Assembly (NCBI GenBank): GCA_021797825.1
Contig: JAJZZA010000012.1
Span: 1-60,453, forward strand
Origin: Bacillota bacterium
GTDB taxonomy: Bacteria > Bacillota > Sulfobacillia > Sulfobacillales > Sulfobacillaceae
Reading direction: 5' to 3'
Length of the DNA stretch: 60,453 bases
Shown: one piece after another, positions 1-60,453 of the stretch
Numbering within the stretch: the first letter of the stretch is position 1
Layout: each line of letters opens with the position of its first letter
Program-made: the position numbers and the translations under genes
The notes under the pieces: generated by a model
The model's database searches: none
What the model saw: the letters and a program-made list of their open reading frames with translations, nothing else
What the model was told of the DNA's origin: nothing

Positions 1-1072
1 ATGGCGAGGTCCGCCGGCCGTGTCAACCGAAAAGCCGCCGGACGCACCGGGCGCGGGCATCACCCCCCGTACCCAAAAGGTGACGGTGCTTAGCAGGCAA
101 CACGGCGGGCCGGTGTGTGCCCGTGTCCCCGCCCGGGCCGCGATGCCCTTGACGAAATCCCCCCAAAACCCCAAGGTAAGATGAGTCCGATGACGAAATG
201 GGCGGGAGGATCGTTCTGCGACAGGTGACGGTCCACCCTAGCCAAGGAAAAATTGTTGGGCCGGTTGCGATTCGACGCCGGCTCCCGTGTGGCGTCGGCA
301 CCCGATGGTGGGGCCGGTGCTCGTTAAAATCTCGGCGACTCGTGGGGGTACCGATGGGTACACCGGATCGGTTGTCCACATCGCTCCCGCCGGGGTTTTG
401 CGAGATGCCTGGCCCCGCGGCCCCCAAGGCCTTCGAGTGGTTGCGAAATGAAGCGGATGGGGATGGCTGAGCTTGAGCACGCTGCTCGGGGACGCGTCGA
501 ATGGCATTTGCCATCTCCGAGGAAAGGACACCCCAGGCAGCGCGTATGGGTTTCCCGGAGAGCGCGCGCGTGGCAGAGGATTAGTTCCGCGGTGACGGTC
601 GCCGGGCGCTATGCGAAGGAGACGATCGGCGCAGCGGACGCACCCGTTTTTGACGATTTGGTCAAACCGTTGGGGGCTATGGATGTGGACTCCGACATTT
701 CTGCACAGACCGGACGCCTGGTGCGTCAATGCCGGCGATCACCCGGGACCCGCGACGGCGCGGACCGCAGAGTCCCCACGTGACGGGAAACACCAAGCAC
801 TGGGGCTTGGTCCCCGGATGGGTCACGGTGAATTGAACGAATCGTCGGGGCCCTGGCCGCACCCGGCGCGCGACACACCGGGTGTTTCCCAGAACACGGT
901 TGACCCACCCGCGGGGCGGGGGCCGGCTTCAGTTCAGCCGCGCTGGTGCGGGTGTGGTCGCACCCTGTCCGCAAAACCGGAACCTCACATCCGGCCGACC
1001 ATTGCCCAGCAAGCCCAACTTGGGCTCCGGGCCGAAGTCGTCCCTTTCAGCACCACCGAGGAGGTTTGCCCG
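1..1072. other. Gene-free leader stretch
   Basis: I see no recognisable gene here. Open frames exist on both strands because of the high GC content, but none has a ribosome binding site plus family-like sequence. A stretch translated from about 590 to 780 on the plus strand looks mildly protein-like (it includes AKETIGAADAPVFDDL) and could be a gene remnant, but I cannot assign it. The last 20 bases hold the ribosome binding site of the acetyltransferase that starts at 1073. Confidence 0.5.
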
Positions 1073-1603
1073 ATGAAACCATCGTCGCGGTATCCATGGG
1101 CCATACGGGAAGCAACCGAAGCGGATGCGCCCGCGATGATTGCGTACATGCGCCACCTGACGGCCGAGTCGGGAATATATATCCCGTGGACACCCGGCGA
1201 GTTCACGTTGACCGTGGCGGACGAGGAGACGGTGATTGCGCGCCACCGCGCCCGGCTTAACGCCGTGATATTGCTAGCGTTTTCACCCGACGACCACCTG
1301 ATCGGTCTCTGGAATGCGCTTGGCAGTGAGCGGCAAGCACTGCGCCACGCCATTGAGTTTGGGATGTCGGTGGCGCAAGAGCACCGGGGGCACGGCGTCG
1401 GCGGGGCTTTGCTCGAAGCCGGCCTGGCCTGGGCCGCGAGTACCGAGCTGGTGAGCCGTGTGGAACTGCAAGTCTACCGCGAGAATGCCGCCGCCATTCA
1501 TCTCTACCAAAAGCATGGCTTTGAACATGAGGGCTGCCGACGCCGCGCCTTCTATCAAAACGGCCGTTACTACGACGCCCTGTTGATGGCGCGCCTCCTT
1601 TGA
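1073..1603 (+). CDS. GNAT family N-acetyltransferase
   Basis: A 176-aa protein with the acetyl-CoA-dependent GNAT fold. The acetyl-CoA binding motif A is visible as QEHRGHGVGGALLEAGLAWA near residues 102-121, and the usual closing segment NAAAIHLYQKHGFEHEG follows at about residues 142-158. The reading frame is open further upstream, but the ATG at 1073 has a GAGGAGGT ribosome binding site 7 bases before it, so this start is preferred. It probably acetylates a small amine or a protein N-terminus; the substrate cannot be read from the sequence. It stands alone and converges on the amino-acid permease, with only about 115 bases between the stops. Confidence 0.85.
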   Translation: MKPSSRYPWAIREATEADAPAMIAYMRHLTAESGIYIPWTPGEFTLTVADEETVIARHRARLNAVILLAFSPDDHLIGLWNALGSERQALRHAIEFGMSVAQEHRGHGVGGALLEAGLAWAASTELVSRVELQVYRENAAAIHLYQKHGFEHEGCRRRAFYQNGRYYDALLMARLL

Positions 1604-1720
1604 CAGCTGCCCCCCGGAGCTTTTGCTCGGGTCATGGCGATGCGCCTCCTCCTCCCTTTGGCGGTGCGAGCACCCCGGCGCGACCGGCCGACCCACGAAA
1701 AATGACGCAGGCAGCTGGCG

Positions 1721-3133
1721 CTATTCGTCCGCGATAATGCTGCCGACGCGTTGGGACAGATCGGGAATTTGCCGCTGGCGAATCATGGCATAAATCAATC
1801 CCAACACCAAAAGCCCGGCGACAATCCACGGAAAGATATTGAACGGGTACGGTTGCCCCGGTTGGATCAATCCCCAGAGGGGTAAAATCAAAAATGCGAC
1901 GCCAAGCAAGGGCACGATCAAATGTTTCCACGTCGAAAAAATGTCACGGTGATGGCGCAGGTAATAGACGGGCAGCGCCACATTCAGGAGCAGATAAACC
2001 AAGGCGATGGGAATGGTGCCGAGCGTGCCGATTTCTCCCGCCACGGCCAGCGCCGAGCCGTGGCTAGCCCAAATGAGGGTCATGACCAAGGCGAACCCAC
2101 TGTAGACGGCCAACGCCATCCAAGGCGTGCCGAAGCGGCTCACCTTGCCTAACGCAAATGGCAGCAAGCCTTCCCGCCCGGCGCTGAAGATAATCCGGGT
2201 TTGTGCGGTAGTTGCTCCGATGAGGGAGGAAAAAGTGCTGGTCAAGCCTGCTAAATAGACCAAAATGGCAAAGGGGCCCAAGGCGCGACTGGCTGCGGTA
2301 ACGAAGGGCACCGCGAGATTGGCGATCGTTGACGCGTTGTTGTGAAAAACAATCGAGGTCGTCCAGGCCATGAGAACATAGACCACCGTCACAAAGATGG
2401 TGGCGGTGTAAATCGCGCGGGGAACGGCCTTACGGGCATTTTTGGTTTCTTCCACCATGGCTCCCGGATTGCCCACGCCGATAAATAAAAAGATGGCAAG
2501 CGGAAAAGCCAAGCCGATGCCCGCTAACCCATTTTTGATGTGAATCGGGTTAAAACTCGCCATACTCAAGTGGGAGGCATTCGTTGCCACCATCGCGGCC
2601 ATACTCACCACAATCAACAGCAGTTCGAAAGCAAACGAGGCCATGGCCCAACGGGCAGAGATCTTCACGCCGCGATACACCAAGTAGGTTACCAAACCGA
2701 CGAGCACGATCGTAATGGGTTCCCACGGAACCGAAATATGCAGAAATTGTGACAGGATAAGGGTCGTCCAGGCACCCAAGACCGCCATCACATACCCTAC
2801 CGCGACGATGTAACCAAAGGCTAAGGCGCCAGCGGTCATAACCCCCGGAATGGCTCCGAAGGTCTTGCCGATGTAAGAAACGTAGGAACCGGAACTTGGC
2901 GTCACCTTGGTAAACTCGGCTAAGCTGTTGATTTTAAGCAGAACCGCAATGGCCGCCACGATGATCGCCAAGGGGCTGGCTACCCCGGCGGCAGCGGCAA
3001 TCACGGCAAACGAAAAAAAGAAACTCATGGCGGGCGCGGTATCCGCCAGCGACACACCGAGAATGTCCGTGGTACTGAGGGAATTTTTGGTCAGTCGGGA
3101 GCGTTCGGATCGTGTAGGATTGGTTTGGACCAT
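1721..3133 (-). CDS. APC-family amino-acid permease
   Basis: A 470-aa integral membrane protein of the amino acid-polyamine-organocation family with about 12 hydrophobic segments. The first helix carries the typical unwound substrate-binding region (TDILGVSLADTAPAMSFFF), and a mid-protein helix has GVGNPGAMVEETKNARKAVP, the usual loop after helix 6. The frame runs upstream to 3301, but the ATG at 3133 has a GAGGAG site 7 bases before it and fits the family's length. Substrate is unknown. Divergent from it lie remnants of a PucR regulator and a GabT aminotransferase, so it may once have supplied GABA or a similar amino acid to that pathway. Confidence 0.9.
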   Translation of the reverse strand: MVQTNPTRSERSRLTKNSLSTTDILGVSLADTAPAMSFFFSFAVIAAAAGVASPLAIIVAAIAVLLKINSLAEFTKVTPSSGSYVSYIGKTFGAIPGVMTAGALAFGYIVAVGYVMAVLGAWTTLILSQFLHISVPWEPITIVLVGLVTYLVYRGVKISARWAMASFAFELLLIVVSMAAMVATNASHLSMASFNPIHIKNGLAGIGLAFPLAIFLFIGVGNPGAMVEETKNARKAVPRAIYTATIFVTVVYVLMAWTTSIVFHNNASTIANLAVPFVTAASRALGPFAILVYLAGLTSTFSSLIGATTAQTRIIFSAGREGLLPFALGKVSRFGTPWMALAVYSGFALVMTLIWASHGSALAVAGEIGTLGTIPIALVYLLLNVALPVYYLRHHRDIFSTWKHLIVPLLGVAFLILPLWGLIQPGQPYPFNIFPWIVAGLLVLGLIYAMIRQRQIPDLSQRVGSIIADE

Positions 3134-3526
3134 TGGGCATCTCCTCATCACCAGATTTTTCAAACGGCGCTGGTCTGTCAGCGACGTCGGCCATCGTCCT
3201 GGATATGCGGTCTTCCCCTTCCATCCGGCAGAAGCCAATGACAATGCGGCTTCTCCTTTGACGCGGATTCTCCCCGTTTGAAACCGTTTGCCATAAGTCA
3301 AAAGCGGACGATTGCCGTTTGATGTTGCCTGCCCGCCGCGACGGAATCGATAGTCAGCCGGGTTGGTCGGGTTGGTGTATTAGTATCGGTGTTCCCCGAA
3401 GAATAGACCGGCCACTCCGCCTTGACATGGCATCATTCGTCAGGATGACGGGAAATACTTTGGCACAAATGCCCAATTCTAAAATAATTTATTGGGCATT
3501 TGTTCACTTCACGAAAGGGTGCGGCC
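3134..3526. promoter_or_regulatory. Divergent intergenic region, permease / pucR remnant
   Basis: No gene. It holds the upstream region of the permease (minus) and of the decayed pucR gene (plus). The hexamer CGTTTG occurs at 3275, 3285 and 3316, the first two one helical turn apart. A TTGACA at 3422-3427 could be a -35 element for the plus strand, but no convincing -10 follows at 17 bases. A 13-bp inverted repeat at 3465-3503 is listed separately. Confidence 0.4.
3465..3503. repeat. Perfect 13-bp inverted repeat, candidate operator
   Basis: ACAAATGCCCAAT at 3465-3477 and its exact reverse complement at 3491-3503 flank a 13-base AT-rich spacer. It ends 24 bases before the original start codon of the decayed pucR gene. 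There is no following T-run, so a terminator is unlikely; an autoregulatory binding site for a PucR-type or other dimeric regulator is the simplest reading. Confidence 0.6.
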
Positions 3527-4079
3527 ATGTTCTCTGTGCAAGACTGCGCCTGCCAGAATTAACCAGCGCTCAATTGGTGGCAGGGTTTAATGGGCTGAGC
3601 CGAACCGTGGAATTTGCCCACGTGGTCGAAGAACCGGACGTGGACGCTTGGATTCAACCAAACTTAGCGATTCTAACGACCGGCCACCATCTGAGCGATC
3701 GCCAAATGCAACAAATCTGGCCTTCGCCCAGCGGGGCCGGGCGCTCCCGGCCCGCACCCTGATCTACCCGCTGCTGCTCACGCAACTCCCCAATCAACCG
3801 ATGCAGCTTCTCACGGCTATGACGTGGGATCGCATTACGGATGGGAAGCTCCGTGAGACGCTGACGACCTGGCTGGAAGAAGGCGGGCAGATCCGCCCCA
3901 TCACCGAACGTCTTGGCGTCCATCGCAATACCTTGAACAATCGCCTCAAACAAATCGAACAATTAATCGGAGCGCCCCTCACGCACCACATGGCCCACCA
4001 GCTCAAACTGGGGTTGGACTGGCAACGCGCCAACCCCGCAACGAACGTAACCCGCATGCCCTCATCGTCGGGTGCCTGA
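3527..4079 (+). pseudogene. Decayed PucR-family transcriptional regulator
   Basis: The original start ATG at 3527 (AAAGGG site upstream) reads MFSVQD and then a stop at 3560. Restoring one base near 3544 gives MFSVQD followed by LRLPELTSAQLVAG and AHVVEEPDVDAW, the conserved start of the PucR N-terminal domain. This frame breaks near 3720. The C-terminal helix-turn-helix of the family (TERLGVHRNTLNNRLKQIEQ) then appears in a different frame at about 3900-3965 and runs to 4079. Some 300 or more residues of the middle are missing. So there is one frameshift, one large internal deletion and one frame change. The intact paralogue at 38598 (552 aa) shows what a full copy looks like. Confidence 0.85.
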
Positions 4080-4404
4080 TGCCCGAGCGTCGCAGGCTGT
4101 CCCCGGAGTCCGCCACCTAAGCCGTCGCCAGCCCTCTCATGGGGGCGCCTCGGCATGCCGGCAGGATGAGGCCTGGCGGGGATATTTTCAGCGCGGGCCT
4201 TGCGCCTGACCAGTGCTTGTGCACCTATCCGGCCTCTGCTTAGCCCGTCCGGATGCGGGCGATGGGGCGCCTTTAGGCCGGCTATCGGTCAAAAGCCTCC
4301 AAAATGGCAGGGAATCCCTGCCCATGGGCAAGGATTAGCCTTAAGCCACCCAGACTTCTGACGTCAGGCGTTTTGACCGGGCATTATGTTCCAGGAGGCT
4401 TGTT
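4080..4404. other. Intergenic, upstream of gabT remnant
   Basis: No gene seen. It contains a 17-bp palindrome (listed separately) at 4306-4322 and a CTGACGTCAG palindrome near 4357-4366, both upstream of the AGGAGG-preceded ATG at 4405. These look like leftover control sites of the decayed aminotransferase gene. Confidence 0.4.
4306..4322. repeat. 17-bp palindrome, candidate operator
   Basis: GGCAGGGA-A-TCCCTGCC: two 8-base arms around one base, about 80 bases before the start codon of the gabT remnant. The one-base centre rules out an RNA hairpin of full length and favours a protein binding site. Confidence 0.45.
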
Positions 4405-4610
4405 ATGGCGATACCAGGAACCCGGTGCAAGCACCTCACCTTGCGGAGCCAAGCGGTTGTTCCTCAAAGGTTTCGCCACGCGCCCCCAATTTTTGTGATC
4501 CGTGCCGCCGATTGTATACTGGGGGATGTCGACGGCAACGCGTGTCTCGACTGCGCCGGCGGACTTGGGGCCTGGCCACCGTCCCGACTTTGTGCTGCCA
4601 TCCATCCAAC
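4405..4610 (+). pseudogene. gabT: 5' remnant of 4-aminobutyrate aminotransferase
   Basis: The ATG at 4405 has an intact AGGAGG site and opens a frame with the N-terminal signature of class-III GABA aminotransferases: an IPG motif at residues 3-5, SQAVVP at about 18-23, then PIFVIRAADCILGDVDGN and LDCAGGLGA at about residues 32-60. The family continues for roughly 380 more residues, including the PLP lysine, and none of that is present. Instead the frame passes directly into a peroxiredoxin remnant. Several conserved positions of the family (for example aromatic residues in the DVDGNxxLDFAGG block) are already changed to Cys, consistent with decay. The neighbouring pucR remnant and permease fit a former GABA-use locus. 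Confidence 0.75.
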
Positions 4611-5023
4611 AGCCGCTCACCAAGTACTCGATTCGGTCTATCCGCATCTGGCCTGACAGGCCCGTATGGAAGAAGCCGTCGCCGTACCCATTCCCTGTCC
4701 GGTCATGGCTGAGCTTGAGCAGCGGGGGGCGCGGCTCGATGGCATGATCGCCCCCGGTCAATCCACCACCGCCAAGGGGCGCACCGTCTTCTTTATCGAC
4801 GACACCGGGGTCTGCTGTCCTATCCGTTGAATTTAGGGCGCAACATCGACGAAATCCTGCGCGTCGTTACGGCCAGCAAACCAGCGCCCGCGACGGGGTG
4901 GCAATGCCCGCCAACTGGACTCCGGGCCGTGCGGCCATTATCCCCCCCGCCGACCACCACCGAAGCCAAGATCGCCCATCCGTCCGCCCACCAACCGGCG
5001 TGGTATTTAAAACCACCGACTAA
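4611..5023 (+). pseudogene. 3' remnant of 1-Cys peroxiredoxin (Prx6/AhpC-TSA family)
   Basis: Fragments of a Prx6-type peroxiredoxin occur in order but in broken frames. LDSVYPHLA ends at a TGA (4654-4656) where the family has Trp, so this is a nonsense change. The same frame continues with VPIPCPVMAEL, a GMIAPGQSTTA segment and RTVFFIDDTGV. A deletion near 4811 shifts frame and loses a few residues before YPLNLGRNIDEILRVVTAS. A further shift near 4875 leads to DGVAMPANWTPGRAAIIPP and a stop at 5023. The N-terminal half with the peroxidatic cysteine is missing. Its 5' part is replaced by the gabT remnant, in the same frame, so one deletion seems to have joined the two genes. Confidence 0.75.
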
Positions 5024-5104
5024 ACCCTCCCTTAAGGATGCCATCGGTGGCCAGGAGAGCTCTGGAGGCGCCTGGCGCCTGGACTCTGTTTCGCGTGCGG
5101 CCGT

Positions 5105-6091
5105 TTAGCGGTGTTGCCGACGGGAGGTGACCCACTCCACCAATGCGGCCGACCCGCTGGCAATCAAATCGACGCCCCGATCCTGGAACAGGCCATAAGC
5201 CAGCGCGCCGGGCGAACCGCCCAACACGCCGCAAAACAGACAGGGCGGATCGTCCAAAGCCCGTTCGGTCTCGTAGCGGGCCGCGGTCTGCCAATCATCG
5301 AGGTTGTCCCCCGCAAAAATCATCAGCCGTGGCGTCAACGCCCGGGCAATCGTAAAGAGTCCCGCGGGATTGGGCTTGCGCATTCCCCGGTCTTCCGTGA
5401 CGATGGCCTCTTCATCCATAATCCCCTGCAGTTTCGCCATGGCAAAAGCGGTTTCCACTTCTCCGCGGTTGCGCCCGGTGTAGAGTGCATAGCGAAACGG
5501 CGCGTCGCTGAGTTGCGCGCGGTCAATCAGCGGATGTTCTTGGAGCAAGAGGCCGGGTCCGCGAACGGTTTCATTAGGCACCCCAAACACGGCGGGCGAG
5601 GCATCTCCCGCATAAAACTCCTGGGCTAGCCGGGTAATCCGCGACCGATCCCATTTCTCCTTGATGGTTTCCAGTTCCTCGCCGTCGACCAGGCTTTCCA
5701 GCCCGCGGGAAAGGCCCGCCAGACCTCCGCCATATTGGCTGGCGGTGCGCGCGATCGCCGCCAGATCCGGAGCCGCCCGCCGCAGCCGGGTGATGCGGGT
5801 TTCCCCCGTCATCGCCGTCTTGACCAAATAGATGAGTGCGATCCCCTGGGCCAGGGCCCAGTCGCTGTTGAATCCCCCCGCCGCTTTGAACAACTCGGTT
5901 TCTTCGGGAAACACGGCGGATCCGTCCCCGTCCAGGCCGACTTCAGCCAGGTAGGCGTCGACCGCCTTGCAAATCACCACCGGATAACTCTGATGCACGT
6001 TAATCAGCACGCCGTCCATATCGAATACGATGACGTCGGCCACTTCCGCTTGCATAATCGCGCGGGAGTTCGCGAAAATTCCTGCGGCCAC
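5105..6091 (-). CDS. HAD-superfamily phosphatase
   Basis: A hydrolase of the haloacid dehalogenase superfamily of about 328 aa. Motif I (VFDMDGVL) lies near residues 20-30, motif II is ALYTGRNRGE, the conserved lysine is in MRKPNPAG, and motif IV is FAGDNLDDWQTA with its acidic pair. It probably dephosphorylates a small metabolite; the substrate is unknown. The GTG at 6091 has GGAG 9 bases upstream and overlaps the end of eno; an ATG at 6055 lacks a ribosome binding site but would also keep motif I. It is the last gene of the glycolytic operon, which suggests a link to central metabolism or metabolite repair. Confidence 0.8.
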   Translation of the reverse strand: MAAGIFANSRAIMQAEVADVIVFDMDGVLINVHQSYPVVICKAVDAYLAEVGLDGDGSAVFPEETELFKAAGGFNSDWALAQGIALIYLVKTAMTGETRITRLRRAAPDLAAIARTASQYGGGLAGLSRGLESLVDGEELETIKEKWDRSRITRLAQEFYAGDASPAVFGVPNETVRGPGLLLQEHPLIDRAQLSDAPFRYALYTGRNRGEVETAFAMAKLQGIMDEEAIVTEDRGMRKPNPAGLFTIARALTPRLMIFAGDNLDDWQTAARYETERALDDPPCLFCGVLGGSPGALAYGLFQDRGVDLIASGSAALVEWVTSRRQHR

Positions 6092-6108
6092 TTGCCGGAG
6101 CTCCAGAT

Positions 6109-7380
6109 TCAACGCCCAAATGCCTCCCATCCCGTATACTGCAAGCCGGAATCTTCCGCCTCAATCATTAACAAGCGGTTATATTTGGCCACCCGTTCCG
6201 ACCGCGCCGGGGCTCCGGTCTTAATTTGCCCGCCGTTGACCCCCACCGTCAGATCGGCAATGGTGGTGTCTTCCGTCTCGCCCGAGCGGTGGGAGACAAT
6301 CGCGCGCCAGCCGGCATGCTGGGTCATGCGGATCGCTTCCAGCGTCTCACTGACCGTGCCGATCTGGTTCAATTTAATCAGCACCGCATTGGCCGCGCCC
6401 TGATCAATCCCCTGACGAATGCGCACCGGATTGGTGACAAAGAGGTCATCGCCCACCAGTTGCACCTGATCGCCCAGGGTATGGGCAAGCAGGTGCCAAC
6501 CTTCCCAGTCATCTTCCGACAGCCCGTCCTCAATCGACACGATGGGATAGTCTTCGACCAGACGGCGGTAAAACTGCACCATCTCCGCGGCCGTGTGCGG
6601 AACCCCGCCCAGGTGGTACCGTCCTTCTCGCCGCAGCTCATTGGCCGCCACATCCAGAGCCAGCACGACGTCCTTGCCGGGCTCCAAGGACGTGCTCCGG
6701 ATGGCCGCCACCAACAAATCCAGCGCCTCGCGATCACTGCCCAAATCCGGGGCAAACCCTCCCTCGTCACCAACGGCCGTCCGCAAGCCCCGGGCCTTTA
6801 GGAGGCTCTTTAAGGCGTGATAGGTTTCCGACGCCATCTGCATCGCCTCGGAAAAGGTGCCGGCTCCAACCGGGACGATCATGAATTCCTGAATGTCCAC
6901 ATTGTTGTCGGCATGCGCGCCGCCATTAACCACATTGAGCAGCGGCACCGGCAGGGACCGGGCATTGGCGCCGCCCAGATAACGGTACAGGGGAACGCCT
7001 TGGGCGCGGGCGGCCGCATGCATCGCGGCCAACGACACCCCTAAAATCGCGTTGGCCCCCATCCGTTCCTTTTGCTGCGTCCCATCCAGATTGTTTAGCA
7101 CGAAGTCGATATCGGCCTGATCCGATGCGCGCATGCCGACCACCGCCGGCCCCAGCACGTCATTCACGTGCTGGCAGGCGGTCAGCACCCCTTTGCCGCC
7201 AAAGCGCGCCCCGCCATCGCGCAATTCCACGGCTTCATGGGCGCCGGTCGACGCGCCGGACGGGACCGCCGCGAAGGCCTCGATCCCGTTGTCGAGTTGA
7301 ATCTGTACGCCCACCGTCGGGTTCCCACGCGAATCGAAAACGTAAATGGCCCGGATCACCCGGATGGTGTCATTAATCAT
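6109..7380 (-). CDS. eno: Enolase
   Basis: A 423-aa enolase that interconverts 2-phosphoglycerate and phosphoenolpyruvate. The N-terminal domain has the RGNPTVGV and [16 protein letters not shown] segments, and the substrate loop is present. The catalytic/metal residues lie in [14 protein letters not shown] and GDDLFVTNP, the base lysine in LIKLNQIGT, and [10 protein letters not shown] binds substrate. The length is normal for bacteria. The ATG at 7380 has AAAGGGTGG upstream and overlaps the end of gpmI by 8 bases, so the two are translationally coupled. Confidence 0.97.
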
Positions 7381-8938
7381 TGGCTGCCACCCTTTCAGGT
7401 CGTAATAACGACTCTCCTGTCATTTCCGCCGGAACCGGCAACCCCATCAGTTCAAGCACCGTGGGCGCCACATCGCGCAGGCCGCCTCCCGAAGCCAGTT
7501 TACGCCCTTTCATGGCGGCATCGGCGCCTATCACGACAAATGGTACGGGATTCGTGGTGTGATTGGTATGCGGCTGTCCGTCCGCGGCGACCATGATTTC
7601 CGCATTGCCATGATCCGCCACAATGATGAGGGCACCCCCGCAGTCCAATACCGTGCGGGCGATGCGCTCAATTTGTTCATCCACCACCCGAATGGCCTGT
7701 TGGGTCGGCTCCAGCTTCCCGGTATGGCCGACCATGTCGCTGTTGGCAAAGTTCAGCAAAACAAAATCGTGCCGGCCCGCTTTGACGTCCTCCACCACCG
7801 TGTCGGCAATGGCCCGCGCGCTCATTTCCGGGGCCGCATCATAGGTGGCCACCTTCGGGGACGGAATCAAGACCCGATCCTCCCCCGGGTAGAGCCGTTC
7901 GACCCCCCCATTGAAAAAAAAGGTCACGTGGGCATACTTTTCGGTCTCCGCCACATGCAACTGGGAGAGCCCATGCTTGGAGATCCATTCCGCCAGGTTG
8001 TCGGCCACGGTTTGCGGTGACAACATGTGCGGCAAGACAAAATTCTCGTCGTACACCGTCATGCCGGCAATCGCGCCGACCGCCGGAAAAGGCCGGGAAA
8101 ACTCGGAAAACCTCTCGTCGGCCAAAGCGCGGGTAATCTGGCGGACCCGATCCGCCCGAAAATTGAACACCAGCACCGGGTCCTCGGGGCCAATCGGGGC
8201 CACCGCCCGGCCGGCCGCATCGACCATCACGGTGGGTTGCACAAATTCGTCGCTCTCCCCCCGGCCATACGCTTCCATCACCGCCTCCAGAGCGCTTTCG
8301 GCGGTTAAGCCAATCCCTTGCACCATCGCGCGATAGGCTCTTTCGGTGCGTTCCCATCGCCGATCCCGGTCCATCGCATAATACCGCCCCGCTAGACTCG
8401 CCACCCGGCCCAAATCGTGGCGATTGATCACGCCAGCCAAAAATTCGAGCGAGCCCAAGGCGCTTTGCGGCGGCACGTCGCGCCCGTCCAGCCAGAGATG
8501 CAGAGCGAGGTCCTTGACCCCCGCTTGGGCCAAAATCTCCACCAGACCGGCTAGATGTTCCTGGTGGCTATGCACGCCTCCCGGCGACAGCAGTCCCATC
8601 AGGTGAAGACGGCGGCCCCGGGCGCGTGCCACCAGTTCCTGAAGCGCCGGACTCTGGCTTAAGGAGCCATCACGCAGCGATTCAAAAACTCGCGGCAGAT
8701 TTTGCAAGATCACCCGACCGGCTCCGATGGTGAGATGTCCCACGTTGGAATCGCCCATCTGCCCGGCCATGAGCCCCACGGCGCGGCCGTGCGCCGCCAC
8801 CGTCGTGGAGGGATAGCGCGCCCGCAACCGTTCAAACCGGCGATCGGGCGCCGTGTTGATCGCGTTAACCGGCGACGGGGCGGCAACCCCCCAGCCATCA
8901 AGCACCATCAGTACGATTGGACGCGGACGCACACTCAT
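7373..8938 (-). CDS. gpmI: 2,3-bisphosphoglycerate-independent phosphoglycerate mutase
   Basis: A 521-aa cofactor-independent mutase that moves the phosphate between C3 and C2 of glycerate. It belongs to the alkaline-phosphatase superfamily. Metal ligands are visible in [10 protein letters not shown], in [15 protein letters not shown] (with the phosphoserine) and in the C-terminal VADHGNAE and [12 protein letters not shown] segments. The ATG at 8938 has GAGGAG 8 bases before it. It follows tpiA closely and overlaps eno. The enzyme family needs manganese. Confidence 0.97.
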
Positions 8939-8959
8939 AGACCAGTCTCCTCAATAACC

Positions 8960-9724
8960 TTATTCGAGTGGAACCGCCGCCATTCGGGCAAAATCGGCAG
9001 CTTTGAGCGAGGCTCCGCCCACCAATGCGCCATCGATATCCGGCATGCCCCAAAAGGTCTGGATATTGGCCAGAGACACACTGCCGCCATAAAGGATGCG
9101 AACCGCGCCGGCAGTCTGGCCGACTGCCGAAAAAATGGCCTGCCGGATAAATCCGGCCAGGTGGTCCGCTTGCGCGGGTGTCGGGACCCGCCCCGTGCCA
9201 ATCGCCCAAACCGGTTCGTAGGCGACCACCACCCGTTCCCAGGCGGTGGCGGGCAGGATGGCCAGAACCGGTGCCAACTGGCGGGACAGCACCTCTTCGG
9301 TTTTCCCGGCGTCAAACTCGTCTTCCCGTTCGCCGATACAGACAATCGGCGAGAGTCCGGCGGCGTGCGCCGCCTTCGCCTTTTCGGCGACCACGTCATC
9401 GGTTTCGCCAAAGAACTGCCGCCGTTCGGAATGGCCCACAATCACATAGCGCGCACCCGCTTCGGCGATGTGATAGGCCGATACCGCTCCGGTCATGGCG
9501 CCTTCACGACCCAAATCCAAATTTTGCGCCCCCACCTGAAACCCCGTGCCGGCAAATTGGCGGCAAACCGCCCAAACACTCAGGAAGGGAGGGATCACCA
9601 CCATCTCCCGGCCCAGCGGGGGGTCGGCGCCCAACAAATCAATGAGGTGGCGGGCATAGGCCCGTGACTCCTCCACGGTCTTGTGCATCTTCCAATTTCC
9701 TGCCAGCAAAGGCACTCGGGTCAC
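8960..9724 (-). CDS. tpiA: Triosephosphate isomerase
   Basis: A 254-aa TIM barrel that interconverts dihydroxyacetone phosphate and glyceraldehyde 3-phosphate. The active-site residues are all present: Lys in GNWKMHKT at the N-terminus, His in GHSERRQFFGE and Glu in VAYEPVWAIGTG, followed by the phosphate-binding YGGSV. The frame is open to 9982, but the GTG at 9724 is preceded by AGGAGG at 6 bases and overlaps the pgk stop (GTGA), so this start is chosen; it also gives the normal family length. Confidence 0.96.
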   Translation of the reverse strand: MTRVPLLAGNWKMHKTVEESRAYARHLIDLLGADPPLGREMVVIPPFLSVWAVCRQFAGTGFQVGAQNLDLGREGAMTGAVSAYHIAEAGARYVIVGHSERRQFFGETDDVVAEKAKAAHAAGLSPIVCIGEREDEFDAGKTEEVLSRQLAPVLAILPATAWERVVVAYEPVWAIGTGRVPTPAQADHLAGFIRQAIFSAVGQTAGAVRILYGGSVSLANIQTFWGMPDIDGALVGGASLKAADFARMAAVPLE

Positions 9725-10935
9725 GCGTCGCCTCCTGCCTGCCCCCATCGCGTCAACGCCTGTACGCCCGGCAAAGGCTTGCCTTCGAGAAATTCCAATG
9801 TGGCTCCTCCTCCGGTTGACACATGCGCCATCCGATCTGTCACTCCCGCTTTGGACACCGCCGCGACCGAATCGCCCCCGCCGATGACGGTGCGGGCGGT
9901 CAAATCCGCCAATCCGCGGGCCATAGCCAACGTCCCTCCCGCAAACGCCTCCCATTCGAAGACGCCCATCGGCCCGTTCCACAGCACCGTCCGGGCGGCG
10001 GCCAAAGCCGCCAGGTAGCGCTTAACGCTCTCGGGCCCAATGTCCAGGGCCATTTCCCCCGGCGCAACCTGGTGCGTATCCGCAATCCGCCACGAAGCAT
10101 CGGCGCGGAATGCCGACGCCACCACCACATCGACCGGCAACAGAAGCGGGCGGCCGCGTTGCCAGGCCGCTTGGAGAATCTCGCCAGCGACGGCCACGGC
10201 CTCCGGTTCCACTTTGGACGATCCCAAGGCGATGCCCTGCGCCGCCAAAAAGGTGTTGGCCATCCCCCCGCCAATCGCCATCCCATCGGCCAATTCCAAC
10301 AGACGGCGCAACAACCCCACCTTGTCGCTGACCTTGGCCCCGCCGACAACGGCCCAGTAAGGACGTTCCGGCTGGCCAAGAATCTGTCCCAAGGCATCAA
10401 GCTCTTGTTCCAGCAAACGGCCCGCGTACGCCGGCAGAATGCCCGGCACCCCGACGACCGATGCATCAGCGCGGTGCGCCGTGCCAAACGCGTCGTTGAC
10501 ATAGAGGTCCCCCAGCGCCGCCAAGCGGGCGGCGAACGCGGGGTCGTTCCGTTTTTCTCCCGCCTCAAACCGGAGATTCTCAATGAGCAGCAGTTCTCCC
10601 TGGGCCAGCGCCAGGCTGGCCGCTTGCGCGGCGGGACCCGCCACGTCCGCGACGAAATGAACGGGATGGGGCAAGAGGACGCCCAGGCGCTCCGCCACCA
10701 CCGCCAGGCTCAAAGCCGGGTCATGGCCCTGAGGGCGTCCACGGTGGCTCATCACAATCACCCGGGCCCCGCCGTCCAAGAGTTCCGTTAACGTGGGCAA
10801 GGTCGCCCGCACCCGGGTATCGTCGGCAATCTTCCCGAAATCGTCGATCGGCACATTGTAGTCGACTCGCACCAGCACGCGGCGCCCAGCCACATCCGTC
10901 AATTGCTCCAGTGTTTGAAAACGCATCTCCGCCAT
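9721..10935 (-). CDS. pgk: Phosphoglycerate kinase
   Basis: A roughly 404-aa kinase that transfers phosphate between 1,3-bisphosphoglycerate and ADP. The N-terminal substrate-binding region reads RVLVRVDYNVPIDD, followed by VMSHRGRPQG. The nucleotide domain has VVGGAKVSDKVGLL and the GGGDSVAAV loop near the C-terminus. Three candidate starts lie close together (GTG 10947, ATG 10935, ATG 10926); 10935 has an AGGGTGG site at 8 bases. It is the first gene of the operon pgk-tpiA-gpmI-eno-HAD. Glyceraldehyde-3-phosphate dehydrogenase, which often precedes pgk, is not here. Confidence 0.95.
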   Translation of the reverse strand: MAEMRFQTLEQLTDVAGRRVLVRVDYNVPIDDFGKIADDTRVRATLPTLTELLDGGARVIVMSHRGRPQGHDPALSLAVVAERLGVLLPHPVHFVADVAGPAAQAASLALAQGELLLIENLRFEAGEKRNDPAFAARLAALGDLYVNDAFGTAHRADASVVGVPGILPAYAGRLLEQELDALGQILGQPERPYWAVVGGAKVSDKVGLLRRLLELADGMAIGGGMANTFLAAQGIALGSSKVEPEAVAVAGEILQAAWQRGRPLLLPVDVVVASAFRADASWRIADTHQVAPGEMALDIGPESVKRYLAALAAARTVLWNGPMGVFEWEAFAGGTLAMARGLADLTARTVIGGGDSVAAVSKAGVTDRMAHVSTGGGATLEFLEGKPLPGVQALTRWGQAGGDA

Positions 10936-11514
10936 GATTTTCGCCACCCTGCCGACTGCATCCTCCGGTCGGGGAGCCTACCTCCCGTCATTGTCATACC
11001 CTGGCATCGCGCCGGCAACCTCGCCCCCGGGTCATGGGGACGACAGCACTATCCGTCGCGACCGGCGCCAGGCGGTTTGCGGCCGAAGGCCCGCTTTTCC
11101 GTGCAACCAGGGTCTGCCGATCCCGCCCTTGCCCACCTGCCGGATCGTCCTGCGGACCCGCATCCCAAATCAAGGCGGGCCATGCCCGTCCGCCGCCGGG
11201 CGCCCGCCCTGGCTTGCGTCACGTTGCCGAACATGCCATAGTTTGTACCATATTTCAATAAAAGTGCCAACGCCGCCACCGATATTTTGTCCGCAACTGC
11301 CACCCCCGGCGAGCCGGGCGCAGTCCCTTTGCCGCATGGCACGGCCCGCGTGTCTCCCCCTCCACAAGAGTGGGATTCCGTCGTGGGGTATGTTCCCAAA
11401 TGGCCGCCGATCCGTTGGCGGCGCACGCCCAAGATCACGGCAATCGCCATGACCCGCCCCTATTGTAACGAAAGTCGCGGCGTTCGTGCCACGTCTTGAT
11501 CATGGTTCTCGCTG
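10936..11514. other. Intergenic with long pgk leader
   Basis: No gene is supported. A good sigma-A type promoter on the minus strand (listed separately) implies a leader of about 300 bases before pgk. I could not identify a known riboswitch or attenuator in it, and the part near phoU shows nothing distinctive. Confidence 0.45.
11242..11270 (-). promoter_or_regulatory. Probable sigma-A promoter of the pgk operon
   Basis: On the minus strand TTGGCA (11270-11265), a 17-base AT-rich spacer and TACAAA (11247-11242) form a sigma-A type promoter, 5/6 and 4/6 matches. It lies in the only AT-rich patch of this intergenic region. Transcription would begin near 11235 and read into pgk. Confidence 0.6.
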
Positions 11515-12168
11515 TCAGTCGTTCAAATCTTTGCGTTCGCCGGTCACCATGTAGATAACCCATTCCCCGATGTTGGTCGCGTGATCCGCCACCCGCTCGA
11601 TATAATTTGCCACAAACAGCAGATGGGTGGCCTGGGCGACCGTATCCGGCCGATCATGCATAAGCGTCAGCAATTCGCGGAAAATCGCCGCGTACAGGTG
11701 GTCCACATCGTCATCCAGGCGAATCATGGTGTCCGCCTCTTCAATGTTGCGGTGGACATAGGCGTTTAACGCCAAACGCACCATCGAGGTTGCCAATCGC
11801 GCCATTTCGGGAATGTCCACCAACGGCTTGACGAACGGGTCGGCTTTAAGCCTTAGCGTGATTTTGGCAATGTCGGTGGCGTGGTCCGCCATGCGCTCGA
11901 GGTCGGTAATGATTTTGAGAGCGGTTGACACCGCCCGCAGATCGCCCGCCAGCGGCTGCTGCAAAGCCAGCAGGCTGAGGCAGCGGCGCTCGATGTCCAT
12001 CTCCATGCGGTCGGCGCGGTCGTCATCCGCGATAATTTGCCGGGCCAGGGGCGCGTTCTGCTCCATTAAGGCCCGCACGGCGCGGCGCAGTTGATCCTCG
12101 ACCAAGGCTCCCATCCGGATCAGTTCTTGCTCGAGCGCGGTCAATTCGGTTTGAAAATAGTGGCGCAT
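11515..12168 (-). CDS. phoU: Phosphate transport regulator PhoU
   Basis: A 217-aa, all-helical protein with two PhoU repeats. Each repeat carries the acidic metal-binding pattern, seen as DDDRADRMEMDIERRC and DLERMADHATDIAKITLR in the first half and IERVADHATNIGEW in the second. PhoU links Pst transporter activity to PhoR and prevents runaway phosphate uptake. The ATG at 12168 has AGGGGGT upstream; a GTG two codons earlier is less likely. It is the last gene of the pst operon, ten bases after pstB. Confidence 0.95.
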   Translation of the reverse strand: MRHYFQTELTALEQELIRMGALVEDQLRRAVRALMEQNAPLARQIIADDDRADRMEMDIERRCLSLLALQQPLAGDLRAVSTALKIITDLERMADHATDIAKITLRLKADPFVKPLVDIPEMARLATSMVRLALNAYVHRNIEEADTMIRLDDDVDHLYAAIFRELLTLMHDRPDTVAQATHLLFVANYIERVADHATNIGEWVIYMVTGERKDLND

Positions 12169-12177
12169 GGGCACCCC

Positions 12178-12939
12178 CTACTCATATCGGCCGGTGATAT
12201 AGTTTTCGGTGCGGGCATCCCGGGGGGTGGTAAAAATGGTCCCGGTCTGGCCGCTCTCGATGAGGCGCCCCGCCTCCAGAAAAGCGGTCCAGTCGGAAAT
12301 GCGCGCCGCCTGCTGCAGATTGTGCGTCACCACCACCATCGTATAGCGTCCCTTCAACTCCCGCACCAATTCCTCGATTTTGGCGGTTGACAGCGGATCC
12401 AAGGCGGCGGTCGGCTCATCCATCAACAGCACCTGCGGTTTGACTGCAAGGGCACGGGCGATGCAAAGCCGTTGCTGCTGGCCGCCGGACAGGGCGCGCG
12501 CCGGCCGCCGCAGTTTGCCGCGCACCTCGTCCCACAGCGCGGCTTGTTTAAGACTGTCTTCGACCGTCTTGCGCAGTCTGGCCGGGTGTTTGATGCCGTG
12601 CAACCGGGGTCCGTAGGCCACGTTGTCAAAAACGCTGAACGGAAACGGATTGGGTTGCTGAAAAACCATCCCCACCCGCCGGCGCAGGGCTACCACATCG
12701 ACCGCCGGGCCGAGCACATCGGTATCGCCCACCATCGCCGATCCTTGCCAGCGCACATTGGGCACCCGGTCAATCATGCGGTTTAACGCACGCAGCACCG
12801 TGGACTTTCCGCACCCGGAGGCCCCGATCAGCGCCAGCACCTGGCCTGCCGGCACGTCCAGAGTGATCCCCGTCAAGGCCCGCTGCGCGCCGTACCACAC
12901 CGAAAGATCCGCCACCCGGATGGCTGGAGGCTGAGACAC
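12178..12939 (-). CDS. pstB: Phosphate ABC transporter ATP-binding protein PstB
   Basis: A 253-aa ABC ATPase. Walker A is GASGCGKST, the Q-loop is VFQQPNPFPFSV (typical of PstB), the signature is ALSGGQQQRL and Walker B is VLLMDEPTAALDP. A pair of PstB would power phosphate import through PstC/PstA. The GTG start at 12939 has AAGGGGGGT 7 bases before it. About 24 bases separate it from pstA. Confidence 0.97.
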   Translation of the reverse strand: MSQPPAIRVADLSVWYGAQRALTGITLDVPAGQVLALIGASGCGKSTVLRALNRMIDRVPNVRWQGSAMVGDTDVLGPAVDVVALRRRVGMVFQQPNPFPFSVFDNVAYGPRLHGIKHPARLRKTVEDSLKQAALWDEVRGKLRRPARALSGGQQQRLCIARALAVKPQVLLMDEPTAALDPLSTAKIEELVRELKGRYTMVVVTHNLQQAARISDWTAFLEAGRLIESGQTGTIFTTPRDARTENYITGRYE

Positions 12940-12963
12940 GCGGATTACCCCCCTTCGCGGGAT

Positions 12964-13794
12964 CTAATGGCGGCGCTCAAGCCATAGGGCCAGCCGCTGG
13001 CTTGCCCACAACAAGGCTATCACCAAGCCTAAGAGGACGATACCGGTGGCCGCCGCCTGACCCGTGGCATCGGGCATCAGGCCTTCGGTACGAATATACC
13101 AAAGATGGACGGCCAAGGTCTCACCCGGAGCCGCCAGCCCCCAGTGCGGCGACACGTTGACGCCGGCGGTGAATATCAAGGCGGCCGACTCGCCGATCAT
13201 GCGCGCCGCGGCCAGGCCCAGTCCGTTCACCAGGGACGGCAACGCTTCGGGGAGAACCGCGAACAGCCAGGTTTGCCAGCGGGTGGTGCCCAGCGCCAAC
13301 GATCCCTCTCGCAGCGACTCGGGCACGCCCGCCAAGGCGTCGCCCGCCGAAACCGCGACAAACGGCCAATTCAGCACGGCAAGCGCCACCGTTCCGGTCA
13401 AGATCGAAACCGGCCAGCCCAATTCCGCCACCAAGACGCGATAGGCGACCAACCCCACCACGATCCCCGGCACGCTCAAAAAAACGCGTGACCACCGATC
13501 GAGCTCCCGGGTCCACCAGACGTCGCGCCCGTATTCCACCCGTTGTACCGCGACCGCCAATCCCAGCGGCGCAATGACCGCCATCGCCATCATCACCATG
13601 CTGAACGTATTCAGTATCTCCGGGGCGACTCCGCCGCCCGCCTCCAACTCCCGCGGCAGGCCCAGCAGAAATCGCCAGGAGAGAAGCGGCCAGCCGTCAC
13701 GCAGCAAGGATGCCAGCATGGCCGCATAAACCAGCCCGGTCACACCGGCCAGCCCCAGCGCGGCCCGGTGCAGCGTCAGCCCGCGCCGATTCAT
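12964..13794 (-). CDS. pstA: Phosphate ABC transporter permease PstA
   Basis: A 276-aa inner-membrane permease with about six helices. The cytoplasmic loop that docks PstB is visible (VPESLREGSLALGTTRWQ, with the EAA-like G in the usual position). It forms the phosphate channel together with PstC. The ATG at 13794 overlaps the pstC stop as ATGA, so translation is coupled. The upstream open frame is a shadow of pstC. Confidence 0.93.
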   Translation of the reverse strand: MNRRGLTLHRAALGLAGVTGLVYAAMLASLLRDGWPLLSWRFLLGLPRELEAGGGVAPEILNTFSMVMMAMAVIAPLGLAVAVQRVEYGRDVWWTRELDRWSRVFLSVPGIVVGLVAYRVLVAELGWPVSILTGTVALAVLNWPFVAVSAGDALAGVPESLREGSLALGTTRWQTWLFAVLPEALPSLVNGLGLAAARMIGESAALIFTAGVNVSPHWGLAAPGETLAVHLWYIRTEGLMPDATGQAAATGIVLLGLVIALLWASQRLALWLERRH

Positions 13795-14657
13795 GGTGTG
13801 CGCTCCCAGCGTTCGCTGATCCGAACCAGCATGTACATGCCTGCCATCAGCAACAGCGCCATTACCGCCAATGCCCGATAGCCGGCGGTTCCGGGGGGAA
13901 AGACCGCCAAATCGGTCAGGATTTGCGTGGTTAAGGTGGCTCCCGGACGCAACAGGTTTAGCTGCCAAATGGTCTGGCCGCCAATCACCATTTGCACCGC
14001 CATAGTTTCACCCAGCGCCCGGGCCACCGCCACCAGCATCGCCCGGAACAGGTTGGCCCGGGCGGCGGGCCATATCAGTCGCACCAGGGTTTGGTCGTCG
14101 GTTGCGCCCAGAGCCAGCGAGCCCTCTTGCCAGGTTGGCGGCACCCGGGTCAGGGCGTCTTGAAACAGAACCGCCAGGGTTGGCAGAATCATCAGTGCCA
14201 GCACGATGCCGGCAGAGGCCAGGCTAAATCCCGGCCCTCCCGACCAGCGTCGCACCACCGGCACCACCGTCGTCAGCCCCCACCAACCGTAAATAACCGA
14301 AGGCACGGCCGCCAGCACGGTCAATCCCCGGGTCATCAGCGAGGGGCCCGTTCCCCGCAGCACGCGCGCACCCACCACGGCCAGCGCCATCGCCAGCGGC
14401 AGGGCAAGCAAAATCGCCAAAGCGGTGACCAACAGGGTGCCCGACATAAACGGCACCAGTCCAAATTGGCCGGCCAGCGGGTTCCAGTGCACGCCCAGCA
14501 AAGCCTGCCACACTCCCACCCGGAGAAGAAGCGGTCCGGATGACACCAGCAGCATCAACAGCACGCCCAGACCAACCGCCGCATACAGTCCCGCTGCCGC
14601 CCCCAGCAGCACTTGTTGCCGCCGATCGGTCCGCAGCCGTCGACTGTGCGCCGTCAT
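13791..14657 (-). CDS. pstC: Phosphate ABC transporter permease PstC
   Basis: A 288-aa permease paired with PstA. It has about six membrane segments and the docking loop VPPTWQEGSLALGATDDQ, then a GETMAVQMVIGG helix that is typical of PstC. The ATG at 14657 overlaps the pstS stop (ATGA), and its own stop overlaps the start of pstA, so pstS-pstC-pstA are tightly coupled. Confidence 0.93.
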   Translation of the reverse strand: MTAHSRRLRTDRRQQVLLGAAAGLYAAVGLGVLLMLLVSSGPLLLRVGVWQALLGVHWNPLAGQFGLVPFMSGTLLVTALAILLALPLAMALAVVGARVLRGTGPSLMTRGLTVLAAVPSVIYGWWGLTTVVPVVRRWSGGPGFSLASAGIVLALMILPTLAVLFQDALTRVPPTWQEGSLALGATDDQTLVRLIWPAARANLFRAMLVAVARALGETMAVQMVIGGQTIWQLNLLRPGATLTTQILTDLAVFPPGTAGYRALAVMALLLMAGMYMLVRISERWERTP

Positions 14658-15472
14658 GACGCCTGCCCGCGGGGCAATGGCACCAGTCCATAACGGGCCC
14701 GATCCGGTCGCCGGGCAAGATACCGGACGAAATCGAGCACGGCCGGCGAGGCACCGGGGTTGACGTAAAGCGTTGGGATCGCGTAGTACGGCCAAGCGTT
14801 GGGCTCACGCCGGTCAAAGCTCCGCCCGCCTACCGCCAATTGCACCACCCCCGGCAGTTGACGCTCTCCCTCTACAAATCCGATGGCGCCCGGGGTATCC
14901 GCCACCGTGCGCAGCACGGCCCCGTTGGACAACTGCATCAGCGCGAAGCGGCTAAAGGAACCGCGTCCCCCCAGCACCTGCCGCTCGACCGCCAGCCGCG
15001 CCCCCGAGGCCAGAGGCCGGCCCACCACCACCACCGGCATGGCCTGCCCGCCCACTTGCGCCCAATTGCCAATCCGTCCCCGCAAAATGTCGGCCAGCAC
15101 GTTGGCGCCCACCGCATCCACACCGGCCCGGCGGTTAACCACAAACAGGATGGGCAGCTTCCCCAGCGGAAAACCGACCACCCCGGCGGCCCACTCTGCC
15201 CGGGGCGCAATATCGGACATCGCCACATTGACGTGGCCCCGTCCCAATTCGATCAGGCCCGCCACCGATCCGCCGCCCGACACCACGACCTGGTAGCCGG
15301 GATGGGCGCGCTGCCAAAGGCGGGCCCCCGCCTTGACGTAAGCGAGCACGGATGAGGCTCCCATTACCGAAATGCTCCGGGGCGCCGGCCAGCGGGGAAC
15401 CGCCGGCAGCGCCGAGCCGATGGCTATCCAGAGCGCCAGCACCTTGCCCATCCATCCTTTCCATGCGATCAT
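14654..15472 (-). CDS. pstS: Phosphate-binding protein PstS
   Basis: A 272-aa periplasmic-type binding protein. The phosphate-binding residues are visible in ISVMGASSV near residue 34, SGGGSVAGLIEL near 65 and VAMSDIAPRAEW near 85. It would deliver phosphate to PstCA. The start ATG has AAAAGGGG 6 bases upstream. The N-terminus has a hydrophobic segment (VLALWIAIGSALPAV) but no lipobox cysteine, which is unusual for a Gram-positive PstS; it may stay anchored by an uncleaved signal or be released. Confidence 0.9.
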   Translation of the reverse strand: MIAWKGWMGKVLALWIAIGSALPAVPRWPAPRSISVMGASSVLAYVKAGARLWQRAHPGYQVVVSGGGSVAGLIELGRGHVNVAMSDIAPRAEWAAGVVGFPLGKLPILFVVNRRAGVDAVGANVLADILRGRIGNWAQVGGQAMPVVVVGRPLASGARLAVERQVLGGRGSFSRFALMQLSNGAVLRTVADTPGAIGFVEGERQLPGVVQLAVGGRSFDRREPNAWPYYAIPTLYVNPGASPAVLDFVRYLARRPDRARYGLVPLPRGQAS

Positions 15473-15493
15473 GCCGAACCCCTTTTCAAAACC

Positions 15494-16879
15494 TCAGACC
15501 AGCGGTTCCCCGGCGTATTCCGGCACCCAGACCAAAAACTCCGACCCTCGGCCCACTGTACTCTTGACTTCTATGCGTCCGGTATGCAGTTCAATGATAT
15601 GCTTTACAATCGCCAATCCCAGACCGGTTCCCCCGGAGGCCCGCGATCGCGCCTTGTCGACGCGGTAAAACCGTTCGAAAATGCGCGATTGATCCGCGGA
15701 GGGAATCCCGATGCCGGTGTCGGTGACGCACACCCCGACCAGGCCGGCCTGCTCATCAACCGTGCCGGAAATGGTGATGGCCCCGCCTTCCGGAGTGTAT
15801 TGGACGGCATTGCTCACCAGATTCAAGAAGACTTCCGCCAAGAGATCGGCGTCTCCGGCCATCAGGGGAAGCCCGGGGGGTACGCGGTTGGTGATGGTCA
15901 GACCCGCGCTCGCCGCGCGCGGTGTCATTTTGCTGACGATCGAGTCGATCAGCACGGGCACGTCCACCGGCTGCAACGCCACCGGCAGCGAATGATGCTC
16001 CATGCGCGACAGCGCCAGCAAGTCATCGACCAGCCGGCTCATGCGGTCGGCTTCATCGTGAATGAGTTGAATGAACCGCTCCGCCATAACCGGATCCGGG
16101 TTGTCCAGCAGGGTCTCGGTAAATCCCCGGATGATGGTCAGCGGCGTCTGCAGCTCATGGCTGACGTTGGCCACAAAATCCTGGCGCATGCGGTCCACTT
16201 GGCGCTGCGCGGAGACATCGCGGGCCACCAACACCGCGCCCAGTCCCCCGGTGGGCTGGGTTAAGGCCGCGACCGTGACTTCGACCACGGTGGACTCGTA
16301 ATCCGGCGGACTCCACTCGACGGTCTGCGCTCCGCCCTCCCTGGTCACCTTGTGCACCGCATCATCGATGGCCACATCCCGGATGACCTCGAGCAGATGT
16401 TTGCCCACCACGTGCGGCTCGTCAATCCGGAACAGTTTCAGGGCCGCCGCGTTGCTGAGGGTAATCGTCAATCCGTGGGTCAGGATGATAATCCCATTGG
16501 CCATGCTGGTGAGAATGGCTTCCAGCCGCTGTTTGTCCTGCTCGAGATCATGGGTCCGCTCGGTCAGCACCTCGGCCACCCGGTTAAGCCCATACGCCAG
16601 CGGGTCCAAGGGATCCTCCTGGTCCAGATAGACCCGGGCTTGCAGATCCCCGCTGGCCCAGCGCTCTACGGTTTCATTTAATTGCACCACCGTTTCCTGA
16701 AAGAGCCGCTGATCACGATCAAACCCCATCACAAAGCGGCCGATCCACACCCAGGCCACGGCCAGCATGATCCCCGCCAACACCGTCCCATGCGGTCCGG
16801 GTGCCACCCAGGCCGCCGCCGAGGCCACCAGCAACGCGCCCAACAACAGCCAGTGGCGCCACCCCCGCAACCGGCTCAT
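15494..16879 (-). CDS. phoR: Sensor histidine kinase PhoR
   Basis: A 461-aa membrane kinase. Two helices occupy about residues 10-50 with almost no extracellular loop, followed by a HAMP-like region, a PAS domain at about 115-220, HisKA with the phosphoacceptor His at about 241 (SHELQTPL) and a HATPase domain with the N box (NLVSNAVQYTPEGG), DTGIGIP and GTGLGLAIV. The short sensor region is typical of PhoR types that sense through the Pst-PhoU complex. The ATG overlaps the phoP stop as ATGA. Confidence 0.92.
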   Translation of the reverse strand: MSRLRGWRHWLLLGALLVASAAAWVAPGPHGTVLAGIMLAVAWVWIGRFVMGFDRDQRLFQETVVQLNETVERWASGDLQARVYLDQEDPLDPLAYGLNRVAEVLTERTHDLEQDKQRLEAILTSMANGIIILTHGLTITLSNAAALKLFRIDEPHVVGKHLLEVIRDVAIDDAVHKVTREGGAQTVEWSPPDYESTVVEVTVAALTQPTGGLGAVLVARDVSAQRQVDRMRQDFVANVSHELQTPLTIIRGFTETLLDNPDPVMAERFIQLIHDEADRMSRLVDDLLALSRMEHHSLPVALQPVDVPVLIDSIVSKMTPRAASAGLTITNRVPPGLPLMAGDADLLAEVFLNLVSNAVQYTPEGGAITISGTVDEQAGLVGVCVTDTGIGIPSADQSRIFERFYRVDKARSRASGGTGLGLAIVKHIIELHTGRIEVKSTVGRGSEFLVWVPEYAGEPLV

Positions 16880-17562
16880 GCGTCGCGGAACCGATAGCCC
16901 ACCCCGCGAACCGTTTCAATGAAACGCGGCGAGCCCAGATTGTCCTGCAGCTTCTCCCGCAAGTGCCGGATGTGAACGTCCACCGTCCGCGCATCGCCGT
17001 AAAAATCACTGCCCCACACCCGCACCAGCAACTCGTCCCGGGTAAAGGCGCGCCCCGGATGGCGGGCCAAAATACTTAACAGCTCAAACTCGGTAAAAGT
17101 CAGATTGATTTCGCGGCCATCGACCGCCGCCTCTCTCCGCTCCAATTCCACAGTCAGCCCCGAGGCGCGGATTTCCCCGGCAGAATCCCGGGATTTTGCC
17201 CCGGTGCGGCGGAGGATGGCCTTGACCCGCGCGATCAGTTCCCGGGGGGAAAAAGGCTTGGTCACATAATCATCGGCCCCGAGTTCCAAACCCAACACCC
17301 GGTCCACCTCGTCTTTGCGGGCGGTCAGCAGGATAATGGGAACTTCCGTTTTTTGCCGGATGGCCCGGCAAACGTCCAAGCCGGACATCCCGGGCAGCAT
17401 CACATCCAGAATCACCAAATCGGGCGGTTCCGCGTCAACGCGCGCCAGGGCGCTGACGCCATTGTCTTCGGTCACCACGTCAAACCCTTCCCGGGTCAGG
17501 TTGTAGGCCACCAATTCGGAAATAGCGGCCTCATCATCCACCACGAGCACCTTTTGGGCCAT
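16876..17562 (-). CDS. phoP: Response regulator PhoP/PhoB
   Basis: A 228-aa OmpR-family regulator. The receiver domain carries the acidic pair at residues 9-10, the phosphoacceptor Asp at 53 (LVILDVMLPG) and the Lys in VTKPFSPREL. The C-terminal winged helix (about 135-228) ends in VRGVGYRF. It is coupled to phoR and stands directly upstream of pstSCAB-phoU, so control of phosphate uptake is the likely role. The ribosome binding site GGGGGAGG lies 2-3 bases before the ATG, which is close. Confidence 0.92.
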   Translation of the reverse strand: MAQKVLVVDDEAAISELVAYNLTREGFDVVTEDNGVSALARVDAEPPDLVILDVMLPGMSGLDVCRAIRQKTEVPIILLTARKDEVDRVLGLELGADDYVTKPFSPRELIARVKAILRRTGAKSRDSAGEIRASGLTVELERREAAVDGREINLTFTEFELLSILARHPGRAFTRDELLVRVWGSDFYGDARTVDVHIRHLREKLQDNLGSPRFIETVRGVGYRFRDA

Positions 17563-17571
17563 GTCCTCCCC

Positions 17572-18387
17572 CTATCCGTCCAGCGCGATGCGCCGCGCAT
17601 CAATCCGAATACGCACCACGTTCAGCGATGTCATCGTTTCAATGGCTAATGCAATCTCCTCTTGAATGTGAGCCAGGGTTCCAAAAATGTCATCGGGATG
17701 GGCCAGCACCACGTCCATTTGAATATCCACGCCGCTCGTTCCCGAGGCGACCGCCACCCGGGTCACCCGGGAAACTTTCCCGGCCTGCCGTGCCACATGC
17801 ACCACCAGCGCGGTAATCACGGAATCCGCAATGTAAAACCGGCCCAGACTGGAATAGGTCGGGCGGACAATCGACTTTTCGACCTCCATCTGCCGTCCTT
17901 TGCCCCGAAAGATGAAACGCAGCGGAAAGATCAGATATCCCGAAAAAGATTTCTTGACTTCCATGGTCGGTGCCGGAATCACATGCTTGCCTTCCAGCCG
18001 GCGCGTTTGGCGCGCCATTGTCCGCTCGTCCTGCGAAGTAATCTCCTCGATTCGTGTCCACACCACCGGCGCGCTGCTCAATCCGAGCGCGGTTTGAATG
18101 CGACGAATCATATTCTCCGAGGTCCCCAGCACCAGCACCGCGTCGGGGTGGATGTCCTCCAAGCCCTGCCGGATCGCTGCGGCATGCACCGGATCCGACA
18201 AGATCGCGCGGCGGACCGCCGCCACCCGGGTCGCTTCGCGTTTGGCCGAAATGCCGGCCACGATGCGGCCTTCATGGATCAACAGCCCGTCGTCGATAAT
18301 GGTGTCCACTCCGTGATGCACCGCCACCATCGACGCCCGGTGGCTCTTACCCGTGCCGCTCGGGCCGACTAATGCGACAATTTTCAC
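17572..18387 (-). CDS. P-loop NTPase with C-terminal Asp23-like domain
   Basis: A 271-aa protein of two parts. Residues 1-140 form a small P-loop domain with Walker A GPSGTGKS at about residues 8-15, and a segment that resembles a shikimate/adenylate kinase core. Residues about 170-268 (from YSSLGRFYIADSVITALV) resemble the Asp23/Gls24 (alkaline shock) family. No enzyme activity can be named. It starts with GTG, with GGAG upstream, and sits 9 bases before phoP as first gene of the phosphate operon, so a role in regulation or envelope stress under phosphate limitation is possible. Confidence 0.75.
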   Translation of the reverse strand: MKIVALVGPSGTGKSHRASMVAVHHGVDTIIDDGLLIHEGRIVAGISAKREATRVAAVRRAILSDPVHAAAIRQGLEDIHPDAVLVLGTSENMIRRIQTALGLSSAPVVWTRIEEITSQDERTMARQTRRLEGKHVIPAPTMEVKKSFSGYLIFPLRFIFRGKGRQMEVEKSIVRPTYSSLGRFYIADSVITALVVHVARQAGKVSRVTRVAVASGTSGVDIQMDVVLAHPDDIFGTLAHIQEEIALAIETMTSLNVVRIRIDARRIALDG

Positions 18388-18722
18388 CGAGTTCTCCGCT
18401 CCCGCCTCATGATGTCCATCGCTTGACTTCCATGATAGCGCATTGTCGTCCCATCTCGCGTATATTCACGCCCGAACCGAGTTCTGGCACACCAAGCGGC
18501 GTCCCGGCGGGTCAGAACCCCAAAGCGGCCGCCCGCGGTCCGCACAGCCGTCGCCCGGCTCGTAGTTATAGAAGGAACAACCCGTCGGCCCTGCTCGCCG
18601 CCCGCGGCCCCCGCCGCCGGCCAGCAACTCCCGCCACAAACCGGCCGATCGGTTGTTCGGGTCGGTATTCGATGCATTAACGCGGAGGTCGGGGTTACCC
18701 TTGTGGTAGATGGAGGCGGGTT
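18388..18722. promoter_or_regulatory. Divergent intergenic region, pho operon / CAP gene
   Basis: No gene. It must hold the promoters of the minus-strand phosphate operon and the plus-strand CAP-domain gene. I find no convincing -35/-10 pair and no clear direct-repeat Pho box; a TATCAT at the right distance for the minus strand lacks a partner. Confidence 0.35.
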
Positions 18723-20312
18723 ATGGGCAGGCGTGTGGGGGACAACCGATGGAAAGCTTTTGGTCTGCTGGCGGTGGGCCTTATCACGCTGTGGGCGGGT
18801 CCGCCCTTCACCTCGCCCGCCAGAGCGTCTTGGGTCTTGCCGTCGACCCGGTTTGGCCCGGACTCCACCCGCGATAATTTTGGCTATGGCCCGTCGGACC
18901 AGATTTCCCCGCTGGTGCCCGGGTCGTTTGACGCCACGGCCCTCCCTCTTGCGGCGGGCGTGCAGTTCCTGGGAGATGCCCCCGGCGCCCTGCGGCGGGA
19001 TGGCTTTCAGTTGTGGGAAACCGCACCCGGTCAGCCTCCGCGCCGCCTGGCGGCCCGGGTCACCGCAACGGGGTGGTTTGGCGCTGCCATCGCGTCTGGC
19101 GGCCCGGGCAGGTATCGCTTGACCTGGGCCGCCCCCCGGTTTTTTTCCCCGGCGCGGACCTGGACGGTCGCCATCTCCGGTCACTCCCCGGCCCCGGTGT
19201 CTTGGCCGCGAAACCCGCTCGCTCGCCAGGCGCTCAACACCGTGCGCACCGAATTGGGGGAGTCTGCCGTAAGATATAGCCGCAGCTTAACCTTAGCGGC
19301 GGGCCGGCATGCCCGCTACCTGGCGGCGAATGGGTACCAGGCGCCGTCGTTTCACCGCGAAACCGCGGGCCAGCCGGAGTATTCGGCCGCGACGCCCTGG
19401 GCACGCGACATGATGAGCGGCTGGCCGTCGCCCTTGACCGGAGAGGTGGGGATCGAGTCGGCAAGCCGCCTGTCCGGCGTGGCCGCGGTGCAAACCTTAA
19501 TCGACACCGTGTCGCATCGCCTCGCGCTCCTCTCGCCCAACCTGCTGGCGGAAGGCTGGCAGCAATCCCGGGGTCCCCAGGGGGCGTGGGTGATGGATCT
19601 GGGTTATGGCTACCGAGCGACCCTGCCCTATGCGGTGGTGTACCCGGCGCCCGGTCAAGTCGGCCTGCCCACCGGGTGGACGGATGTGGAAGCGCCGAAC
19701 CCCGTGCCGGCGAAACCCGGAGCGCCATTGGGCTATCCCGTCACCGTGGACTTTCCGACCGCCACCCGGCTGCAGAACATCTCATGCACCTGGCTGGCGG
19801 GACCGGCGCTGGTCCCGTTCTATTTGGATCGGCCGAATCAGGCGGGCCTGGGCGCCAACCAGATTGGGCTGGTGCCCCAGCGGCCATTGCCCGCCAATTC
19901 CGTCTTCACCGTTTCGGTTGCGGCCGATGCCCGGTATTATGACGGTAAGTGGAGGCCCGTGCGCATCTCCTGGCGCTTTGCCACCGGCGGGGCCGATCAA
20001 TCGGTGCTGGCGGTGCCGTTGCGCCAGGCGCGCCTGCTGGTCTCGGTGCTGCAGGCGGGAAGCGGGCACCCCGTGGCCGCCGCGCCGGTCTTGGTGGTTC
20101 GCAGCGGACGCGCCGCCAGGCGCCGCAGCGCCCTGGCCAGAGGACGCACGGACCGCAACGGGGTGGCCATCATCCGGTTGCCGCGGCCCGCGCCGGCGGG
20201 CCGCTATGATGCGATCACGCGCACGGGAAACGGGGTGACATTTTGGTGGCAGGCTGGGCAAGCGATCCGCCAACCCGCAAGATCTCGGTCATGGTCGAGG
20301 GCCGCCGGCTAA
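18723..20312 (+). CDS. Secreted CAP-domain (SCP/PR1-like) protein
   Basis: A 529-aa protein with an N-terminal signal segment (a hydrophobic stretch at about residues 11-26, then an ARA site). The CAP domain lies at about residues 160-305 with the conserved blocks RHARYLAANGYQAPSFH, TPWARDMMSG, TGEVGIES and VMDLGYGYR. A C-terminal half of about 220 residues is beta-rich and may be an Ig-like domain. CAP proteins of this type are extracellular; their function in bacteria is mostly unknown. The ATG has GGAGG 6 bases upstream. The gene end overlaps the next hydrolase by about 67 bases. Confidence 0.82.
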   Translation: MGRRVGDNRWKAFGLLAVGLITLWAGPPFTSPARASWVLPSTRFGPDSTRDNFGYGPSDQISPLVPGSFDATALPLAAGVQFLGDAPGALRRDGFQLWETAPGQPPRRLAARVTATGWFGAAIASGGPGRYRLTWAAPRFFSPARTWTVAISGHSPAPVSWPRNPLARQALNTVRTELGESAVRYSRSLTLAAGRHARYLAANGYQAPSFHRETAGQPEYSAATPWARDMMSGWPSPLTGEVGIESASRLSGVAAVQTLIDTVSHRLALLSPNLLAEGWQQSRGPQGAWVMDLGYGYRATLPYAVVYPAPGQVGLPTGWTDVEAPNPVPAKPGAPLGYPVTVDFPTATRLQNISCTWLAGPALVPFYLDRPNQAGLGANQIGLVPQRPLPANSVFTVSVAADARYYDGKWRPVRISWRFATGGADQSVLAVPLRQARLLVSVLQAGSGHPVAAAPVLVVRSGRAARRRSALARGRTDRNGVAIIRLPRPAPAGRYDAITRTGNGVTFWWQAGQAIRQPARSRSWSRAAG

Positions 20313-21160
20313 GCCTGGCCTATGTGGCCTGGCAGCAACCGTCGGGAACGCCCTTCGTCTTTTTGCATGGAATGGGCTCGTCGCGTCTGGCCTACGTCGA
20401 TCTGCTCAACCGGCATCGCCCGCCGGGTCCCGCCTACGCGCTGGATCTGCCGGGATTTGGCGCGTCGACGCTGCCGCGCCGGCGTCAGTCGCTGCCGGAC
20501 TTTGTCGCTGCCACCGGGGCGTTTTTGGATGCCCTGCAGCTGACGCGGCCGGTGTTGGTGGGGCATTCCTTCGGCGGACTGGTGGCGGGGGAGACGGCCA
20601 TCCGCTGGCCGCACCGGGTCGGCGGGGTGATCTTGGTGGCCAGCGCCGGGATGGTGGCCCCGCAGAACGCGCTGCGCCCGTCGCCGGTGCCCTGCGTAAA
20701 CCGGCTGCTCATCTGGCTGACCGGGTTTAGTTGGTATGGCAACCGCATGTTGGCCGCGCTGGGCGTTTCGCCTGCGCGGGTTTCCCCGGAGGTTCGCCGG
20801 CGCATGCGCTACGGCTGGCAAAACGCGCGGGAAATGGCCCGCATGGGAGCTTTTTACGACAGTCCGCAATTTGTGCCACGGTTGCGCGTCAGCCACGTCC
20901 CTACCGCGATTATTCACGGGGACCGGGATCCGCTGTTCCCGATTGGCGAGGTGCAAACGGCGGCGGGCGGCCATTTCCCGATCTGGGTCCAGACCGGAGC
21001 CGGTCATCTGCCGTATGATCGCGATGCGGATATGTTTTGGCAGTTGTTTGAACAAGCCTGCCAGGCCATTGGCGTCGGCCACCAGCCCCCATTACCCAAG
21101 ATCCGAACCGATGACGCCCCCACCCGAAAGGCGGAAGAGCATGGACCGACGATCGACTAG
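20246..21160 (+). CDS. Alpha/beta hydrolase
   Basis: A roughly 304-aa hydrolase. The oxyanion region is VFLHGMGSS, the nucleophile elbow is VGHSFGGL, the acid is in IIHGDRDPLFP and the His in GAGHLPYD. It has no signal peptide. The substrate is unknown; esterase or C-C hydrolase activity is typical. The GTG at 20246 has a GGGGTGA site but overlaps the CAP gene; the ATG at 20291 also keeps all motifs. The overlap suggests co-expression with the CAP protein. Confidence 0.82.
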   Translation: MAGWASDPPTRKISVMVEGRRLSLAYVAWQQPSGTPFVFLHGMGSSRLAYVDLLNRHRPPGPAYALDLPGFGASTLPRRRQSLPDFVAATGAFLDALQLTRPVLVGHSFGGLVAGETAIRWPHRVGGVILVASAGMVAPQNALRPSPVPCVNRLLIWLTGFSWYGNRMLAALGVSPARVSPEVRRRMRYGWQNAREMARMGAFYDSPQFVPRLRVSHVPTAIIHGDRDPLFPIGEVQTAAGGHFPIWVQTGAGHLPYDRDADMFWQLFEQACQAIGVGHQPPLPKIRTDDAPTRKAEEHGPTID

Positions 21161-22133
21161 ACGCCCCCTGATCAAGACCCTGCATGCGGGGCGTCCCCGA
21201 CCCCAGGCCCAATGGTTCGCGGTGGCCGCCGCACTGCTGTTGGTCCTCGCCACCGTGGTGTATGGCGTCATCGTCGGATGGTCGCTGACCCACCCCGCGC
21301 GCGACCCGCTGGAAAGCAACCCGTCTTTATGGGGCATGCCCTACCAAGATATCCGGTTTGTGTCCGCCACCGACCATCTGCGGCTTCACGGCTGGTGGAT
21401 CCCGGCCGCCGGGAGCCGGCTGACGGTGGTGGTGGCCCATGGCTATGCGTCCAATCGCGAGGAAAGCGGGGTGCCGGTGTTGGCCGTTGCCCATGCGCTG
21501 CACGCGATGGGGGCTAATGTGCTGCTGTTTGATTTCCGCGGCGAGGGACGCTCGCCCGGCAGCCTGGTGTCCGTGGGAGTCTATGAACAACGGGATTTGC
21601 GGGGCGCGGTCAACTACGCCGTGGTCCGGGTCAAAGCATCGCGGGTGGTGTTGCTGGGATATTCCATGGGTGCGTCCACGGCGATTTTGGAGGGATCGCA
21701 AGACCCGCGGGTGGCCGGCGTGATCGCCGACAGCCCGTTTGCCAATCTCGCGCAATACCTGCAGCAAAATTTGCCGGTATGGACGCACCTGCCGGCTTTC
21801 CCCTTTAACGCCATTATTCTCGGGATATTGCCGCTGCTGACCGGGGTAAATATTCGCGATGCCAATCCCCTGGGAGTCATTGACCAGATGGGTCATCGCC
21901 CCATTCTGCTGATTGCGGGCACCGACGACGCCACCATTGCCGAGCGGAACAGCCTCCGTCTCTTTCAAACCGTCCGCCGGGTGGACCCCCACGCCGCGCT
22001 CTGGCTGGTCCCCCGCGCGACGCATGTGCAAGCGTTTAAGGTGTCCCCCGTCGCGTACCTGCAGCATCTTTACACATTCCTGCACGCCATCGACGGCAAA
22101 GTCAGCCGGCCCCCGGCCAGTTACGGGTTTTAA
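21141..22133 (+). CDS. Membrane-anchored alpha/beta hydrolase
   Basis: A 330-aa protein with one N-terminal membrane segment (about residues 24-46, AVAAALLLVLATVVYGVIVG) and an external alpha/beta hydrolase domain. The elbow is LLGYSMGAS, the acid is in AGTDDATI and the His is in ATHVQAF. The pattern resembles the YqkD/DUF1749-like serine hydrolases of Firmicutes. The ATG at 21141 has AGGCGGAAG before it, and the gene overlaps the preceding hydrolase by 20 bases, so the three genes 18723-22133 form one transcription unit. Confidence 0.83.
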   Translation: MDRRSTRRPLIKTLHAGRPRPQAQWFAVAAALLLVLATVVYGVIVGWSLTHPARDPLESNPSLWGMPYQDIRFVSATDHLRLHGWWIPAAGSRLTVVVAHGYASNREESGVPVLAVAHALHAMGANVLLFDFRGEGRSPGSLVSVGVYEQRDLRGAVNYAVVRVKASRVVLLGYSMGASTAILEGSQDPRVAGVIADSPFANLAQYLQQNLPVWTHLPAFPFNAIILGILPLLTGVNIRDANPLGVIDQMGHRPILLIAGTDDATIAERNSLRLFQTVRRVDPHAALWLVPRATHVQAFKVSPVAYLQHLYTFLHAIDGKVSRPPASYGF

Positions 22134-22212
22134 CCGGGCGGGTTCGTGCTCATTTGCCAGCCGGGGTGTGTTAGGATCACGCTAGACGAGCGGAGACCAG
22201 GGGGGAAGACGG

Positions 22213-22770
22213 GTGACCGATGGGTTTGGCGGTTTGTCCCACGACCCTCCGATTTTTTCAGAGTGGGTCAAACCCGCCGGGGTGATGGTGCTGTTGGCGC
22301 CGCATGGGGATGGCGACTGGGTGGTGTTGGTCATCCGGCGCCCGTCGACCATGAGCGAGCATGCCGACCAGCTGGCGTTGCCGGGGGGGCGATTTGATGG
22401 TCGGCGCGACCGCAGCCTGTGGGATACGGCGCAACGGGAAACCGCCGAAGAGGTGGGGATTCACGTGCCGCGGCAGTGGGCCCGGGGGTTTCTGGCGGCG
22501 GTCTTTATTCCGGTGACGGCGTACACGATTCTGCCGGTGGTGGCCGCCGCCCCCCGGCGGCCACCGGTCGTTCCGGGAAAGGAAGTGGCCGAATGGGCTT
22601 GGGTTCCGCTGGGCGAATTGCGCCAGGCCCGCCGGGATGTACCCTGGCGACTCGATCCCAACCGGCTGGTCCCGGAATTCCCCTTGCTTTGGGGAACGAT
22701 CTGGGGAGCGACCGGCCGCGTTTTAGCCGCTTTGCTGGACATCATGGGAGGTGGGGAGGATGCGCATTGA
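22213..22770 (+). CDS. Nudix hydrolase, CoA-pyrophosphatase-like
   Basis: A 185-aa Nudix protein. The Nudix box is present in the form seen in CoA pyrophosphatases: a LALPGGRFD block, then RETAEEVGI with the metal-binding glutamates; an RRPSTMSEHADQLALPGG stretch matches the UPF0035 motif. It probably cleaves CoA or a nucleotide diphosphate derivative. The start is GTG with an AGACGGG region upstream. It overlaps the GNAT gene by 11 bases and so is part of the following operon. Confidence 0.82.
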   Translation: MTDGFGGLSHDPPIFSEWVKPAGVMVLLAPHGDGDWVVLVIRRPSTMSEHADQLALPGGRFDGRRDRSLWDTAQRETAEEVGIHVPRQWARGFLAAVFIPVTAYTILPVVAAAPRRPPVVPGKEVAEWAWVPLGELRQARRDVPWRLDPNRLVPEFPLLWGTIWGATGRVLAALLDIMGGGEDAH

Positions 22771-23467
22771 ACCCCTGCGCGAGCTCGAGCCATTAAACGC
22801 GGCGCACCGGCTGGAACGGCACATCTGGCAGGCCGACGCCATTCCCGTCTCGCTCCTCACGGTGTTTGCCCACCACGGCGGATTGGTGTTGGGCGCCTAT
22901 CAGGACGAGCGGCTGGTGGGGCTGGCGGTGGCGTTTTGCGGTCGCGACCCGACCGGGGCGACCTATCTGCATTCCCATCTCACGGGGGTCGACCCGTCAT
23001 ACCAGGGCCGCGGAGCCGGTCGGCAGCTGAAACTGGCGCAGCGCGAGTTTGCGCGCGCCCAAGGCTATCCCTATATCGGTTGGACCTACGATCCGCTGCA
23101 GGCGCCAAACGCCTGGTTCAATGTCGAGGTCTTGCGCGCACGGGTGGTGGACATCGTTGAAAACGCCTACGGGTTGTTGAACGACGGCATCAACCGCTCG
23201 GCCCCCAGCCACAGATTTTGGGTGCGTTGGGACGTTGAGGAAACCAATCCGGGCCAAGCGGCCAGTCCCGGTCCGTCGTGGCTGGTGCCTATCCCCCGGG
23301 ATATCACTTTACTGCGCAAAACCGATGCGGATGGCGCCGCCCGTCTGGCCGATGACTATCTTCAGCGGTTCCGGCGCCACTTCGCCCAGGGCCGGCGGAT
23401 TACGGGAGTGCGTCGCGATGGCGGGGAACTGTTTTACGTCCTACAGGAGGGGAGGTCGGCCCCGTGA
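22760..23467 (+). CDS. GNAT-type N-acyltransferase (COG3375-like)
   Basis: A 235-aa GNAT protein. Motif A is VDPSYQGRGAGRQLKLAQRE at about residues 74-93, and a C-terminal extension of about 100 residues follows. This family is found beside enolase-superfamily racemases in Bacillota, where it acts as a succinyl-CoA:D-amino acid N-succinyltransferase. That role is supported here by position only: it overlaps the racemase gene by 4 bases. The ATG at 22760 has GGGAGG 8 bases upstream. Confidence 0.78.
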   Translation: MRIEPLRELEPLNAAHRLERHIWQADAIPVSLLTVFAHHGGLVLGAYQDERLVGLAVAFCGRDPTGATYLHSHLTGVDPSYQGRGAGRQLKLAQREFARAQGYPYIGWTYDPLQAPNAWFNVEVLRARVVDIVENAYGLLNDGINRSAPSHRFWVRWDVEETNPGQAASPGPSWLVPIPRDITLLRKTDADGAARLADDYLQRFRRHFAQGRRITGVRRDGGELFYVLQEGRSAP

Positions 23468-24636
23468 AGATTGAACGGGTCACACTCGATTTTGTCGAGA
23501 TTCCTTTGAAATCCCCCTTTGAAACCTCGTTCGGAGTGAGCACGGTCAAGTCCTGTTGGATGCTGACGGTCGAGGCCGAGGGCCTCAGCGGCTATGCCGA
23601 ATCGGTGGCGGATGTGGAGCCGGGGTACAGTCCCGAGACGCATGCCACGGTTTACTACACGCTCAAAAACCATGTGTGGCCGCGGCTGCGCGCAGCGGAT
23701 TTGCAATCACCCGAACAGGCGCTGTCGGCGATGACGGCGGTCCGCGGCCATCGCATGGCCAAAGCCGCGATAGAAATGGCGGTTTGGGATTGGTTCGCGC
23801 GAGCCCGGGGAGTGCCGCTCTACCGTTTGCTCGGGGGCGATGGCACCCGCCGCGACATTCCGGTCGGGGTGTCAATCGGCATTCAGCCCCACGACCAGGC
23901 GCTGACGGCCTTGGCCGACGACTATCTGCGGCAAGGCTACCGCCGCCTCAAAGTCAAGATCAAGCCCGGTCGGGACCTCGCCCCGCTGACCGCTTTGCGC
24001 CGGGCGGTGGGCGACACGGTGCCGATTATGGCCGACGCCAATTCGGCTTATCGGCTCCGCGACGCCAACCATCTGGCTTTGCTGGACGACCTGAATTTGA
24101 TGATGCTCGAGCAGCCGTTAGCGGAAGACGATATGGTGGATCATGCGGAGTTGGCCAAACGCTTGCGAACCCCGATTTGCCTCGACGAGGCCATCGAATC
24201 GGACGAGGATGCCCGCAAAGCCATCGCCATCGGGGCGGCCGCGATTATCAACCTCAAAGTCGGTCGGGTCGGGGGTCTGGCGATGGCGCGCAGGATTCAC
24301 GACCTCGCCGTCAACCAGGCAATCCCGCTCTGGTGCGGAGGCATGCTGGAAACCGGAATCGGCCGTGCCCACAACCTGCATCTCACCACCTTGCCGGGGT
24401 TCACGTTGCCGGGGGACACCTCCGCCAGTGACCGCTACTTTGCGCACGATTTGATCGACCCCCCCTTTCGGCTATCCCCGCACGGCACGTTGCCCGTGCC
24501 GCAGGGACCCGGCATCGGCGTGGAACCGGATCCGGGCCGTCTGGCCCGATTCCGCCGCTATCAGGAAATCTGGCGCCGGGATGAACCCGGCGTGCGAGGA
24601 GGTGTCCCCTATGACGGAAGCGGAGCCCGCTTTTGA
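23464..24636 (+). CDS. N-succinylamino-acid racemase / o-succinylbenzoate synthase family enzyme
   Basis: A 390-aa enolase-superfamily protein of the muconate lactonizing subgroup. The catalytic set is complete: the KVKIKPG motif (KxK), metal ligands Asp in MADANSAY, Glu in MLEQPLAEDD and Asp in CLDEAIES, and the opposite base Lys in INLKVGRVGG. Members are OSBS (menaquinone pathway), NSAR or both. No other menaquinone gene is near, while an N-acyltransferase and an M20 deacylase flank it, which favours the racemase role: racemising N-succinyl-D-amino acids. The GTG start lies in the overlap with the GNAT gene; the ribosome binding site is AGGAGGGGAGG. Confidence 0.85.
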   Translation: MKIERVTLDFVEIPLKSPFETSFGVSTVKSCWMLTVEAEGLSGYAESVADVEPGYSPETHATVYYTLKNHVWPRLRAADLQSPEQALSAMTAVRGHRMAKAAIEMAVWDWFARARGVPLYRLLGGDGTRRDIPVGVSIGIQPHDQALTALADDYLRQGYRRLKVKIKPGRDLAPLTALRRAVGDTVPIMADANSAYRLRDANHLALLDDLNLMMLEQPLAEDDMVDHAELAKRLRTPICLDEAIESDEDARKAIAIGAAAIINLKVGRVGGLAMARRIHDLAVNQAIPLWCGGMLETGIGRAHNLHLTTLPGFTLPGDTSASDRYFAHDLIDPPFRLSPHGTLPVPQGPGIGVEPDPGRLARFRRYQEIWRRDEPGVRGGVPYDGSGARF

Positions 24637-25702
24637 GATGAAGACCCTATTAAAAGATCTGGTCGCCATCGAATCCCCTTCGGGAGAACCGGAAGGCATT
24701 CGCCAGGTGATGCGCCGTCTGTCCCAAGATCTTCCCCAAGACATGGCCATGCGCTGGCATGATACGCCCCGGGGGCCCATTTTCGAAGCCCGGCGAGGGT
24801 CCGGCGGCGCCTTGCTGCTGGGACATGCGGATACCGTTTGGCCGCGCGGCACGTTGCAGACGATGCCTTGGCGAGAAGACGGGGATCTGGTCTATGGGCC
24901 CGGCACCCTCGACATGAAGGCGGGTCTGGTGCTGGCGGTCGCGGCGCTGCGCAGCTCCGACGCGCCCGCGGTGCTGCTGGTGACGCCGGACGAGGAGATT
25001 GGCAGCGGTGCCAGCCGCCCCTTGCTCGAGTCCCGGGCCCGGGAGGCGCAGGTGGTGCTGGTGCTGGAAGCCGGCATGCCGGACGGCGCGGTCAAGATCG
25101 CGCGCTCCGGGGTGGGCGACTTTCACCTGAGCATAACCGGCGTCGAAAGCCACGCCGGATTGGAGCCTGAACGCGGCGCCAGCGCCATCAAAGAGCTGGC
25201 GCAGCAAATCTTGTGGCTCGGCGGTCTGGAAAACCGCTTGCTCGGCACCACCCTCAACCCGGGCGTGGTGGATGGCGGCACGCGCACCAATGTGGTGGCC
25301 GGGCGGGCAGAGGGCTACATCGACGTCAGGGTGCAAACCGCCCGCGAAATGGAGCGGATCACGGAGACGCTGGCCGCGCCTCCCCGGTTTGATCCCCGGG
25401 TCAAAGTCGAGTATCGCGGGGCCTTCAACCGGCCCCCGATGGAACCCGACCCGCCCATGCTGCGCTGGTTTGAATATGCGGCGTCGATCTGGAAACACAC
25501 CACCGGCCAGGTCATGCACGGAATGCGGGTGGGCGGTGCCAGCGACGGGAATTTCACGGCGCGGCTGGCGCCCACCCTGGACGGCTTGGGAGCGGTCGGA
25601 CAAGGGGCCCATGCGCGTCATGAACATATCGCCTGGAGTTCTATGAATCCGCGCCTGGCGTTGCTCGAACAGCTGCTGGCGCGGGCGGCTGAGGGGTTAT
25701 GA
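24611..25702 (+). CDS. M20-family metallopeptidase / N-acyl-L-amino-acid deacylase
   Basis: A 363-aa M20 hydrolase of the glutamate carboxypeptidase type. Zinc ligands are seen in LLGHADTVWPRG (His), GPGTLDMKAG (bridging Asp), TPDEEIGS (Glu base and ligand) and ARHEHIAW (last His). A dimerisation domain lies between. In this operon it would remove the acyl group from N-succinyl-L-amino acids, releasing the L-amino acid. The ATG at 24611 has GGAGGTG 7-8 bases upstream and overlaps the racemase gene. Confidence 0.85.
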   Translation: MTEAEPAFEMKTLLKDLVAIESPSGEPEGIRQVMRRLSQDLPQDMAMRWHDTPRGPIFEARRGSGGALLLGHADTVWPRGTLQTMPWREDGDLVYGPGTLDMKAGLVLAVAALRSSDAPAVLLVTPDEEIGSGASRPLLESRAREAQVVLVLEAGMPDGAVKIARSGVGDFHLSITGVESHAGLEPERGASAIKELAQQILWLGGLENRLLGTTLNPGVVDGGTRTNVVAGRAEGYIDVRVQTAREMERITETLAAPPRFDPRVKVEYRGAFNRPPMEPDPPMLRWFEYAASIWKHTTGQVMHGMRVGGASDGNFTARLAPTLDGLGAVGQGAHARHEHIAWSSMNPRLALLEQLLARAAEGL

Positions 25703-26619
25703 TCGCCCTGTATCATCCCGAGCAGTCCTCCCTCTATCAGACCCTGCTGGAGCAGGCGGGGCTGGGCCGGGTTGGCGATGTTCGTGACGCCATTGCCGCC
25801 GGCCGCGGCCAGCAGGTGACGGCGTTGCTGGGATGGCAGGCGCCGCAGACGATCATTGACGCCTGCCCCCGACTCGAGTGGATTCAAAATCTGGGGGCGG
25901 GAGTCGACTGGGTGCTCTCCCTCAGTCTCCATCCCCGGGTGCGGATAACCCGGGTTATCGACCAATTTGGCGCCGACATGGCTGAATATGCGCTGTTGGC
26001 CGCCTTGGCCTGGGTCAAGGACTTTCGCCGGTGGCAAGCGGCCCAGCGCGCGCATCGCTGGGACCCGTTTCGGGTAGGAAGCTTGGCGGAACAAACCGTC
26101 GGTGTTCTGGGAGCGGGCTCGATTGGCCAAGAAGTCGCGCTGCGCTTTGTTCCCCTGGCCCACCGAGTCCGCGCCCTGGGGCGCTCGCAACCCGGCATCC
26201 CCGGTGTTGACGGGTACGCCTGGGCGGAGCGCGGGGCCTTTCTGCGGGGCCTCAACGTCCTGGTGGTGGTCGTGCCGCTGACCCCGCAGACGCGGCACCT
26301 GGTGGACAAAGAGATGCTGGCGCAACTGGCGCCGGCCAGCCTCTTGGTCAACATCGCGCGGGGCGGGGTGGTCGACTCCCGGGCGGTGCAAAACGCCCTC
26401 TTCAGCGGACAGCTCAGCCTGGCGGTGCTGGATGTGTTTGAAACCGAACCGCTGCCACCGGACGACCCGCTGTGGGACACGCCAGGCCTTGTGATCACGC
26501 CGCATGGGGCGGGCCCCAGCCGCCCCGCACGGGTGGTCCGGCTGGTGGCGGAAAACGTTCGCCGCTTCGCAGCGGGCGAGCCGCTGTTAGGGGCGGTGGA
26601 CCGCGCTCGGGGATACTGA
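25699..26619 (+). CDS. D-2-hydroxyacid dehydrogenase (NAD(P)-dependent)
   Basis: A 306-aa dehydrogenase. The Rossmann motif is VGVLGAGSIGQEV, the catalytic Arg is in LVNIARGGVVD, the Glu lies in VFETEPLPPDDPLW and the His in VITPHGAG. It resembles glyoxylate/hydroxypyruvate reductase A. It could reduce 2-oxoacids derived from amino acids to D-hydroxyacids. The ATG overlaps the M20 stop as ATGA, so it belongs to the operon, although it has no place in the simple racemisation pathway. Confidence 0.87.
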   Translation: MIALYHPEQSSLYQTLLEQAGLGRVGDVRDAIAAGRGQQVTALLGWQAPQTIIDACPRLEWIQNLGAGVDWVLSLSLHPRVRITRVIDQFGADMAEYALLAALAWVKDFRRWQAAQRAHRWDPFRVGSLAEQTVGVLGAGSIGQEVALRFVPLAHRVRALGRSQPGIPGVDGYAWAERGAFLRGLNVLVVVVPLTPQTRHLVDKEMLAQLAPASLLVNIARGGVVDSRAVQNALFSGQLSLAVLDVFETEPLPPDDPLWDTPGLVITPHGAGPSRPARVVRLVAENVRRFAAGEPLLGAVDRARGY

Positions 26620-26908
26620 GCCGCGGCCGGGTTTTTGGTCAAAATATGGCCCGGCGGGCCCCCGATATCGCCGCCCGGCGGCCGCTAGCTCCGCCAGCGC
26701 CGCCGGGTGCCGGCTCCCCCGGCTTTTTCCCATACCCGTATCACCCCGCCAATAGTGCAGTTTGACGAAGCTTGGTCCGGATTTTCCAAGAAGCAGGAGT
26801 TTTTTCGGTTTTGGCGAATAACCGCTTCAAGCGCCTAGTTCGTCAGCCATCTGCACGATATGTCAGATGGAGGACGGGACGGCGCCCAAAAAAGGTTAGA
26901 GGAGGACT
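26620..26908. promoter_or_regulatory. Upstream region of APC permease
   Basis: No gene. A TTGACG at 26762-26767 is followed by no clear -10 element. An inverted repeat at 26847-26870 (listed separately) lies 40 bases before the permease start. Confidence 0.35.
26847..26870. repeat. Inverted repeat CCATCTG-N10-CAGATGG
   Basis: Seven-base perfect arms at 26847-26853 and 26864-26870 with a 10-base spacer, upstream of the permease ribosome binding site. It could be an operator or a leader hairpin. Confidence 0.45.
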
Positions 26909-28507
26909 ATGGCCTTGAGCAAACGAGAAATGGGCTTCAAGCATGAATTGGGCTTGATTGACCTAACTTTTGCCTCGCTAGGCGGCATTATCGGATCCGG
27001 CTGGATTTTGGCGTCATTATTCGCTTCCGGGGTGGCTGGACCCGCAGCAATCATTTCCTGGATAATCGGTGGGATCGCGGTCTTGTTGCTGGGACTGGTC
27101 TACTCGGAACTGGGCGGAGCGTTGCCCGAAGCCGGTGGAATTGCCCGCTATCCGCAGTATTCGCACGGCACCCTGGTCAGTTGGGTGATGGGCTGGGCGG
27201 CCTGGCTGACGTATGTGACCGTCGCCCCGGCCGAAGCGGAAGCCATCGTGCAAATTGTCAATAGCTACTACCCTCATTTCTACAACGCCACCAAGGGGGT
27301 CATGACGTCAGCCGGTTTTGCTTTTGCGGTCGTCCTGACCATCATTTTCTTCGTCGTCAACTACTACGGCATTGGCATGTTTAAAAAGGTCAACACCACC
27401 GCCACCTGGTTTAAGCTGGTGGTGCCGGCCGGCACCGCCCTGATTTTGATTGCCGTTGCCCATCACTTCGGCAATATCACCAATCCCCACTTCGGCGGGT
27501 TTGCGCCGAGCGGATTCGCCGCGTCGCTGACGGCCGTGGGCACCACCGGAATCGTCTTTGCTTACCTGGGTTTCCGGCAGGCCATCGACCTCGCCGGCGA
27601 GGCCAAGAACCCGACCCGCGATGTGCCCCGCGCCATTATCATCGCCATCCTGATCGGGATTGTGGTCTACATGCTGTTGGAGATCTCGTTTCTGGTCGGG
27701 GTCGATCCCGCCTCGCTGGCCAAGTACGGGTGGTCCGGACTCACCAAGTACACGGCCATCTCCAGCTTTCCGTTCGCCGGCATCGCCTCGCTCTTGGGAC
27801 TGGGCTGGTTGTCGGTGATTTTGACCGTCGACGGTTTTGTCTCGCCGGGAGGCACCGGGGTGGTGTACACCGCCAGCACCTCGCGGCTGGTGTTTGCCTT
27901 GGCGGAAAACGGCTATCTCCCGCCCGGACTGATGAAGCTGCACCAGAAATTTGCGGTCCCGGCCAACGCGCTCTGGCTAAACCTGATCGCCGGCATCGTC
28001 GCCATGGGTCCCTTCCCGGCCTGGTCAAAGATTATCGGCTTCATTTCCATCACCGGCTTTTTCGCCTACATCACCGGCCCGGTCGCCTTGATGGTCTTGC
28101 GCAAGACCGCTCCCAACCTCAACCGGCCGGTAAAACTCGGCGGGGCCAACATCATTACCTTGTTGTCCTTCATCATCGGAAGCCTCATCATCTATTGGGC
28201 CAGTTGGGGCTTTAACAAGTACGCGCTAGGCGCCATTGCCATTGGCGTGGTGATTTATGCCTTCATGTACTTCACCGGCCGCGGCAAAGCCAAGGAGGTC
28301 AAATCCGGAATCTGGCTGGTAGTCTATCTGGTCGTGATGGGGCTGATGTCGTATTTCGGTTCGACCACTTTTGGTGGAACCAATGCCATTCCGGCCCCGT
28401 GGGATACCGTAAGCATCGTCGTCCTTTCCATCGTGTTCTTCTACTGGGGGATCGGGAGCGGAATTCCCAATGACGAACTCGAAATTTTGGTGAAAGATCT
28501 CGATTGA
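26909..28507 (+). CDS. APC-family amino-acid permease
   Basis: A 532-aa membrane transporter with about 12 helices. The first helix contains FASLGGIIGSGW, the classical APC glycine-rich substrate site, and DLAGEAKNPTRDVPRA follows helix 6. The ribosome binding site GAGGAGG stands close to the ATG. Substrate is unknown; it lies after the D/L-amino acid conversion operon on the same strand, separated by about 290 bases, so it may import the amino acid used there. Confidence 0.92.
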   Translation: MALSKREMGFKHELGLIDLTFASLGGIIGSGWILASLFASGVAGPAAIISWIIGGIAVLLLGLVYSELGGALPEAGGIARYPQYSHGTLVSWVMGWAAWLTYVTVAPAEAEAIVQIVNSYYPHFYNATKGVMTSAGFAFAVVLTIIFFVVNYYGIGMFKKVNTTATWFKLVVPAGTALILIAVAHHFGNITNPHFGGFAPSGFAASLTAVGTTGIVFAYLGFRQAIDLAGEAKNPTRDVPRAIIIAILIGIVVYMLLEISFLVGVDPASLAKYGWSGLTKYTAISSFPFAGIASLLGLGWLSVILTVDGFVSPGGTGVVYTASTSRLVFALAENGYLPPGLMKLHQKFAVPANALWLNLIAGIVAMGPFPAWSKIIGFISITGFFAYITGPVALMVLRKTAPNLNRPVKLGGANIITLLSFIIGSLIIYWASWGFNKYALGAIAIGVVIYAFMYFTGRGKAKEVKSGIWLVVYLVVMGLMSYFGSTTFGGTNAIPAPWDTVSIVVLSIVFFYWGIGSGIPNDELEILVKDLD

Positions 28508-29205
28508 GGCAGCAGCGGGAGCCGAATGACCAACGGGGAGCCGCCTAATCCGCGGCATCCGCCTGACCCATGGCTAAAGGTTGCGCGGCTTGCAACCCTC
28601 CTGCCGGGGGCGGCCGCCGATCCGGTTTGATGCCATCGTCCGCCCCGAACCCCTTCCAGAAGGGGCCCGGTCCAAAGACACCCCGTAAAGCCAGCCGGCC
28701 GCAGGCTGGGCCCCGGCAACGGACGCCATAGCGTGGGTTGGCCCGTCGGTTCCGCCGTGGGAAAAGGGGCCGGGAACCGGGATGTCTGGCATCTGACCGG
28801 CAGCAGCGCTTCCCATTGAATCAACCCCAGGGGCCCGCCCACGCATCACGGGGCCCCTTTTCCTCGTTATCGGCACCATCCCGGGAAGGATCCTCCACAC
28901 TTTTCCCATCGCGCCCCCTTATAGGGAATCGCTCCCGGCGAGCCGGGGCGGCGGCGCAGGACGGCAGCCCGCGCGCAATGGGTGCTAAGCCGTGTCACCA
29001 GGCACCCCCCAACAGCCATGCGCAATCTGGCGGTTATCCGGCGACGGCTCTCGCCAGTGCGTTTCCCTGTGCCAGGGACTATGCCAAGCATCTCCCGACC
29101 TGTTAAGATAGAGGGCACATTCCAACGTTTTGCCCGACGGCTGGAACCCGCCCCGAAGCGGAGGCTTGCGCCAAGGGTGAGGACGCTGCGGACAGGAGGG
29201 AGACC
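28508..29205. other. Intergenic, permease to pncA
   Basis: Almost 700 bases without a supported gene. A long open frame on the minus strand overlaps pncA and is a shadow. A GC-rich hairpin with a short T-run at 28829-28862 is listed separately; another hairpin without T-run lies at about 28648-28664 (CCCCTTC-CA-GAAGGGG). Confidence 0.45.
28829..28862 (+). terminator. Possible rho-independent terminator
   Basis: AGGGGCCC at 28829-28836 pairs with GGGCCCCT at 28851-28858 across a 14-base loop, followed by TTTT. It lies 320 bases after the permease stop, which is far, so the transcript it ends is uncertain. Confidence 0.4.
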
Positions 29206-29811
29206 ATGATACCGGTGACCGATCACAGTGCGCTCATTGTCGTTGACCTGCAAAACGATTTCTGTCCCGGGGGCTCGCTCCCGGTTCCGCAGGGAAATGA
29301 CGTCGTGCCAGTCATCCAAGCTCTCATTGGCGCCTTTTCGGCGGGTGGCCAACCGATCGCCCTCACCCGCGATCATCATCCTGCCGACCATATCTCGTTT
29401 CAATCGCGCGGCGGCCCCTGGCCGCCCCATTGCGTAGTGGGTACTCACGGCTTCGATTATCATCCGGATCTGGTCGTGCCATCCCGGGCGGCTCACTTTA
29501 TCAAAGGATTTACCCGCGACCGGGACGCTTATAGTGGATTCGAGGGGATTCGGATCGGACCGGGCGGGGAGATGATCGGCGAAACCCTGGCGGACTATCT
29601 TCACCATCATGGGGTCGAAACGGTCTACCTCACCGGTCTCGCCACCGATTACTGCGTGCGGGCCACCGCCTTGGATGCCTTGCGCGAGGGATTCACGACG
29701 TGGGTGGTGGTGGACGCCATCCGCGGTGTCGACGTAAAGAGCGGAGACAGCCAGCGGGCGCTGTTGGAGCTCGCGGAAAAAGGCGCCGGTCTGATAGAAT
29801 CCGCTAGGTAA
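29206..29811 (+). CDS. pncA: Nicotinamidase
   Basis: A 201-aa isochorismatase-fold amidase that hydrolyses nicotinamide to nicotinate for NAD salvage. The catalytic Asp is in VVDLQNDFCPGGSL, the Lys in FIKGFTRDRDAYSGF and the Cys in LATDYCVRATALD; metal-binding His residues appear in TRDHHPADH. The ATG has AGGAGGGAG upstream. The stop overlaps a following ATG (TAATG), so it is linked to the histidine kinase gene. Confidence 0.93.
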   Translation: MIPVTDHSALIVVDLQNDFCPGGSLPVPQGNDVVPVIQALIGAFSAGGQPIALTRDHHPADHISFQSRGGPWPPHCVVGTHGFDYHPDLVVPSRAAHFIKGFTRDRDAYSGFEGIRIGPGGEMIGETLADYLHHHGVETVYLTGLATDYCVRATALDALREGFTTWVVVDAIRGVDVKSGDSQRALLELAEKGAGLIESAR

Positions 29812-29834
29812 TGGGGCAGGAGAGACGAGAGGAC

Positions 29835-31175
29835 ATGCCATCGCGTGCGTTGACAATTGGACTGCTGACCACGCCCACCGCATTGCTGGCGGGGGACGCC
29901 TGGCTGACCCGCGCGCCCGCAACCCTCTGGGCCGTCGTCGTCATCGCCGCAGTTGCGGCACTTTGGGGCATATCCCGATCGCGCCAGCTAGGTCCGCGGC
30001 CCGAACCGGCAGCCTCCCCCCCCGAGGAAATGCGGCCCGATCCCACCGAAACCACGTTCAAAATTGGCAATGCCGCGCTCCCCCACCTGCGTCAGGGACT
30101 GAACCGGGACACCGCGCAACACATCGCCGACATCATCCAGCGGACCGCCGGCGTCGACGCGGTAGCCATTACCGACACCCAAATGGTGTTGGGATGGGCG
30201 GGCAAACCCTGCCCGCAGCACGCGCCCGGAACCTTGTTGTCCGCAACCACCCGGGCCGTGCTGCGTGACCAGGTCAATCGCACGCTGGACACCAAACATT
30301 TGGCGGGAGCCTATGAGGAATGCGACCTGGGAACGGTCGTCATCGCACCGCTGGTCTCGCACCACCAATCGGTGGGCTGCATCAAACTCTATGTATCCAC
30401 GGACCGTTCCCTTTCGCAGCGCATCGTGGCGCACGCCGAAGGGATCGCCCAGTTGTTGTCCATCCTGTTGGAACTGGCTGAAGCGGATCGGCAAAAAAGT
30501 CTGGCGGCGGACGCCAGATTGGAGGCGTTGCAAGCCCAAATCCGCCCCCATTTCCTGTTTAACGTGCTGAACACCATCATTTCGTTCTCACGCACCGACC
30601 CCGACAAAACCCGTGAGCTGCTCATCCAATTGGCCACGTTTTTCCGGCGGTCGCTGGCCCATCGTGGCCCCACCATTCTGCTTAAGGATGAAATCGAATA
30701 CGTGCAGACCTATTTGAACCTGGAAGTGGCACGCTACAGTGACCGCCTGCGCTATCGCATCCGGATTGACCCCAGCGCGCTGGACGTCCCGGTGCCTATT
30801 CTGATGTTGCAGCCGCTGATCGAAAATGCGGTGGTGCATGGCATCGCGCCCAAAGAGCATGCGGGTCTGGTCAGTCTCACGGTGCGCCGTCAAAAAGGAA
30901 CCCCGGCCGGCGATGCCAATGGGCAACTGGTCATTTACATCTCCGACAGCGGAACCGGGATCCCGAAATCGAAGCAGTACGAAATTTTTGAGATGGGATC
31001 GGGGACGGGAATGGGGCTAGGCCTTTCCAACGTGTCGGAGCGGTTGGTGGGACTCTATGGACCGTCGCACCACCTGCGTTTGCGGTCGCGCGAAGGGCAC
31101 GGCACCACCATCCGTTTGGTCGTCCCCTGCGGCTCGCCGGCACCGCTATTGCCCGCCCGGTCCACGGGAAACTGA
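29835..31175 (+). CDS. LytS/YehU-type sensor histidine kinase
   Basis: A 446-aa kinase of the LytS family. It has about two hydrophobic segments at residues 7-46, a GAF-like domain at about 75-205, the family's phosphoacceptor block LQAQIRPHFLFNVLNTI with His at about 239, and a HATPase domain with PLIENAVVHGI and GLGLSNVSERL. The usual multi-helix sensor domain of LytS is absent; the GAF domain would sense a cytosolic ligand. The ATG at 29835 has GAGAGG and AGGAGA nearby; an ATG at 29811 overlaps the pncA stop and is also possible. Confidence 0.87.
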   Translation: MPSRALTIGLLTTPTALLAGDAWLTRAPATLWAVVVIAAVAALWGISRSRQLGPRPEPAASPPEEMRPDPTETTFKIGNAALPHLRQGLNRDTAQHIADIIQRTAGVDAVAITDTQMVLGWAGKPCPQHAPGTLLSATTRAVLRDQVNRTLDTKHLAGAYEECDLGTVVIAPLVSHHQSVGCIKLYVSTDRSLSQRIVAHAEGIAQLLSILLELAEADRQKSLAADARLEALQAQIRPHFLFNVLNTIISFSRTDPDKTRELLIQLATFFRRSLAHRGPTILLKDEIEYVQTYLNLEVARYSDRLRYRIRIDPSALDVPVPILMLQPLIENAVVHGIAPKEHAGLVSLTVRRQKGTPAGDANGQLVIYISDSGTGIPKSKQYEIFEMGSGTGMGLGLSNVSERLVGLYGPSHHLRLRSREGHGTTIRLVVPCGSPAPLLPARSTGN

Positions 31176-31192
31176 AACAAGGGAGCGCATCC

Positions 31193-31921
31193 ATGCTAAA
31201 AGCCCTCATCGTGGAAGACGAATCGCCGGCCCGAATGGAACTCCGCTATCTGTTGGAGCCGTATAAGGAAGAGCTGGAGGTCATCGGCGAAGCGCAGTCG
31301 GCGAGAGAGGCCCTCGCGCTGATCCAGGCGATTGATTACGACGTGGTGTTCTTGGATGTCGAGATGCCCGGAGTCAACGGTCTCGAATTGGCCCGGCGCA
31401 TTCGCACCCAACGCTCCCAAACCCGGATCGTCTTCGTCTCGGCCTATGAGAACTACGCCATCGACGCGTTTGCCATCGATGTGGTGGACTATCTCTTAAA
31501 GCCGGTAAGCCCCGAACGCATCGCGGAGACCATGCGGCGGCTGACCGCGTCACTGACCGCCGGCGAACGCAAGGATGACCATTCCGGACTGCAGTGGGTT
31601 CCCTGTGAATTAAACGGCCACACCGTGCCCATCCCGGTCCACGATATCGTCTTTATCGTCGCCGAGCGGGAAACCATCTATGTCTCGACAGCCCAGGACC
31701 GGTTCCCCACCAAGTTTACCCTGCAAGAACTGCAGGAGCGGTTGCCCGACCCGTTTCTCCGCACCCATCGCAGTTTCATCGCCAACATGCACCAGGTCAA
31801 GGAAATCATGCCGTATTTTAACGGCACCTATCTCCTGAAAATGAAAGACAAGCCGCAAAGCGAGGTCGTGGTCAGCCGGTCCAACGTTCGCCGGGTCAAA
31901 GAAATTTTCCACATTTACTAG
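31193..31921 (+). CDS. LytTR-family response regulator
   Basis: A 242-aa regulator: receiver domain (acidic pair at 8-9, phosphoacceptor Asp at 55 in FLDVEMPG, Lys in YLLKPVSPERI) and a C-terminal LytTR DNA-binding domain with IVFIVAERETIYVSTA and FLRTHRSFIANMHQVKEI. It is the partner of the preceding kinase, 17 bases downstream, with AAGGGAG upstream of the ATG. Targets are unknown. Its stop codon overlaps the stop of the convergent gene. Confidence 0.92.
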   Translation: MLKALIVEDESPARMELRYLLEPYKEELEVIGEAQSAREALALIQAIDYDVVFLDVEMPGVNGLELARRIRTQRSQTRIVFVSAYENYAIDAFAIDVVDYLLKPVSPERIAETMRRLTASLTAGERKDDHSGLQWVPCELNGHTVPIPVHDIVFIVAERETIYVSTAQDRFPTKFTLQELQERLPDPFLRTHRSFIANMHQVKEIMPYFNGTYLLKMKDKPQSEVVVSRSNVRRVKEIFHIY

Positions 31922-32706
31922 CCGTCCCGGATCAATCCCCCATACCGGCTGGTTAGCGTGGCTAGCCGGTGAATGGCTGCAGGATCTATCGTCGTGGGCT
32001 GGCGAAGGCATTCCGCGCCCATCACCGGCGCCAACCGGGCAGATAGATCCCGATCCAACCCGTGGCGGAGCAAAGTCTGCGCCGTTTTGCCGAATCCGGT
32101 GTCCTGCCTTAACCAGGCCAATGCCGTGCGGTATCCCTCGATAAACCGGTGCAACGCCTTGGTCCCGGCCAGCCCCTGCGGGCAGGCTCCCACCAGAGTC
32201 GGAAACCCGGTGTCGACCCGCCCCACCTCCCACAACCCTTGCTGGCGAGCCCAGGTCGTGTACGGTTCCGCCAAAACCGCCAGGTCGGCCTCGCCGGACG
32301 CGAGCGCCTGCAGGCGGGCAGGAGTGCCGCCGAACCCGCGGCAGGTATACGTCGGCGGCGGAAAGCCATGCTGATTTAAGTAATGATAGCCCAATACGGC
32401 GTATCCCGACCGGGGGTTATCGACGGCAACCCGGCGGCTCGCGGGCCATCTCGGGGACGCCATCAACCGCAAGGGCCCGACCGTGGCGTTAAGGAACGGT
32501 TCCCATCCGACGGCATCGTCCATCAGAAAATTGTCGGGAGCGGCAAAGGTGATGTCGGCCCGATCCTGACCCAAATCCTCAAACAAGGCATCCCGGCCGG
32601 TTGTATACGCGATGCTCATCGGCAGCACGCCAAGATCCTGCATGAGCCACAGCGGCAAATTGTGCACGCCGGGAAACACCAACAGACGCACGGCCGGTTC
32701 AGCCAT
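31918..32706 (-). CDS. NMT1/THI5-like substrate-binding protein without signal peptide
   Basis: A 262-aa protein with the type-2 periplasmic-binding fold, closest in pattern to SsuA/THI5/NMT1 proteins: a DITFAAPDN segment near residue 52, a hinge SGEADLAVLAEPYTTW near 133-148. It lacks a signal peptide and lipobox and starts directly with the first strand, so it is probably cytosolic, as are MqnA- or THI5-type enzymes. No transporter genes are adjacent. An AAGGGA site precedes the ATG. Function remains unknown; molybdopterin genes follow upstream on the same strand. Confidence 0.65.
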   Translation of the reverse strand: MAEPAVRLLVFPGVHNLPLWLMQDLGVLPMSIAYTTGRDALFEDLGQDRADITFAAPDNFLMDDAVGWEPFLNATVGPLRLMASPRWPASRRVAVDNPRSGYAVLGYHYLNQHGFPPPTYTCRGFGGTPARLQALASGEADLAVLAEPYTTWARQQGLWEVGRVDTGFPTLVGACPQGLAGTKALHRFIEGYRTALAWLRQDTGFGKTAQTLLRHGLDRDLSARLAPVMGAECLRQPTTIDPAAIHRLATLTSRYGGLIRDG

Positions 32707-32730
32707 GACGATCCCTTCTCTCGTGCCAGA

Positions 32731-33165
32731 TTACGGCAAGGGTGTCTCGTCGTCGTAATGCCAGTGCTCCTGCCCGTCGGTCCAGAGCTCCTTTTTCCAA
32801 ATCGGCGCCCGCGCCTTCAACCGATCAATTCCGGCCCGGCAGGCGGGAAACGCGTCCGGGCGATGGGGCGAGGAGACCGCGACCACGACACTGACCTCCG
32901 TCAACCCCAGCTCTCCGACCCGGTGCACCATGGCGACATGGTGGACACCAAACTCCGCTTTCAGTTCTTCCCCGATTTGCCGCATTTCCTTTTCCGCCAA
33001 TTCCGCATAGGCTTCATAAAAGAGACCGCGGGAGGCACGTCCTTCAAACTCGTCGCGCACCGTGCCGAAAAAGACGGCGTGGGCCCCGGTCGCCGGGTCC
33101 GCGACCGCCGCGAGCACTTCTGCGATGTCAATCGGGTCTTCGGTAATCCGATAGAGATCCGCCAC
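32731..33165 (-). CDS. moaE: Molybdopterin synthase catalytic subunit MoaE
   Basis: A 144-aa MoaE. Diagnostic segments are AVFFGTVRDEFEGR, the FYEAYAELAEKEM helix, VHRVGELGLTEVSVVVAVSSPHR split by the catalytic region, and APIWKKELW with the active-site lysines. Together with MoaD it converts precursor Z to molybdopterin. The GTG at 33165 has GGAAGG 6 bases upstream; a TTG two codons earlier is less likely. It lies 34 bases after moaD. Confidence 0.93.
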   Translation of the reverse strand: MADLYRITEDPIDIAEVLAAVADPATGAHAVFFGTVRDEFEGRASRGLFYEAYAELAEKEMRQIGEELKAEFGVHHVAMVHRVGELGLTEVSVVVAVSSPHRPDAFPACRAGIDRLKARAPIWKKELWTDGQEHWHYDDETPLP

Positions 33166-33199
33166 ACCCAACCTTCCTTCCCCTGGGCCCGTCTCCCCG

Positions 33200-33454
33200 C
33201 TAGCCTCCGCTGACTGGCGGAATCACCGCGAGTTCATCCCCATCGCGGATCAGGTAGTCTCCAGCCACCCATTCTTGATTGGCGCTAAACATCCAGGCCG
33301 TCAATGGAGCGCGGAGAGCGCTTGCCAAATGTTCGGCATAAAACGTGTCCAGACGGGTCCCTTCTGTCACCGCATACTGAGCTTCCCGCCGCTGCATCCG
33401 ATCGGCGGCGAATGAGAAAAACAGCACCGACACCGTGGCCGTGATGGTCGCCAC
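33200..33454 (-). CDS. moaD: Molybdopterin synthase sulfur carrier subunit MoaD
   Basis: An 84-aa ubiquitin-like protein that ends in the required Gly-Gly (VIPPVSGG). The first strand is VLFFSFAADRM, and VAGDYLIRDGDELAVIPP is the typical C-terminal stretch. The C-terminal thiocarboxylate supplies sulfur to MoaE. The GTG at 33454 has GGGGAG 7 bases upstream. No moaA, moaC or moeA is in the window. Confidence 0.9.
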   Translation of the reverse strand: MATITATVSVLFFSFAADRMQRREAQYAVTEGTRLDTFYAEHLASALRAPLTAWMFSANQEWVAGDYLIRDGDELAVIPPVSGG

Positions 33455-33820
33455 CAGCCTTCTCCCCTTCCTCGTCTCCCCCGTGGCTGGCGTCATGCCG
33501 CTTGGGATGGCCGTACCGTTTAAAACACCCCGAATCGCGGTCGGCCAGACCTGGTCGCTCTCTGCGTTGAGCGGCGCCGCCAACATCCGCATCCGACTCC
33601 CCTAACCAGCTTGTCATCGCCACAGTCCCATTATGCCGCAGCCGATGGGCCCTGGTAAGGGCGGAGAAAAAATGACGACATGCCCCCGCCCCCACGGTGA
33701 TGGGCCGCATCGGCTTGCGGGGCCCCCGCACCGTCCGCCGGATAAATCTCAAAACGCCTGGCCAGGCTGAAACCCGCTGCCGTCCCGCGGCCCGGGCATC
33801 CGGCTTTCCGCCGCAGAGGC
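33455..33820. other. Intergenic, moaD to lgt
   Basis: No gene seen. Overlapping open frames on the minus strand are GC-driven and lack family resemblance or ribosome binding sites. Confidence 0.4.
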
Positions 33821-34621
33821 TTAGCCGGCCACCGGGGTATCCTCGGCTTCACCCAGCCAACGGGCGGATCGCCGCCAGGTCCGCCGCATCATCAGGCCGG
33901 TGAAGATCAAGATGGGCGGGGTGAAAAGCTGCATCAGGGTGGTAAACCCGATGCCCCAATGGGGATTAATATAGTGAATCAGGTAGAGCGGGTTGGCGCG
34001 CGTCGTCTCCCCCACCACGCCGCGAATAATGGCGTAATAAAACATCGCGGACCAGAACTGGTATCCCGGGGGCGGCGTCCGGTAGCGCTCCAGCCAGAAG
34101 TAGCGCAGGATGAGAATCAGCCCGATGGACGAGCCCATCAGCTGCTCGGGCCATCGCCCAAAACCGAGCTGGGTCATCCGGCCCAGTACCTCATGGTTGA
34201 AAATATTGCCGATGCGGACCATGAAGATGCCGAGCCCGATGCCGGGCACGGTGTAATCCACCAGCCGGTTAAATACCAGCGGTTTTTTGCGGAGTTGATA
34301 CCATAGCGCCAGGACGCCCATCCCCACGGCGCCGTCATAAGCTAGGCCCCCGTCCCAAATTCTGAGCGCCTGCACCGGATCGGTCCAGAGCCACTGCGGT
34401 TCGTTGGCCAGCACAAACACCAGCCGTGCGCCGATGACGCCCCAGATAACCGTCCACAACGTAATATTGGAAAGTTTGTCGGGATCTTCCCCGAGCTCCC
34501 GTCCCCGTTCGATCAGGTACCAGCCGCCCCCCAAAATCGCCATCACCATGAAAATTCCATACCAATGCACGCCAACCGGACCGATTTTGAATGCGTAAGG
34601 ATTTAACCACGGAATATACAC
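33821..34621 (-). CDS. lgt: Prolipoprotein diacylglyceryl transferase
   Basis: A 266-aa inner-membrane enzyme with about seven helices that adds diacylglycerol to the lipobox cysteine of prolipoproteins. The Lgt signature appears as MVRIGNIFNHEVLGR, and IWDGGLAYDGAVG is the substrate loop. The GTG at 34621 begins VYIPWLNPYAFKIGPVGVHW, the normal N-terminus; AGGAAGGGAAA lies upstream. Its targets would include the propeller lipoprotein at 45235. Confidence 0.92.
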   Translation of the reverse strand: MYIPWLNPYAFKIGPVGVHWYGIFMVMAILGGGWYLIERGRELGEDPDKLSNITLWTVIWGVIGARLVFVLANEPQWLWTDPVQALRIWDGGLAYDGAVGMGVLALWYQLRKKPLVFNRLVDYTVPGIGLGIFMVRIGNIFNHEVLGRMTQLGFGRWPEQLMGSSIGLILILRYFWLERYRTPPPGYQFWSAMFYYAIIRGVVGETTRANPLYLIHYINPHWGIGFTTLMQLFTPPILIFTGLMMRRTWRRSARWLGEAEDTPVAG

Positions 34622-34752
34622 GTTAAGAGTTTCCCTTCCTTTCTTGGCGGATTTCGCGCCGTGGCGGGAGCGCACGCTCCGCCCCGCTGCGATCCCCCGG
34701 CGGTCGCCGGCGATCGGGCCGAACGGCGGCTCTGGGTCCCCGGGAGGCGGCG

Positions 34753-36021
34753 CTACATGGCCCGGAACACCGCATCCGCGGCCCGCAGCGTGGCTTCCAT
34801 TTCCGCCGGTCCATGGGCCGCCGAGGGAAACGCGCTCTCAAACGGTGAGGGCGGCATAAAGATCCCTGCTTGCAGCATACCGTGAAAATAGCGGCGGTAA
34901 CGGTCGACATCGCTGCTCGCCACCTCGTCGAAGTTGCGGGGCGGGACATCGCGGAAAAACACCGTAAACATTCCCCCCACCGCATGCGCACTGGCCGAAA
35001 TCCCATGCCGCCGGGCCCGCTCCACCAAGCCTTGCGCCAACGTGTGCGTCCACTCGCCCAACCGCTCATAAAATCCCGGGACGCGGATGGCGTCCAACTG
35101 GGCCAGGCCGGCCGCCATGGCCACCGGATTGCCCGAGAGGGTGCCTGCCTGATAGACGGGTCCCAGCGGCGCGACGTGCTGCATATGCGCCAGCCGGCCG
35201 CCGTACGCCCCCACCGGCATCCCGGCGCCAATCACCTTGGCCAGGGTGATGAGGTCCGGCTGAATCCCGGCTAGAGCGCCCACCCCGCCCCAAGCGGTGC
35301 GAAATCCCGTCATCACTTCGTCAAAGACCAGCAAGGCCCCGTGTTGCTCGGTCACCTCCCGCACGAAAGCGAGGAATCCGGGCAAAGGAGGCACCGTGCC
35401 CATATTGCCCGCCACGGGTTCCATAATGACCGCCGCAATCTCCCGGCCGTAGCGGGCAAAGAGTTGGGTGAGCGCCTCGCGATCATTATACGGGGCGGTG
35501 AGGGTGAGTTCGGCCAGCCCCATCGGGACCCCCGCCGAATCCGGAACCCCCAGCGTCGCGGCCCCGGATCCCGCGCGAATCAGCAGCGAATCGTGGTGCC
35601 CGTGATAACAGCCGGTAAATTTCACCACGCGGTGGCGTCCGGTAACGGCCCTGGCCACGCGCAGCGCCGACATCGTCGCCTCCGTCCCCGAATTGACCAT
35701 GCGCACCATTTCGAGTCCCGGCACCGCCTGCGTCAGCCGCTCCGCCATCGCCACCTCCAGCGGGGTGGGGGTTCCATAACTTAACCCTCGGGCGATCTGG
35801 GTGTGGGCGGCGGCCACCACCTCCGGATAGGCGTGTCCCAGGATGAGCGGGCCATAACTCATCACGTAGTCGATGTACTGCCGCCCTGCGGTATCTTCCA
35901 GATACGCCCCCTGCCCGCTCACGGAAAAAAACGGGGTTCCGCCCACTCCCTTGAAGGAACGCACGGGAGAATTCACCCCGCCGGGCAACACCCTTTGCGC
36001 TCTCTCCCATAAATCGGTCAA
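34753..36021 (-). CDS. hemL: Glutamate-1-semialdehyde 2,1-aminomutase
   Basis: A 422-aa PLP enzyme that makes 5-aminolevulinate in the C5 pathway of heme biosynthesis. The N-terminal PGGVNSPVRSF, GCYHGHHDSLL, FDEVMTGFR and the PLP lysine in LAKVIGAGMPVGAYGG are all present. It starts with TTG at 36021, with AGGAGG 8 bases upstream. The rest of the heme genes are not in the window. It lies 30 bases after ychF on the same strand. Confidence 0.96.
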   Translation of the reverse strand: MTDLWERAQRVLPGGVNSPVRSFKGVGGTPFFSVSGQGAYLEDTAGRQYIDYVMSYGPLILGHAYPEVVAAAHTQIARGLSYGTPTPLEVAMAERLTQAVPGLEMVRMVNSGTEATMSALRVARAVTGRHRVVKFTGCYHGHHDSLLIRAGSGAATLGVPDSAGVPMGLAELTLTAPYNDREALTQLFARYGREIAAVIMEPVAGNMGTVPPLPGFLAFVREVTEQHGALLVFDEVMTGFRTAWGGVGALAGIQPDLITLAKVIGAGMPVGAYGGRLAHMQHVAPLGPVYQAGTLSGNPVAMAAGLAQLDAIRVPGFYERLGEWTHTLAQGLVERARRHGISASAHAVGGMFTVFFRDVPPRNFDEVASSDVDRYRRYFHGMLQAGIFMPPSPFESAFPSAAHGPAEMEATLRAADAVFRAM

Positions 36022-36051
36022 GGCGACTGCCTCCTGACGCCCGCGCGCGGG

Positions 36052-37119
36052 CTAGACGTTGAATCGAAAATTCACCACGTCACCATCATGCATCACATAG
36101 TCCTTGCCTTCCAGCCGAACCCGTCCCTGCTCACGCGCCTTGGCCAACGAGCCCGCCTGATCCAAGTCGCTGAACGCCACCACTTCCGCCCGGATAAAAC
36201 CGCGTTCAATGTCGGAATGAATGCGTCCCGCCGCCTGTTTGGCAACCATCCCGCGACTGATGGTCCAGGCGCGTACTTCGTCTTCTCCTGCGGTGAGAAA
36301 CGACATTAAGCCCAGGCGTTCATACGTGGCCTGGGCGACTCGGGCCAATCCGCTTTCGCTTAAGCCCAACTCCGTCATGAAGGCCGCCCGATCCTCGGCT
36401 GCCAGTGCCTCGATTTCCTCTTCGAGAACTCCCGCCATCAACACCACCGGGATGCCTTGGGCCTTGCCCAAGGCCACAATCTTGGCCTGGTCGGGAAAGT
36501 CTCCGCGTTGCAAAGCCTGGTCGTCCAGGTTGACGACCCAGATCATCGGCTTTAGGGTGAGAAACTGATACCCGCGCAGAAAGCGCGTTTCGTCCTCCGT
36601 CAAGGTTTCCTGATCCAACCGGCGACCGTCTTCCAACGCGGCCAGCAGACGCGTCACCAGCGCCAGTTCGACTTGCTGTTCGTGAGTGACCTTGCGACCG
36701 GCGGCGATCCGTTCGCGCCGCTTTTCGAGCAAATCCAGATCGGAAAGACCCAGTTCCAATTCCATCTCTTGCAGATCAGCCAGCGGATGCGGGGCTTCAG
36801 CCAAGGCGGAGGGAAATCCCCGCACGACATGAATCAAAGCATCCACCTGGCGAACATCCTGCAAAAACCGGTTGGGCCCCCCCGCCTCGCTGTGGCCCAA
36901 ACCCGGAACATCCACCACCGTCAACTGCGCAGCCGTAACCTTGCGTGGGCGATAAAGCGCGGCCAAGCGGTCCAAACGCCTGTCGGGAATCGCGGCCAAC
37001 GCCCGGCGGGACTGCACTTTCCCCCCGCCGAAGGCGTTGACTTGCGCTTGTTGGCCGGTCAGTAAATTGAAGATGGTGGTCTTGCCTGACTGCGGCAAGC
37101 CAATCAAACCGACATCCAC
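36052..37119 (-). CDS. ychF: Redox-regulated ATPase YchF (Obg family)
   Basis: A 355-aa P-loop protein. Walker A is GLPQSGKTTIFN at the N-terminus, switch II is DVPGLGHSE, a helical coiled-coil insert lies in the middle, and a C-terminal TGS domain ends in the short MHDGDVVNFRFNV. YchF prefers ATP over GTP and binds the ribosome. The GTG at 37119 has GGGGGA about 5 bases upstream and gives the usual short N-terminus. Confidence 0.93.
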   Translation of the reverse strand: MDVGLIGLPQSGKTTIFNLLTGQQAQVNAFGGGKVQSRRALAAIPDRRLDRLAALYRPRKVTAAQLTVVDVPGLGHSEAGGPNRFLQDVRQVDALIHVVRGFPSALAEAPHPLADLQEMELELGLSDLDLLEKRRERIAAGRKVTHEQQVELALVTRLLAALEDGRRLDQETLTEDETRFLRGYQFLTLKPMIWVVNLDDQALQRGDFPDQAKIVALGKAQGIPVVLMAGVLEEEIEALAAEDRAAFMTELGLSESGLARVAQATYERLGLMSFLTAGEDEVRAWTISRGMVAKQAAGRIHSDIERGFIRAEVVAFSDLDQAGSLAKAREQGRVRLEGKDYVMHDGDVVNFRFNV

Positions 37120-37190
37120 CCTGTTCCCCCATTTCCTTCCGCCATTATACGAGAACCGACTCCCTGAGGACAAGAAACCGGAACCAGGTA

Positions 37191-37219
37191 TTGATATTTT
37201 GTCCGTGTTAGGATATAAT
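37191..37219 (+). promoter_or_regulatory. Strong sigma-A promoter of dps
   Basis: TTGATA (37191-37196), a 17-base spacer and a perfect TATAAT (37214-37219). Just downstream TACTA-TC-TAGTA (37219-37230) forms a small inverted repeat overlapping the start point, a plausible PerR/Fur-type operator. Transcription would begin near 37226. Confidence 0.85.
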
Positions 37220-37255
37220 ACTATCTAGTAACAAACTAATCCGGAGGTGATTGAG

Positions 37256-37726
37256 GTGACCCGCATCCAGCTTCCCGAGTCCTCGCGCAACGCTGCCATC
37301 ACCCTGTTAAACGCCAGCACCACAGAATTGACCGATTTGAGCATTCAAGCCAAACTGGCTCATTGGAACGTCCGGGGTCCCCATTTCTTGATGTATCACC
37401 AGCTTTTTGACCAGGTGGCTGAACATGCCCGCGAGGGCAGCGACAGCACGGCCGAGCGGGTGGCCGCGCTAGGGGGGGTGGCCGGCCTGCCGGTTCAGGA
37501 CATCGCCACCACCAGTCCCTTGCCCACCTGGCCCATGACTCTGCGCGCCGACGCGAAAGTTCTGGCCGCGCTGGCCGACCGCCTGGGAATCGTGGCGAAT
37601 CATGTCCGTGAACGGATCGATCAGGCGGCACTGGCCGAAGACGCCGACACCGCCGACCTTTTGACCGAACTCTCCCGTATCCTGGACCAGGATCTGTGGA
37701 TGCTGGAGGCGCACGAACCCGCCTGA
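37256..37726 (+). CDS. dps: Dps-family ferritin-like protein
   Basis: A 156-aa miniferritin that stores iron and protects DNA by consuming peroxide. The ferroxidase region is visible as LAHWNVRGPHFLMYHQLFDQ with its conserved His, and DSTAERVAALGG contributes the partner ligands. The GTG at 37256 has GGAGGTG 7 bases upstream; the GTG at 37247 would sit on that site. The gene has a near-consensus promoter and a terminator, so it is monocistronic, and a Fur/PerR-type regulator follows. Confidence 0.92.
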   Translation: MTRIQLPESSRNAAITLLNASTTELTDLSIQAKLAHWNVRGPHFLMYHQLFDQVAEHAREGSDSTAERVAALGGVAGLPVQDIATTSPLPTWPMTLRADAKVLAALADRLGIVANHVRERIDQAALAEDADTADLLTELSRILDQDLWMLEAHEPA

Positions 37727-38040
37727 GGACGCTGGGCCGACCAGCCCCAGCCTGTCTCGGGGCGGCCCCTCACTCCCGGCCGGATCCACTCCGCCGCCGC
37801 GCCGGGAGCGGGGCACAGCCCTTGCGCGGCTGGTCCGTCGACCAGTTTCGGGTGCGAGCCGCTGCGCCCGGTTATGGCACTAATGATAAAAGGCAAGACA
37901 GCGGACTGTCTTTTTTGCGGCGCGTCCCCGCGAAGGGCGGCATCCATAGGAGTTCCGTTCAGCCTAGCGAAACGCTCTGGGCGGCAATGGATTCGTAAAC
38001 GAACCCGGTGGCGGGAACAACCAAGTAAAGGGTGACCAAC
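37727..38040. other. Intergenic, dps to fur-type gene
   Basis: No gene. It carries the dps terminator at 37895-37916 and the region upstream of the Fur-type gene, where I find no clear promoter. Confidence 0.45.
37895..37916 (+). terminator. Rho-independent terminator after dps
   Basis: AAGACAG (37895-37901), CGGA loop, CTGTCTT (37906-37912) and a following TTTT: a compact stem of 7 bp with a T-run. Confidence 0.8.
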
Positions 38041-38499
38041 ATGACCAAGTCCGGCCAGCACCCCTCTCCTTTCCCCACGGCGGAACAACTCTTGCGGTCC
38101 CACCATATGCGGGTAACCCCGCAGCGGCGTTTGGTGCTATCCTGGTTTCTCGCTCACCCCGGCGAACACTGGACAGCCGAGCAAGTACGCGAGCGGCTGC
38201 TCACGCAACTGCCGGAGCTGGCGCGGGGAACCACGTATAAAGTGCTCAACGAGTTTGTGCGACTAGGAATGCTCGAAGAGATCCCGTCCCGCGACGATTC
38301 CCTGCGGTACGGGCTGAGGCTGGACCCCCATCACCACTTCTTTTGCGAAACCTGCCAGCGTTGGTACGATATCAAACCCCAAGGCTTGGCCCAACTGCAA
38401 TTGAATGGCGACGACCGCGACCGGTTTTGCGTAACCGACGTCTTAGTGACATTTCGTGGAGTCTGCCAACACTGCCAAGATCCATCAATTCGTCTGTGA
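38041..38499 (+). CDS. Fur-family regulator (PerR-like)
   Basis: A 152-aa Fur-family repressor. The winged helix covers residues about 1-85 (VTPQRRLVLSWFLAHPGEHW). Two CxxC motifs (CETC and CQHC) form the structural zinc site, and DPHHHFFC supplies metal-binding His residues. By rough alignment with Bacillus PerR the Asp of the RFD motif is Gly here (RYG), so the regulatory site may differ. The ATG at 38041 has AAGGG 8 bases upstream. Its position after dps suggests peroxide or iron control of that gene. Confidence 0.85.
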   Translation: MTKSGQHPSPFPTAEQLLRSHHMRVTPQRRLVLSWFLAHPGEHWTAEQVRERLLTQLPELARGTTYKVLNEFVRLGMLEEIPSRDDSLRYGLRLDPHHHFFCETCQRWYDIKPQGLAQLQLNGDDRDRFCVTDVLVTFRGVCQHCQDPSIRL

Positions 38500-38537
38500 G
38501 AGGTTTCGTAATCCGTAACGCTGTTGGCAGGTTTTTT
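38463..38537 (+). terminator. Possible terminator after the fur-type gene
   Basis: CTGCCAACA (38463-38471, inside the end of the gene) is complementary to TGTTGGCAG (38522-38530), which is followed by G and TTTTTT. The loop is about 50 bases, so it is less certain than the dps terminator. Confidence 0.35.
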
Positions 38538-38597
38538 GCTATGATTAGTGCCTAGACTCCTCGTTCCCCCATGATTGGTCGAATATCGGGAAACAAC

Positions 38598-40256
38598 ATG
38601 TCAGCTTTATGGGAAAGCAGGGTGGATGGTGTGGAGGCCGTAACCGTCGCCGCAATTCTCGGGCGGCCCCTTTTTGCCGACGCTCAAATCGTGGCTGGCG
38701 CCTCGGGAATCTCCCGGCCCATCCGTTGGGTGCACGTGGGAGAGGTTCCCGACGTTTCGGCCTATCTGGAAGGCAATGAACTGATCCTCACCACCGGCAT
38801 CGGGCTGAGCACGCGCGAGGCTCGCGCCCAATATCTGCGCGGGCTGGCACATGTAGCCGGGATCATTTTGGAGTGCGGAAGATACTTGCCGGAACCTCCC
38901 GACGATATGATCGACCTGGCCGATGGTTTGGGCGTGCCGCTCATCGTGTTTTGCCGTCCCGTAAGATTTTTGGACTTATCGCAAGATGTCATTCCCCTTC
39001 TGTTAAATCAGCGGCATCAAACGCTCGCAAATTTGGAACCTTTGGCTCGCGGACTTCGCCACGCCTTGTTAAATACTCTGGGATTTGAGGCCATCGTTGA
39101 CCAGTTAAGTCGTGCCACCGAGTTGTCCGCCGCGTTTTTTTCACCCTGGCTGCGCCCGGCGGGGTCAATCCCGCCCGATACCGCCGACTGGCTGACCCAT
39201 CAACCCCCGCTGTCCGCGATGGGCCGGGAACGGCTCCCGTTCGCCCCACACCTTGCCCTCGCGCGTCAAACGGTCTATGCGGGTCGTGAACGGGCGGGGG
39301 AGCTGCTGTTATGGCTGCCTGCCGACGCCCGCGTCTGGGACGAATGGCTGGTACTGGCCATGGACCGCACCGCCACCGCTTTGGCCCAAGAGTGGCTGCG
39401 CACCCAACCGGAGCGTAAGCGTCGCGAACATCGCGAGACCTGGATGGCCGAGCAGCTGTTGTATGCCAATCACCCGCTCAGCCGAACCGCCGACGATGTG
39501 TTGCACGAACTCGGTTTGGACTCCACCCAATTGGCCGCCTGGGTCATCGCGGTCGAACCGCATTCGCCGCTGTCGGCAGCCGAGTGGCAGCTGGCGCGCC
39601 AAGCCTGTCACAGCATACTTCTTCAAGAAGGGCGGCAAGCGGTGGGGCTGGCCAAGGGGAACCGTCACCTGTGGGCCATTATCAGTCCCCGGGCGCACCC
39701 GGCGGCTCCCAACTGGCTTCGGCTGCTGCGCGATGTGGCCACACGCTTTGCCTGTCGCGTTGGCATCTCCGATACCATCGCCGATCCGTCGCGTTTCTCC
39801 GAAGCCCGGCGCCAGGCCATGGATGTCCTCACCGTTGCGGGATTGCTGGCGGTCACCGGCGATGATTCCGCTTGGATATTTACCTATGGCAGTGTGGGAC
39901 TTTACCGGCTCTTGCTGCGCACGCCGCGCGATGTGCTGCAATCCTCCCTGATTGACTACGAACTGAAGCCGCTATTGGCCTACGACACACTTCACCGCAC
40001 CGACCTGACCGGGACTTTACGCGTTCTCCTCACCTATTCCGAATCACGCGCCAAAGCCGCCGAGGTACTCTACATTCATCGACAAACCCTCTACCATCGT
40101 CTTCGCCTGCTGAGCCGTCTGCTGGGCCCCGATTTCCTTTCTCCAACCCGTCGGCTAAGCCTGCAAGTCGCTCTGGCCGCCCATCAATACTTAAACGCCC
40201 TCGGTGAGCGCGCACCTTCCGCCCTCCCCCTGCCGGATACCGCCCGCGACGGCTAG
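38598..40256 (+). CDS. PucR-family transcriptional regulator
   Basis: A 552-aa regulator. The N-terminal PucR domain (about residues 8-120) includes VTVAAILGRPLFADAQ, then RWVHVGEVPDVSAYLEGNEL. A GGDEF-like middle region follows at about 300-410, and a C-terminal helix-turn-helix lies near 480-535 (AAEVLYIHRQTLYHRLRLL). PucR proteins sense metabolites such as ureides, amino acids or proline. The start is uncertain: ATG 38598 has GGGAAAC upstream, and starts at 38571 or about 38628 are possible. The product is the intact relative of the pseudogene at 3527. Confidence 0.88.
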   Translation: MSALWESRVDGVEAVTVAAILGRPLFADAQIVAGASGISRPIRWVHVGEVPDVSAYLEGNELILTTGIGLSTREARAQYLRGLAHVAGIILECGRYLPEPPDDMIDLADGLGVPLIVFCRPVRFLDLSQDVIPLLLNQRHQTLANLEPLARGLRHALLNTLGFEAIVDQLSRATELSAAFFSPWLRPAGSIPPDTADWLTHQPPLSAMGRERLPFAPHLALARQTVYAGRERAGELLLWLPADARVWDEWLVLAMDRTATALAQEWLRTQPERKRREHRETWMAEQLLYANHPLSRTADDVLHELGLDSTQLAAWVIAVEPHSPLSAAEWQLARQACHSILLQEGRQAVGLAKGNRHLWAIISPRAHPAAPNWLRLLRDVATRFACRVGISDTIADPSRFSEARRQAMDVLTVAGLLAVTGDDSAWIFTYGSVGLYRLLLRTPRDVLQSSLIDYELKPLLAYDTLHRTDLTGTLRVLLTYSESRAKAAEVLYIHRQTLYHRLRLLSRLLGPDFLSPTRRLSLQVALAAHQYLNALGERAPSALPLPDTARDG

Positions 40257-40263
40257 GAGCGCA

Positions 40264-40295
40264 CGAAGAAGGCGCCGCTGCCGGCGCCTTCTTCG
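40264..40295. terminator. Bidirectional hairpin between pucR-type gene and hsp20
   Basis: CGAAGAAGGCGCC and its exact complement GGCGCCTTCTTCG form a 13-bp stem with a 6-base loop, between two convergent genes (stops at 40256 and 40300). Following T-runs are weak, but position and stem strength argue for shared termination. Confidence 0.75.
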
Positions 40296-40299
40296 CGTT

Positions 40300-40755
40300 T
40301 CACGCGGTCTTGATGGGAATGGTCCGGCCTTTGGGCAAGGCGGCCTTGGGCACGGATAGAGTCAGTACCCCGTTTTTCAGCAGGGCCTCAATTTTCTCCA
40401 CGTCCACCCCTGCCGGCAAGCCAATTTCCCGGTAGTATCGCCCATAGGCACGTTCCGATACGTAGCGCCCATCCGTCGGCCTCGATTCGGTTCGCGACTC
40501 CCCGGTCACCACCAATTTCTGATCCTCAACCGTCACCGTGATCCCTTCGGCCTCAATTCCCGGCATGTCGAGCCGAACCCAAAAGACCTCGTCGCCTTCC
40601 TCCAACTCCATCACCGGAGAGACCCGGCGCTCCCACCGCTGCACCGGTCTAGCCGTCCCCAACCACCCGCCTAACATCTGCTCCACGTCCTCTTGCCATC
40701 GCCAAAACGGATCCTGTGCCACCGAAACCTCCCGCAGAACCGGAAATACGTTCAT
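40300..40755 (-). CDS. Small heat shock protein Hsp20
   Basis: A 151-aa alpha-crystallin-type chaperone. The crystallin domain spans about residues 46-140 (from PVMELEEGDEVFWVRLDMPG to ALLKNGVLTLSVPKA, with the GVLTLxVPK motif), and the IPI motif near the end is present. It holds unfolding proteins until other chaperones act. The ATG at 40755 has GGAGGTG 6 bases upstream; longer frames are shadows. It has its own promoter and no CIRCE element. Confidence 0.93.
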   Translation of the reverse strand: MNVFPVLREVSVAQDPFWRWQEDVEQMLGGWLGTARPVQRWERRVSPVMELEEGDEVFWVRLDMPGIEAEGITVTVEDQKLVVTGESRTESRPTDGRYVSERAYGRYYREIGLPAGVDVEKIEALLKNGVLTLSVPKAALPKGRTIPIKTA

Positions 40756-40801
40756 CTTCAGCACCTCCACTGACTTTGTCTTTCTTTGACCTTTCGTCCT
40801 A

Positions 40802-40830
40802 AGCCTACCACCGGCGCCAAAACCTGTCAA
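40802..40830 (-). promoter_or_regulatory. Probable promoter of hsp20
   Basis: On the minus strand a perfect TTGACA (40830-40825), a 17-base spacer and TAGGCT (40807-40802, 3 of 6). It lies about 45 bases before the start codon. No inverted repeat of the CIRCE type is seen. Confidence 0.5.
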
Positions 40831-41331
40831 CGATTTAGAAAAAAATTTTTCGGCTTGGTGGGGCGGCGGATGAAGCCGAGGCGGACCATCGCTCCCGGAC
40901 TTTGGATGGATCCCCATCACAACCCCCTCAAGGCCCTGCGCCTCGGTTTTGGGGACCCCTGGGAATGGGAGCATGTTACGGCGTTTTGGGTCAGACCCAT
41001 CTTGCCAGGACAGCGCCCGTCTGGCCGGCGCCAGGGGCCCCGTCTCAGCCTGCCTGCAGGGACCCGCTGGGGGATCTTCGCCAGCCAGCGGGTCCGCCAA
41101 CAACGGGGTGAAGCGGCCAGCGAGTGGTTGGCATACCGGCGGGTCCGCGCATGGCGGGAAAAACCCCGTCAGTCCCGGCGGTCTCATTCACCCCGGGGGT
41201 GCGGACGGACGCGCCCTGGCCCGCGCGTCACCCCGGCCGGTCACCGCCACACACCCAGTTCCGGGGCCTGGGCCCCGATTCTTACGTGCGCGTGCCCCGA
41301 TGGGTTTCCGCCGCAGACTCCCGTCCGCTAG
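40831..41331. other. Intergenic, hsp20 to DoxX-like gene
   Basis: No supported gene. An open frame on the plus strand (40786-41331) resembles no known family and has no ribosome binding site. Confidence 0.4.
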
Positions 41332-41844
41332 CTAGGGGGCATGTTTGGCAAAGTCGGCCACGCGTTGCCATCCCGGCCAGCGTTGGATCAGCCAGCGGTC
41401 CAGGCTCCAGGCCGGAAGCCCCTCGAGATACTGCATGGCGGCCAGATAGACAAAGACCAGCGCATAGATAATCGAGGTCCCGATATCGGTCGCGCCCGGC
41501 GTATAGGGCCCACCAAACCCCTCGGCGGTGCTCCAAATCGCCAGACTAAATAGCGTGCCAACCACATAGCCGGTTTTTTGGGCAAATCCGAAAATGAGTC
41601 CCAACGCGGTGGCGGTTTCCACCAAAGCGGTCACAAAGGCCCAAATCTCGGGATGGGGGGCCACCATGGCGATCCAGAGGTGAAACCAAGGCATCAGCCA
41701 GTCCGGTTGCCCTTGTGCCCCGGATTTGAGCATGGAGAGATACTGGGAAAAAAAAGACGGCGTCCATTTCATCGCCGCGTCAATCAACCAGATGACCCCA
41801 AAAGCGATCCGAAGGCCGCCCACCAACTGATGCCGTGACCTCAC
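41332..41844 (-). CDS. DoxX/DoxD-like membrane protein
   Basis: A 170-aa protein with about four hydrophobic helices (GGLRIAFGVIWLIDAAMKW, a helix near residue 50-65, FVTALVETATALGLIFGF, and IIYALVFVYLAAMQYLEG). The pattern is that of the DoxX family, including the small DoxD subunit of thiosulfate:quinone oxidoreductase. The partner DoxA is not adjacent, so a sulfur role is only a possibility. Starts with GTG, with AGGGGGG about 9 bases upstream. Confidence 0.65.
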   Translation of the reverse strand: MRSRHQLVGGLRIAFGVIWLIDAAMKWTPSFFSQYLSMLKSGAQGQPDWLMPWFHLWIAMVAPHPEIWAFVTALVETATALGLIFGFAQKTGYVVGTLFSLAIWSTAEGFGGPYTPGATDIGTSIIYALVFVYLAAMQYLEGLPAWSLDRWLIQRWPGWQRVADFAKHAP

Positions 41845-42528
41845 GACGTGTGCCCCCCTTCAAATTGCGAAACCATTGCGAGAAGTGTTCTCTGTCAAAC
41901 CTGAAATCCCTTCAATCCGCGTCGGTTGTTTTGACATCTTTCATCCGGCGAATCCCCTTGCGGGGGCCGAACGGTATGCGCGAAGAGGGTGCACGGTCCC
42001 GAGGCAAACGACCGGGCTTTTTCCCCCCGCGTTTGTTCAAAGCGAACCGGCGCCACGGCCATTGGGCGCTGCGCGGTGCTCTGATAGCGCTCGCCGCCAT
42101 CCCGAAGTTCTGTTACCATGGTCTTAAGATGGACCTTTAAAGATCCCGGCCAGAACGGAACCGAGATGGATTCCGCATCATCTACGCCCTTTCAAGCTCA
42201 ATCGGCCATCTGGGACGGGCGCCTAAGGGACGCCATCCCGGGAATCCGCAACCAAGCACCGCGTCGCGGGCGGCGAACGGACGTTCACCCGCCTGGGCGG
42301 CGGAACTCTTCGAGCCGGAAGTTGGGGATCTTTTGGGTATAGATTTATAGCCAGATAACAGGGATGATAGGGGAGGGGGATTTTTTGTTTCCTCTCCCTG
42401 GACTGTTCGTGCGATAATCGGTAATGCATCGGTTAATATAGGGAGTTATGTCGTAGCCAACGGGGAGTTTATGTGAAAAGCCGTCTTCGGGTCGGGCATC
42501 TTGGGTTACCGGTGGGGTTAGGAGCACT
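41845..42528. promoter_or_regulatory. Intergenic upstream of the NPD-like gene
   Basis: No gene. From about 42330 the composition turns AT-rich. Two near-identical direct repeats GGGAGTTATGT (42441-42451) and GGGAGTTTATGT (42463-42474) are spaced 22 bases, two helical turns, and lie 55 to 88 bases before the next start codon. A polypurine run followed by TTTTTTG occurs at 42371-42388. Which of these drives transcription is unclear. Confidence 0.4.
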
Positions 42529-44016
42529 ATGACGAAACGGATCTGGCCCGCAATTATTCAGGGCGGCATGGGAGTGGCCGTGTCGAACTGGTCTTTGGCG
42601 CGGGCTGTTTCTTTGGTCGGACAGTTGGGAGTTGTGTCCGGCACCAGCATTGACACCGTGCTCATGCGGCGTCTGCAGGATGGCGACCCGACTGGACAGA
42701 TGCGCCGGGCCCTGGCGGCTTGTCCGTGGCCCACTCTGGCTGAACAAGTGCTAAAACGCTTCTATTTGCCGCATGGCCGTCAGCCTAGCCAATCCTACGC
42801 GCGACTGCCGTTGTGGACGTTGGATCCCAACCGCTGGCGAACCACTCTGGCGGTGCTGGGCGGATTCGCCGAAGTGTGGCTGGCCAAGGCGGGCCATGCC
42901 GGCGTGGTAGGAATAAACCTCCTCAGCAAAGTCGCGTTGCCCAACTTGGCAGTCATCTACGGGGCGATGCAAGCCGGTGTCGACGTGGTCCTCATGGGGG
43001 CCGGGATTCCTCGCGACATTCCGGAGGCCCTGGACCGATTGTCCCGGCACGAACCGGCCATGATCCGCAGCGAAGTGGTGGGCATGCCTGCGGGCGAGGC
43101 GCCTTGGATTCGCTTCAACCCGCAAGAATACGATACCGGTTCGACGGTGGCGCTTAAACGGCCGGCGTTCTTCCCCATCATAGCGGCCAACAGCCTGGCG
43201 ACACTGATGGCGAAAAAATCCAAGGGATCGATTGAAGGATTTGTTGTCGAAGGCCCCACCGCGGGAGGTCACAATGCCCCGCCCCGGGGCATTAAACAAT
43301 ACGATGAACTCGGCCAACCCGTGTACACCGCCCGAGATATGGTCGACTTGGACGCGCTGGCCCGGATGGGCTATCCTTTTTGGCTGGCTGGCGGCTATGG
43401 ATCGGCGTCGGGTCTCGAGTCGGCCTGGGCCAAGGGAGCAACCGGCATCCAAGTCGGCAGTCTTTTTGCCTACTGTCGGGAATCGGGGTTGGATTCTGGC
43501 TTGAAGCGCCAAGTGATGCAGAGTTTAAGAGAGGGCCCGGTCTTCGTGCGCACCGACCCGTTGGCCTCGCCAACCGGATTCCCTTTTAAAGTCGTCGAGG
43601 TGGAACACACCCTGTCGGAACCGGAAACCTACCGGCAACGGCAGCGCATCTGCGATCTGGGATATTTGCGGGAAGGGTTCCTCGACGACCGGGGCCGCGT
43701 GCGATTTCGGTGCGCGGCCGAACCCATCAGGGACTACGTTCGGAAAGGTGGACAACTGGCCGACACCTACGGCCGCAAATGCCTCTGCAACGGCCTGCTG
43801 TCCGCGGCTGGGCTTGCCCAACTGCAAGCATCGGGCACTGAACCGGCCATTGTTACCAGCGGCGACTCCCTGCAAGAAGTGCGTGCCCTGATACCGGCCG
43901 ACGGCACCGATTATTCGGCTCGGGACGTCGTCGAGTATTTGTTGCGATCGGCGGTCGCGCCACAATCCGGCCCGGTCGACCCCATGCCCGAGTCCAGCCG
44001 GCGGTGCGAGGCGTAA
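42529..44016 (+). CDS. Nitronate monooxygenase-like (2-nitropropane dioxygenase family) flavoprotein
   Basis: A 495-aa FMN-binding TIM-barrel protein. Segments typical of the NPD family are IIQGGMGVAVSN at the N-terminus, EGFVVEGPTAGGHNAPPRG in the middle and FWLAGGYGSASGLESAWAKG for phosphate binding. At 495 residues it is longer than classical nitronate monooxygenases (about 330-360) and has an extra C-terminal Cys-containing part (GRKCLCNGL). It resembles PfaD-like members, whose role is flavin-dependent oxidation or reduction. TAGGAG precedes the ATG. Confidence 0.8.
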   Translation: MTKRIWPAIIQGGMGVAVSNWSLARAVSLVGQLGVVSGTSIDTVLMRRLQDGDPTGQMRRALAACPWPTLAEQVLKRFYLPHGRQPSQSYARLPLWTLDPNRWRTTLAVLGGFAEVWLAKAGHAGVVGINLLSKVALPNLAVIYGAMQAGVDVVLMGAGIPRDIPEALDRLSRHEPAMIRSEVVGMPAGEAPWIRFNPQEYDTGSTVALKRPAFFPIIAANSLATLMAKKSKGSIEGFVVEGPTAGGHNAPPRGIKQYDELGQPVYTARDMVDLDALARMGYPFWLAGGYGSASGLESAWAKGATGIQVGSLFAYCRESGLDSGLKRQVMQSLREGPVFVRTDPLASPTGFPFKVVEVEHTLSEPETYRQRQRICDLGYLREGFLDDRGRVRFRCAAEPIRDYVRKGGQLADTYGRKCLCNGLLSAAGLAQLQASGTEPAIVTSGDSLQEVRALIPADGTDYSARDVVEYLLRSAVAPQSGPVDPMPESSRRCEA

Positions 44017-44128
44017 TCGCTGACGGCACCCCTCCCTCGCCGCCAGCCGGTCTTTGGGCCGATTGGGGCTGGACATTTCCCAAGTGATAGGCTATGATGC
44101 TGTCAGACGGTCTATGGGGGGGCATCTC

Positions 44129-45121
44129 ATGCGCGTTCCGGTGGATCAACCGTTTTGGATTGGCGATCGCTGTTTTACTCCCGACGATCTGGCGCATATT
44201 CGGGAGACCGTGCATCGCTGCCGGAAGTTTAGCCGAGCGGAAATTGCGGCCACCTTGTGCGAGAATCTGCCGTGGAAGGCCCCCAACGGGCAACTCAAAA
44301 TGGCGGCCTGCCGCGAGTTGTTGGAGGATTTAGCCGAGCAGGGGCTCATCACGCTGCCCACCAAACGCAGCCGCAGCGGGAGCACATTGCGGCCTCAGGA
44401 GTGGGAAGGTCCGGTGGTGCCAACCCTGTCGCTGACGAGCCCATTGGCGGACGTGCGCCCGGTTACCATCGATCCCGTGCTCGCCCCGGAACGTCGGGCC
44501 TGGAATGCCACCATGCAGGCCTTTCACCCTTTGGGCTACCGTCGGCCGATCGGCGCCCACCAACGCTATTGGATCCGTCTTAAGGTGGGGGAGCAGCGCG
44601 CGATTGTGGGGGCCCTGTTGTTCGGAGCAGCCGCCAAAGCCCTCGCCGCCCGCGATGAGTGGATTGGATGGACCCCGGCCGAGCGCGCCCGCTTTCGTTG
44701 GCGGATCGTCAATAACAATCGGTTTTTACTTTTGCCAGGCATTGCCGTTCCCCATTTGGCGAGCCATGTGCTGGCCCTCGCCACCAAACGCCTCCCCGAC
44801 GACTGGAAATCCCGCTATGGGTATGCGCCCGTGCTCCTCGAGACGTTTGTCGAACCCCCTTGGACAGGCACCAGCTATCGCGCCGCTAACTGGCAGTATT
44901 TGGGCGACACGGCCGGTCGGGGCCGCCAAGACCGTGAACACGCCAGCGCCCTGTCCGTTAAAATGCTCTGGGTCTATCCGCTGACGCCCGACTGGCGAGC
45001 TCAATTGTGTAAACCCGCACCCCAACCTCCGCAGGAGGTGGAGGAGGACGATGAGGAGTTCGAAATCCCGCCGGTGGCGGAACCTGCCAAGACCCGCTGG
45101 ATAAAAACTTCCCGCTCGTAA
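44129..45121 (+). CDS. DUF4338 protein (DruA-like), stand-alone
   Basis: A 330-aa protein with the hallmark segments of DUF4338, the family of Druantia protein DruA: a RYWIRLKVGEQRAIVGALLF stretch, AARDEWIGW, IVNNNRFLLLPG, ASHVLALATKRLPDDW, VLLETFVEPPWTGTSYRAAN and LGDTAGRGRQD. The first 110 residues form a helical N-terminal domain (LCENLPWKAPNGQLKMAACREL), as in DruA proteins. The acidic C-terminal tail is unusual. No DruB-E or large helicase is nearby, so the complete defence system is absent. The ATG has GGGGGG upstream. Function is unknown. Confidence 0.85.
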   Translation: MRVPVDQPFWIGDRCFTPDDLAHIRETVHRCRKFSRAEIAATLCENLPWKAPNGQLKMAACRELLEDLAEQGLITLPTKRSRSGSTLRPQEWEGPVVPTLSLTSPLADVRPVTIDPVLAPERRAWNATMQAFHPLGYRRPIGAHQRYWIRLKVGEQRAIVGALLFGAAAKALAARDEWIGWTPAERARFRWRIVNNNRFLLLPGIAVPHLASHVLALATKRLPDDWKSRYGYAPVLLETFVEPPWTGTSYRAANWQYLGDTAGRGRQDREHASALSVKMLWVYPLTPDWRAQLCKPAPQPPQEVEEDDEEFEIPPVAEPAKTRWIKTSRS

Positions 45122-45234
45122 GCCGTGCGGACCGGGCCAGAACGCTCATCGCGCCGCACGCAGCGGCGAGACGAAGGAGCCTCTACGCGGCAAAACCGTC
45201 TCCCTTGCGCCAACCCCGGTTCCGCCCCTAGCCA

Positions 45235-46536
45235 TCACGCGTCCTCGGACTGGCCTTTCGGCGGCCGTCGGACGACAGATTTCACAATCTGCCAGCTGCG
45301 TCCGCCATTTTGGGTTTGCAGCAGGGGGCCGCTTTGGGTGCTATCCAACTTGGCGGTCGTTGCCCACCCCTGTTGCAGGTCGAGGAAATCCAGCTGGCGA
45401 ATCGCATAACCCTTAGCCATAAGCCCTTTTAAGAGCGGACTGGCCGGCCGCCTGATCCAACTCACCCCGCCATTGACTGTCAGATAGAGACCGCCCGTGA
45501 CCGGATATCCCGAGTAGCTGTTGAATTGATAGCCGGTCGCTAGCCAGGCCGTGGTCGGGCTTATGATATCCACCCGGGTTCCCGGCGGCGACGGGCGAAC
45601 CGGGGCACCCGCGTGCCAGGTCCGTCCCCCATCCGCAGAATGATAAAGAATCGTGGAAAACGCTACGGTTCGCGCACTTTGCGGAACATACTCGACCGGC
45701 AAAATCCCCTTTGCGCCAAAAAATTGCGGGGGGGTTAACACGCTGAGCCGCACCGCGGGATGTCCTGGCAGCGAGACCGGAGTCCAGGTCGCCCCCCCAT
45801 CCGTAGTCTCCCACATCACATTGGGGGTGGTTGTGGTCAGGCTTGCCACGTCCCAGCCCGTGGTTCGGTTTAGGAATCCCACCTGGCCTGCCGCTGGCCA
45901 GGTGAGATGGTTGGTCGCCGCGATGCGTGTCCAGCTCGTGCCGCCGGTACGGGTGACCCAGAGCTCGCCGGGTTCCGAACTCATGCCGTGTTGGGGCTGC
46001 ACCGTGATGAAAGCCGTTTCCTTCCCGAGAAAACTCAGACTGCGCACCCAAACCCCGCCTCCCTGAGAGAACAGGGACGTGGCGAAAACTCCTCCGCTCC
46101 AGGTCTGTCCCCGGTTGGCGGTCCAATAGACCGCCAACTGATGATGCGCCGGCGCTTGGTTGACGATCCACGCCGTGCCGTCCGGGGTCAGGCCTACCGC
46201 CGTCCAGCCGCTGGCGGTCTCCCCGGGAGCCAGTGCCGCGGTGGTTGCGGCCGTAATCGCCACTCCCGGGGGGGCAACCGGGACCCAAGTCTTAGCGCCA
46301 TCCGTGGTGGCATACACGCCACGCGGTCCAATCCCGACGCCCTGACCGGTTGTAAACATGTGAATATTTACCAGAAAACTCGCCGAATTGGCACTGGCAA
46401 CGGGTGTCAAAGACGCCGCAGTGGAGCCAGCGGGCGCAACCGGCGTCAAGCCGCAGCCCGCCAACAGTGCGGTGCCAGCCAAGCTGGCAACCCAACCGCC
46501 GATGCGGTTGCCAGGCAATCCCGGTTTCCCTGGCAT
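45235..46536 (-). CDS. Secreted propeller lipoprotein (BNR/YCF48-like)
   Basis: A 433-aa exported protein. The N-terminal segment ends in a lipobox (LLAGCG, Cys at about 28), a target for Lgt. About six repeats of the type GxxxxTxDGGxTW are visible (for example ATTDGAKTWVPV, ETTDGGATWTPV, HSADGGRTWHAG, LTVNGGVSWIRR, QTQNGGRSWQIV), which indicates a beta-propeller like sialidase or photosystem assembly factor HCF136. It probably binds an extracellular ligand or helps assemble a surface complex. The gene lies convergent to the DruA-like gene. Confidence 0.82.
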   Translation of the reverse strand: MPGKPGLPGNRIGGWVASLAGTALLAGCGLTPVAPAGSTAASLTPVASANSASFLVNIHMFTTGQGVGIGPRGVYATTDGAKTWVPVAPPGVAITAATTAALAPGETASGWTAVGLTPDGTAWIVNQAPAHHQLAVYWTANRGQTWSGGVFATSLFSQGGGVWVRSLSFLGKETAFITVQPQHGMSSEPGELWVTRTGGTSWTRIAATNHLTWPAAGQVGFLNRTTGWDVASLTTTTPNVMWETTDGGATWTPVSLPGHPAVRLSVLTPPQFFGAKGILPVEYVPQSARTVAFSTILYHSADGGRTWHAGAPVRPSPPGTRVDIISPTTAWLATGYQFNSYSGYPVTGGLYLTVNGGVSWIRRPASPLLKGLMAKGYAIRQLDFLDLQQGWATTAKLDSTQSGPLLQTQNGGRSWQIVKSVVRRPPKGQSEDA

Positions 46537-47020
46537 GACGAAGACCCCCTCGTGCCTGCTACTGGCATAACGCCTCCGGACCGGGTCAGGTCACCGTCTC
46601 CCCGCGCACACCGGGACCCCACCGCAGTCGGCAGCGAAGGACCATCATGGCCGCGCATTCGCCTGCTTAAGCCGCACGCTGAAAGGAGGGTCAAGCCCGG
46701 CAAGGATTCCCTCCCGGCACTGGCAGCGGCCTGCATGGCGCCCAATCCGGTATTTCTTGGAGACCCGGGGATTTCACGTCTCCTTAAACCGTGAGCACCC
46801 TCCGCATCGGCAGCTTCGCGCTGCGCGCCGCCCCCCCCCCCGCCACCGCGCAACGATGGCCTCCCGGCGCAACCGGGATCCGCTGCTTTGCAAGCCGATG
46901 CCGCGCGATGGCGTCTCGGTTAAGCCATTTGGTGCGCAAAGGCGTAGAATAGGGGCTAGAGACAGGGGCGACAGTAGGCTGCTCCGGATCGTGTCGTCCG
47001 TCTAGCGAGGGGGAAGGCAA
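46537..47020. promoter_or_regulatory. Intergenic upstream of fdh operon
   Basis: About 480 bases with no gene seen. It must hold the promoters of the divergent lipoprotein and fdh genes. No clear promoter pair was found. Confidence 0.4.
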
Positions 47021-48925
47021 GTGGCTATGCGAACTCAACCCAAGACACGCGTGCGATTGACGGTTCCGCTGGTTCGGGAACGGGGCGTTCTCCAACCATC
47101 CTCCTGGGAGCGCGCCTTGTCGCGCGCCGCTGAACTTTTTGCCCAGGTCAAGGCCGCGCACGGCCCCAATGGACTCGGCATCTTTTCCTGTTCAAAATCC
47201 ACCAACGAACTCAATTACCTCGCGTCGAAGTTTGCCCGGGTAGTCTTTGGCACGCACAACATCGACTCATGCAATCGAACCTGACACGCTCCTTCGGTCG
47301 CGGGTCTCGCGGCCGTGTTTGGCACCGGGGCGAGCACGAGTTCCTACGAGGATTTTCACCACACCGATGTGATCCTGCTGTTCGGCTCCAACGCCGCCGA
47401 AGCGCATCCCATCATTTTTCATCACATCATGCGCGGCGTCAGAAATGGTGCCCGCCTGATTGTGGTCGATCCGCGGCGAACCCCGACTGCTTTATCCGCG
47501 CATTCCCATCTAGCCATCAATATCGGTGCCGATATTGCCGTCTTAAATGCCCTGGCGCATGTGATCATCCAAGAAGGACTGGCCAATACCGAGTTCATCA
47601 CCCGCGCGGTGCAAGGATTTGACCGGTTTCGCGACGCCGTTGCCGCCTGGACGCCGGAACGCGCGGCGGCCATAGCGGGAGTGTCCGCGGAGCTGCTCCG
47701 CGACACCGCGCGCCGCTATGCCCGGGCTGACCGCGCGATGCTGGGCTGGACCTTAGGCATCACGGAACACCATAATGCCGTGGATAACGTCTTCGCCCTT
47801 ATCAACCTCGCCCTGCTAACCGGCCACGTGGGACGGCCGGGAACGGGACTTAACCCCCTGCGGGGGCAGAACAATGTCCAAGGCGGCGGGGACATGGGCG
47901 CGCTGCCCAACCGCCTGGCGGGATTTCAGGATGTGCGGGATCCTGAGGTGCGGGCTCGATTCGAACGGGCCTGGGGGGTGCCGTTAAGCCCCCAGCCGGG
48001 TTGGAATCAGACCGGGATGTTTGCGGCCATGGGCCGGGGGGAACTGCAGGGACTCTTGGTCATTGGGGAAAACCCGCTGGCTTCGGAAGCCAACGGGAAC
48101 CACGTCCGCCAGCTGTTCGGCCGGCTTGACGCCCTGGTGGTGCAAGACATCTTTCTGACCGCCACCGCCGAGATCGCCGACGTGGTCTTGCCGGCCCGGG
48201 CATCGTTTGCCGAGAGCGACGGCACCTATACCAGCAGCGAGCGGCGCGTGCAACGGGTGCGCGCGGCCCGCCAGGCTCCGGGACAAGCGCAAGATGACCT
48301 CTGGATCGTGGCCGCGCTGGCGCGGGCGATGGGATACGACTGGGCGAGTCCCGAGCCTGAACAGGTGTTTGACGAAATGCGGCAGTTGGCCCCCAATTTC
48401 CGGGGCATGACCTACGCCCGCATCGAGCAGGAGCACGGATTGCAATGGCCCTGTCCGACCGAGGGGCACCCCGGCACCAAAACACTGCATACCCGGCTTT
48501 GGGAGCCGGTGGTCAACCCCAAGGTGGCCCTTACCCCGGTCGAATGGGAGGCCCCGGCGGAAACGCCAACCGACGCCTACCCGTTTATGCTCACCACCGG
48601 TCGCCGACTGGCATTTTATAACACCGGAGTGCAATCCAACCTGTACCCGCACCCGCATAACACCGGAGAACGGATCGAAATCCATCCCGCGGACGCCACG
48701 CGGCTAGGCCTGGCCGACGGAGAACGGGTGGCCGTGACGTCGCGCCGGGGACGCGTGGAAGTTCCGGTCCGATTTTCGGACACGGTTGCACCGGGTACGG
48801 TGTTTATGACATTTCACTTTCCTGACCAAGTCGGCACCAATCTGTTGTCCATTGATGCCTTCGACCCCGAAGCGGGCACCGCCGAATTCAAGGCGTCCGC
48901 CGTCCGCATCGAACGGATTGGCTAG
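47021..48925 (+). CDS. fdhA: Formate dehydrogenase catalytic subunit, C-terminal part, selenoprotein
   Basis: 634 codons plus stop (residues 1-634) with one in-frame TGA at codon 88 (47282-47284). It lies in CNRT-U-HAPSVAG, which matches the selenocysteine site of FDH-H (Sec followed by His). The frame is uninterrupted on both sides of it. Downstream are VDPRRTPTALSA, GRPGTGLNPLRGQNNVQGG, GALPNRLAGFQDV and the C-terminal LTTGRRLAFYNTGVQSN and TFHFPDQVGTNLLSIDAF, all typical of bis-MGD formate dehydrogenases. The protein oxidises formate (or reduces CO2). It lacks the Fe4S4 domain and iron-sulfur modules at the N-terminus; these are encoded at 50717. The GTG start has AGGGGG 9 bases upstream; ATG 47027 is an alternative. 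Confidence 0.88.
47282..47315 (+). promoter_or_regulatory. Selenocysteine UGA with SECIS-like hairpin
   Basis: After the TGA (47282-47284) come 18 bases, then the loop GGTCT (47303-47307), closed by an 8-bp stem: CGGTCGCG (47295-47302) pairs with CGCGGCCG (47308-47315), with one G-U pair. E. coli fdhF has the same UGA-to-GGUCU distance and the same loop. Bacterial SECIS elements sit inside the coding region in this way and bind SelB. Confidence 0.82.
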
Positions 48926-49027
48926 GGCCCTTTTTCACCTCAGTAACCCGGCCGCAAGCCGAAAACCGCCCGGAGCTAGAGGGATCACACCTCCGGCCCC
49001 ACCAGCGAAAAGAAGGAGGAACCGGTG

Positions 49028-49483
49028 ATGACCGACGATTTAGGACACATGTCGGACCGTGACGTTCGCGCGGCGCTGGCGGATGTGCCGGCGGACCGGA
49101 CTTATCTGTTGCCGGCACTGTGGACATTGGTTGAGCGCTTCGGCTGGATATCACCCGCAATGATGGCGACGCTGAGTAGCGTGATGCGGATCCCGGTGGC
49201 CGAGATCTATGGTGTGGCGTCGTTTTACGCGTTGATTCCCGTCTCTCCCCGGGGGGCGGTGCAAGCCCACATCTGCACGGACATTCTCTGTCAACTGCAA
49301 AACGGCGAGCGCCTGTGGCAAGAAACGTCCGCCGAGTGGGCTCCCCAAAAAGTGACGGTAACCGCCGCGCACTGCTTGGGCCGGTGCGAACACGCCCCGG
49401 CGGCCATGGTGGGGTCTGCAATCGTGGTCAACGCCACCCCGGACACACTCCGCGCACAAATCCGGGAGGCCCTCGATGAGTGA
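49028..49483 (+). CDS. NuoE-like 2Fe-2S subunit of NAD-linked formate dehydrogenase
   Basis: A 151-aa thioredoxin-fold subunit. The 2Fe-2S cysteines are CTDILC (C-x4-C) and CLGRC (C-x3-C), about 40 residues apart, as in NuoE, HoxE and FdsG. A helical domain with VAEIYGVASFYALIPVSP precedes it. It relays electrons between the flavin subunit and the rest. The ATG at 49028 has GGAGG 8 bases upstream. It follows the catalytic subunit by about 100 bases and overlaps the NuoF-like gene by 8 bases. Confidence 0.88.
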   Translation: MTDDLGHMSDRDVRAALADVPADRTYLLPALWTLVERFGWISPAMMATLSSVMRIPVAEIYGVASFYALIPVSPRGAVQAHICTDILCQLQNGERLWQETSAEWAPQKVTVTAAHCLGRCEHAPAAMVGSAIVVNATPDTLRAQIREALDE

Positions 49484-50720
49484 GGTGCGACGGTTGCTGC
49501 CCGAGCCGGGTGTCACATCCGCGCCCGCCAGTTGGACGCGGATGGTGGAACGGGGATACGCCGAGGCTTATGCGCGCCTGCTGACCACCGATCCAGGCGA
49601 CATTATCCGCGAAGTGGTGGACAGCGGCCTGGCCGGACGGGGCGGAGCCGCCTTTCCAACGGGCCGCAAATGGGCCAGCGTGGCGGCGGCACCCGTCTTG
49701 ACCCGTTACGTAATCATGAACGCCGACGAAAGCGAGCCGGGAACATTCAAAGACCGGGTGCTGTTGGAACACGATCCGTTGGGACCGCTTATCGGTCTGC
49801 TCATTGCAGCCCGCGCGGTCGGCGCGCGTCAGGGCTACGTGTATCTCCGCGGGGAGTACCCGGACCTGGAACGGACCATGCGCCAAGCCTTGGCTGTGCT
49901 GGAGAAACCGGGGTGGATCGGCCCGGAAGGGGTTAGCGTGGAAATCCGGCGCGGAGCCGGCGCCTATATCGCGGGGGAAGAGACCGCCTTGTTCAACAGC
50001 ATCGAAGGGCGTCGCCCGGAGCCACGCGTCAAACCCCCCTTTCCGGCCACTCACGGGCTGTTTGGGCTCCCCACCCTGATTCAAAACGTGGAAACCTTGG
50101 CCAACGTCGCCCAGCTCTTTGTCCATGGCGCGCCCTGGTTTCGCCAAGTCGGGACGGCGACCACGCCCGGCACCAAACTGGTAGCGGTCAGCGGCCATGT
50201 CACACGTCCCGGCGTCTATGAAGTTCCCTTCGGTATTCCTTTGCAAACGGTGTTGGACGACCCGCAACTAGCAGCGGGCATCGCCGGCAGCGGACAGCTC
50301 CAATGCGTGTTGCTGGGAGGGTCCGCCGGCACCTTTTTGTCTCCGCCGGAAGTCGCCGGCGCTGTACTCGATTATGGACCGCTGCGCGCCTTGGGAGCCA
50401 GCATCGGATCCGGCGCCATCATGGTCTTTGACCATACCGTCGAGATGCGCCGGATTCTCATTCAGCTCGCCGCATTTTTCGCCGACGAATCCTGTGGGCA
50501 ATGTGTGCCCTGCCGGATCGGCACGCGTCGCCTGCTGGATATCTTGCAAGCCGATGCGCTCGCCCGGCGGGAGCCGGACCTGCGCGATCTGGCCTCCGCG
50601 ATGCGCGACGCCTCGATCTGCGGACTGGGGCAAACCGCTCCGATGGCGCTGCTGTCCGCCATCGACCGGCCGGCGCTGTGGGAAGATATTTGCGCGTCAA
50701 AAGGGGGCCAATCGCTATGA
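49476..50720 (+). CDS. NuoF-like NADH/FMN subunit of formate dehydrogenase
   Basis: A 414-aa flavoprotein. The NADH/FMN site shows SGLAGRGGAAFPTGRKW, MNADESEPGTFKDR and YIAGEETALFNSIEG. The C-terminal 4Fe-4S site is ESCGQCVPCRIGTRRLL and a fourth Cys in DASICGLGQTAP. It would pass electrons from formate to NAD+, or from NADH in the reverse reaction. It lacks an N-terminal 2Fe-2S extension, so it is a plain NuoF/FdsB type. It is coupled to both neighbours by overlaps. Confidence 0.93.
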   Translation: MSEVRRLLPEPGVTSAPASWTRMVERGYAEAYARLLTTDPGDIIREVVDSGLAGRGGAAFPTGRKWASVAAAPVLTRYVIMNADESEPGTFKDRVLLEHDPLGPLIGLLIAARAVGARQGYVYLRGEYPDLERTMRQALAVLEKPGWIGPEGVSVEIRRGAGAYIAGEETALFNSIEGRRPEPRVKPPFPATHGLFGLPTLIQNVETLANVAQLFVHGAPWFRQVGTATTPGTKLVAVSGHVTRPGVYEVPFGIPLQTVLDDPQLAAGIAGSGQLQCVLLGGSAGTFLSPPEVAGAVLDYGPLRALGASIGSGAIMVFDHTVEMRRILIQLAAFFADESCGQCVPCRIGTRRLLDILQADALARREPDLRDLASAMRDASICGLGQTAPMALLSAIDRPALWEDICASKGGQSL

Positions 50721-51553
50721 GCCAAATGGTGTCGCTGACCGTTGACGGACGACGGGTCAGCGTCCCCGCCGGGACGATGCTGCGCGAAGCCTGCCGCGCA
50801 GCGGGCGAAACCCCGCCGGCCTTGTGCTGGCACGAACACCTCACGCCAGCCAACGCCTGCCGGGCCTGTGTGGTACAAGTCCATGACAGCCGCGCTCTGG
50901 TCGCCGCGTGTTCGCGACCGGTTGCGGAGGACATGGTCGTCGAGACCAACACGCCGCGGGTGCTGAATGCGAGAAAAATTATCGCGGAATTGTTGGCGTC
51001 CGCCATCGACCCGCAGCGGGCACCCGATTTGCTGGAGTTGGTTCAGGCAACCGGAGCGGATGTCGGACGATTCGGCGGCGCTACGCCGCGCGTCGAGCCG
51101 GTCAAGGATGACAATCCGTTCTTTGTTCGCGATTATTCCCAATGCATCTTGTGTTACCGCTGCGTCGAGGCTTGCGGCGTTGACGCGCAGAACACCTTTG
51201 CCATCTCGGCGGCGGGACGGGGCGTTTCGGCCCGCATCGACGCCGCCTATGATCGGACATTGCCGGAATCCGACTGTGTTTTTTGCGGAAACTGTGTGGC
51301 GGTATGCCCGACCGGTGCCCTAATCGATCGTCAGGAGTGGCAGTTGCGGAGCCAAGCCGTCTGGGATCCGGCACGAATAACGACGACCGAGACGGTCTGT
51401 TCCTTTTGTGGGGTGGGGTGCACCTTAAGCCTCCAGGTCATGGATAACCGTATTGTGAAAGTCACCTCCCCGCACGACAATCCGGTCACCCATGGCATGC
51501 TCTGCGTCAAAGGCCGCTATGGGTACGCATACGTTCAGGCCGGGGACCCCTGA
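50717..51553 (+). CDS. Formate dehydrogenase iron-sulfur part (NuoG-like N-terminus, split from fdhA)
   Basis: A 278-aa protein with, in order: a 2Fe-2S ferredoxin domain (about 1-80, with ANACRACVVQV and AACSRPV), two 4Fe-4S clusters (CILCYRCVEAC and CVFCGNCVAVCP), and the molybdoenzyme Fe4S4 domain (CSFCGVGC to LCVKG). It ends at VKGRYGYAYVQAGDP, exactly where fused FdhA proteins continue into the segment that begins the protein at 47021. The His-Cys cluster that normally follows the 2Fe-2S domain is missing. Together with the 634-residue part it adds up to 912 residues, as for a complete FdhA. ATG overlaps the NuoF-like stop (ATGA). Confidence 0.88.
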   Translation: MSQMVSLTVDGRRVSVPAGTMLREACRAAGETPPALCWHEHLTPANACRACVVQVHDSRALVAACSRPVAEDMVVETNTPRVLNARKIIAELLASAIDPQRAPDLLELVQATGADVGRFGGATPRVEPVKDDNPFFVRDYSQCILCYRCVEACGVDAQNTFAISAAGRGVSARIDAAYDRTLPESDCVFCGNCVAVCPTGALIDRQEWQLRSQAVWDPARITTTETVCSFCGVGCTLSLQVMDNRIVKVTSPHDNPVTHGMLCVKGRYGYAYVQAGDP

Positions 51554-51891
51554 CGGACGCCCCCGCCCAGTAGTTTTGGGGGCGAAGTTTGGCGTGACCC
51601 GGCGCAGTCGGCGGAGTCCCGGGCGACGGTCCGACTTGGCGAGCCCGACCGTTGCCGCGAAGTACTCCCGCCAGGCTCACCGGTCAGCGCGGCTTATATT
51701 TGGGTTGGCGCCGCGTCGCGTCATCCCGGTCCAAAAGAAGGGAGTTGCCCCCGCCCATAGCCGATGGGGACAACTCCGTTGCCATGATCACAGGCCCCGG
51801 TTAGGGTACGGACTCCGGTGCTTTTAAGCCGACCTCGCCCCCCTCGTTAGGCAGACCCGATCCCGCTGCGCGGGCAAACGCGTCGCAGGTG
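51554..51891. other. Intergenic after fdh operon
   Basis: No gene. It contains the hairpin at 51741-51777 and otherwise nothing distinctive. Confidence 0.4.
51741..51777 (-). terminator. Hairpin between convergent genes
   Basis: GGAGTTG-C-CCCC (51741-51752) pairs with GGGG-A-CAACTCC (51766-51777). On the minus strand it is followed by CTTCTTTTGG, U-rich, so it would best terminate the transcript of the small gene at 51892; it may also stop readthrough from fdh. Confidence 0.5.
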
Positions 51892-52095
51892 CTATTTCCG
51901 CTCCTCGGCTGTCTTGTCGGTTTTTTTGGCGGGGTTGCCCTCTTTGTCCTTTTGCTCTCGGGATCCCGCCTTGTCGCCCGGCTGGCCTTTAACCCCGGCC
52001 GATTCATTGAGATCGATGCCCAACTCGCGCGCCACTTCTTCCTGGAAGCGGGCCGGGGTCATTTGACGAACGGTTTTGGGCTTTTCCGTTGACAT
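51892..52095 (-). CDS. Small hydrophilic protein, possibly SASP-like
   Basis: A 67-aa protein with GGAGGTG 5 bases before the ATG at 52095, so it is very likely translated. The N-terminal half (RQMTPARFQEEVARELGID) resembles the start of alpha/beta-type small acid-soluble spore proteins (EEVARELGI). The C-terminal half is a Lys/Glu/Asp-rich, low-complexity tail (KAGSREQKDKEGNPAKKTDK) without the conserved second SASP helix. So it may be a divergent spore-type or simply a disordered protein. Confidence 0.55.
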   Translation of the reverse strand: MSTEKPKTVRQMTPARFQEEVARELGIDLNESAGVKGQPGDKAGSREQKDKEGNPAKKTDKTAEERK

Positions 52096-52151
52096 GCTAA
52101 CACCTCCTCGTTGCGTGCTTAGCATGTCCCCGCAATCGTCGCCAAACCCCG

Positions 52152-52613
52152 TTAAATCTTGCCAGCCGACGGGGCGTGCGCAAACACTTCCACCGGTGAT
52201 CCGTTCAAAAAAATTTGGGTTTTTATGCGTGCGGTCGCAGCCAGCATGGCCGATACGCTGCAATATTTCTCCTGGCTAAGATGAACCGCGCGTTTGATTT
52301 TATCCTCCGCCTCGGCGGGCGCATCAAATCGGTAATTCAGCGTGATTTCGCGAAACACCTTGGGATGCTCCTCCTGCCGGACCCCCTCCGCGTCGATGGC
52401 AAAGGCGGTGTAGGCCACCCGCATTTTATTTAAGATGGACACCACATCGATGCCCGTGCATCCGCCCAAGGCCCCCAACACCATCTCCATGGGCCGGATC
52501 CCTTCGTTTTTCCCTCCCGCCTGTGACGCCGCGTCCAAGAACACGGTATGGCCCGATTGCGACACGGCGGAGAATTTCATCCCTTCGACCCAGGTGATTG
52601 TCGTGGCCGGCAT
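52152..52613 (-). CDS. OsmC-family hydroperoxide reductase-like protein
   Basis: A 153-aa OsmC/Ohr-fold protein. The two redox cysteines are in GALGGCTGIDV and QEKYCSVSAML. The length and the GIRPMEMVLGALGG pattern are those of the YhfA-like OsmC branch. Members reduce organic hydroperoxides with thiols. An AGGGAGCG site precedes the ATG. Confidence 0.9.
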   Translation of the reverse strand: MPATTITWVEGMKFSAVSQSGHTVFLDAASQAGGKNEGIRPMEMVLGALGGCTGIDVVSILNKMRVAYTAFAIDAEGVRQEEHPKVFREITLNYRFDAPAEAEDKIKRAVHLSQEKYCSVSAMLAATARIKTQIFLNGSPVEVFAHAPSAGKI

Positions 52614-52673
52614 CTCGTTTCGCTCCCTTCTCTCGTCCCCTTGCCTGTCATCAAAATTACCGGCGGTCCCGGC

Positions 52674-53369
52674 TCACGCCTGTACCACACCCGGATAGAC
52701 CGCGGGAACCGGCGGTGACGGCTCCCACACCGGATGGCGCAGAATGGCCTGCTCGCGCTCGGTTTCGCTGGCAAAACACCGCCGCCAGCGGTCGCACTGC
52801 CGGCAAGCCTGACTCACTTCGCGCGCCGGCAAAGTGCGTGATGCTTGATGCGCCCTCGCCCATTGGATGCGCGCGCGCACCCAGCCCTGCCAGGCCTGGT
52901 CCGGCCCGGTTCGCCAAGTGCGCCGACGTCCGGTCTCCCGGCATTCTACGATAAGGTAGCCCAGAGGATGTCCGGTCACATCCAGATACAACAGCAGTTG
53001 CGCCCAATGCCCCACCAACGGCCCGGTCTCCGCCAAGTCGTCAAATTTCTCCCGGTGCACCGTCTTATATTCGATGACCGCCGCCCCCTCGGCCCGCTGC
53101 CAAACCGCGTCCATCCGGCCCGAAACGCCGAGTTCCTCGCTGCGGATGCGAACCTCGACGGCTACGCTCTCGGCGTACTCGCGCTTCAATTCGGCTTGAA
53201 ATTGGCGGTGCAGCACGGCCCCGGCTTGCATGGCGAGCAAACCATCCGGATCGATCGCCCGGCCAAAGCCAAGCAGATCCATCACCGCATAGCGCAGGCA
53301 CTGCCCAGCCAACGACGGGGGAAACCAGCGGACGGCCCGCCGGTTTCGAGGCCCTTTGCCCTCCGTCAT
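52674..53369 (-). CDS. Cas4-like PD-(D/E)XK nuclease
   Basis: A 231-aa RecB/Cas4-type nuclease. The nuclease core shows SGRMDAVW and VIEYKTVH (Asp and Glu-x-Lys). A Cys at about residue 24 (LAGQCLR) and a C-terminal cluster ACRQCDRWRRC suggest the 4Fe-4S site typical of Cas4. There is no cas1/cas2 and no CRISPR array in the window, so it is a solitary member. Its role could be DNA repair or a genome-maintenance step. The ATG lies 8 bases from the stop of the upstream UPF0173 gene. Confidence 0.78.
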   Translation of the reverse strand: MTEGKGPRNRRAVRWFPPSLAGQCLRYAVMDLLGFGRAIDPDGLLAMQAGAVLHRQFQAELKREYAESVAVEVRIRSEELGVSGRMDAVWQRAEGAAVIEYKTVHREKFDDLAETGPLVGHWAQLLLYLDVTGHPLGYLIVECRETGRRRTWRTGPDQAWQGWVRARIQWARAHQASRTLPAREVSQACRQCDRWRRCFASETEREQAILRHPVWEPSPPVPAVYPGVVQA

Positions 53370-53377
53370 GGTAACCC

Positions 53378-54085
53378 TTACCGATAAGTGTGGCCGGGTT
53401 CGGCCACCACCACTTCCGTGGCGGTGCCGGCCAAGAGATCGGCCAGCGCCTGCGGCTCACCCGCCAGCACCGGAAAGGTGCCATAGTGCATGGGCACGAC
53501 CGTTTTCGGTTTCAGCAGCCCAACCGCATAAGCCGCTTCTTTGGGACTCATGGTAAAGTGTCCGCCAATCGGCAAGAGCGCAATGTCCGGAGCATAAAGC
53601 GCGGCAATATGAGCCATGTCCCCGAACACATTGGTGTCGCCCGCATGGTACACCGTCAAGCCATTTTCCAGCGTGATGACGAATCCCGAGGCCTCGCCGC
53701 CATAGACCAAACCATTGGGGGTGGTAATCCCGGAACTGTGCTCCGCATGCACCATGGTGATTTGGATTTCGTTGACGCTGACCGTGCCCCCCTTGTTCAT
53801 GCCCACCGTGTTCTCCACGCCTTGTCCTTCCAGAAACGAGGCAATTTCAAAATTCGCAATCACGGTCGCCCCCGTCCGTTTGGCCAAATCGACGGCGCTG
53901 CCCATGTGATCGAAATGGCCATGGGTAATCAGGATAACGTCCGCCCGATCCAGTTGATGGAATTCCTGCGGACATTTCGGGTTGCCCACAAGCCATGGAT
54001 CCACCACGATGGACCGCTGGCGCGCGGTCTCCAGCAAAAACGTGGCGTGACCCAACCACGTGAGCCCAGCCCCTTCTAAGTTCAT
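53378..54085 (-). CDS. UPF0173 metal-dependent hydrolase (MBL fold)
   Basis: A 235-aa metallo-beta-lactamase-fold protein. The metal motif is ITHGHFDHMG, with later ligands in VHAEHSSG, YHAGDTNVFGDM and VVPMHYGTFPV. Substrate is unknown. ATG at 54085 has GGAGGG 6-7 bases upstream; an ATG two codons earlier (54091) overlaps that site. It probably shares a transcript with the Cas4-like gene. Confidence 0.92.
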   Translation of the reverse strand: MNLEGAGLTWLGHATFLLETARQRSIVVDPWLVGNPKCPQEFHQLDRADVILITHGHFDHMGSAVDLAKRTGATVIANFEIASFLEGQGVENTVGMNKGGTVSVNEIQITMVHAEHSSGITTPNGLVYGGEASGFVITLENGLTVYHAGDTNVFGDMAHIAALYAPDIALLPIGGHFTMSPKEAAYAVGLLKPKTVVPMHYGTFPVLAGEPQALADLLAGTATEVVVAEPGHTYR

Positions 54086-54126
54086 GCTCATCCCTCCTCG
54101 TTGGCATCGTGCGCGTCGAGCACCGC

Positions 54127-54825
54127 TTAGGGTCCTAAACCAGCCGTCCGGGTGGCCGCATCCCCCATATCCGCCACGGCCGCAATGGCCGCCGGGATCT
54201 CATCCCATCGCGAGACGACACGTTCGGCCCCCGCGCCCAGCAAATCACTGGCGGAAAAGGTGTTGTGCACCAGTCCGACCGTGTGACATCCGGCCCTCTG
54301 CGCGGCCATCATGTCGTACGGGCTGTCCCCCACCATTACTGCCCGTTGCGGCGGCACATCCATTTGCCGCAGCGCATACTGCACCGGCGCCGGATCCGGT
54401 TTCGAAAGCGCGGTGCTGTCCGCATGCACCAACACCTCGAACAGCGCACGCAGGCCAAACAGGGTCAGCCCGTGATCGGCCATGGCTTCCCGTTTGGAGG
54501 TGACAATGGCGAGACGGTAGCCCAGGCTGCGCAGGGTATGGAGCGCCCCGTCCGCCCCGGGCACCAGCGACACCCCGCCGTCGTGTTCCTGATGGTTGTG
54601 GTCCAAATACCGCCCAACCATCTGCCGCACCTCATCATCCGACCATCCGGGCCGCAGCCGGCGAAAGGATTCGGCCAAGGGACGGCCGAAATGCTCGAGC
54701 AACAGCGTGTCGGGCACAACCTCCCCGCGACTGGCGAAGGCATGACGAAAACTGGCCAAAATCAGTTCGGTCGTATCCAAAATGGTCCCGTCGAGATCGC
54801 ACAACACGGTGGCAATGGTGGTCAT
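54127..54825 (-). CDS. HAD-family phosphatase, PpaX/phosphoglycolate-type
   Basis: A 232-aa HAD hydrolase. Motif I is LCDLDGTILDT, motif II TSKRE, motif III lysine in SKPDPAPV and motif IV VGDSPYDM. The helical cap between motifs I and II is that of phosphoglycolate phosphatase or PpaX pyrophosphatase. The ATG at 54825 has AGGGGGAGG close upstream; the longer upstream frame is not needed. The gene diverges from the PPOX gene. Confidence 0.85.
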   Translation of the reverse strand: MTTIATVLCDLDGTILDTTELILASFRHAFASRGEVVPDTLLLEHFGRPLAESFRRLRPGWSDDEVRQMVGRYLDHNHQEHDGGVSLVPGADGALHTLRSLGYRLAIVTSKREAMADHGLTLFGLRALFEVLVHADSTALSKPDPAPVQYALRQMDVPPQRAVMVGDSPYDMMAAQRAGCHTVGLVHNTFSASDLLGAGAERVVSRWDEIPAAIAAVADMGDAATRTAGLGP

Positions 54826-54944
54826 GGCCTCCCCCTTCCCCCCTGATCTTAGCATATCCGCGCGAAAAAATCGGGCATCCTGTTGGCAACGGGTCCCGGA
54901 ACACGGTACGCTAACAGCATCGATGTTGCGAAGGGAATGAGCCA

Positions 54945-55565
54945 ATGGACAGAGCAAGTCGTCCCGGATCGGCGGGCGAGCACATCTTGCAAGAGCGCTA
55001 TCATACCGTTAAGCGCGCCGACGCATTTTATAGCCAACAAATGCTGACGGCGTTGAATGCGGAGATGACGTCCTTTATCGGCAAGCAGGCGATGGTTTTT
55101 GTCGCCACCGCCGACAGCCAGGGCGAGTGTGATGCCTCGGCCCGCTTTGGTCCTCCGGGATTCGTCGAGGTGCTTGATGAGCACCACCTGGCGTGGCCCG
55201 AATATCGCGGCAACGGGGTTATGGCCAGCCTCGGCAATATTGAGGAAAATCCGCATGTGGGCCTCTTATTCATCGATTTCTTCGAATCCACGGTCGGCCT
55301 GCACGTCAACGGCACCGCCCGGGTGCTGCCGAACGGGGAACTCTCCCGCTTGGCCCCGGCGGACGACCCCTCATCCCGGCCCGAACCCGAACGGTGGGTA
55401 TGGCTAACCGTCGAGGAAGCCTATATGCACTGTTCCAAGCACGTTCCGCATCTGGCGCGGTTGGAAAAACGCATCGCCTGGGGGACGGACGATGCCGTGC
55501 AAAAAGGCGGAGACTTTTTTCATGCCAAGACCACCGCCAAAGAGGTCGTCCATGGCCGCCGTTAG
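54945..55565 (+). CDS. PPOX-class flavin-dependent oxidoreductase family protein
   Basis: A 206-aa protein with the split-barrel FMN-binding fold of pyridoxamine-phosphate-oxidase-like proteins: FIGKQAMVFVATADSQGECD at about residue 43, PEYRGNGVMASLGNIEENP, VGLLFIDFFESTVGLHVNG. It may reduce a flavin- or heme-like compound; exact substrate unknown. AAGGGAATG precedes the ATG. The end overlaps the kelch gene by 14 bases. Confidence 0.83.
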   Translation: MDRASRPGSAGEHILQERYHTVKRADAFYSQQMLTALNAEMTSFIGKQAMVFVATADSQGECDASARFGPPGFVEVLDEHHLAWPEYRGNGVMASLGNIEENPHVGLLFIDFFESTVGLHVNGTARVLPNGELSRLAPADDPSSRPEPERWVWLTVEEAYMHCSKHVPHLARLEKRIAWGTDDAVQKGGDFFHAKTTAKEVVHGRR

Positions 55566-56574
55566 GCGCCGCCGTCGTCGGGTGCGTCCTCGTTTTTTCG
55601 TGTTTCTGGGCCTTTTGACCGTGATCATCCTGGCCTCGGTCTGGGCCGCGCGGCCGCGAACGCCCCGGCATCTCCCGGTTGACACCAAGCCAACTTCCGC
55701 CAAACCGACGCTCGGGAGCAAAGCCGCCGCCGAGGCGGGGGGAACCTGGACGGCCGCGCCGTTTGCCCTGCCCCAACCGCTGAAAGGATTGGCGGCGGCC
55801 TTCTCGGGCGGCACCGCCTACCTCGCCGGCGGCTTAAACCAAACCAGCAGCCCGGCGGTTTATGTCTTGACCGGCACAGGCCTTCGGCTGTTGGCCAATT
55901 TGCCGGCGGGGGTGCACGATGCCGGAGCCGCCGTGCTAAACGGCACCCTTTATGTCTTGGGCGGCGGCCAAGCTGTACCCGAAGCGGCCGCCTGGCAAAT
56001 CGCCCTCAATCCGCCCGGCCCTGTGCAGTCCGCACCCGCCTTGTTCGCCCCGTTGTCAGACGCCACCGCCATCAGTTATGGCTCGGCGATCTATCTGGTT
56101 GGGGGCTATGAAGCGGGCGCTCCCTCCAATCGGGTGTGGCAGTACCGGCCGGGGGCGGGCGATACGGTATTTGCGGTGTTGCCGACTGGAGTGCGCTACG
56201 CCGCCGTGGCCGCCGCCGGTGACACGCTTTATGTGGCTGGCGGCCTGGCCGCCGGCGGACCCACCCGCACGGCCTCCGCCATCAACCTGCGCACGGGCAC
56301 GGTGACGCGTTTGCCCCCGCTGCCGTATGCGGTGGAGCATGCGGAGGGGCTGGTCATGCAGGGGCGGTTTTGGGTCGCAGGCGGAAGCAACGTCGGCGGA
56401 TTTACCCAACGGGTGAACGTCTACAATCCGTCGACCAAAACCTGGCAACCAGGGCCTCCCCTGCCAGCCGCCGCAGGGGATGGCGCATTGGTCCCGTTTC
56501 ATTCCGGCGCCTTATGGATCGGGGGGGAAAATGGGCAACATGCGTTAAGTGTCATTTGGCGGTATACGCCGTGA
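55552..56574 (+). CDS. Membrane-anchored kelch-repeat protein
   Basis: A 340-aa protein. A short basic N-terminus (RRRRRRVRPR) and a helix at about residues 14-31 anchor it in the membrane; the rest lies outside. At least six kelch-type blades can be seen: GTAYLAGG, GTLYVLGGG, SAIYLVGGYE, DTLYVAGG, RFWVAGGSN and ALWIGGEN. It is probably a beta-propeller for binding other proteins or polymers. The ATG at 55552 has GAGGT upstream. The upstream frame from 55492 belongs to the overlap with PPOX. Confidence 0.82.
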   Translation: MAAVRRRRRRVRPRFFVFLGLLTVIILASVWAARPRTPRHLPVDTKPTSAKPTLGSKAAAEAGGTWTAAPFALPQPLKGLAAAFSGGTAYLAGGLNQTSSPAVYVLTGTGLRLLANLPAGVHDAGAAVLNGTLYVLGGGQAVPEAAAWQIALNPPGPVQSAPALFAPLSDATAISYGSAIYLVGGYEAGAPSNRVWQYRPGAGDTVFAVLPTGVRYAAVAAAGDTLYVAGGLAAGGPTRTASAINLRTGTVTRLPPLPYAVEHAEGLVMQGRFWVAGGSNVGGFTQRVNVYNPSTKTWQPGPPLPAAAGDGALVPFHSGALWIGGENGQHALSVIWRYTP

Positions 56575-57731
56575 GCGGAAACCCTGGCGCAGACCAACTG
56601 GCCCATGTCCCCGGCTAAACTGGCTGTCGGCCTGGGCGATTCTCTCCCGCGCCCTGTTGGGGTTTTAATCGGGGCTAACCGGTCTGCCTGCCGGGCCGGA
56701 GTGGGCCCCTTCGCCACCTACGAGCACCAACCGGGCTAACCGCAACAGGCAAAGACTATCGCCGATGCCGGCATCACCGGTCCCTGGCTGCCAAAACCGC
56801 CCGGGCCGCCAAATATCCTGAGGGGACGTTTAATCCCGCCCCGGGCCCGTACGATGCTCCGTACTTCCAAAGCCTTTTGATCGGGGTCTGGTAGCGGGAC
56901 CATCCCGGTCGAAACAGGAAATTCTGCTGAAGGAGATGGCTGCCCGAAACGCTGTCGCCGTGGACCAGGTTGGGATTAGCCCGTTCCCGCTCATCGGGCC
57001 CCAGGACCCCCTTTCTGATTCATTGCCGAAATCCGGGGGCCATTTCTTCAATCTGGTGCAGAACACGCTCAGCGTACGGCCTTTTCACGTCGGCCCCGGT
57101 TTTGGCCGCAATGATCCCGGCGGCGTCTCCCCGGATGGCGGACGGGAGCGGGCGCACTTGAATTCAGAGGGTGTGGCCGCCCGCGGCCGTCTGCTGACCC
57201 GCGATCAAGAGCGGCCAGGAAGCCTCTCGGGCGCCACCAGGTCCGAGAACAAACAGACTGGGCGGATGTTGGCGATTACCGCCCGGCCCGCGCTGAACAC
57301 GCCACCGGACGCCGTTCGCACTCCGCGGGCGCGGCCCGATCCCTGGCAATGGATGTCACCCGCGACCCGGGCATCATCCGCGCACCCCTAGCCTCCCGCA
57401 TCCCTACCAAAGCCGCAGCCAGTTGCCCTATCCGCCCCGCACGATGGCCATCCCGTTGCGGTGGTCGAGGATCGGTGCCAGGAACGGGAGAATCGCGCCG
57501 CTCACGGTAGCCGGGCCAAAATTGAGGTTTAAGCCCCTGGCCACGAAGGAAGTTTACACCGTCCGCGAATGAAATCGCTCCTGCACAAACTCCCGGGACG
57601 ACTGCAAGGGTACGCGCACCAGCTCACCCGCTCCGCGGCGCCCAAGTCGGGGAACCATTCGGATACGAGGACCTCCGCATTGGATCGCGCACCCCCAACG
57701 CCAAAACCCGCCCTCTTCGGCCCTCCCGCGG
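56575..57731. other. 1.15-kb stretch without supported gene
   Basis: Several open frames of 60-150 codons, none with a ribosome binding site or family resemblance. On the minus strand near 57440-57540 a fragment translated as GLNLNFGPATVSGAILPFLA looks protein-like and could be a gene remnant. I cannot name it. Confidence 0.4.
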
Positions 57732-59030
57732 TCAATGGGGTTGGCGGCGGCGCAAAACGGGCGGAGAGCTCTGGCTCTGGCGCGGGTCGGGCGTCTGCGC
57801 TGACCGGGCTTGGCGGCCATGGGTCTCGCGCATGCGAAAGGTTAGCACCGCCGCCATCAGCCCGACCAATACACCCACCAGAAGAATGGTGTCAGCGGCG
57901 CCGACCGCTGCCAATAAGGCTCCCACCGCCAGCCCTCCCACCAAGTAGCCCCCGTCGCGCCACAGCCGATAGACCCCCAGCACGCTTCCCCGCTGGTCGG
58001 GCGGAGCGATATCGCTTACGGTGGAATTGAGGTTGGGGTACAAGAGCGCCATGCCCAAGCCGCTGATGATGGCCGTCATTTCCCAGGCGAAAACCCCGCG
58101 CACCGCCGACAGCGCCACGAGTCCCGTTCCCAACAAAACGAAGCCGGCGACAATCGGTCGTTTGCGGCCAACGCGGTCGGACAGCAGGCCGGTGGCAAAC
58201 TGGCTCAAACCCCAGGCCGCGGCATAGCTTCCACTGATTTCGGCAATAGCCCACACCGGCAGGTGACGGGCGGCCAAAAAAAGCGGGACGACTCCCCAGG
58301 CCACCGTATCTGCCAGCTTATTGGTCAATCCGGCCCACGCCGCCGCCGACAGCGTAGGTTCTTGAAAGCTGGTATACACAAAGGATTGCCAGGCGGTGTA
58401 AGGGTGTTGGTGTTGGGTCGCATGTGTGCGGGGCTCCAAAGCGACCCACGGGCGGGTGTCGTGAATCACCCAGAGACTGCTCGCCAGACCAGCGGCCACA
58501 ACCCCCGCGCCCACCACAAACGGCGCGGTGACAAGACCCCAGTGCCGCGCCAGATCGCCGCTCAGCCAGGTCGCCAAGGCCACGCCTAAATAGCCGGTAG
58601 CTTCGTTAATCCCCATGGCGATTCCCCGTTGCTGCGGACCGGCCAGGTCCAACTGGGCGGTCACGGTCATCGTCCAGGCAAACGCTTGATTGGCCCCAAG
58701 AAATATATTGGCCACGATAATTGCCCACCAGGCATGGACCAGCAGGACTAGCGCCACCATGGGAATACCCAGTGCCCAACCCGCAGCCAGCACCGGCTGA
58801 CGTCCCACCCGATCAGACAACCGGCCGGCCACCAGATTTAAGGGGGCTTTGGCCAAACCAAAGGATGCGATGAAGCTTAACGTTAACAACGCCCCGACGT
58901 GATAGACGTCTTGACCCACCAACGGCACCACCGTGCGCTCAATTCCCACCGTCAGCCCCACCAACATCGTGTTCAGCACCAGCCACAAGAATTGCGGAAG
59001 ATTCTCCCGAATGCCCTGCTCTCTAGCCAT
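57732..59030 (-). CDS. MFS transporter
   Basis: A 432-aa major facilitator with 12 helices. The loop 2-3 motif is GRLSDRVGRQPVL in the first half and GLLSDRVGRKRPI in the second. The sequence resembles multidrug or metabolite efflux carriers; the substrate is unknown. The ATG at 59030 has GGAAGGGG 4-5 bases upstream. The frame is open further upstream but not family-like. An ArsR-type regulator is encoded divergently. Confidence 0.88.
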   Translation of the reverse strand: MAREQGIRENLPQFLWLVLNTMLVGLTVGIERTVVPLVGQDVYHVGALLTLSFIASFGLAKAPLNLVAGRLSDRVGRQPVLAAGWALGIPMVALVLLVHAWWAIIVANIFLGANQAFAWTMTVTAQLDLAGPQQRGIAMGINEATGYLGVALATWLSGDLARHWGLVTAPFVVGAGVVAAGLASSLWVIHDTRPWVALEPRTHATQHQHPYTAWQSFVYTSFQEPTLSAAAWAGLTNKLADTVAWGVVPLFLAARHLPVWAIAEISGSYAAAWGLSQFATGLLSDRVGRKRPIVAGFVLLGTGLVALSAVRGVFAWEMTAIISGLGMALLYPNLNSTVSDIAPPDQRGSVLGVYRLWRDGGYLVGGLAVGALLAAVGAADTILLVGVLVGLMAAVLTFRMRETHGRQARSAQTPDPRQSQSSPPVLRRRQPH

Positions 59031-59697
59031 AAATCCCCTTCCTCCCCCCAACCCCGGCGAAGCCAATTTATCGGATGCAACCATCCCGCCCAGCCCCCGA
59101 GAAACACTTCGTGCGTAGCGCGGTCGCTGCGCACGACCACCCTGGGCAAGCCCTCGTCCCTTCATCCAGGCGGGGGGAACCCAATTGCGGGGACCCCACG
59201 CCGCACCCATCCGTTCGACAGCCAGGCCAACCGCTGGCGCGGGATTTTCGATCCCTGGCACCCCCCGGCGCTTGCTCCCCGTAGCCCTGCCGCTACCAGA
59301 TTGGTACGCGGGCAAAGTGACGGGTGGTCTGCCCCGATCTTGCCCCGCCGTGTGCGGGGTTTGATCCACAGTCTGGCCGGACCGGGTAATTCATCACCGT
59401 CGTCCCGGGTTTGCCAACCAAACACCATCCGCTCCCCGCCAACCCGGCCGGCGCCGCAACGCTTCAGACCGGCACAGGCCCCGAGCAGGGCCGCCTATGG
59501 AAAATAGCGAGATCCGGGTGAATACGGGTGCTACTTCTGAATCGTCCGGGTTTCGCCGAGTGAGTCTGCATTGTCTGTCGTTTTCCTCATTATATCCGTT
59601 AATCCGGAAATACGGAATGATCAATCATTGAGACGGATTCTGTTATAATAACTGCGGGTTCCCTCTTCACATTGCGACCGGATTGCAGGGAGGCGCC
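59031..59697. promoter_or_regulatory. Divergent region, MFS gene / arsR-type gene
   Basis: No gene. The end carries a clear extended -10 element TGTTATAAT (59641-59649) for the arsR-type gene, with no good -35. Upstream of it lies the inverted repeat AATGAT-CA-ATCATT (59616-59629), of a size and position typical of ArsR operators, and TCCGT/ACGGA near 59595-59616. For the MFS side no promoter is obvious. Confidence 0.5.
59616..59649 (+). promoter_or_regulatory. Extended -10 promoter with palindromic operator
   Basis: AATGAT-CA-ATCATT (59616-59629) stands 12 bases before TGTTATAAT (59641-59649). ArsR-family repressors bind such repeats in their own promoter. Confidence 0.55.
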
Positions 59698-60063
59698 ATG
59701 CACAACGCGGTAAATGACTTAGATGTCGTCTTCAAGGCGCTGGCCGATCCGTTCCGTCGGCGCCTTCTCATGCTCTTGAGCGATTCCCAGTATTTTTGCC
59801 AATCCTCCGGCAGGACTGTGCACGGCATCTGCGTGCGCGACTTGTCTCGTCACTTGGATGCTCCTCAGTCGACGGTCTCGCGCCATTTGGCCATTTTGTC
59901 GGGATCCGGCCTCGTTTCTCATGATCGGGACCGCACCTGGCATTATTACTCGGTCAATCCGGCACGCCTGACCGAAACCGTGGACTGGCTGAACCGGCTG
60001 ATGACCGCCGATGCCAACCAGACGCCAACCCGGGGCGCGGCTCTCGGCTCCCCGTCCCCGTAA
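59698..60063 (+). CDS. ArsR-family transcriptional regulator
   Basis: A 121-aa winged-helix repressor. The DNA-binding helices are in ICVRDLSRHLDAPQSTVSRH and the wing in GLVSHDRDRTWHYYSVNP. Cys residues occur in QYFCQSSG and HGICV, so metal sensing is conceivable, but the pattern is not that of ArsR (ELCVCDL). ATG at 59698 has GGGAGG 4 bases upstream. It may control itself and the divergent MFS gene. Confidence 0.88.
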   Translation: MHNAVNDLDVVFKALADPFRRRLLMLLSDSQYFCQSSGRTVHGICVRDLSRHLDAPQSTVSRHLAILSGSGLVSHDRDRTWHYYSVNPARLTETVDWLNRLMTADANQTPTRGAALGSPSP

Positions 60064-60453
60064 TCCTGGTTTGGGCAAACCACCTGTTGCGATTCGAACC
60101 CGGGGGCGGTTGAGAAGGAACCGGCGCCTTGGGAGGTTTAAATTTCTGCGGATATTCCGTGTCGGACTTCTCCATTCGAACATGGGAACCACGAATGCGG
60201 CGACGTCCCCCAGCAACCGGTAACCCAAAGACCAAGAAACTTGTCCAGGGGGTCGGCAGCAAACCCGCGTCGAGTAAGAACAGCGGACTCAACCGCGGTA
60301 ATGGCTCCGGCAGAGCCTGGGTTGACGCAGCCAACCCGGATGAAACCGAAAGGGTGACCAAACGTGCTATTTATGGTGGCTTTGGGGTCTGCGCTGTCGC
60401 ACGGCGATTGGAAATAGTTTTCGCTATATATAGCCATCATAGCGTTAATTACA
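60064..60453. other. Terminal stretch without gene
   Basis: No gene. A GATTCGAACCC at 60091-60101 resembles a tRNA T-arm on the minus strand but does not close a stem. Near the end, GCTATATATAGC (60422-60433) is a 12-bp palindrome in an AT-rich patch. Confidence 0.4.

What the first reader, a model, noticed from the sequence alone, without database searches (positions are those of the whole stretch)
44129..45121. Stand-alone DruA-like (DUF4338) protein without the Druantia genes
The protein has all the hallmark blocks of DUF4338, yet no DruB-E is nearby; neighbours are a flavoprotein and a lipoprotein. DruA homologues as lone genes have no established function. It carries an N-terminal helical domain and a new acidic tail. 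It may be a defence protein of a minimal system or a mobile-element accessory.
Basis: partly seen in the sequence, partly recalled or inferred. Interest (0 to 1): 0.6.

Follow-up and report, generated by a model that had tools for sequence, protein, structure and literature searches.

The report
Orphaned transposon gene resembling phage Mom
A lone bacterial gene first read as a phage-defence gene turns out to be the non-transposase gene of a jumping element that has lost its transposase; its protein is folded like a phage enzyme that chemically modifies DNA, and relatives of it are kept intact by selection in other species.

Summary
44129-45121 (+) encodes a 330-aa PF14236 (DruA/DUF4338) protein with no Druantia genes beside it. 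It is not a Druantia remnant. Close and distant relatives sit inside insertion sequences, fused or adjacent to transposases of at least four types (IS4-like, ISAs1-type, Tn5/IS50-type, IS66). The window's own subfamily of IS (2.65 kb: druA-like gene plus DDE transposase, TIR CAGTGCTGACGCATGA, 9-bp target duplications) occurs in related genomes, and as a decayed copy elsewhere in this genome. The window copy keeps the IS-type leader and promoter but has no transposase and no recognisable TIR. Stand-alone copies recur in the family; two pairs show strong purifying selection (dN/dS 0.12 and 0.14). The predicted structure is a helix-turn-helix-like N-terminus plus a GNAT domain whose best PDB match is phage Mu Mom (Z 15.3). 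Mom Arg101, Ser114 and Tyr149 correspond to invariant or nearly invariant residues. Best reading: an IS-derived, still-maintained HTH + Mom-like acyltransferase, probably acting on DNA. Origin is well supported; catalytic activity and cellular role are inferred. The "new acidic tail" is shared with IS-borne relatives. No evidence for phage defence was found.

The parts
44129..45121 (+). stand-alone PF14236 (DruA-like) gene, 330 aa
   Evidence: ORF and Pfam match 91.3 bits; no transposase remnant nearby
44180..44362 (+). N-terminal helix-turn-helix-like DNA-binding-type domain (about residues 18-78)
   Evidence: three helices in the model; weak best matches (Z about 5) to Z-alpha, homeodomain and winged-helix chains among others
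44453..45001 (+). GNAT-fold domain, Mom-like (about residues 109-291)
   Evidence: AlphaFold2 pLDDT 86; best VIA-align match phage Mu Mom 8bv8, Z 15.3 against 12.9 for the next
44720..44722 (+). codon of Arg198, counterpart of Mom Arg101
   Evidence: invariant in 25 of 25 relatives
44762..44764 (+). codon of Ser212, probable counterpart of Mom Ser114 (Ser124 in PDB 8bv8 numbering)
   Evidence: invariant in 25 of 25; 8bv8 is titled 'inactive mutant S124A'
44876..44878 (+). codon of Tyr250, counterpart of Mom Tyr149
   Evidence: 24 of 25 Tyr; aligned by hhalign
45035..45064 (+). acidic tail EVEEDDEEFE (residues 303-312)
   Evidence: shared with stand-alone and IS-borne relatives
44070..44098 (+). 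promoter TGGACA-17-TATGAT, apparently inherited from the IS leader
   Evidence: 10 of 12 matches; the same block at a similar distance in IS copies L006/L007 and stand-alone copies L094-L096
44034..44128 (+). leader aligning with the leaders of IS-borne copies; no recognisable left TIR beyond it
   Evidence: MAFFT alignment; TIR scan with up to 3 mismatches finds none near the gene

Best explanation
The gene is the druA-like accessory gene of an insertion sequence that has lost its transposase gene and terminal repeats and survives as an ordinary chromosomal gene driven by the IS's own promoter. Its product is an HTH-type DNA-binding domain joined to a Mom-like GNAT acyltransferase domain. The most likely mechanism is that the HTH domain docks the protein on DNA and the GNAT domain transfers a CoA-borne (or Mom-type) group, most likely to a base in DNA as Mom does. 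In the IS this would mark or protect element or donor DNA, or tune the transposase. In the stand-alone form it would provide a DNA-marking activity that the host (or related IS acting in trans) keeps under selection. Shown: IS association of the subfamily, absence of transposase here, conserved promoter, purifying selection on relatives, predicted GNAT fold, conserved Mom-equivalent residues. Inferred: direction of evolution (from outgroups), catalytic activity, DNA as substrate, cellular role, and that the window copy itself is under selection.
For: IS origin: PF14236 domain fused to an IS4-type DDE transposase in eight 95-100% identical 2.5-kb copies with CAATGGCATT inverted ends and 10-bp target repeats. 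Fused or adjacent to ISAs1-type, Tn5-type and IS66 transposases elsewhere. 16 of 21 independent relatives with 1 kb or more of downstream sequence have a transposase within 3 kb. Window-subfamily IS with TIR CAGTGCTGACGCATGA at both ends, 9-bp target duplications in two copies, one of them in this genome on C75. Stand-alone class: L094-L099 and others lack both TIR and transposase. The tree has IS copies as outgroups and stand-alone copies in several places. Selection: L098/L099 at the same locus, 15 synonymous to 6 non-synonymous changes, dN/dS 0.12, Fisher p 3e-6; L096/L097 0.14. Fold and residues. Promoter.
Against: Selection was measured on relatives, not on the window copy: its nearest relative (L094) is 69% identical and dS is saturated. 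The GNAT fold alone does not name a substrate, and other GNATs are not far behind Mom (Z 12.9). hhalign gives Mom only a weak match (E 0.027, probability 1.8). Stand-alone copies lie at different loci in different genera, so losses or movements were repeated; the direction (IS first, stand-alone later) rests on outgroups in a tree with several unresolved forks.
Confidence: 0.6

Rival explanations
1. A decaying IS remnant without function: the transposase was deleted and the druA-like frame is still open by chance or recency.
For: Own-genome copies on C75 and C60 are visibly decayed; single stand-alone copies L102 and L107 sit next to IS copies in the tree and L107 keeps a degenerate TIR.
Against: The window frame is intact with promoter and ribosome-binding stretch; the Mom-equivalent residues are kept; stand-alone relatives show dN/dS near 0.12-0.14.
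Confidence: 0.2
2. A trans-acting helper of related IS: the stand-alone protein still serves IS of the same subfamily (for example by binding or modifying their ends) and is itself carried about by them.
For: Related IS with intact ends exist in the family, and this genome holds a TIR-flanked copy. L114 and L115 in different genera share a 1227-bp unit at 95% identity with different flanks.
Against: Most stand-alone genes have no recognisable TIR. The L114 flanks partly match other repeats, so the unit's ends are not proven.
Confidence: 0.25
3. A protein (or small-molecule) acetyltransferase rather than a DNA-modifying enzyme.
For: Foldseek lists many protein and polyamine acetyltransferases with E near 1e-4.
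Against: VIA-align puts Mom clearly first (Z 15.3 against 12.9) and Mom's R/S/Y residues line up with invariant or near-invariant positions; PHROGs 'Mom-like DNA modification protein' is the best match in that library (E 7e-4, 21 residues); an HTH-like domain precedes it.
Confidence: 0.2
4. A single-gene anti-phage defence protein or a part of Druantia split from its partners.
For: The family name; a DruE-like helicase (1510 aa, 549 bits to PADLOC DruE1) lies on contig C152 of the same genome.
Against: PADLOC DruA model 11 bits only; no obvious defence genes beside the stand-alone copies inspected (by eye); of seven genomes with the window-type stand-alone gene only this one has a full-length DruE-like relative.
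Confidence: 0.07

Closest known systems
Druantia DruA (PF14236 / DUF4338)
   Same: Same Pfam family, over the curated cut-off.
   Different: PADLOC DruA model not significant; no DruB-E; context is IS-derived.
Phage Mu Mom (PDB 8bv8; Pfam PF25680; PHROG 1384)
   Same: Best structural match; R101, S114, D139 (as D/E), Y149 and H48 have counterparts; both encoded by transposing elements or their derivatives.
   Different: Carries an extra N-terminal HTH-like domain; Pfam Mom match 11.5 bits, below cut-off; activity untested.
IS-borne DruA-like genes (L006, L007, L104, L105, L106, L126)
   Same: 50-58% identical protein, homologous leader and, in some, the same promoter block and acidic tail.
   Different: They have TIR and an overlapping or following DDE transposase gene; the window copy has neither.
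GNAT domain 'annotated as DUF4338' fused to DndF (PMC10853773)
   Same: Independent published recognition that DUF4338 is a GNAT domain.
   Different: There it is a DndF fusion; Mom likeness, IS association and stand-alone form are not discussed in the passage read.

Membership tests
PF14236 DruA | score over Pfam's curated cut-off | tested here: met
   91.3 bits against 27
Druantia type I defence system | DruA recognised by the PADLOC system model | tested here: not met
   11.4 bits, E 0.03
Druantia type I defence system | druB, druC, druD, druE adjacent | tested here: not met
   neighbouring ORFs are NMO-like, lipoprotein, DoxX, HSP20 and formate-dehydrogenase-type genes
Druantia type I defence system | protects against phage | not testable with these tools
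   needs plaque assays
insertion sequence | terminal inverted repeats | tested here: not met
   no TIR with up to 3 mismatches near 44-45.2 kb
insertion sequence | transposase gene | tested here: not met
   no remnant found by tblastn with seven transposase queries
IS-derived gene | close relatives and outgroups inside IS, with homologous leader | tested here: met
GNAT superfamily | GNAT fold | tested here: met
   predicted model, residues 108-291; 756 chains at Z 8 or more
Mom family (PF25680) | score over Pfam's cut-off | tested here: not met
   11.5 bits against 27.1
Mom family (PF25680) | conserved Arg/Ser/Tyr positions of Mom | tested here: met
   R198, S212 invariant, Y250 24/25; which Mom residues are catalytic beyond S124 (PDB title) is from memory
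Mom family (PF25680) | modifies adenine in DNA | not testable with these tools
   needs nucleoside mass spectrometry

The most novel reading that the evidence does not exclude
The DruA domain, whose role in Druantia is unknown, is a Mom-like DNA-base acyltransferase that insertion sequences of at least four transposase types have acquired as an accessory module, and that hosts repeatedly keep as a stand-alone DNA-modifying gene after the transposase is lost; Druantia's DruA would then also be a DNA-marking enzyme.
Probability: 0.3. Interest if true: 0.75.

Novelty: new variant of a known kind. Interest (0 to 1): 0.5.

Why it matters
It moves DUF4338 genes found alone out of the defence column and into the transposon column, which matters for automatic defence annotation. 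It also gives a concrete, testable biochemical guess (Mom-like modification, with named residues) for a domain of unknown function shared by IS and by Druantia, and a case of recurrent survival of an IS accessory gene without its transposase.

Tried and rejected
Flanking TIR or transposase remnants around the window copy: none. Conserved synteny of the stand-alone gene across genera: none; only within genera g3 (one side) and g6. The L114/L115 shared 1227-bp unit as proof of self-mobility: dropped, since the L114 flanks partly match other repeats. The DruE-like helicase on C152 as partner: no co-occurrence. Solved structures by sequence: no hit. Phage records: none; plasmid records: two, one annotated DUF4338 and one annotated 'ISAs1 family transposase'. 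No paper among those found links DUF4338 to IS or to Mom; subscription journals are not covered. The N-terminal fold search gives only Z about 5, so HTH-like is a cautious label.

Full report
Observation. The ORF at 44129-45121 (+) is real and encodes 330 aa. It matches PF14236 (DruA) at 91.3 bits over residues 110-270 but the PADLOC Druantia DruA model only at 11.4 bits. The neighbours are not Druantia genes and have no PADLOC match. Three further PF14236 loci are in the same genome.

IS association. A scan of one genome per species returned 39 relatives. In an Arenicellales genome eight near-identical 2.5-kb copies carry a 774-aa ORF with PF14236 at the N-terminus and an IS4-type DDE domain at the C-terminus; the ends are CAATGGCATT/AATGCCATTG, and 10-bp direct repeats are seen by eye at three copies (L022, L023, L027), with exchanged flanks at others. 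Other relatives are fused or adjacent to ISAs1-type (DDE_Tnp_1_assoc), Tn5-type (Tnp_DNA_bind, Dimer_Tnp_Tn5) and IS66 transposases. Counting the Arenicellales copies once, 16 of 21 loci with at least 1 kb of downstream sequence have a transposase within 3 kb (the transposase queries came from these same loci, and the loci were selected by similarity to the window, so this is not an unbiased rate). A public plasmid record already calls one such region 'ISAs1 family transposase'.

The window's own subfamily. L006 and L007 (Armatimonadota) share a 2.65-kb element with TIR CAGTGCTGACGCATGA and a druA-like gene overlapping a DDE gene. Elements with the same TIR, a druA-like gene and a related transposase gene are found in related genomes (L104, L105, L106, L126). 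Nine-base target duplications flank L106 and a decayed 1.4-kb copy on contig C75 of the window's own genome. The window copy lacks both TIR and transposase. Its leader, including a TGGACA-17-TATGAT promoter at 44070-44098, aligns with IS leaders. The closest other stand-alone genes (L094-L099) show no TIR or transposase either.

History and selection. In a 35-row tree the outgroups are mostly IS copies; the stand-alone label needs at least four changes. The window gene pairs with L094 (support 86/85) near five other stand-alone genes; another stand-alone group (L101, L103, L114, L115) and two singles (L102, L107) lie inside the IS clade. Some forks are open, so the number and order of losses are uncertain. 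L098 and L099 are the same locus in two species (96.6% over 6.9 kb): 15 synonymous and 6 non-synonymous differences, dN/dS 0.12, Fisher p 3e-6. L096/L097 give 0.14. The window copy itself could not be tested in this way; against L094 dS is saturated.

Fold and mechanism. A model from a 25-row alignment has pLDDT 86 and pTM 0.78. Residues 108-291 are a GNAT fold. Among Foldseek's top chains, VIA-align puts phage Mu Mom (8bv8) first, Z 15.3, rmsd 3.0, 162 residues; the next is AAC(6')-Ib at 12.9. In the Mu record Mom reads LNR101MWL, SES114RA, QSFAD139 and VVY149QASNF; the DruA-like counterparts are NNNR198F, LAS212, ETFV[D/E]242 and Y250RAANW. hhalign aligns the last two blocks and places the serine region close to S114; the exact R101 and S114 pairing is my reading of motif order. 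R198 and S212 are invariant and Y250 is 24 of 25. 8bv8 is titled an inactive S124A mutant; with a 10-residue numbering offset this is S114, an inference. That R101, D139 and Y149 matter in Mom is from memory. The N-terminal 86 residues form three helices with weak HTH/winged-helix matches (Z about 5). Published work already calls DUF4338 a GNAT domain (PMC10853773).

Defence rival. The Druantia papers consulted here do not, in the passages read, describe lone DruA in IS. A 1510-aa DruE-like helicase is on contig C152, but of the seven genomes holding window-type stand-alone genes only this one has a full-length relative of it.

Verdict. The IS origin is well supported; a maintained stand-alone function is supported for relatives and probable for the window copy; Mom-like DNA modification is the most likely mechanism but is inferred.

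Noticed in passing
G000 contig C152, L180:2899-7431 (-): A 1510-aa DruE-like (YprA-family) helicase, 549 bits to PADLOC DruE1, with no PADLOC-recognised neighbours on its 9.7-kb contig; may be ARMADA-like or an unassigned Druantia type.
   Followed up: partly
OY282380.1 (L021, L024, L025): Target duplications of IS copies are exchanged between copies (the left repeat of one is the right repeat of another), as expected after recombination between IS copies.
   Followed up: no
L016:368-2794: An IS66 transposase with the DruA-like domain fused at its C-terminus, the reverse order of the other fusions.
   Followed up: no
L114:101-1327 and L115:2126-3352: A stand-alone druA-like gene 95% identical in two genera with different flanks; the L114 flanks partly match other repeats.
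   Followed up: partly
window 47021-47284 and 47315-48925: A molybdopterin oxidoreductase (formate-dehydrogenase-type) gene appears split into two frames; frameshift or assembly error possible.
   Followed up: no
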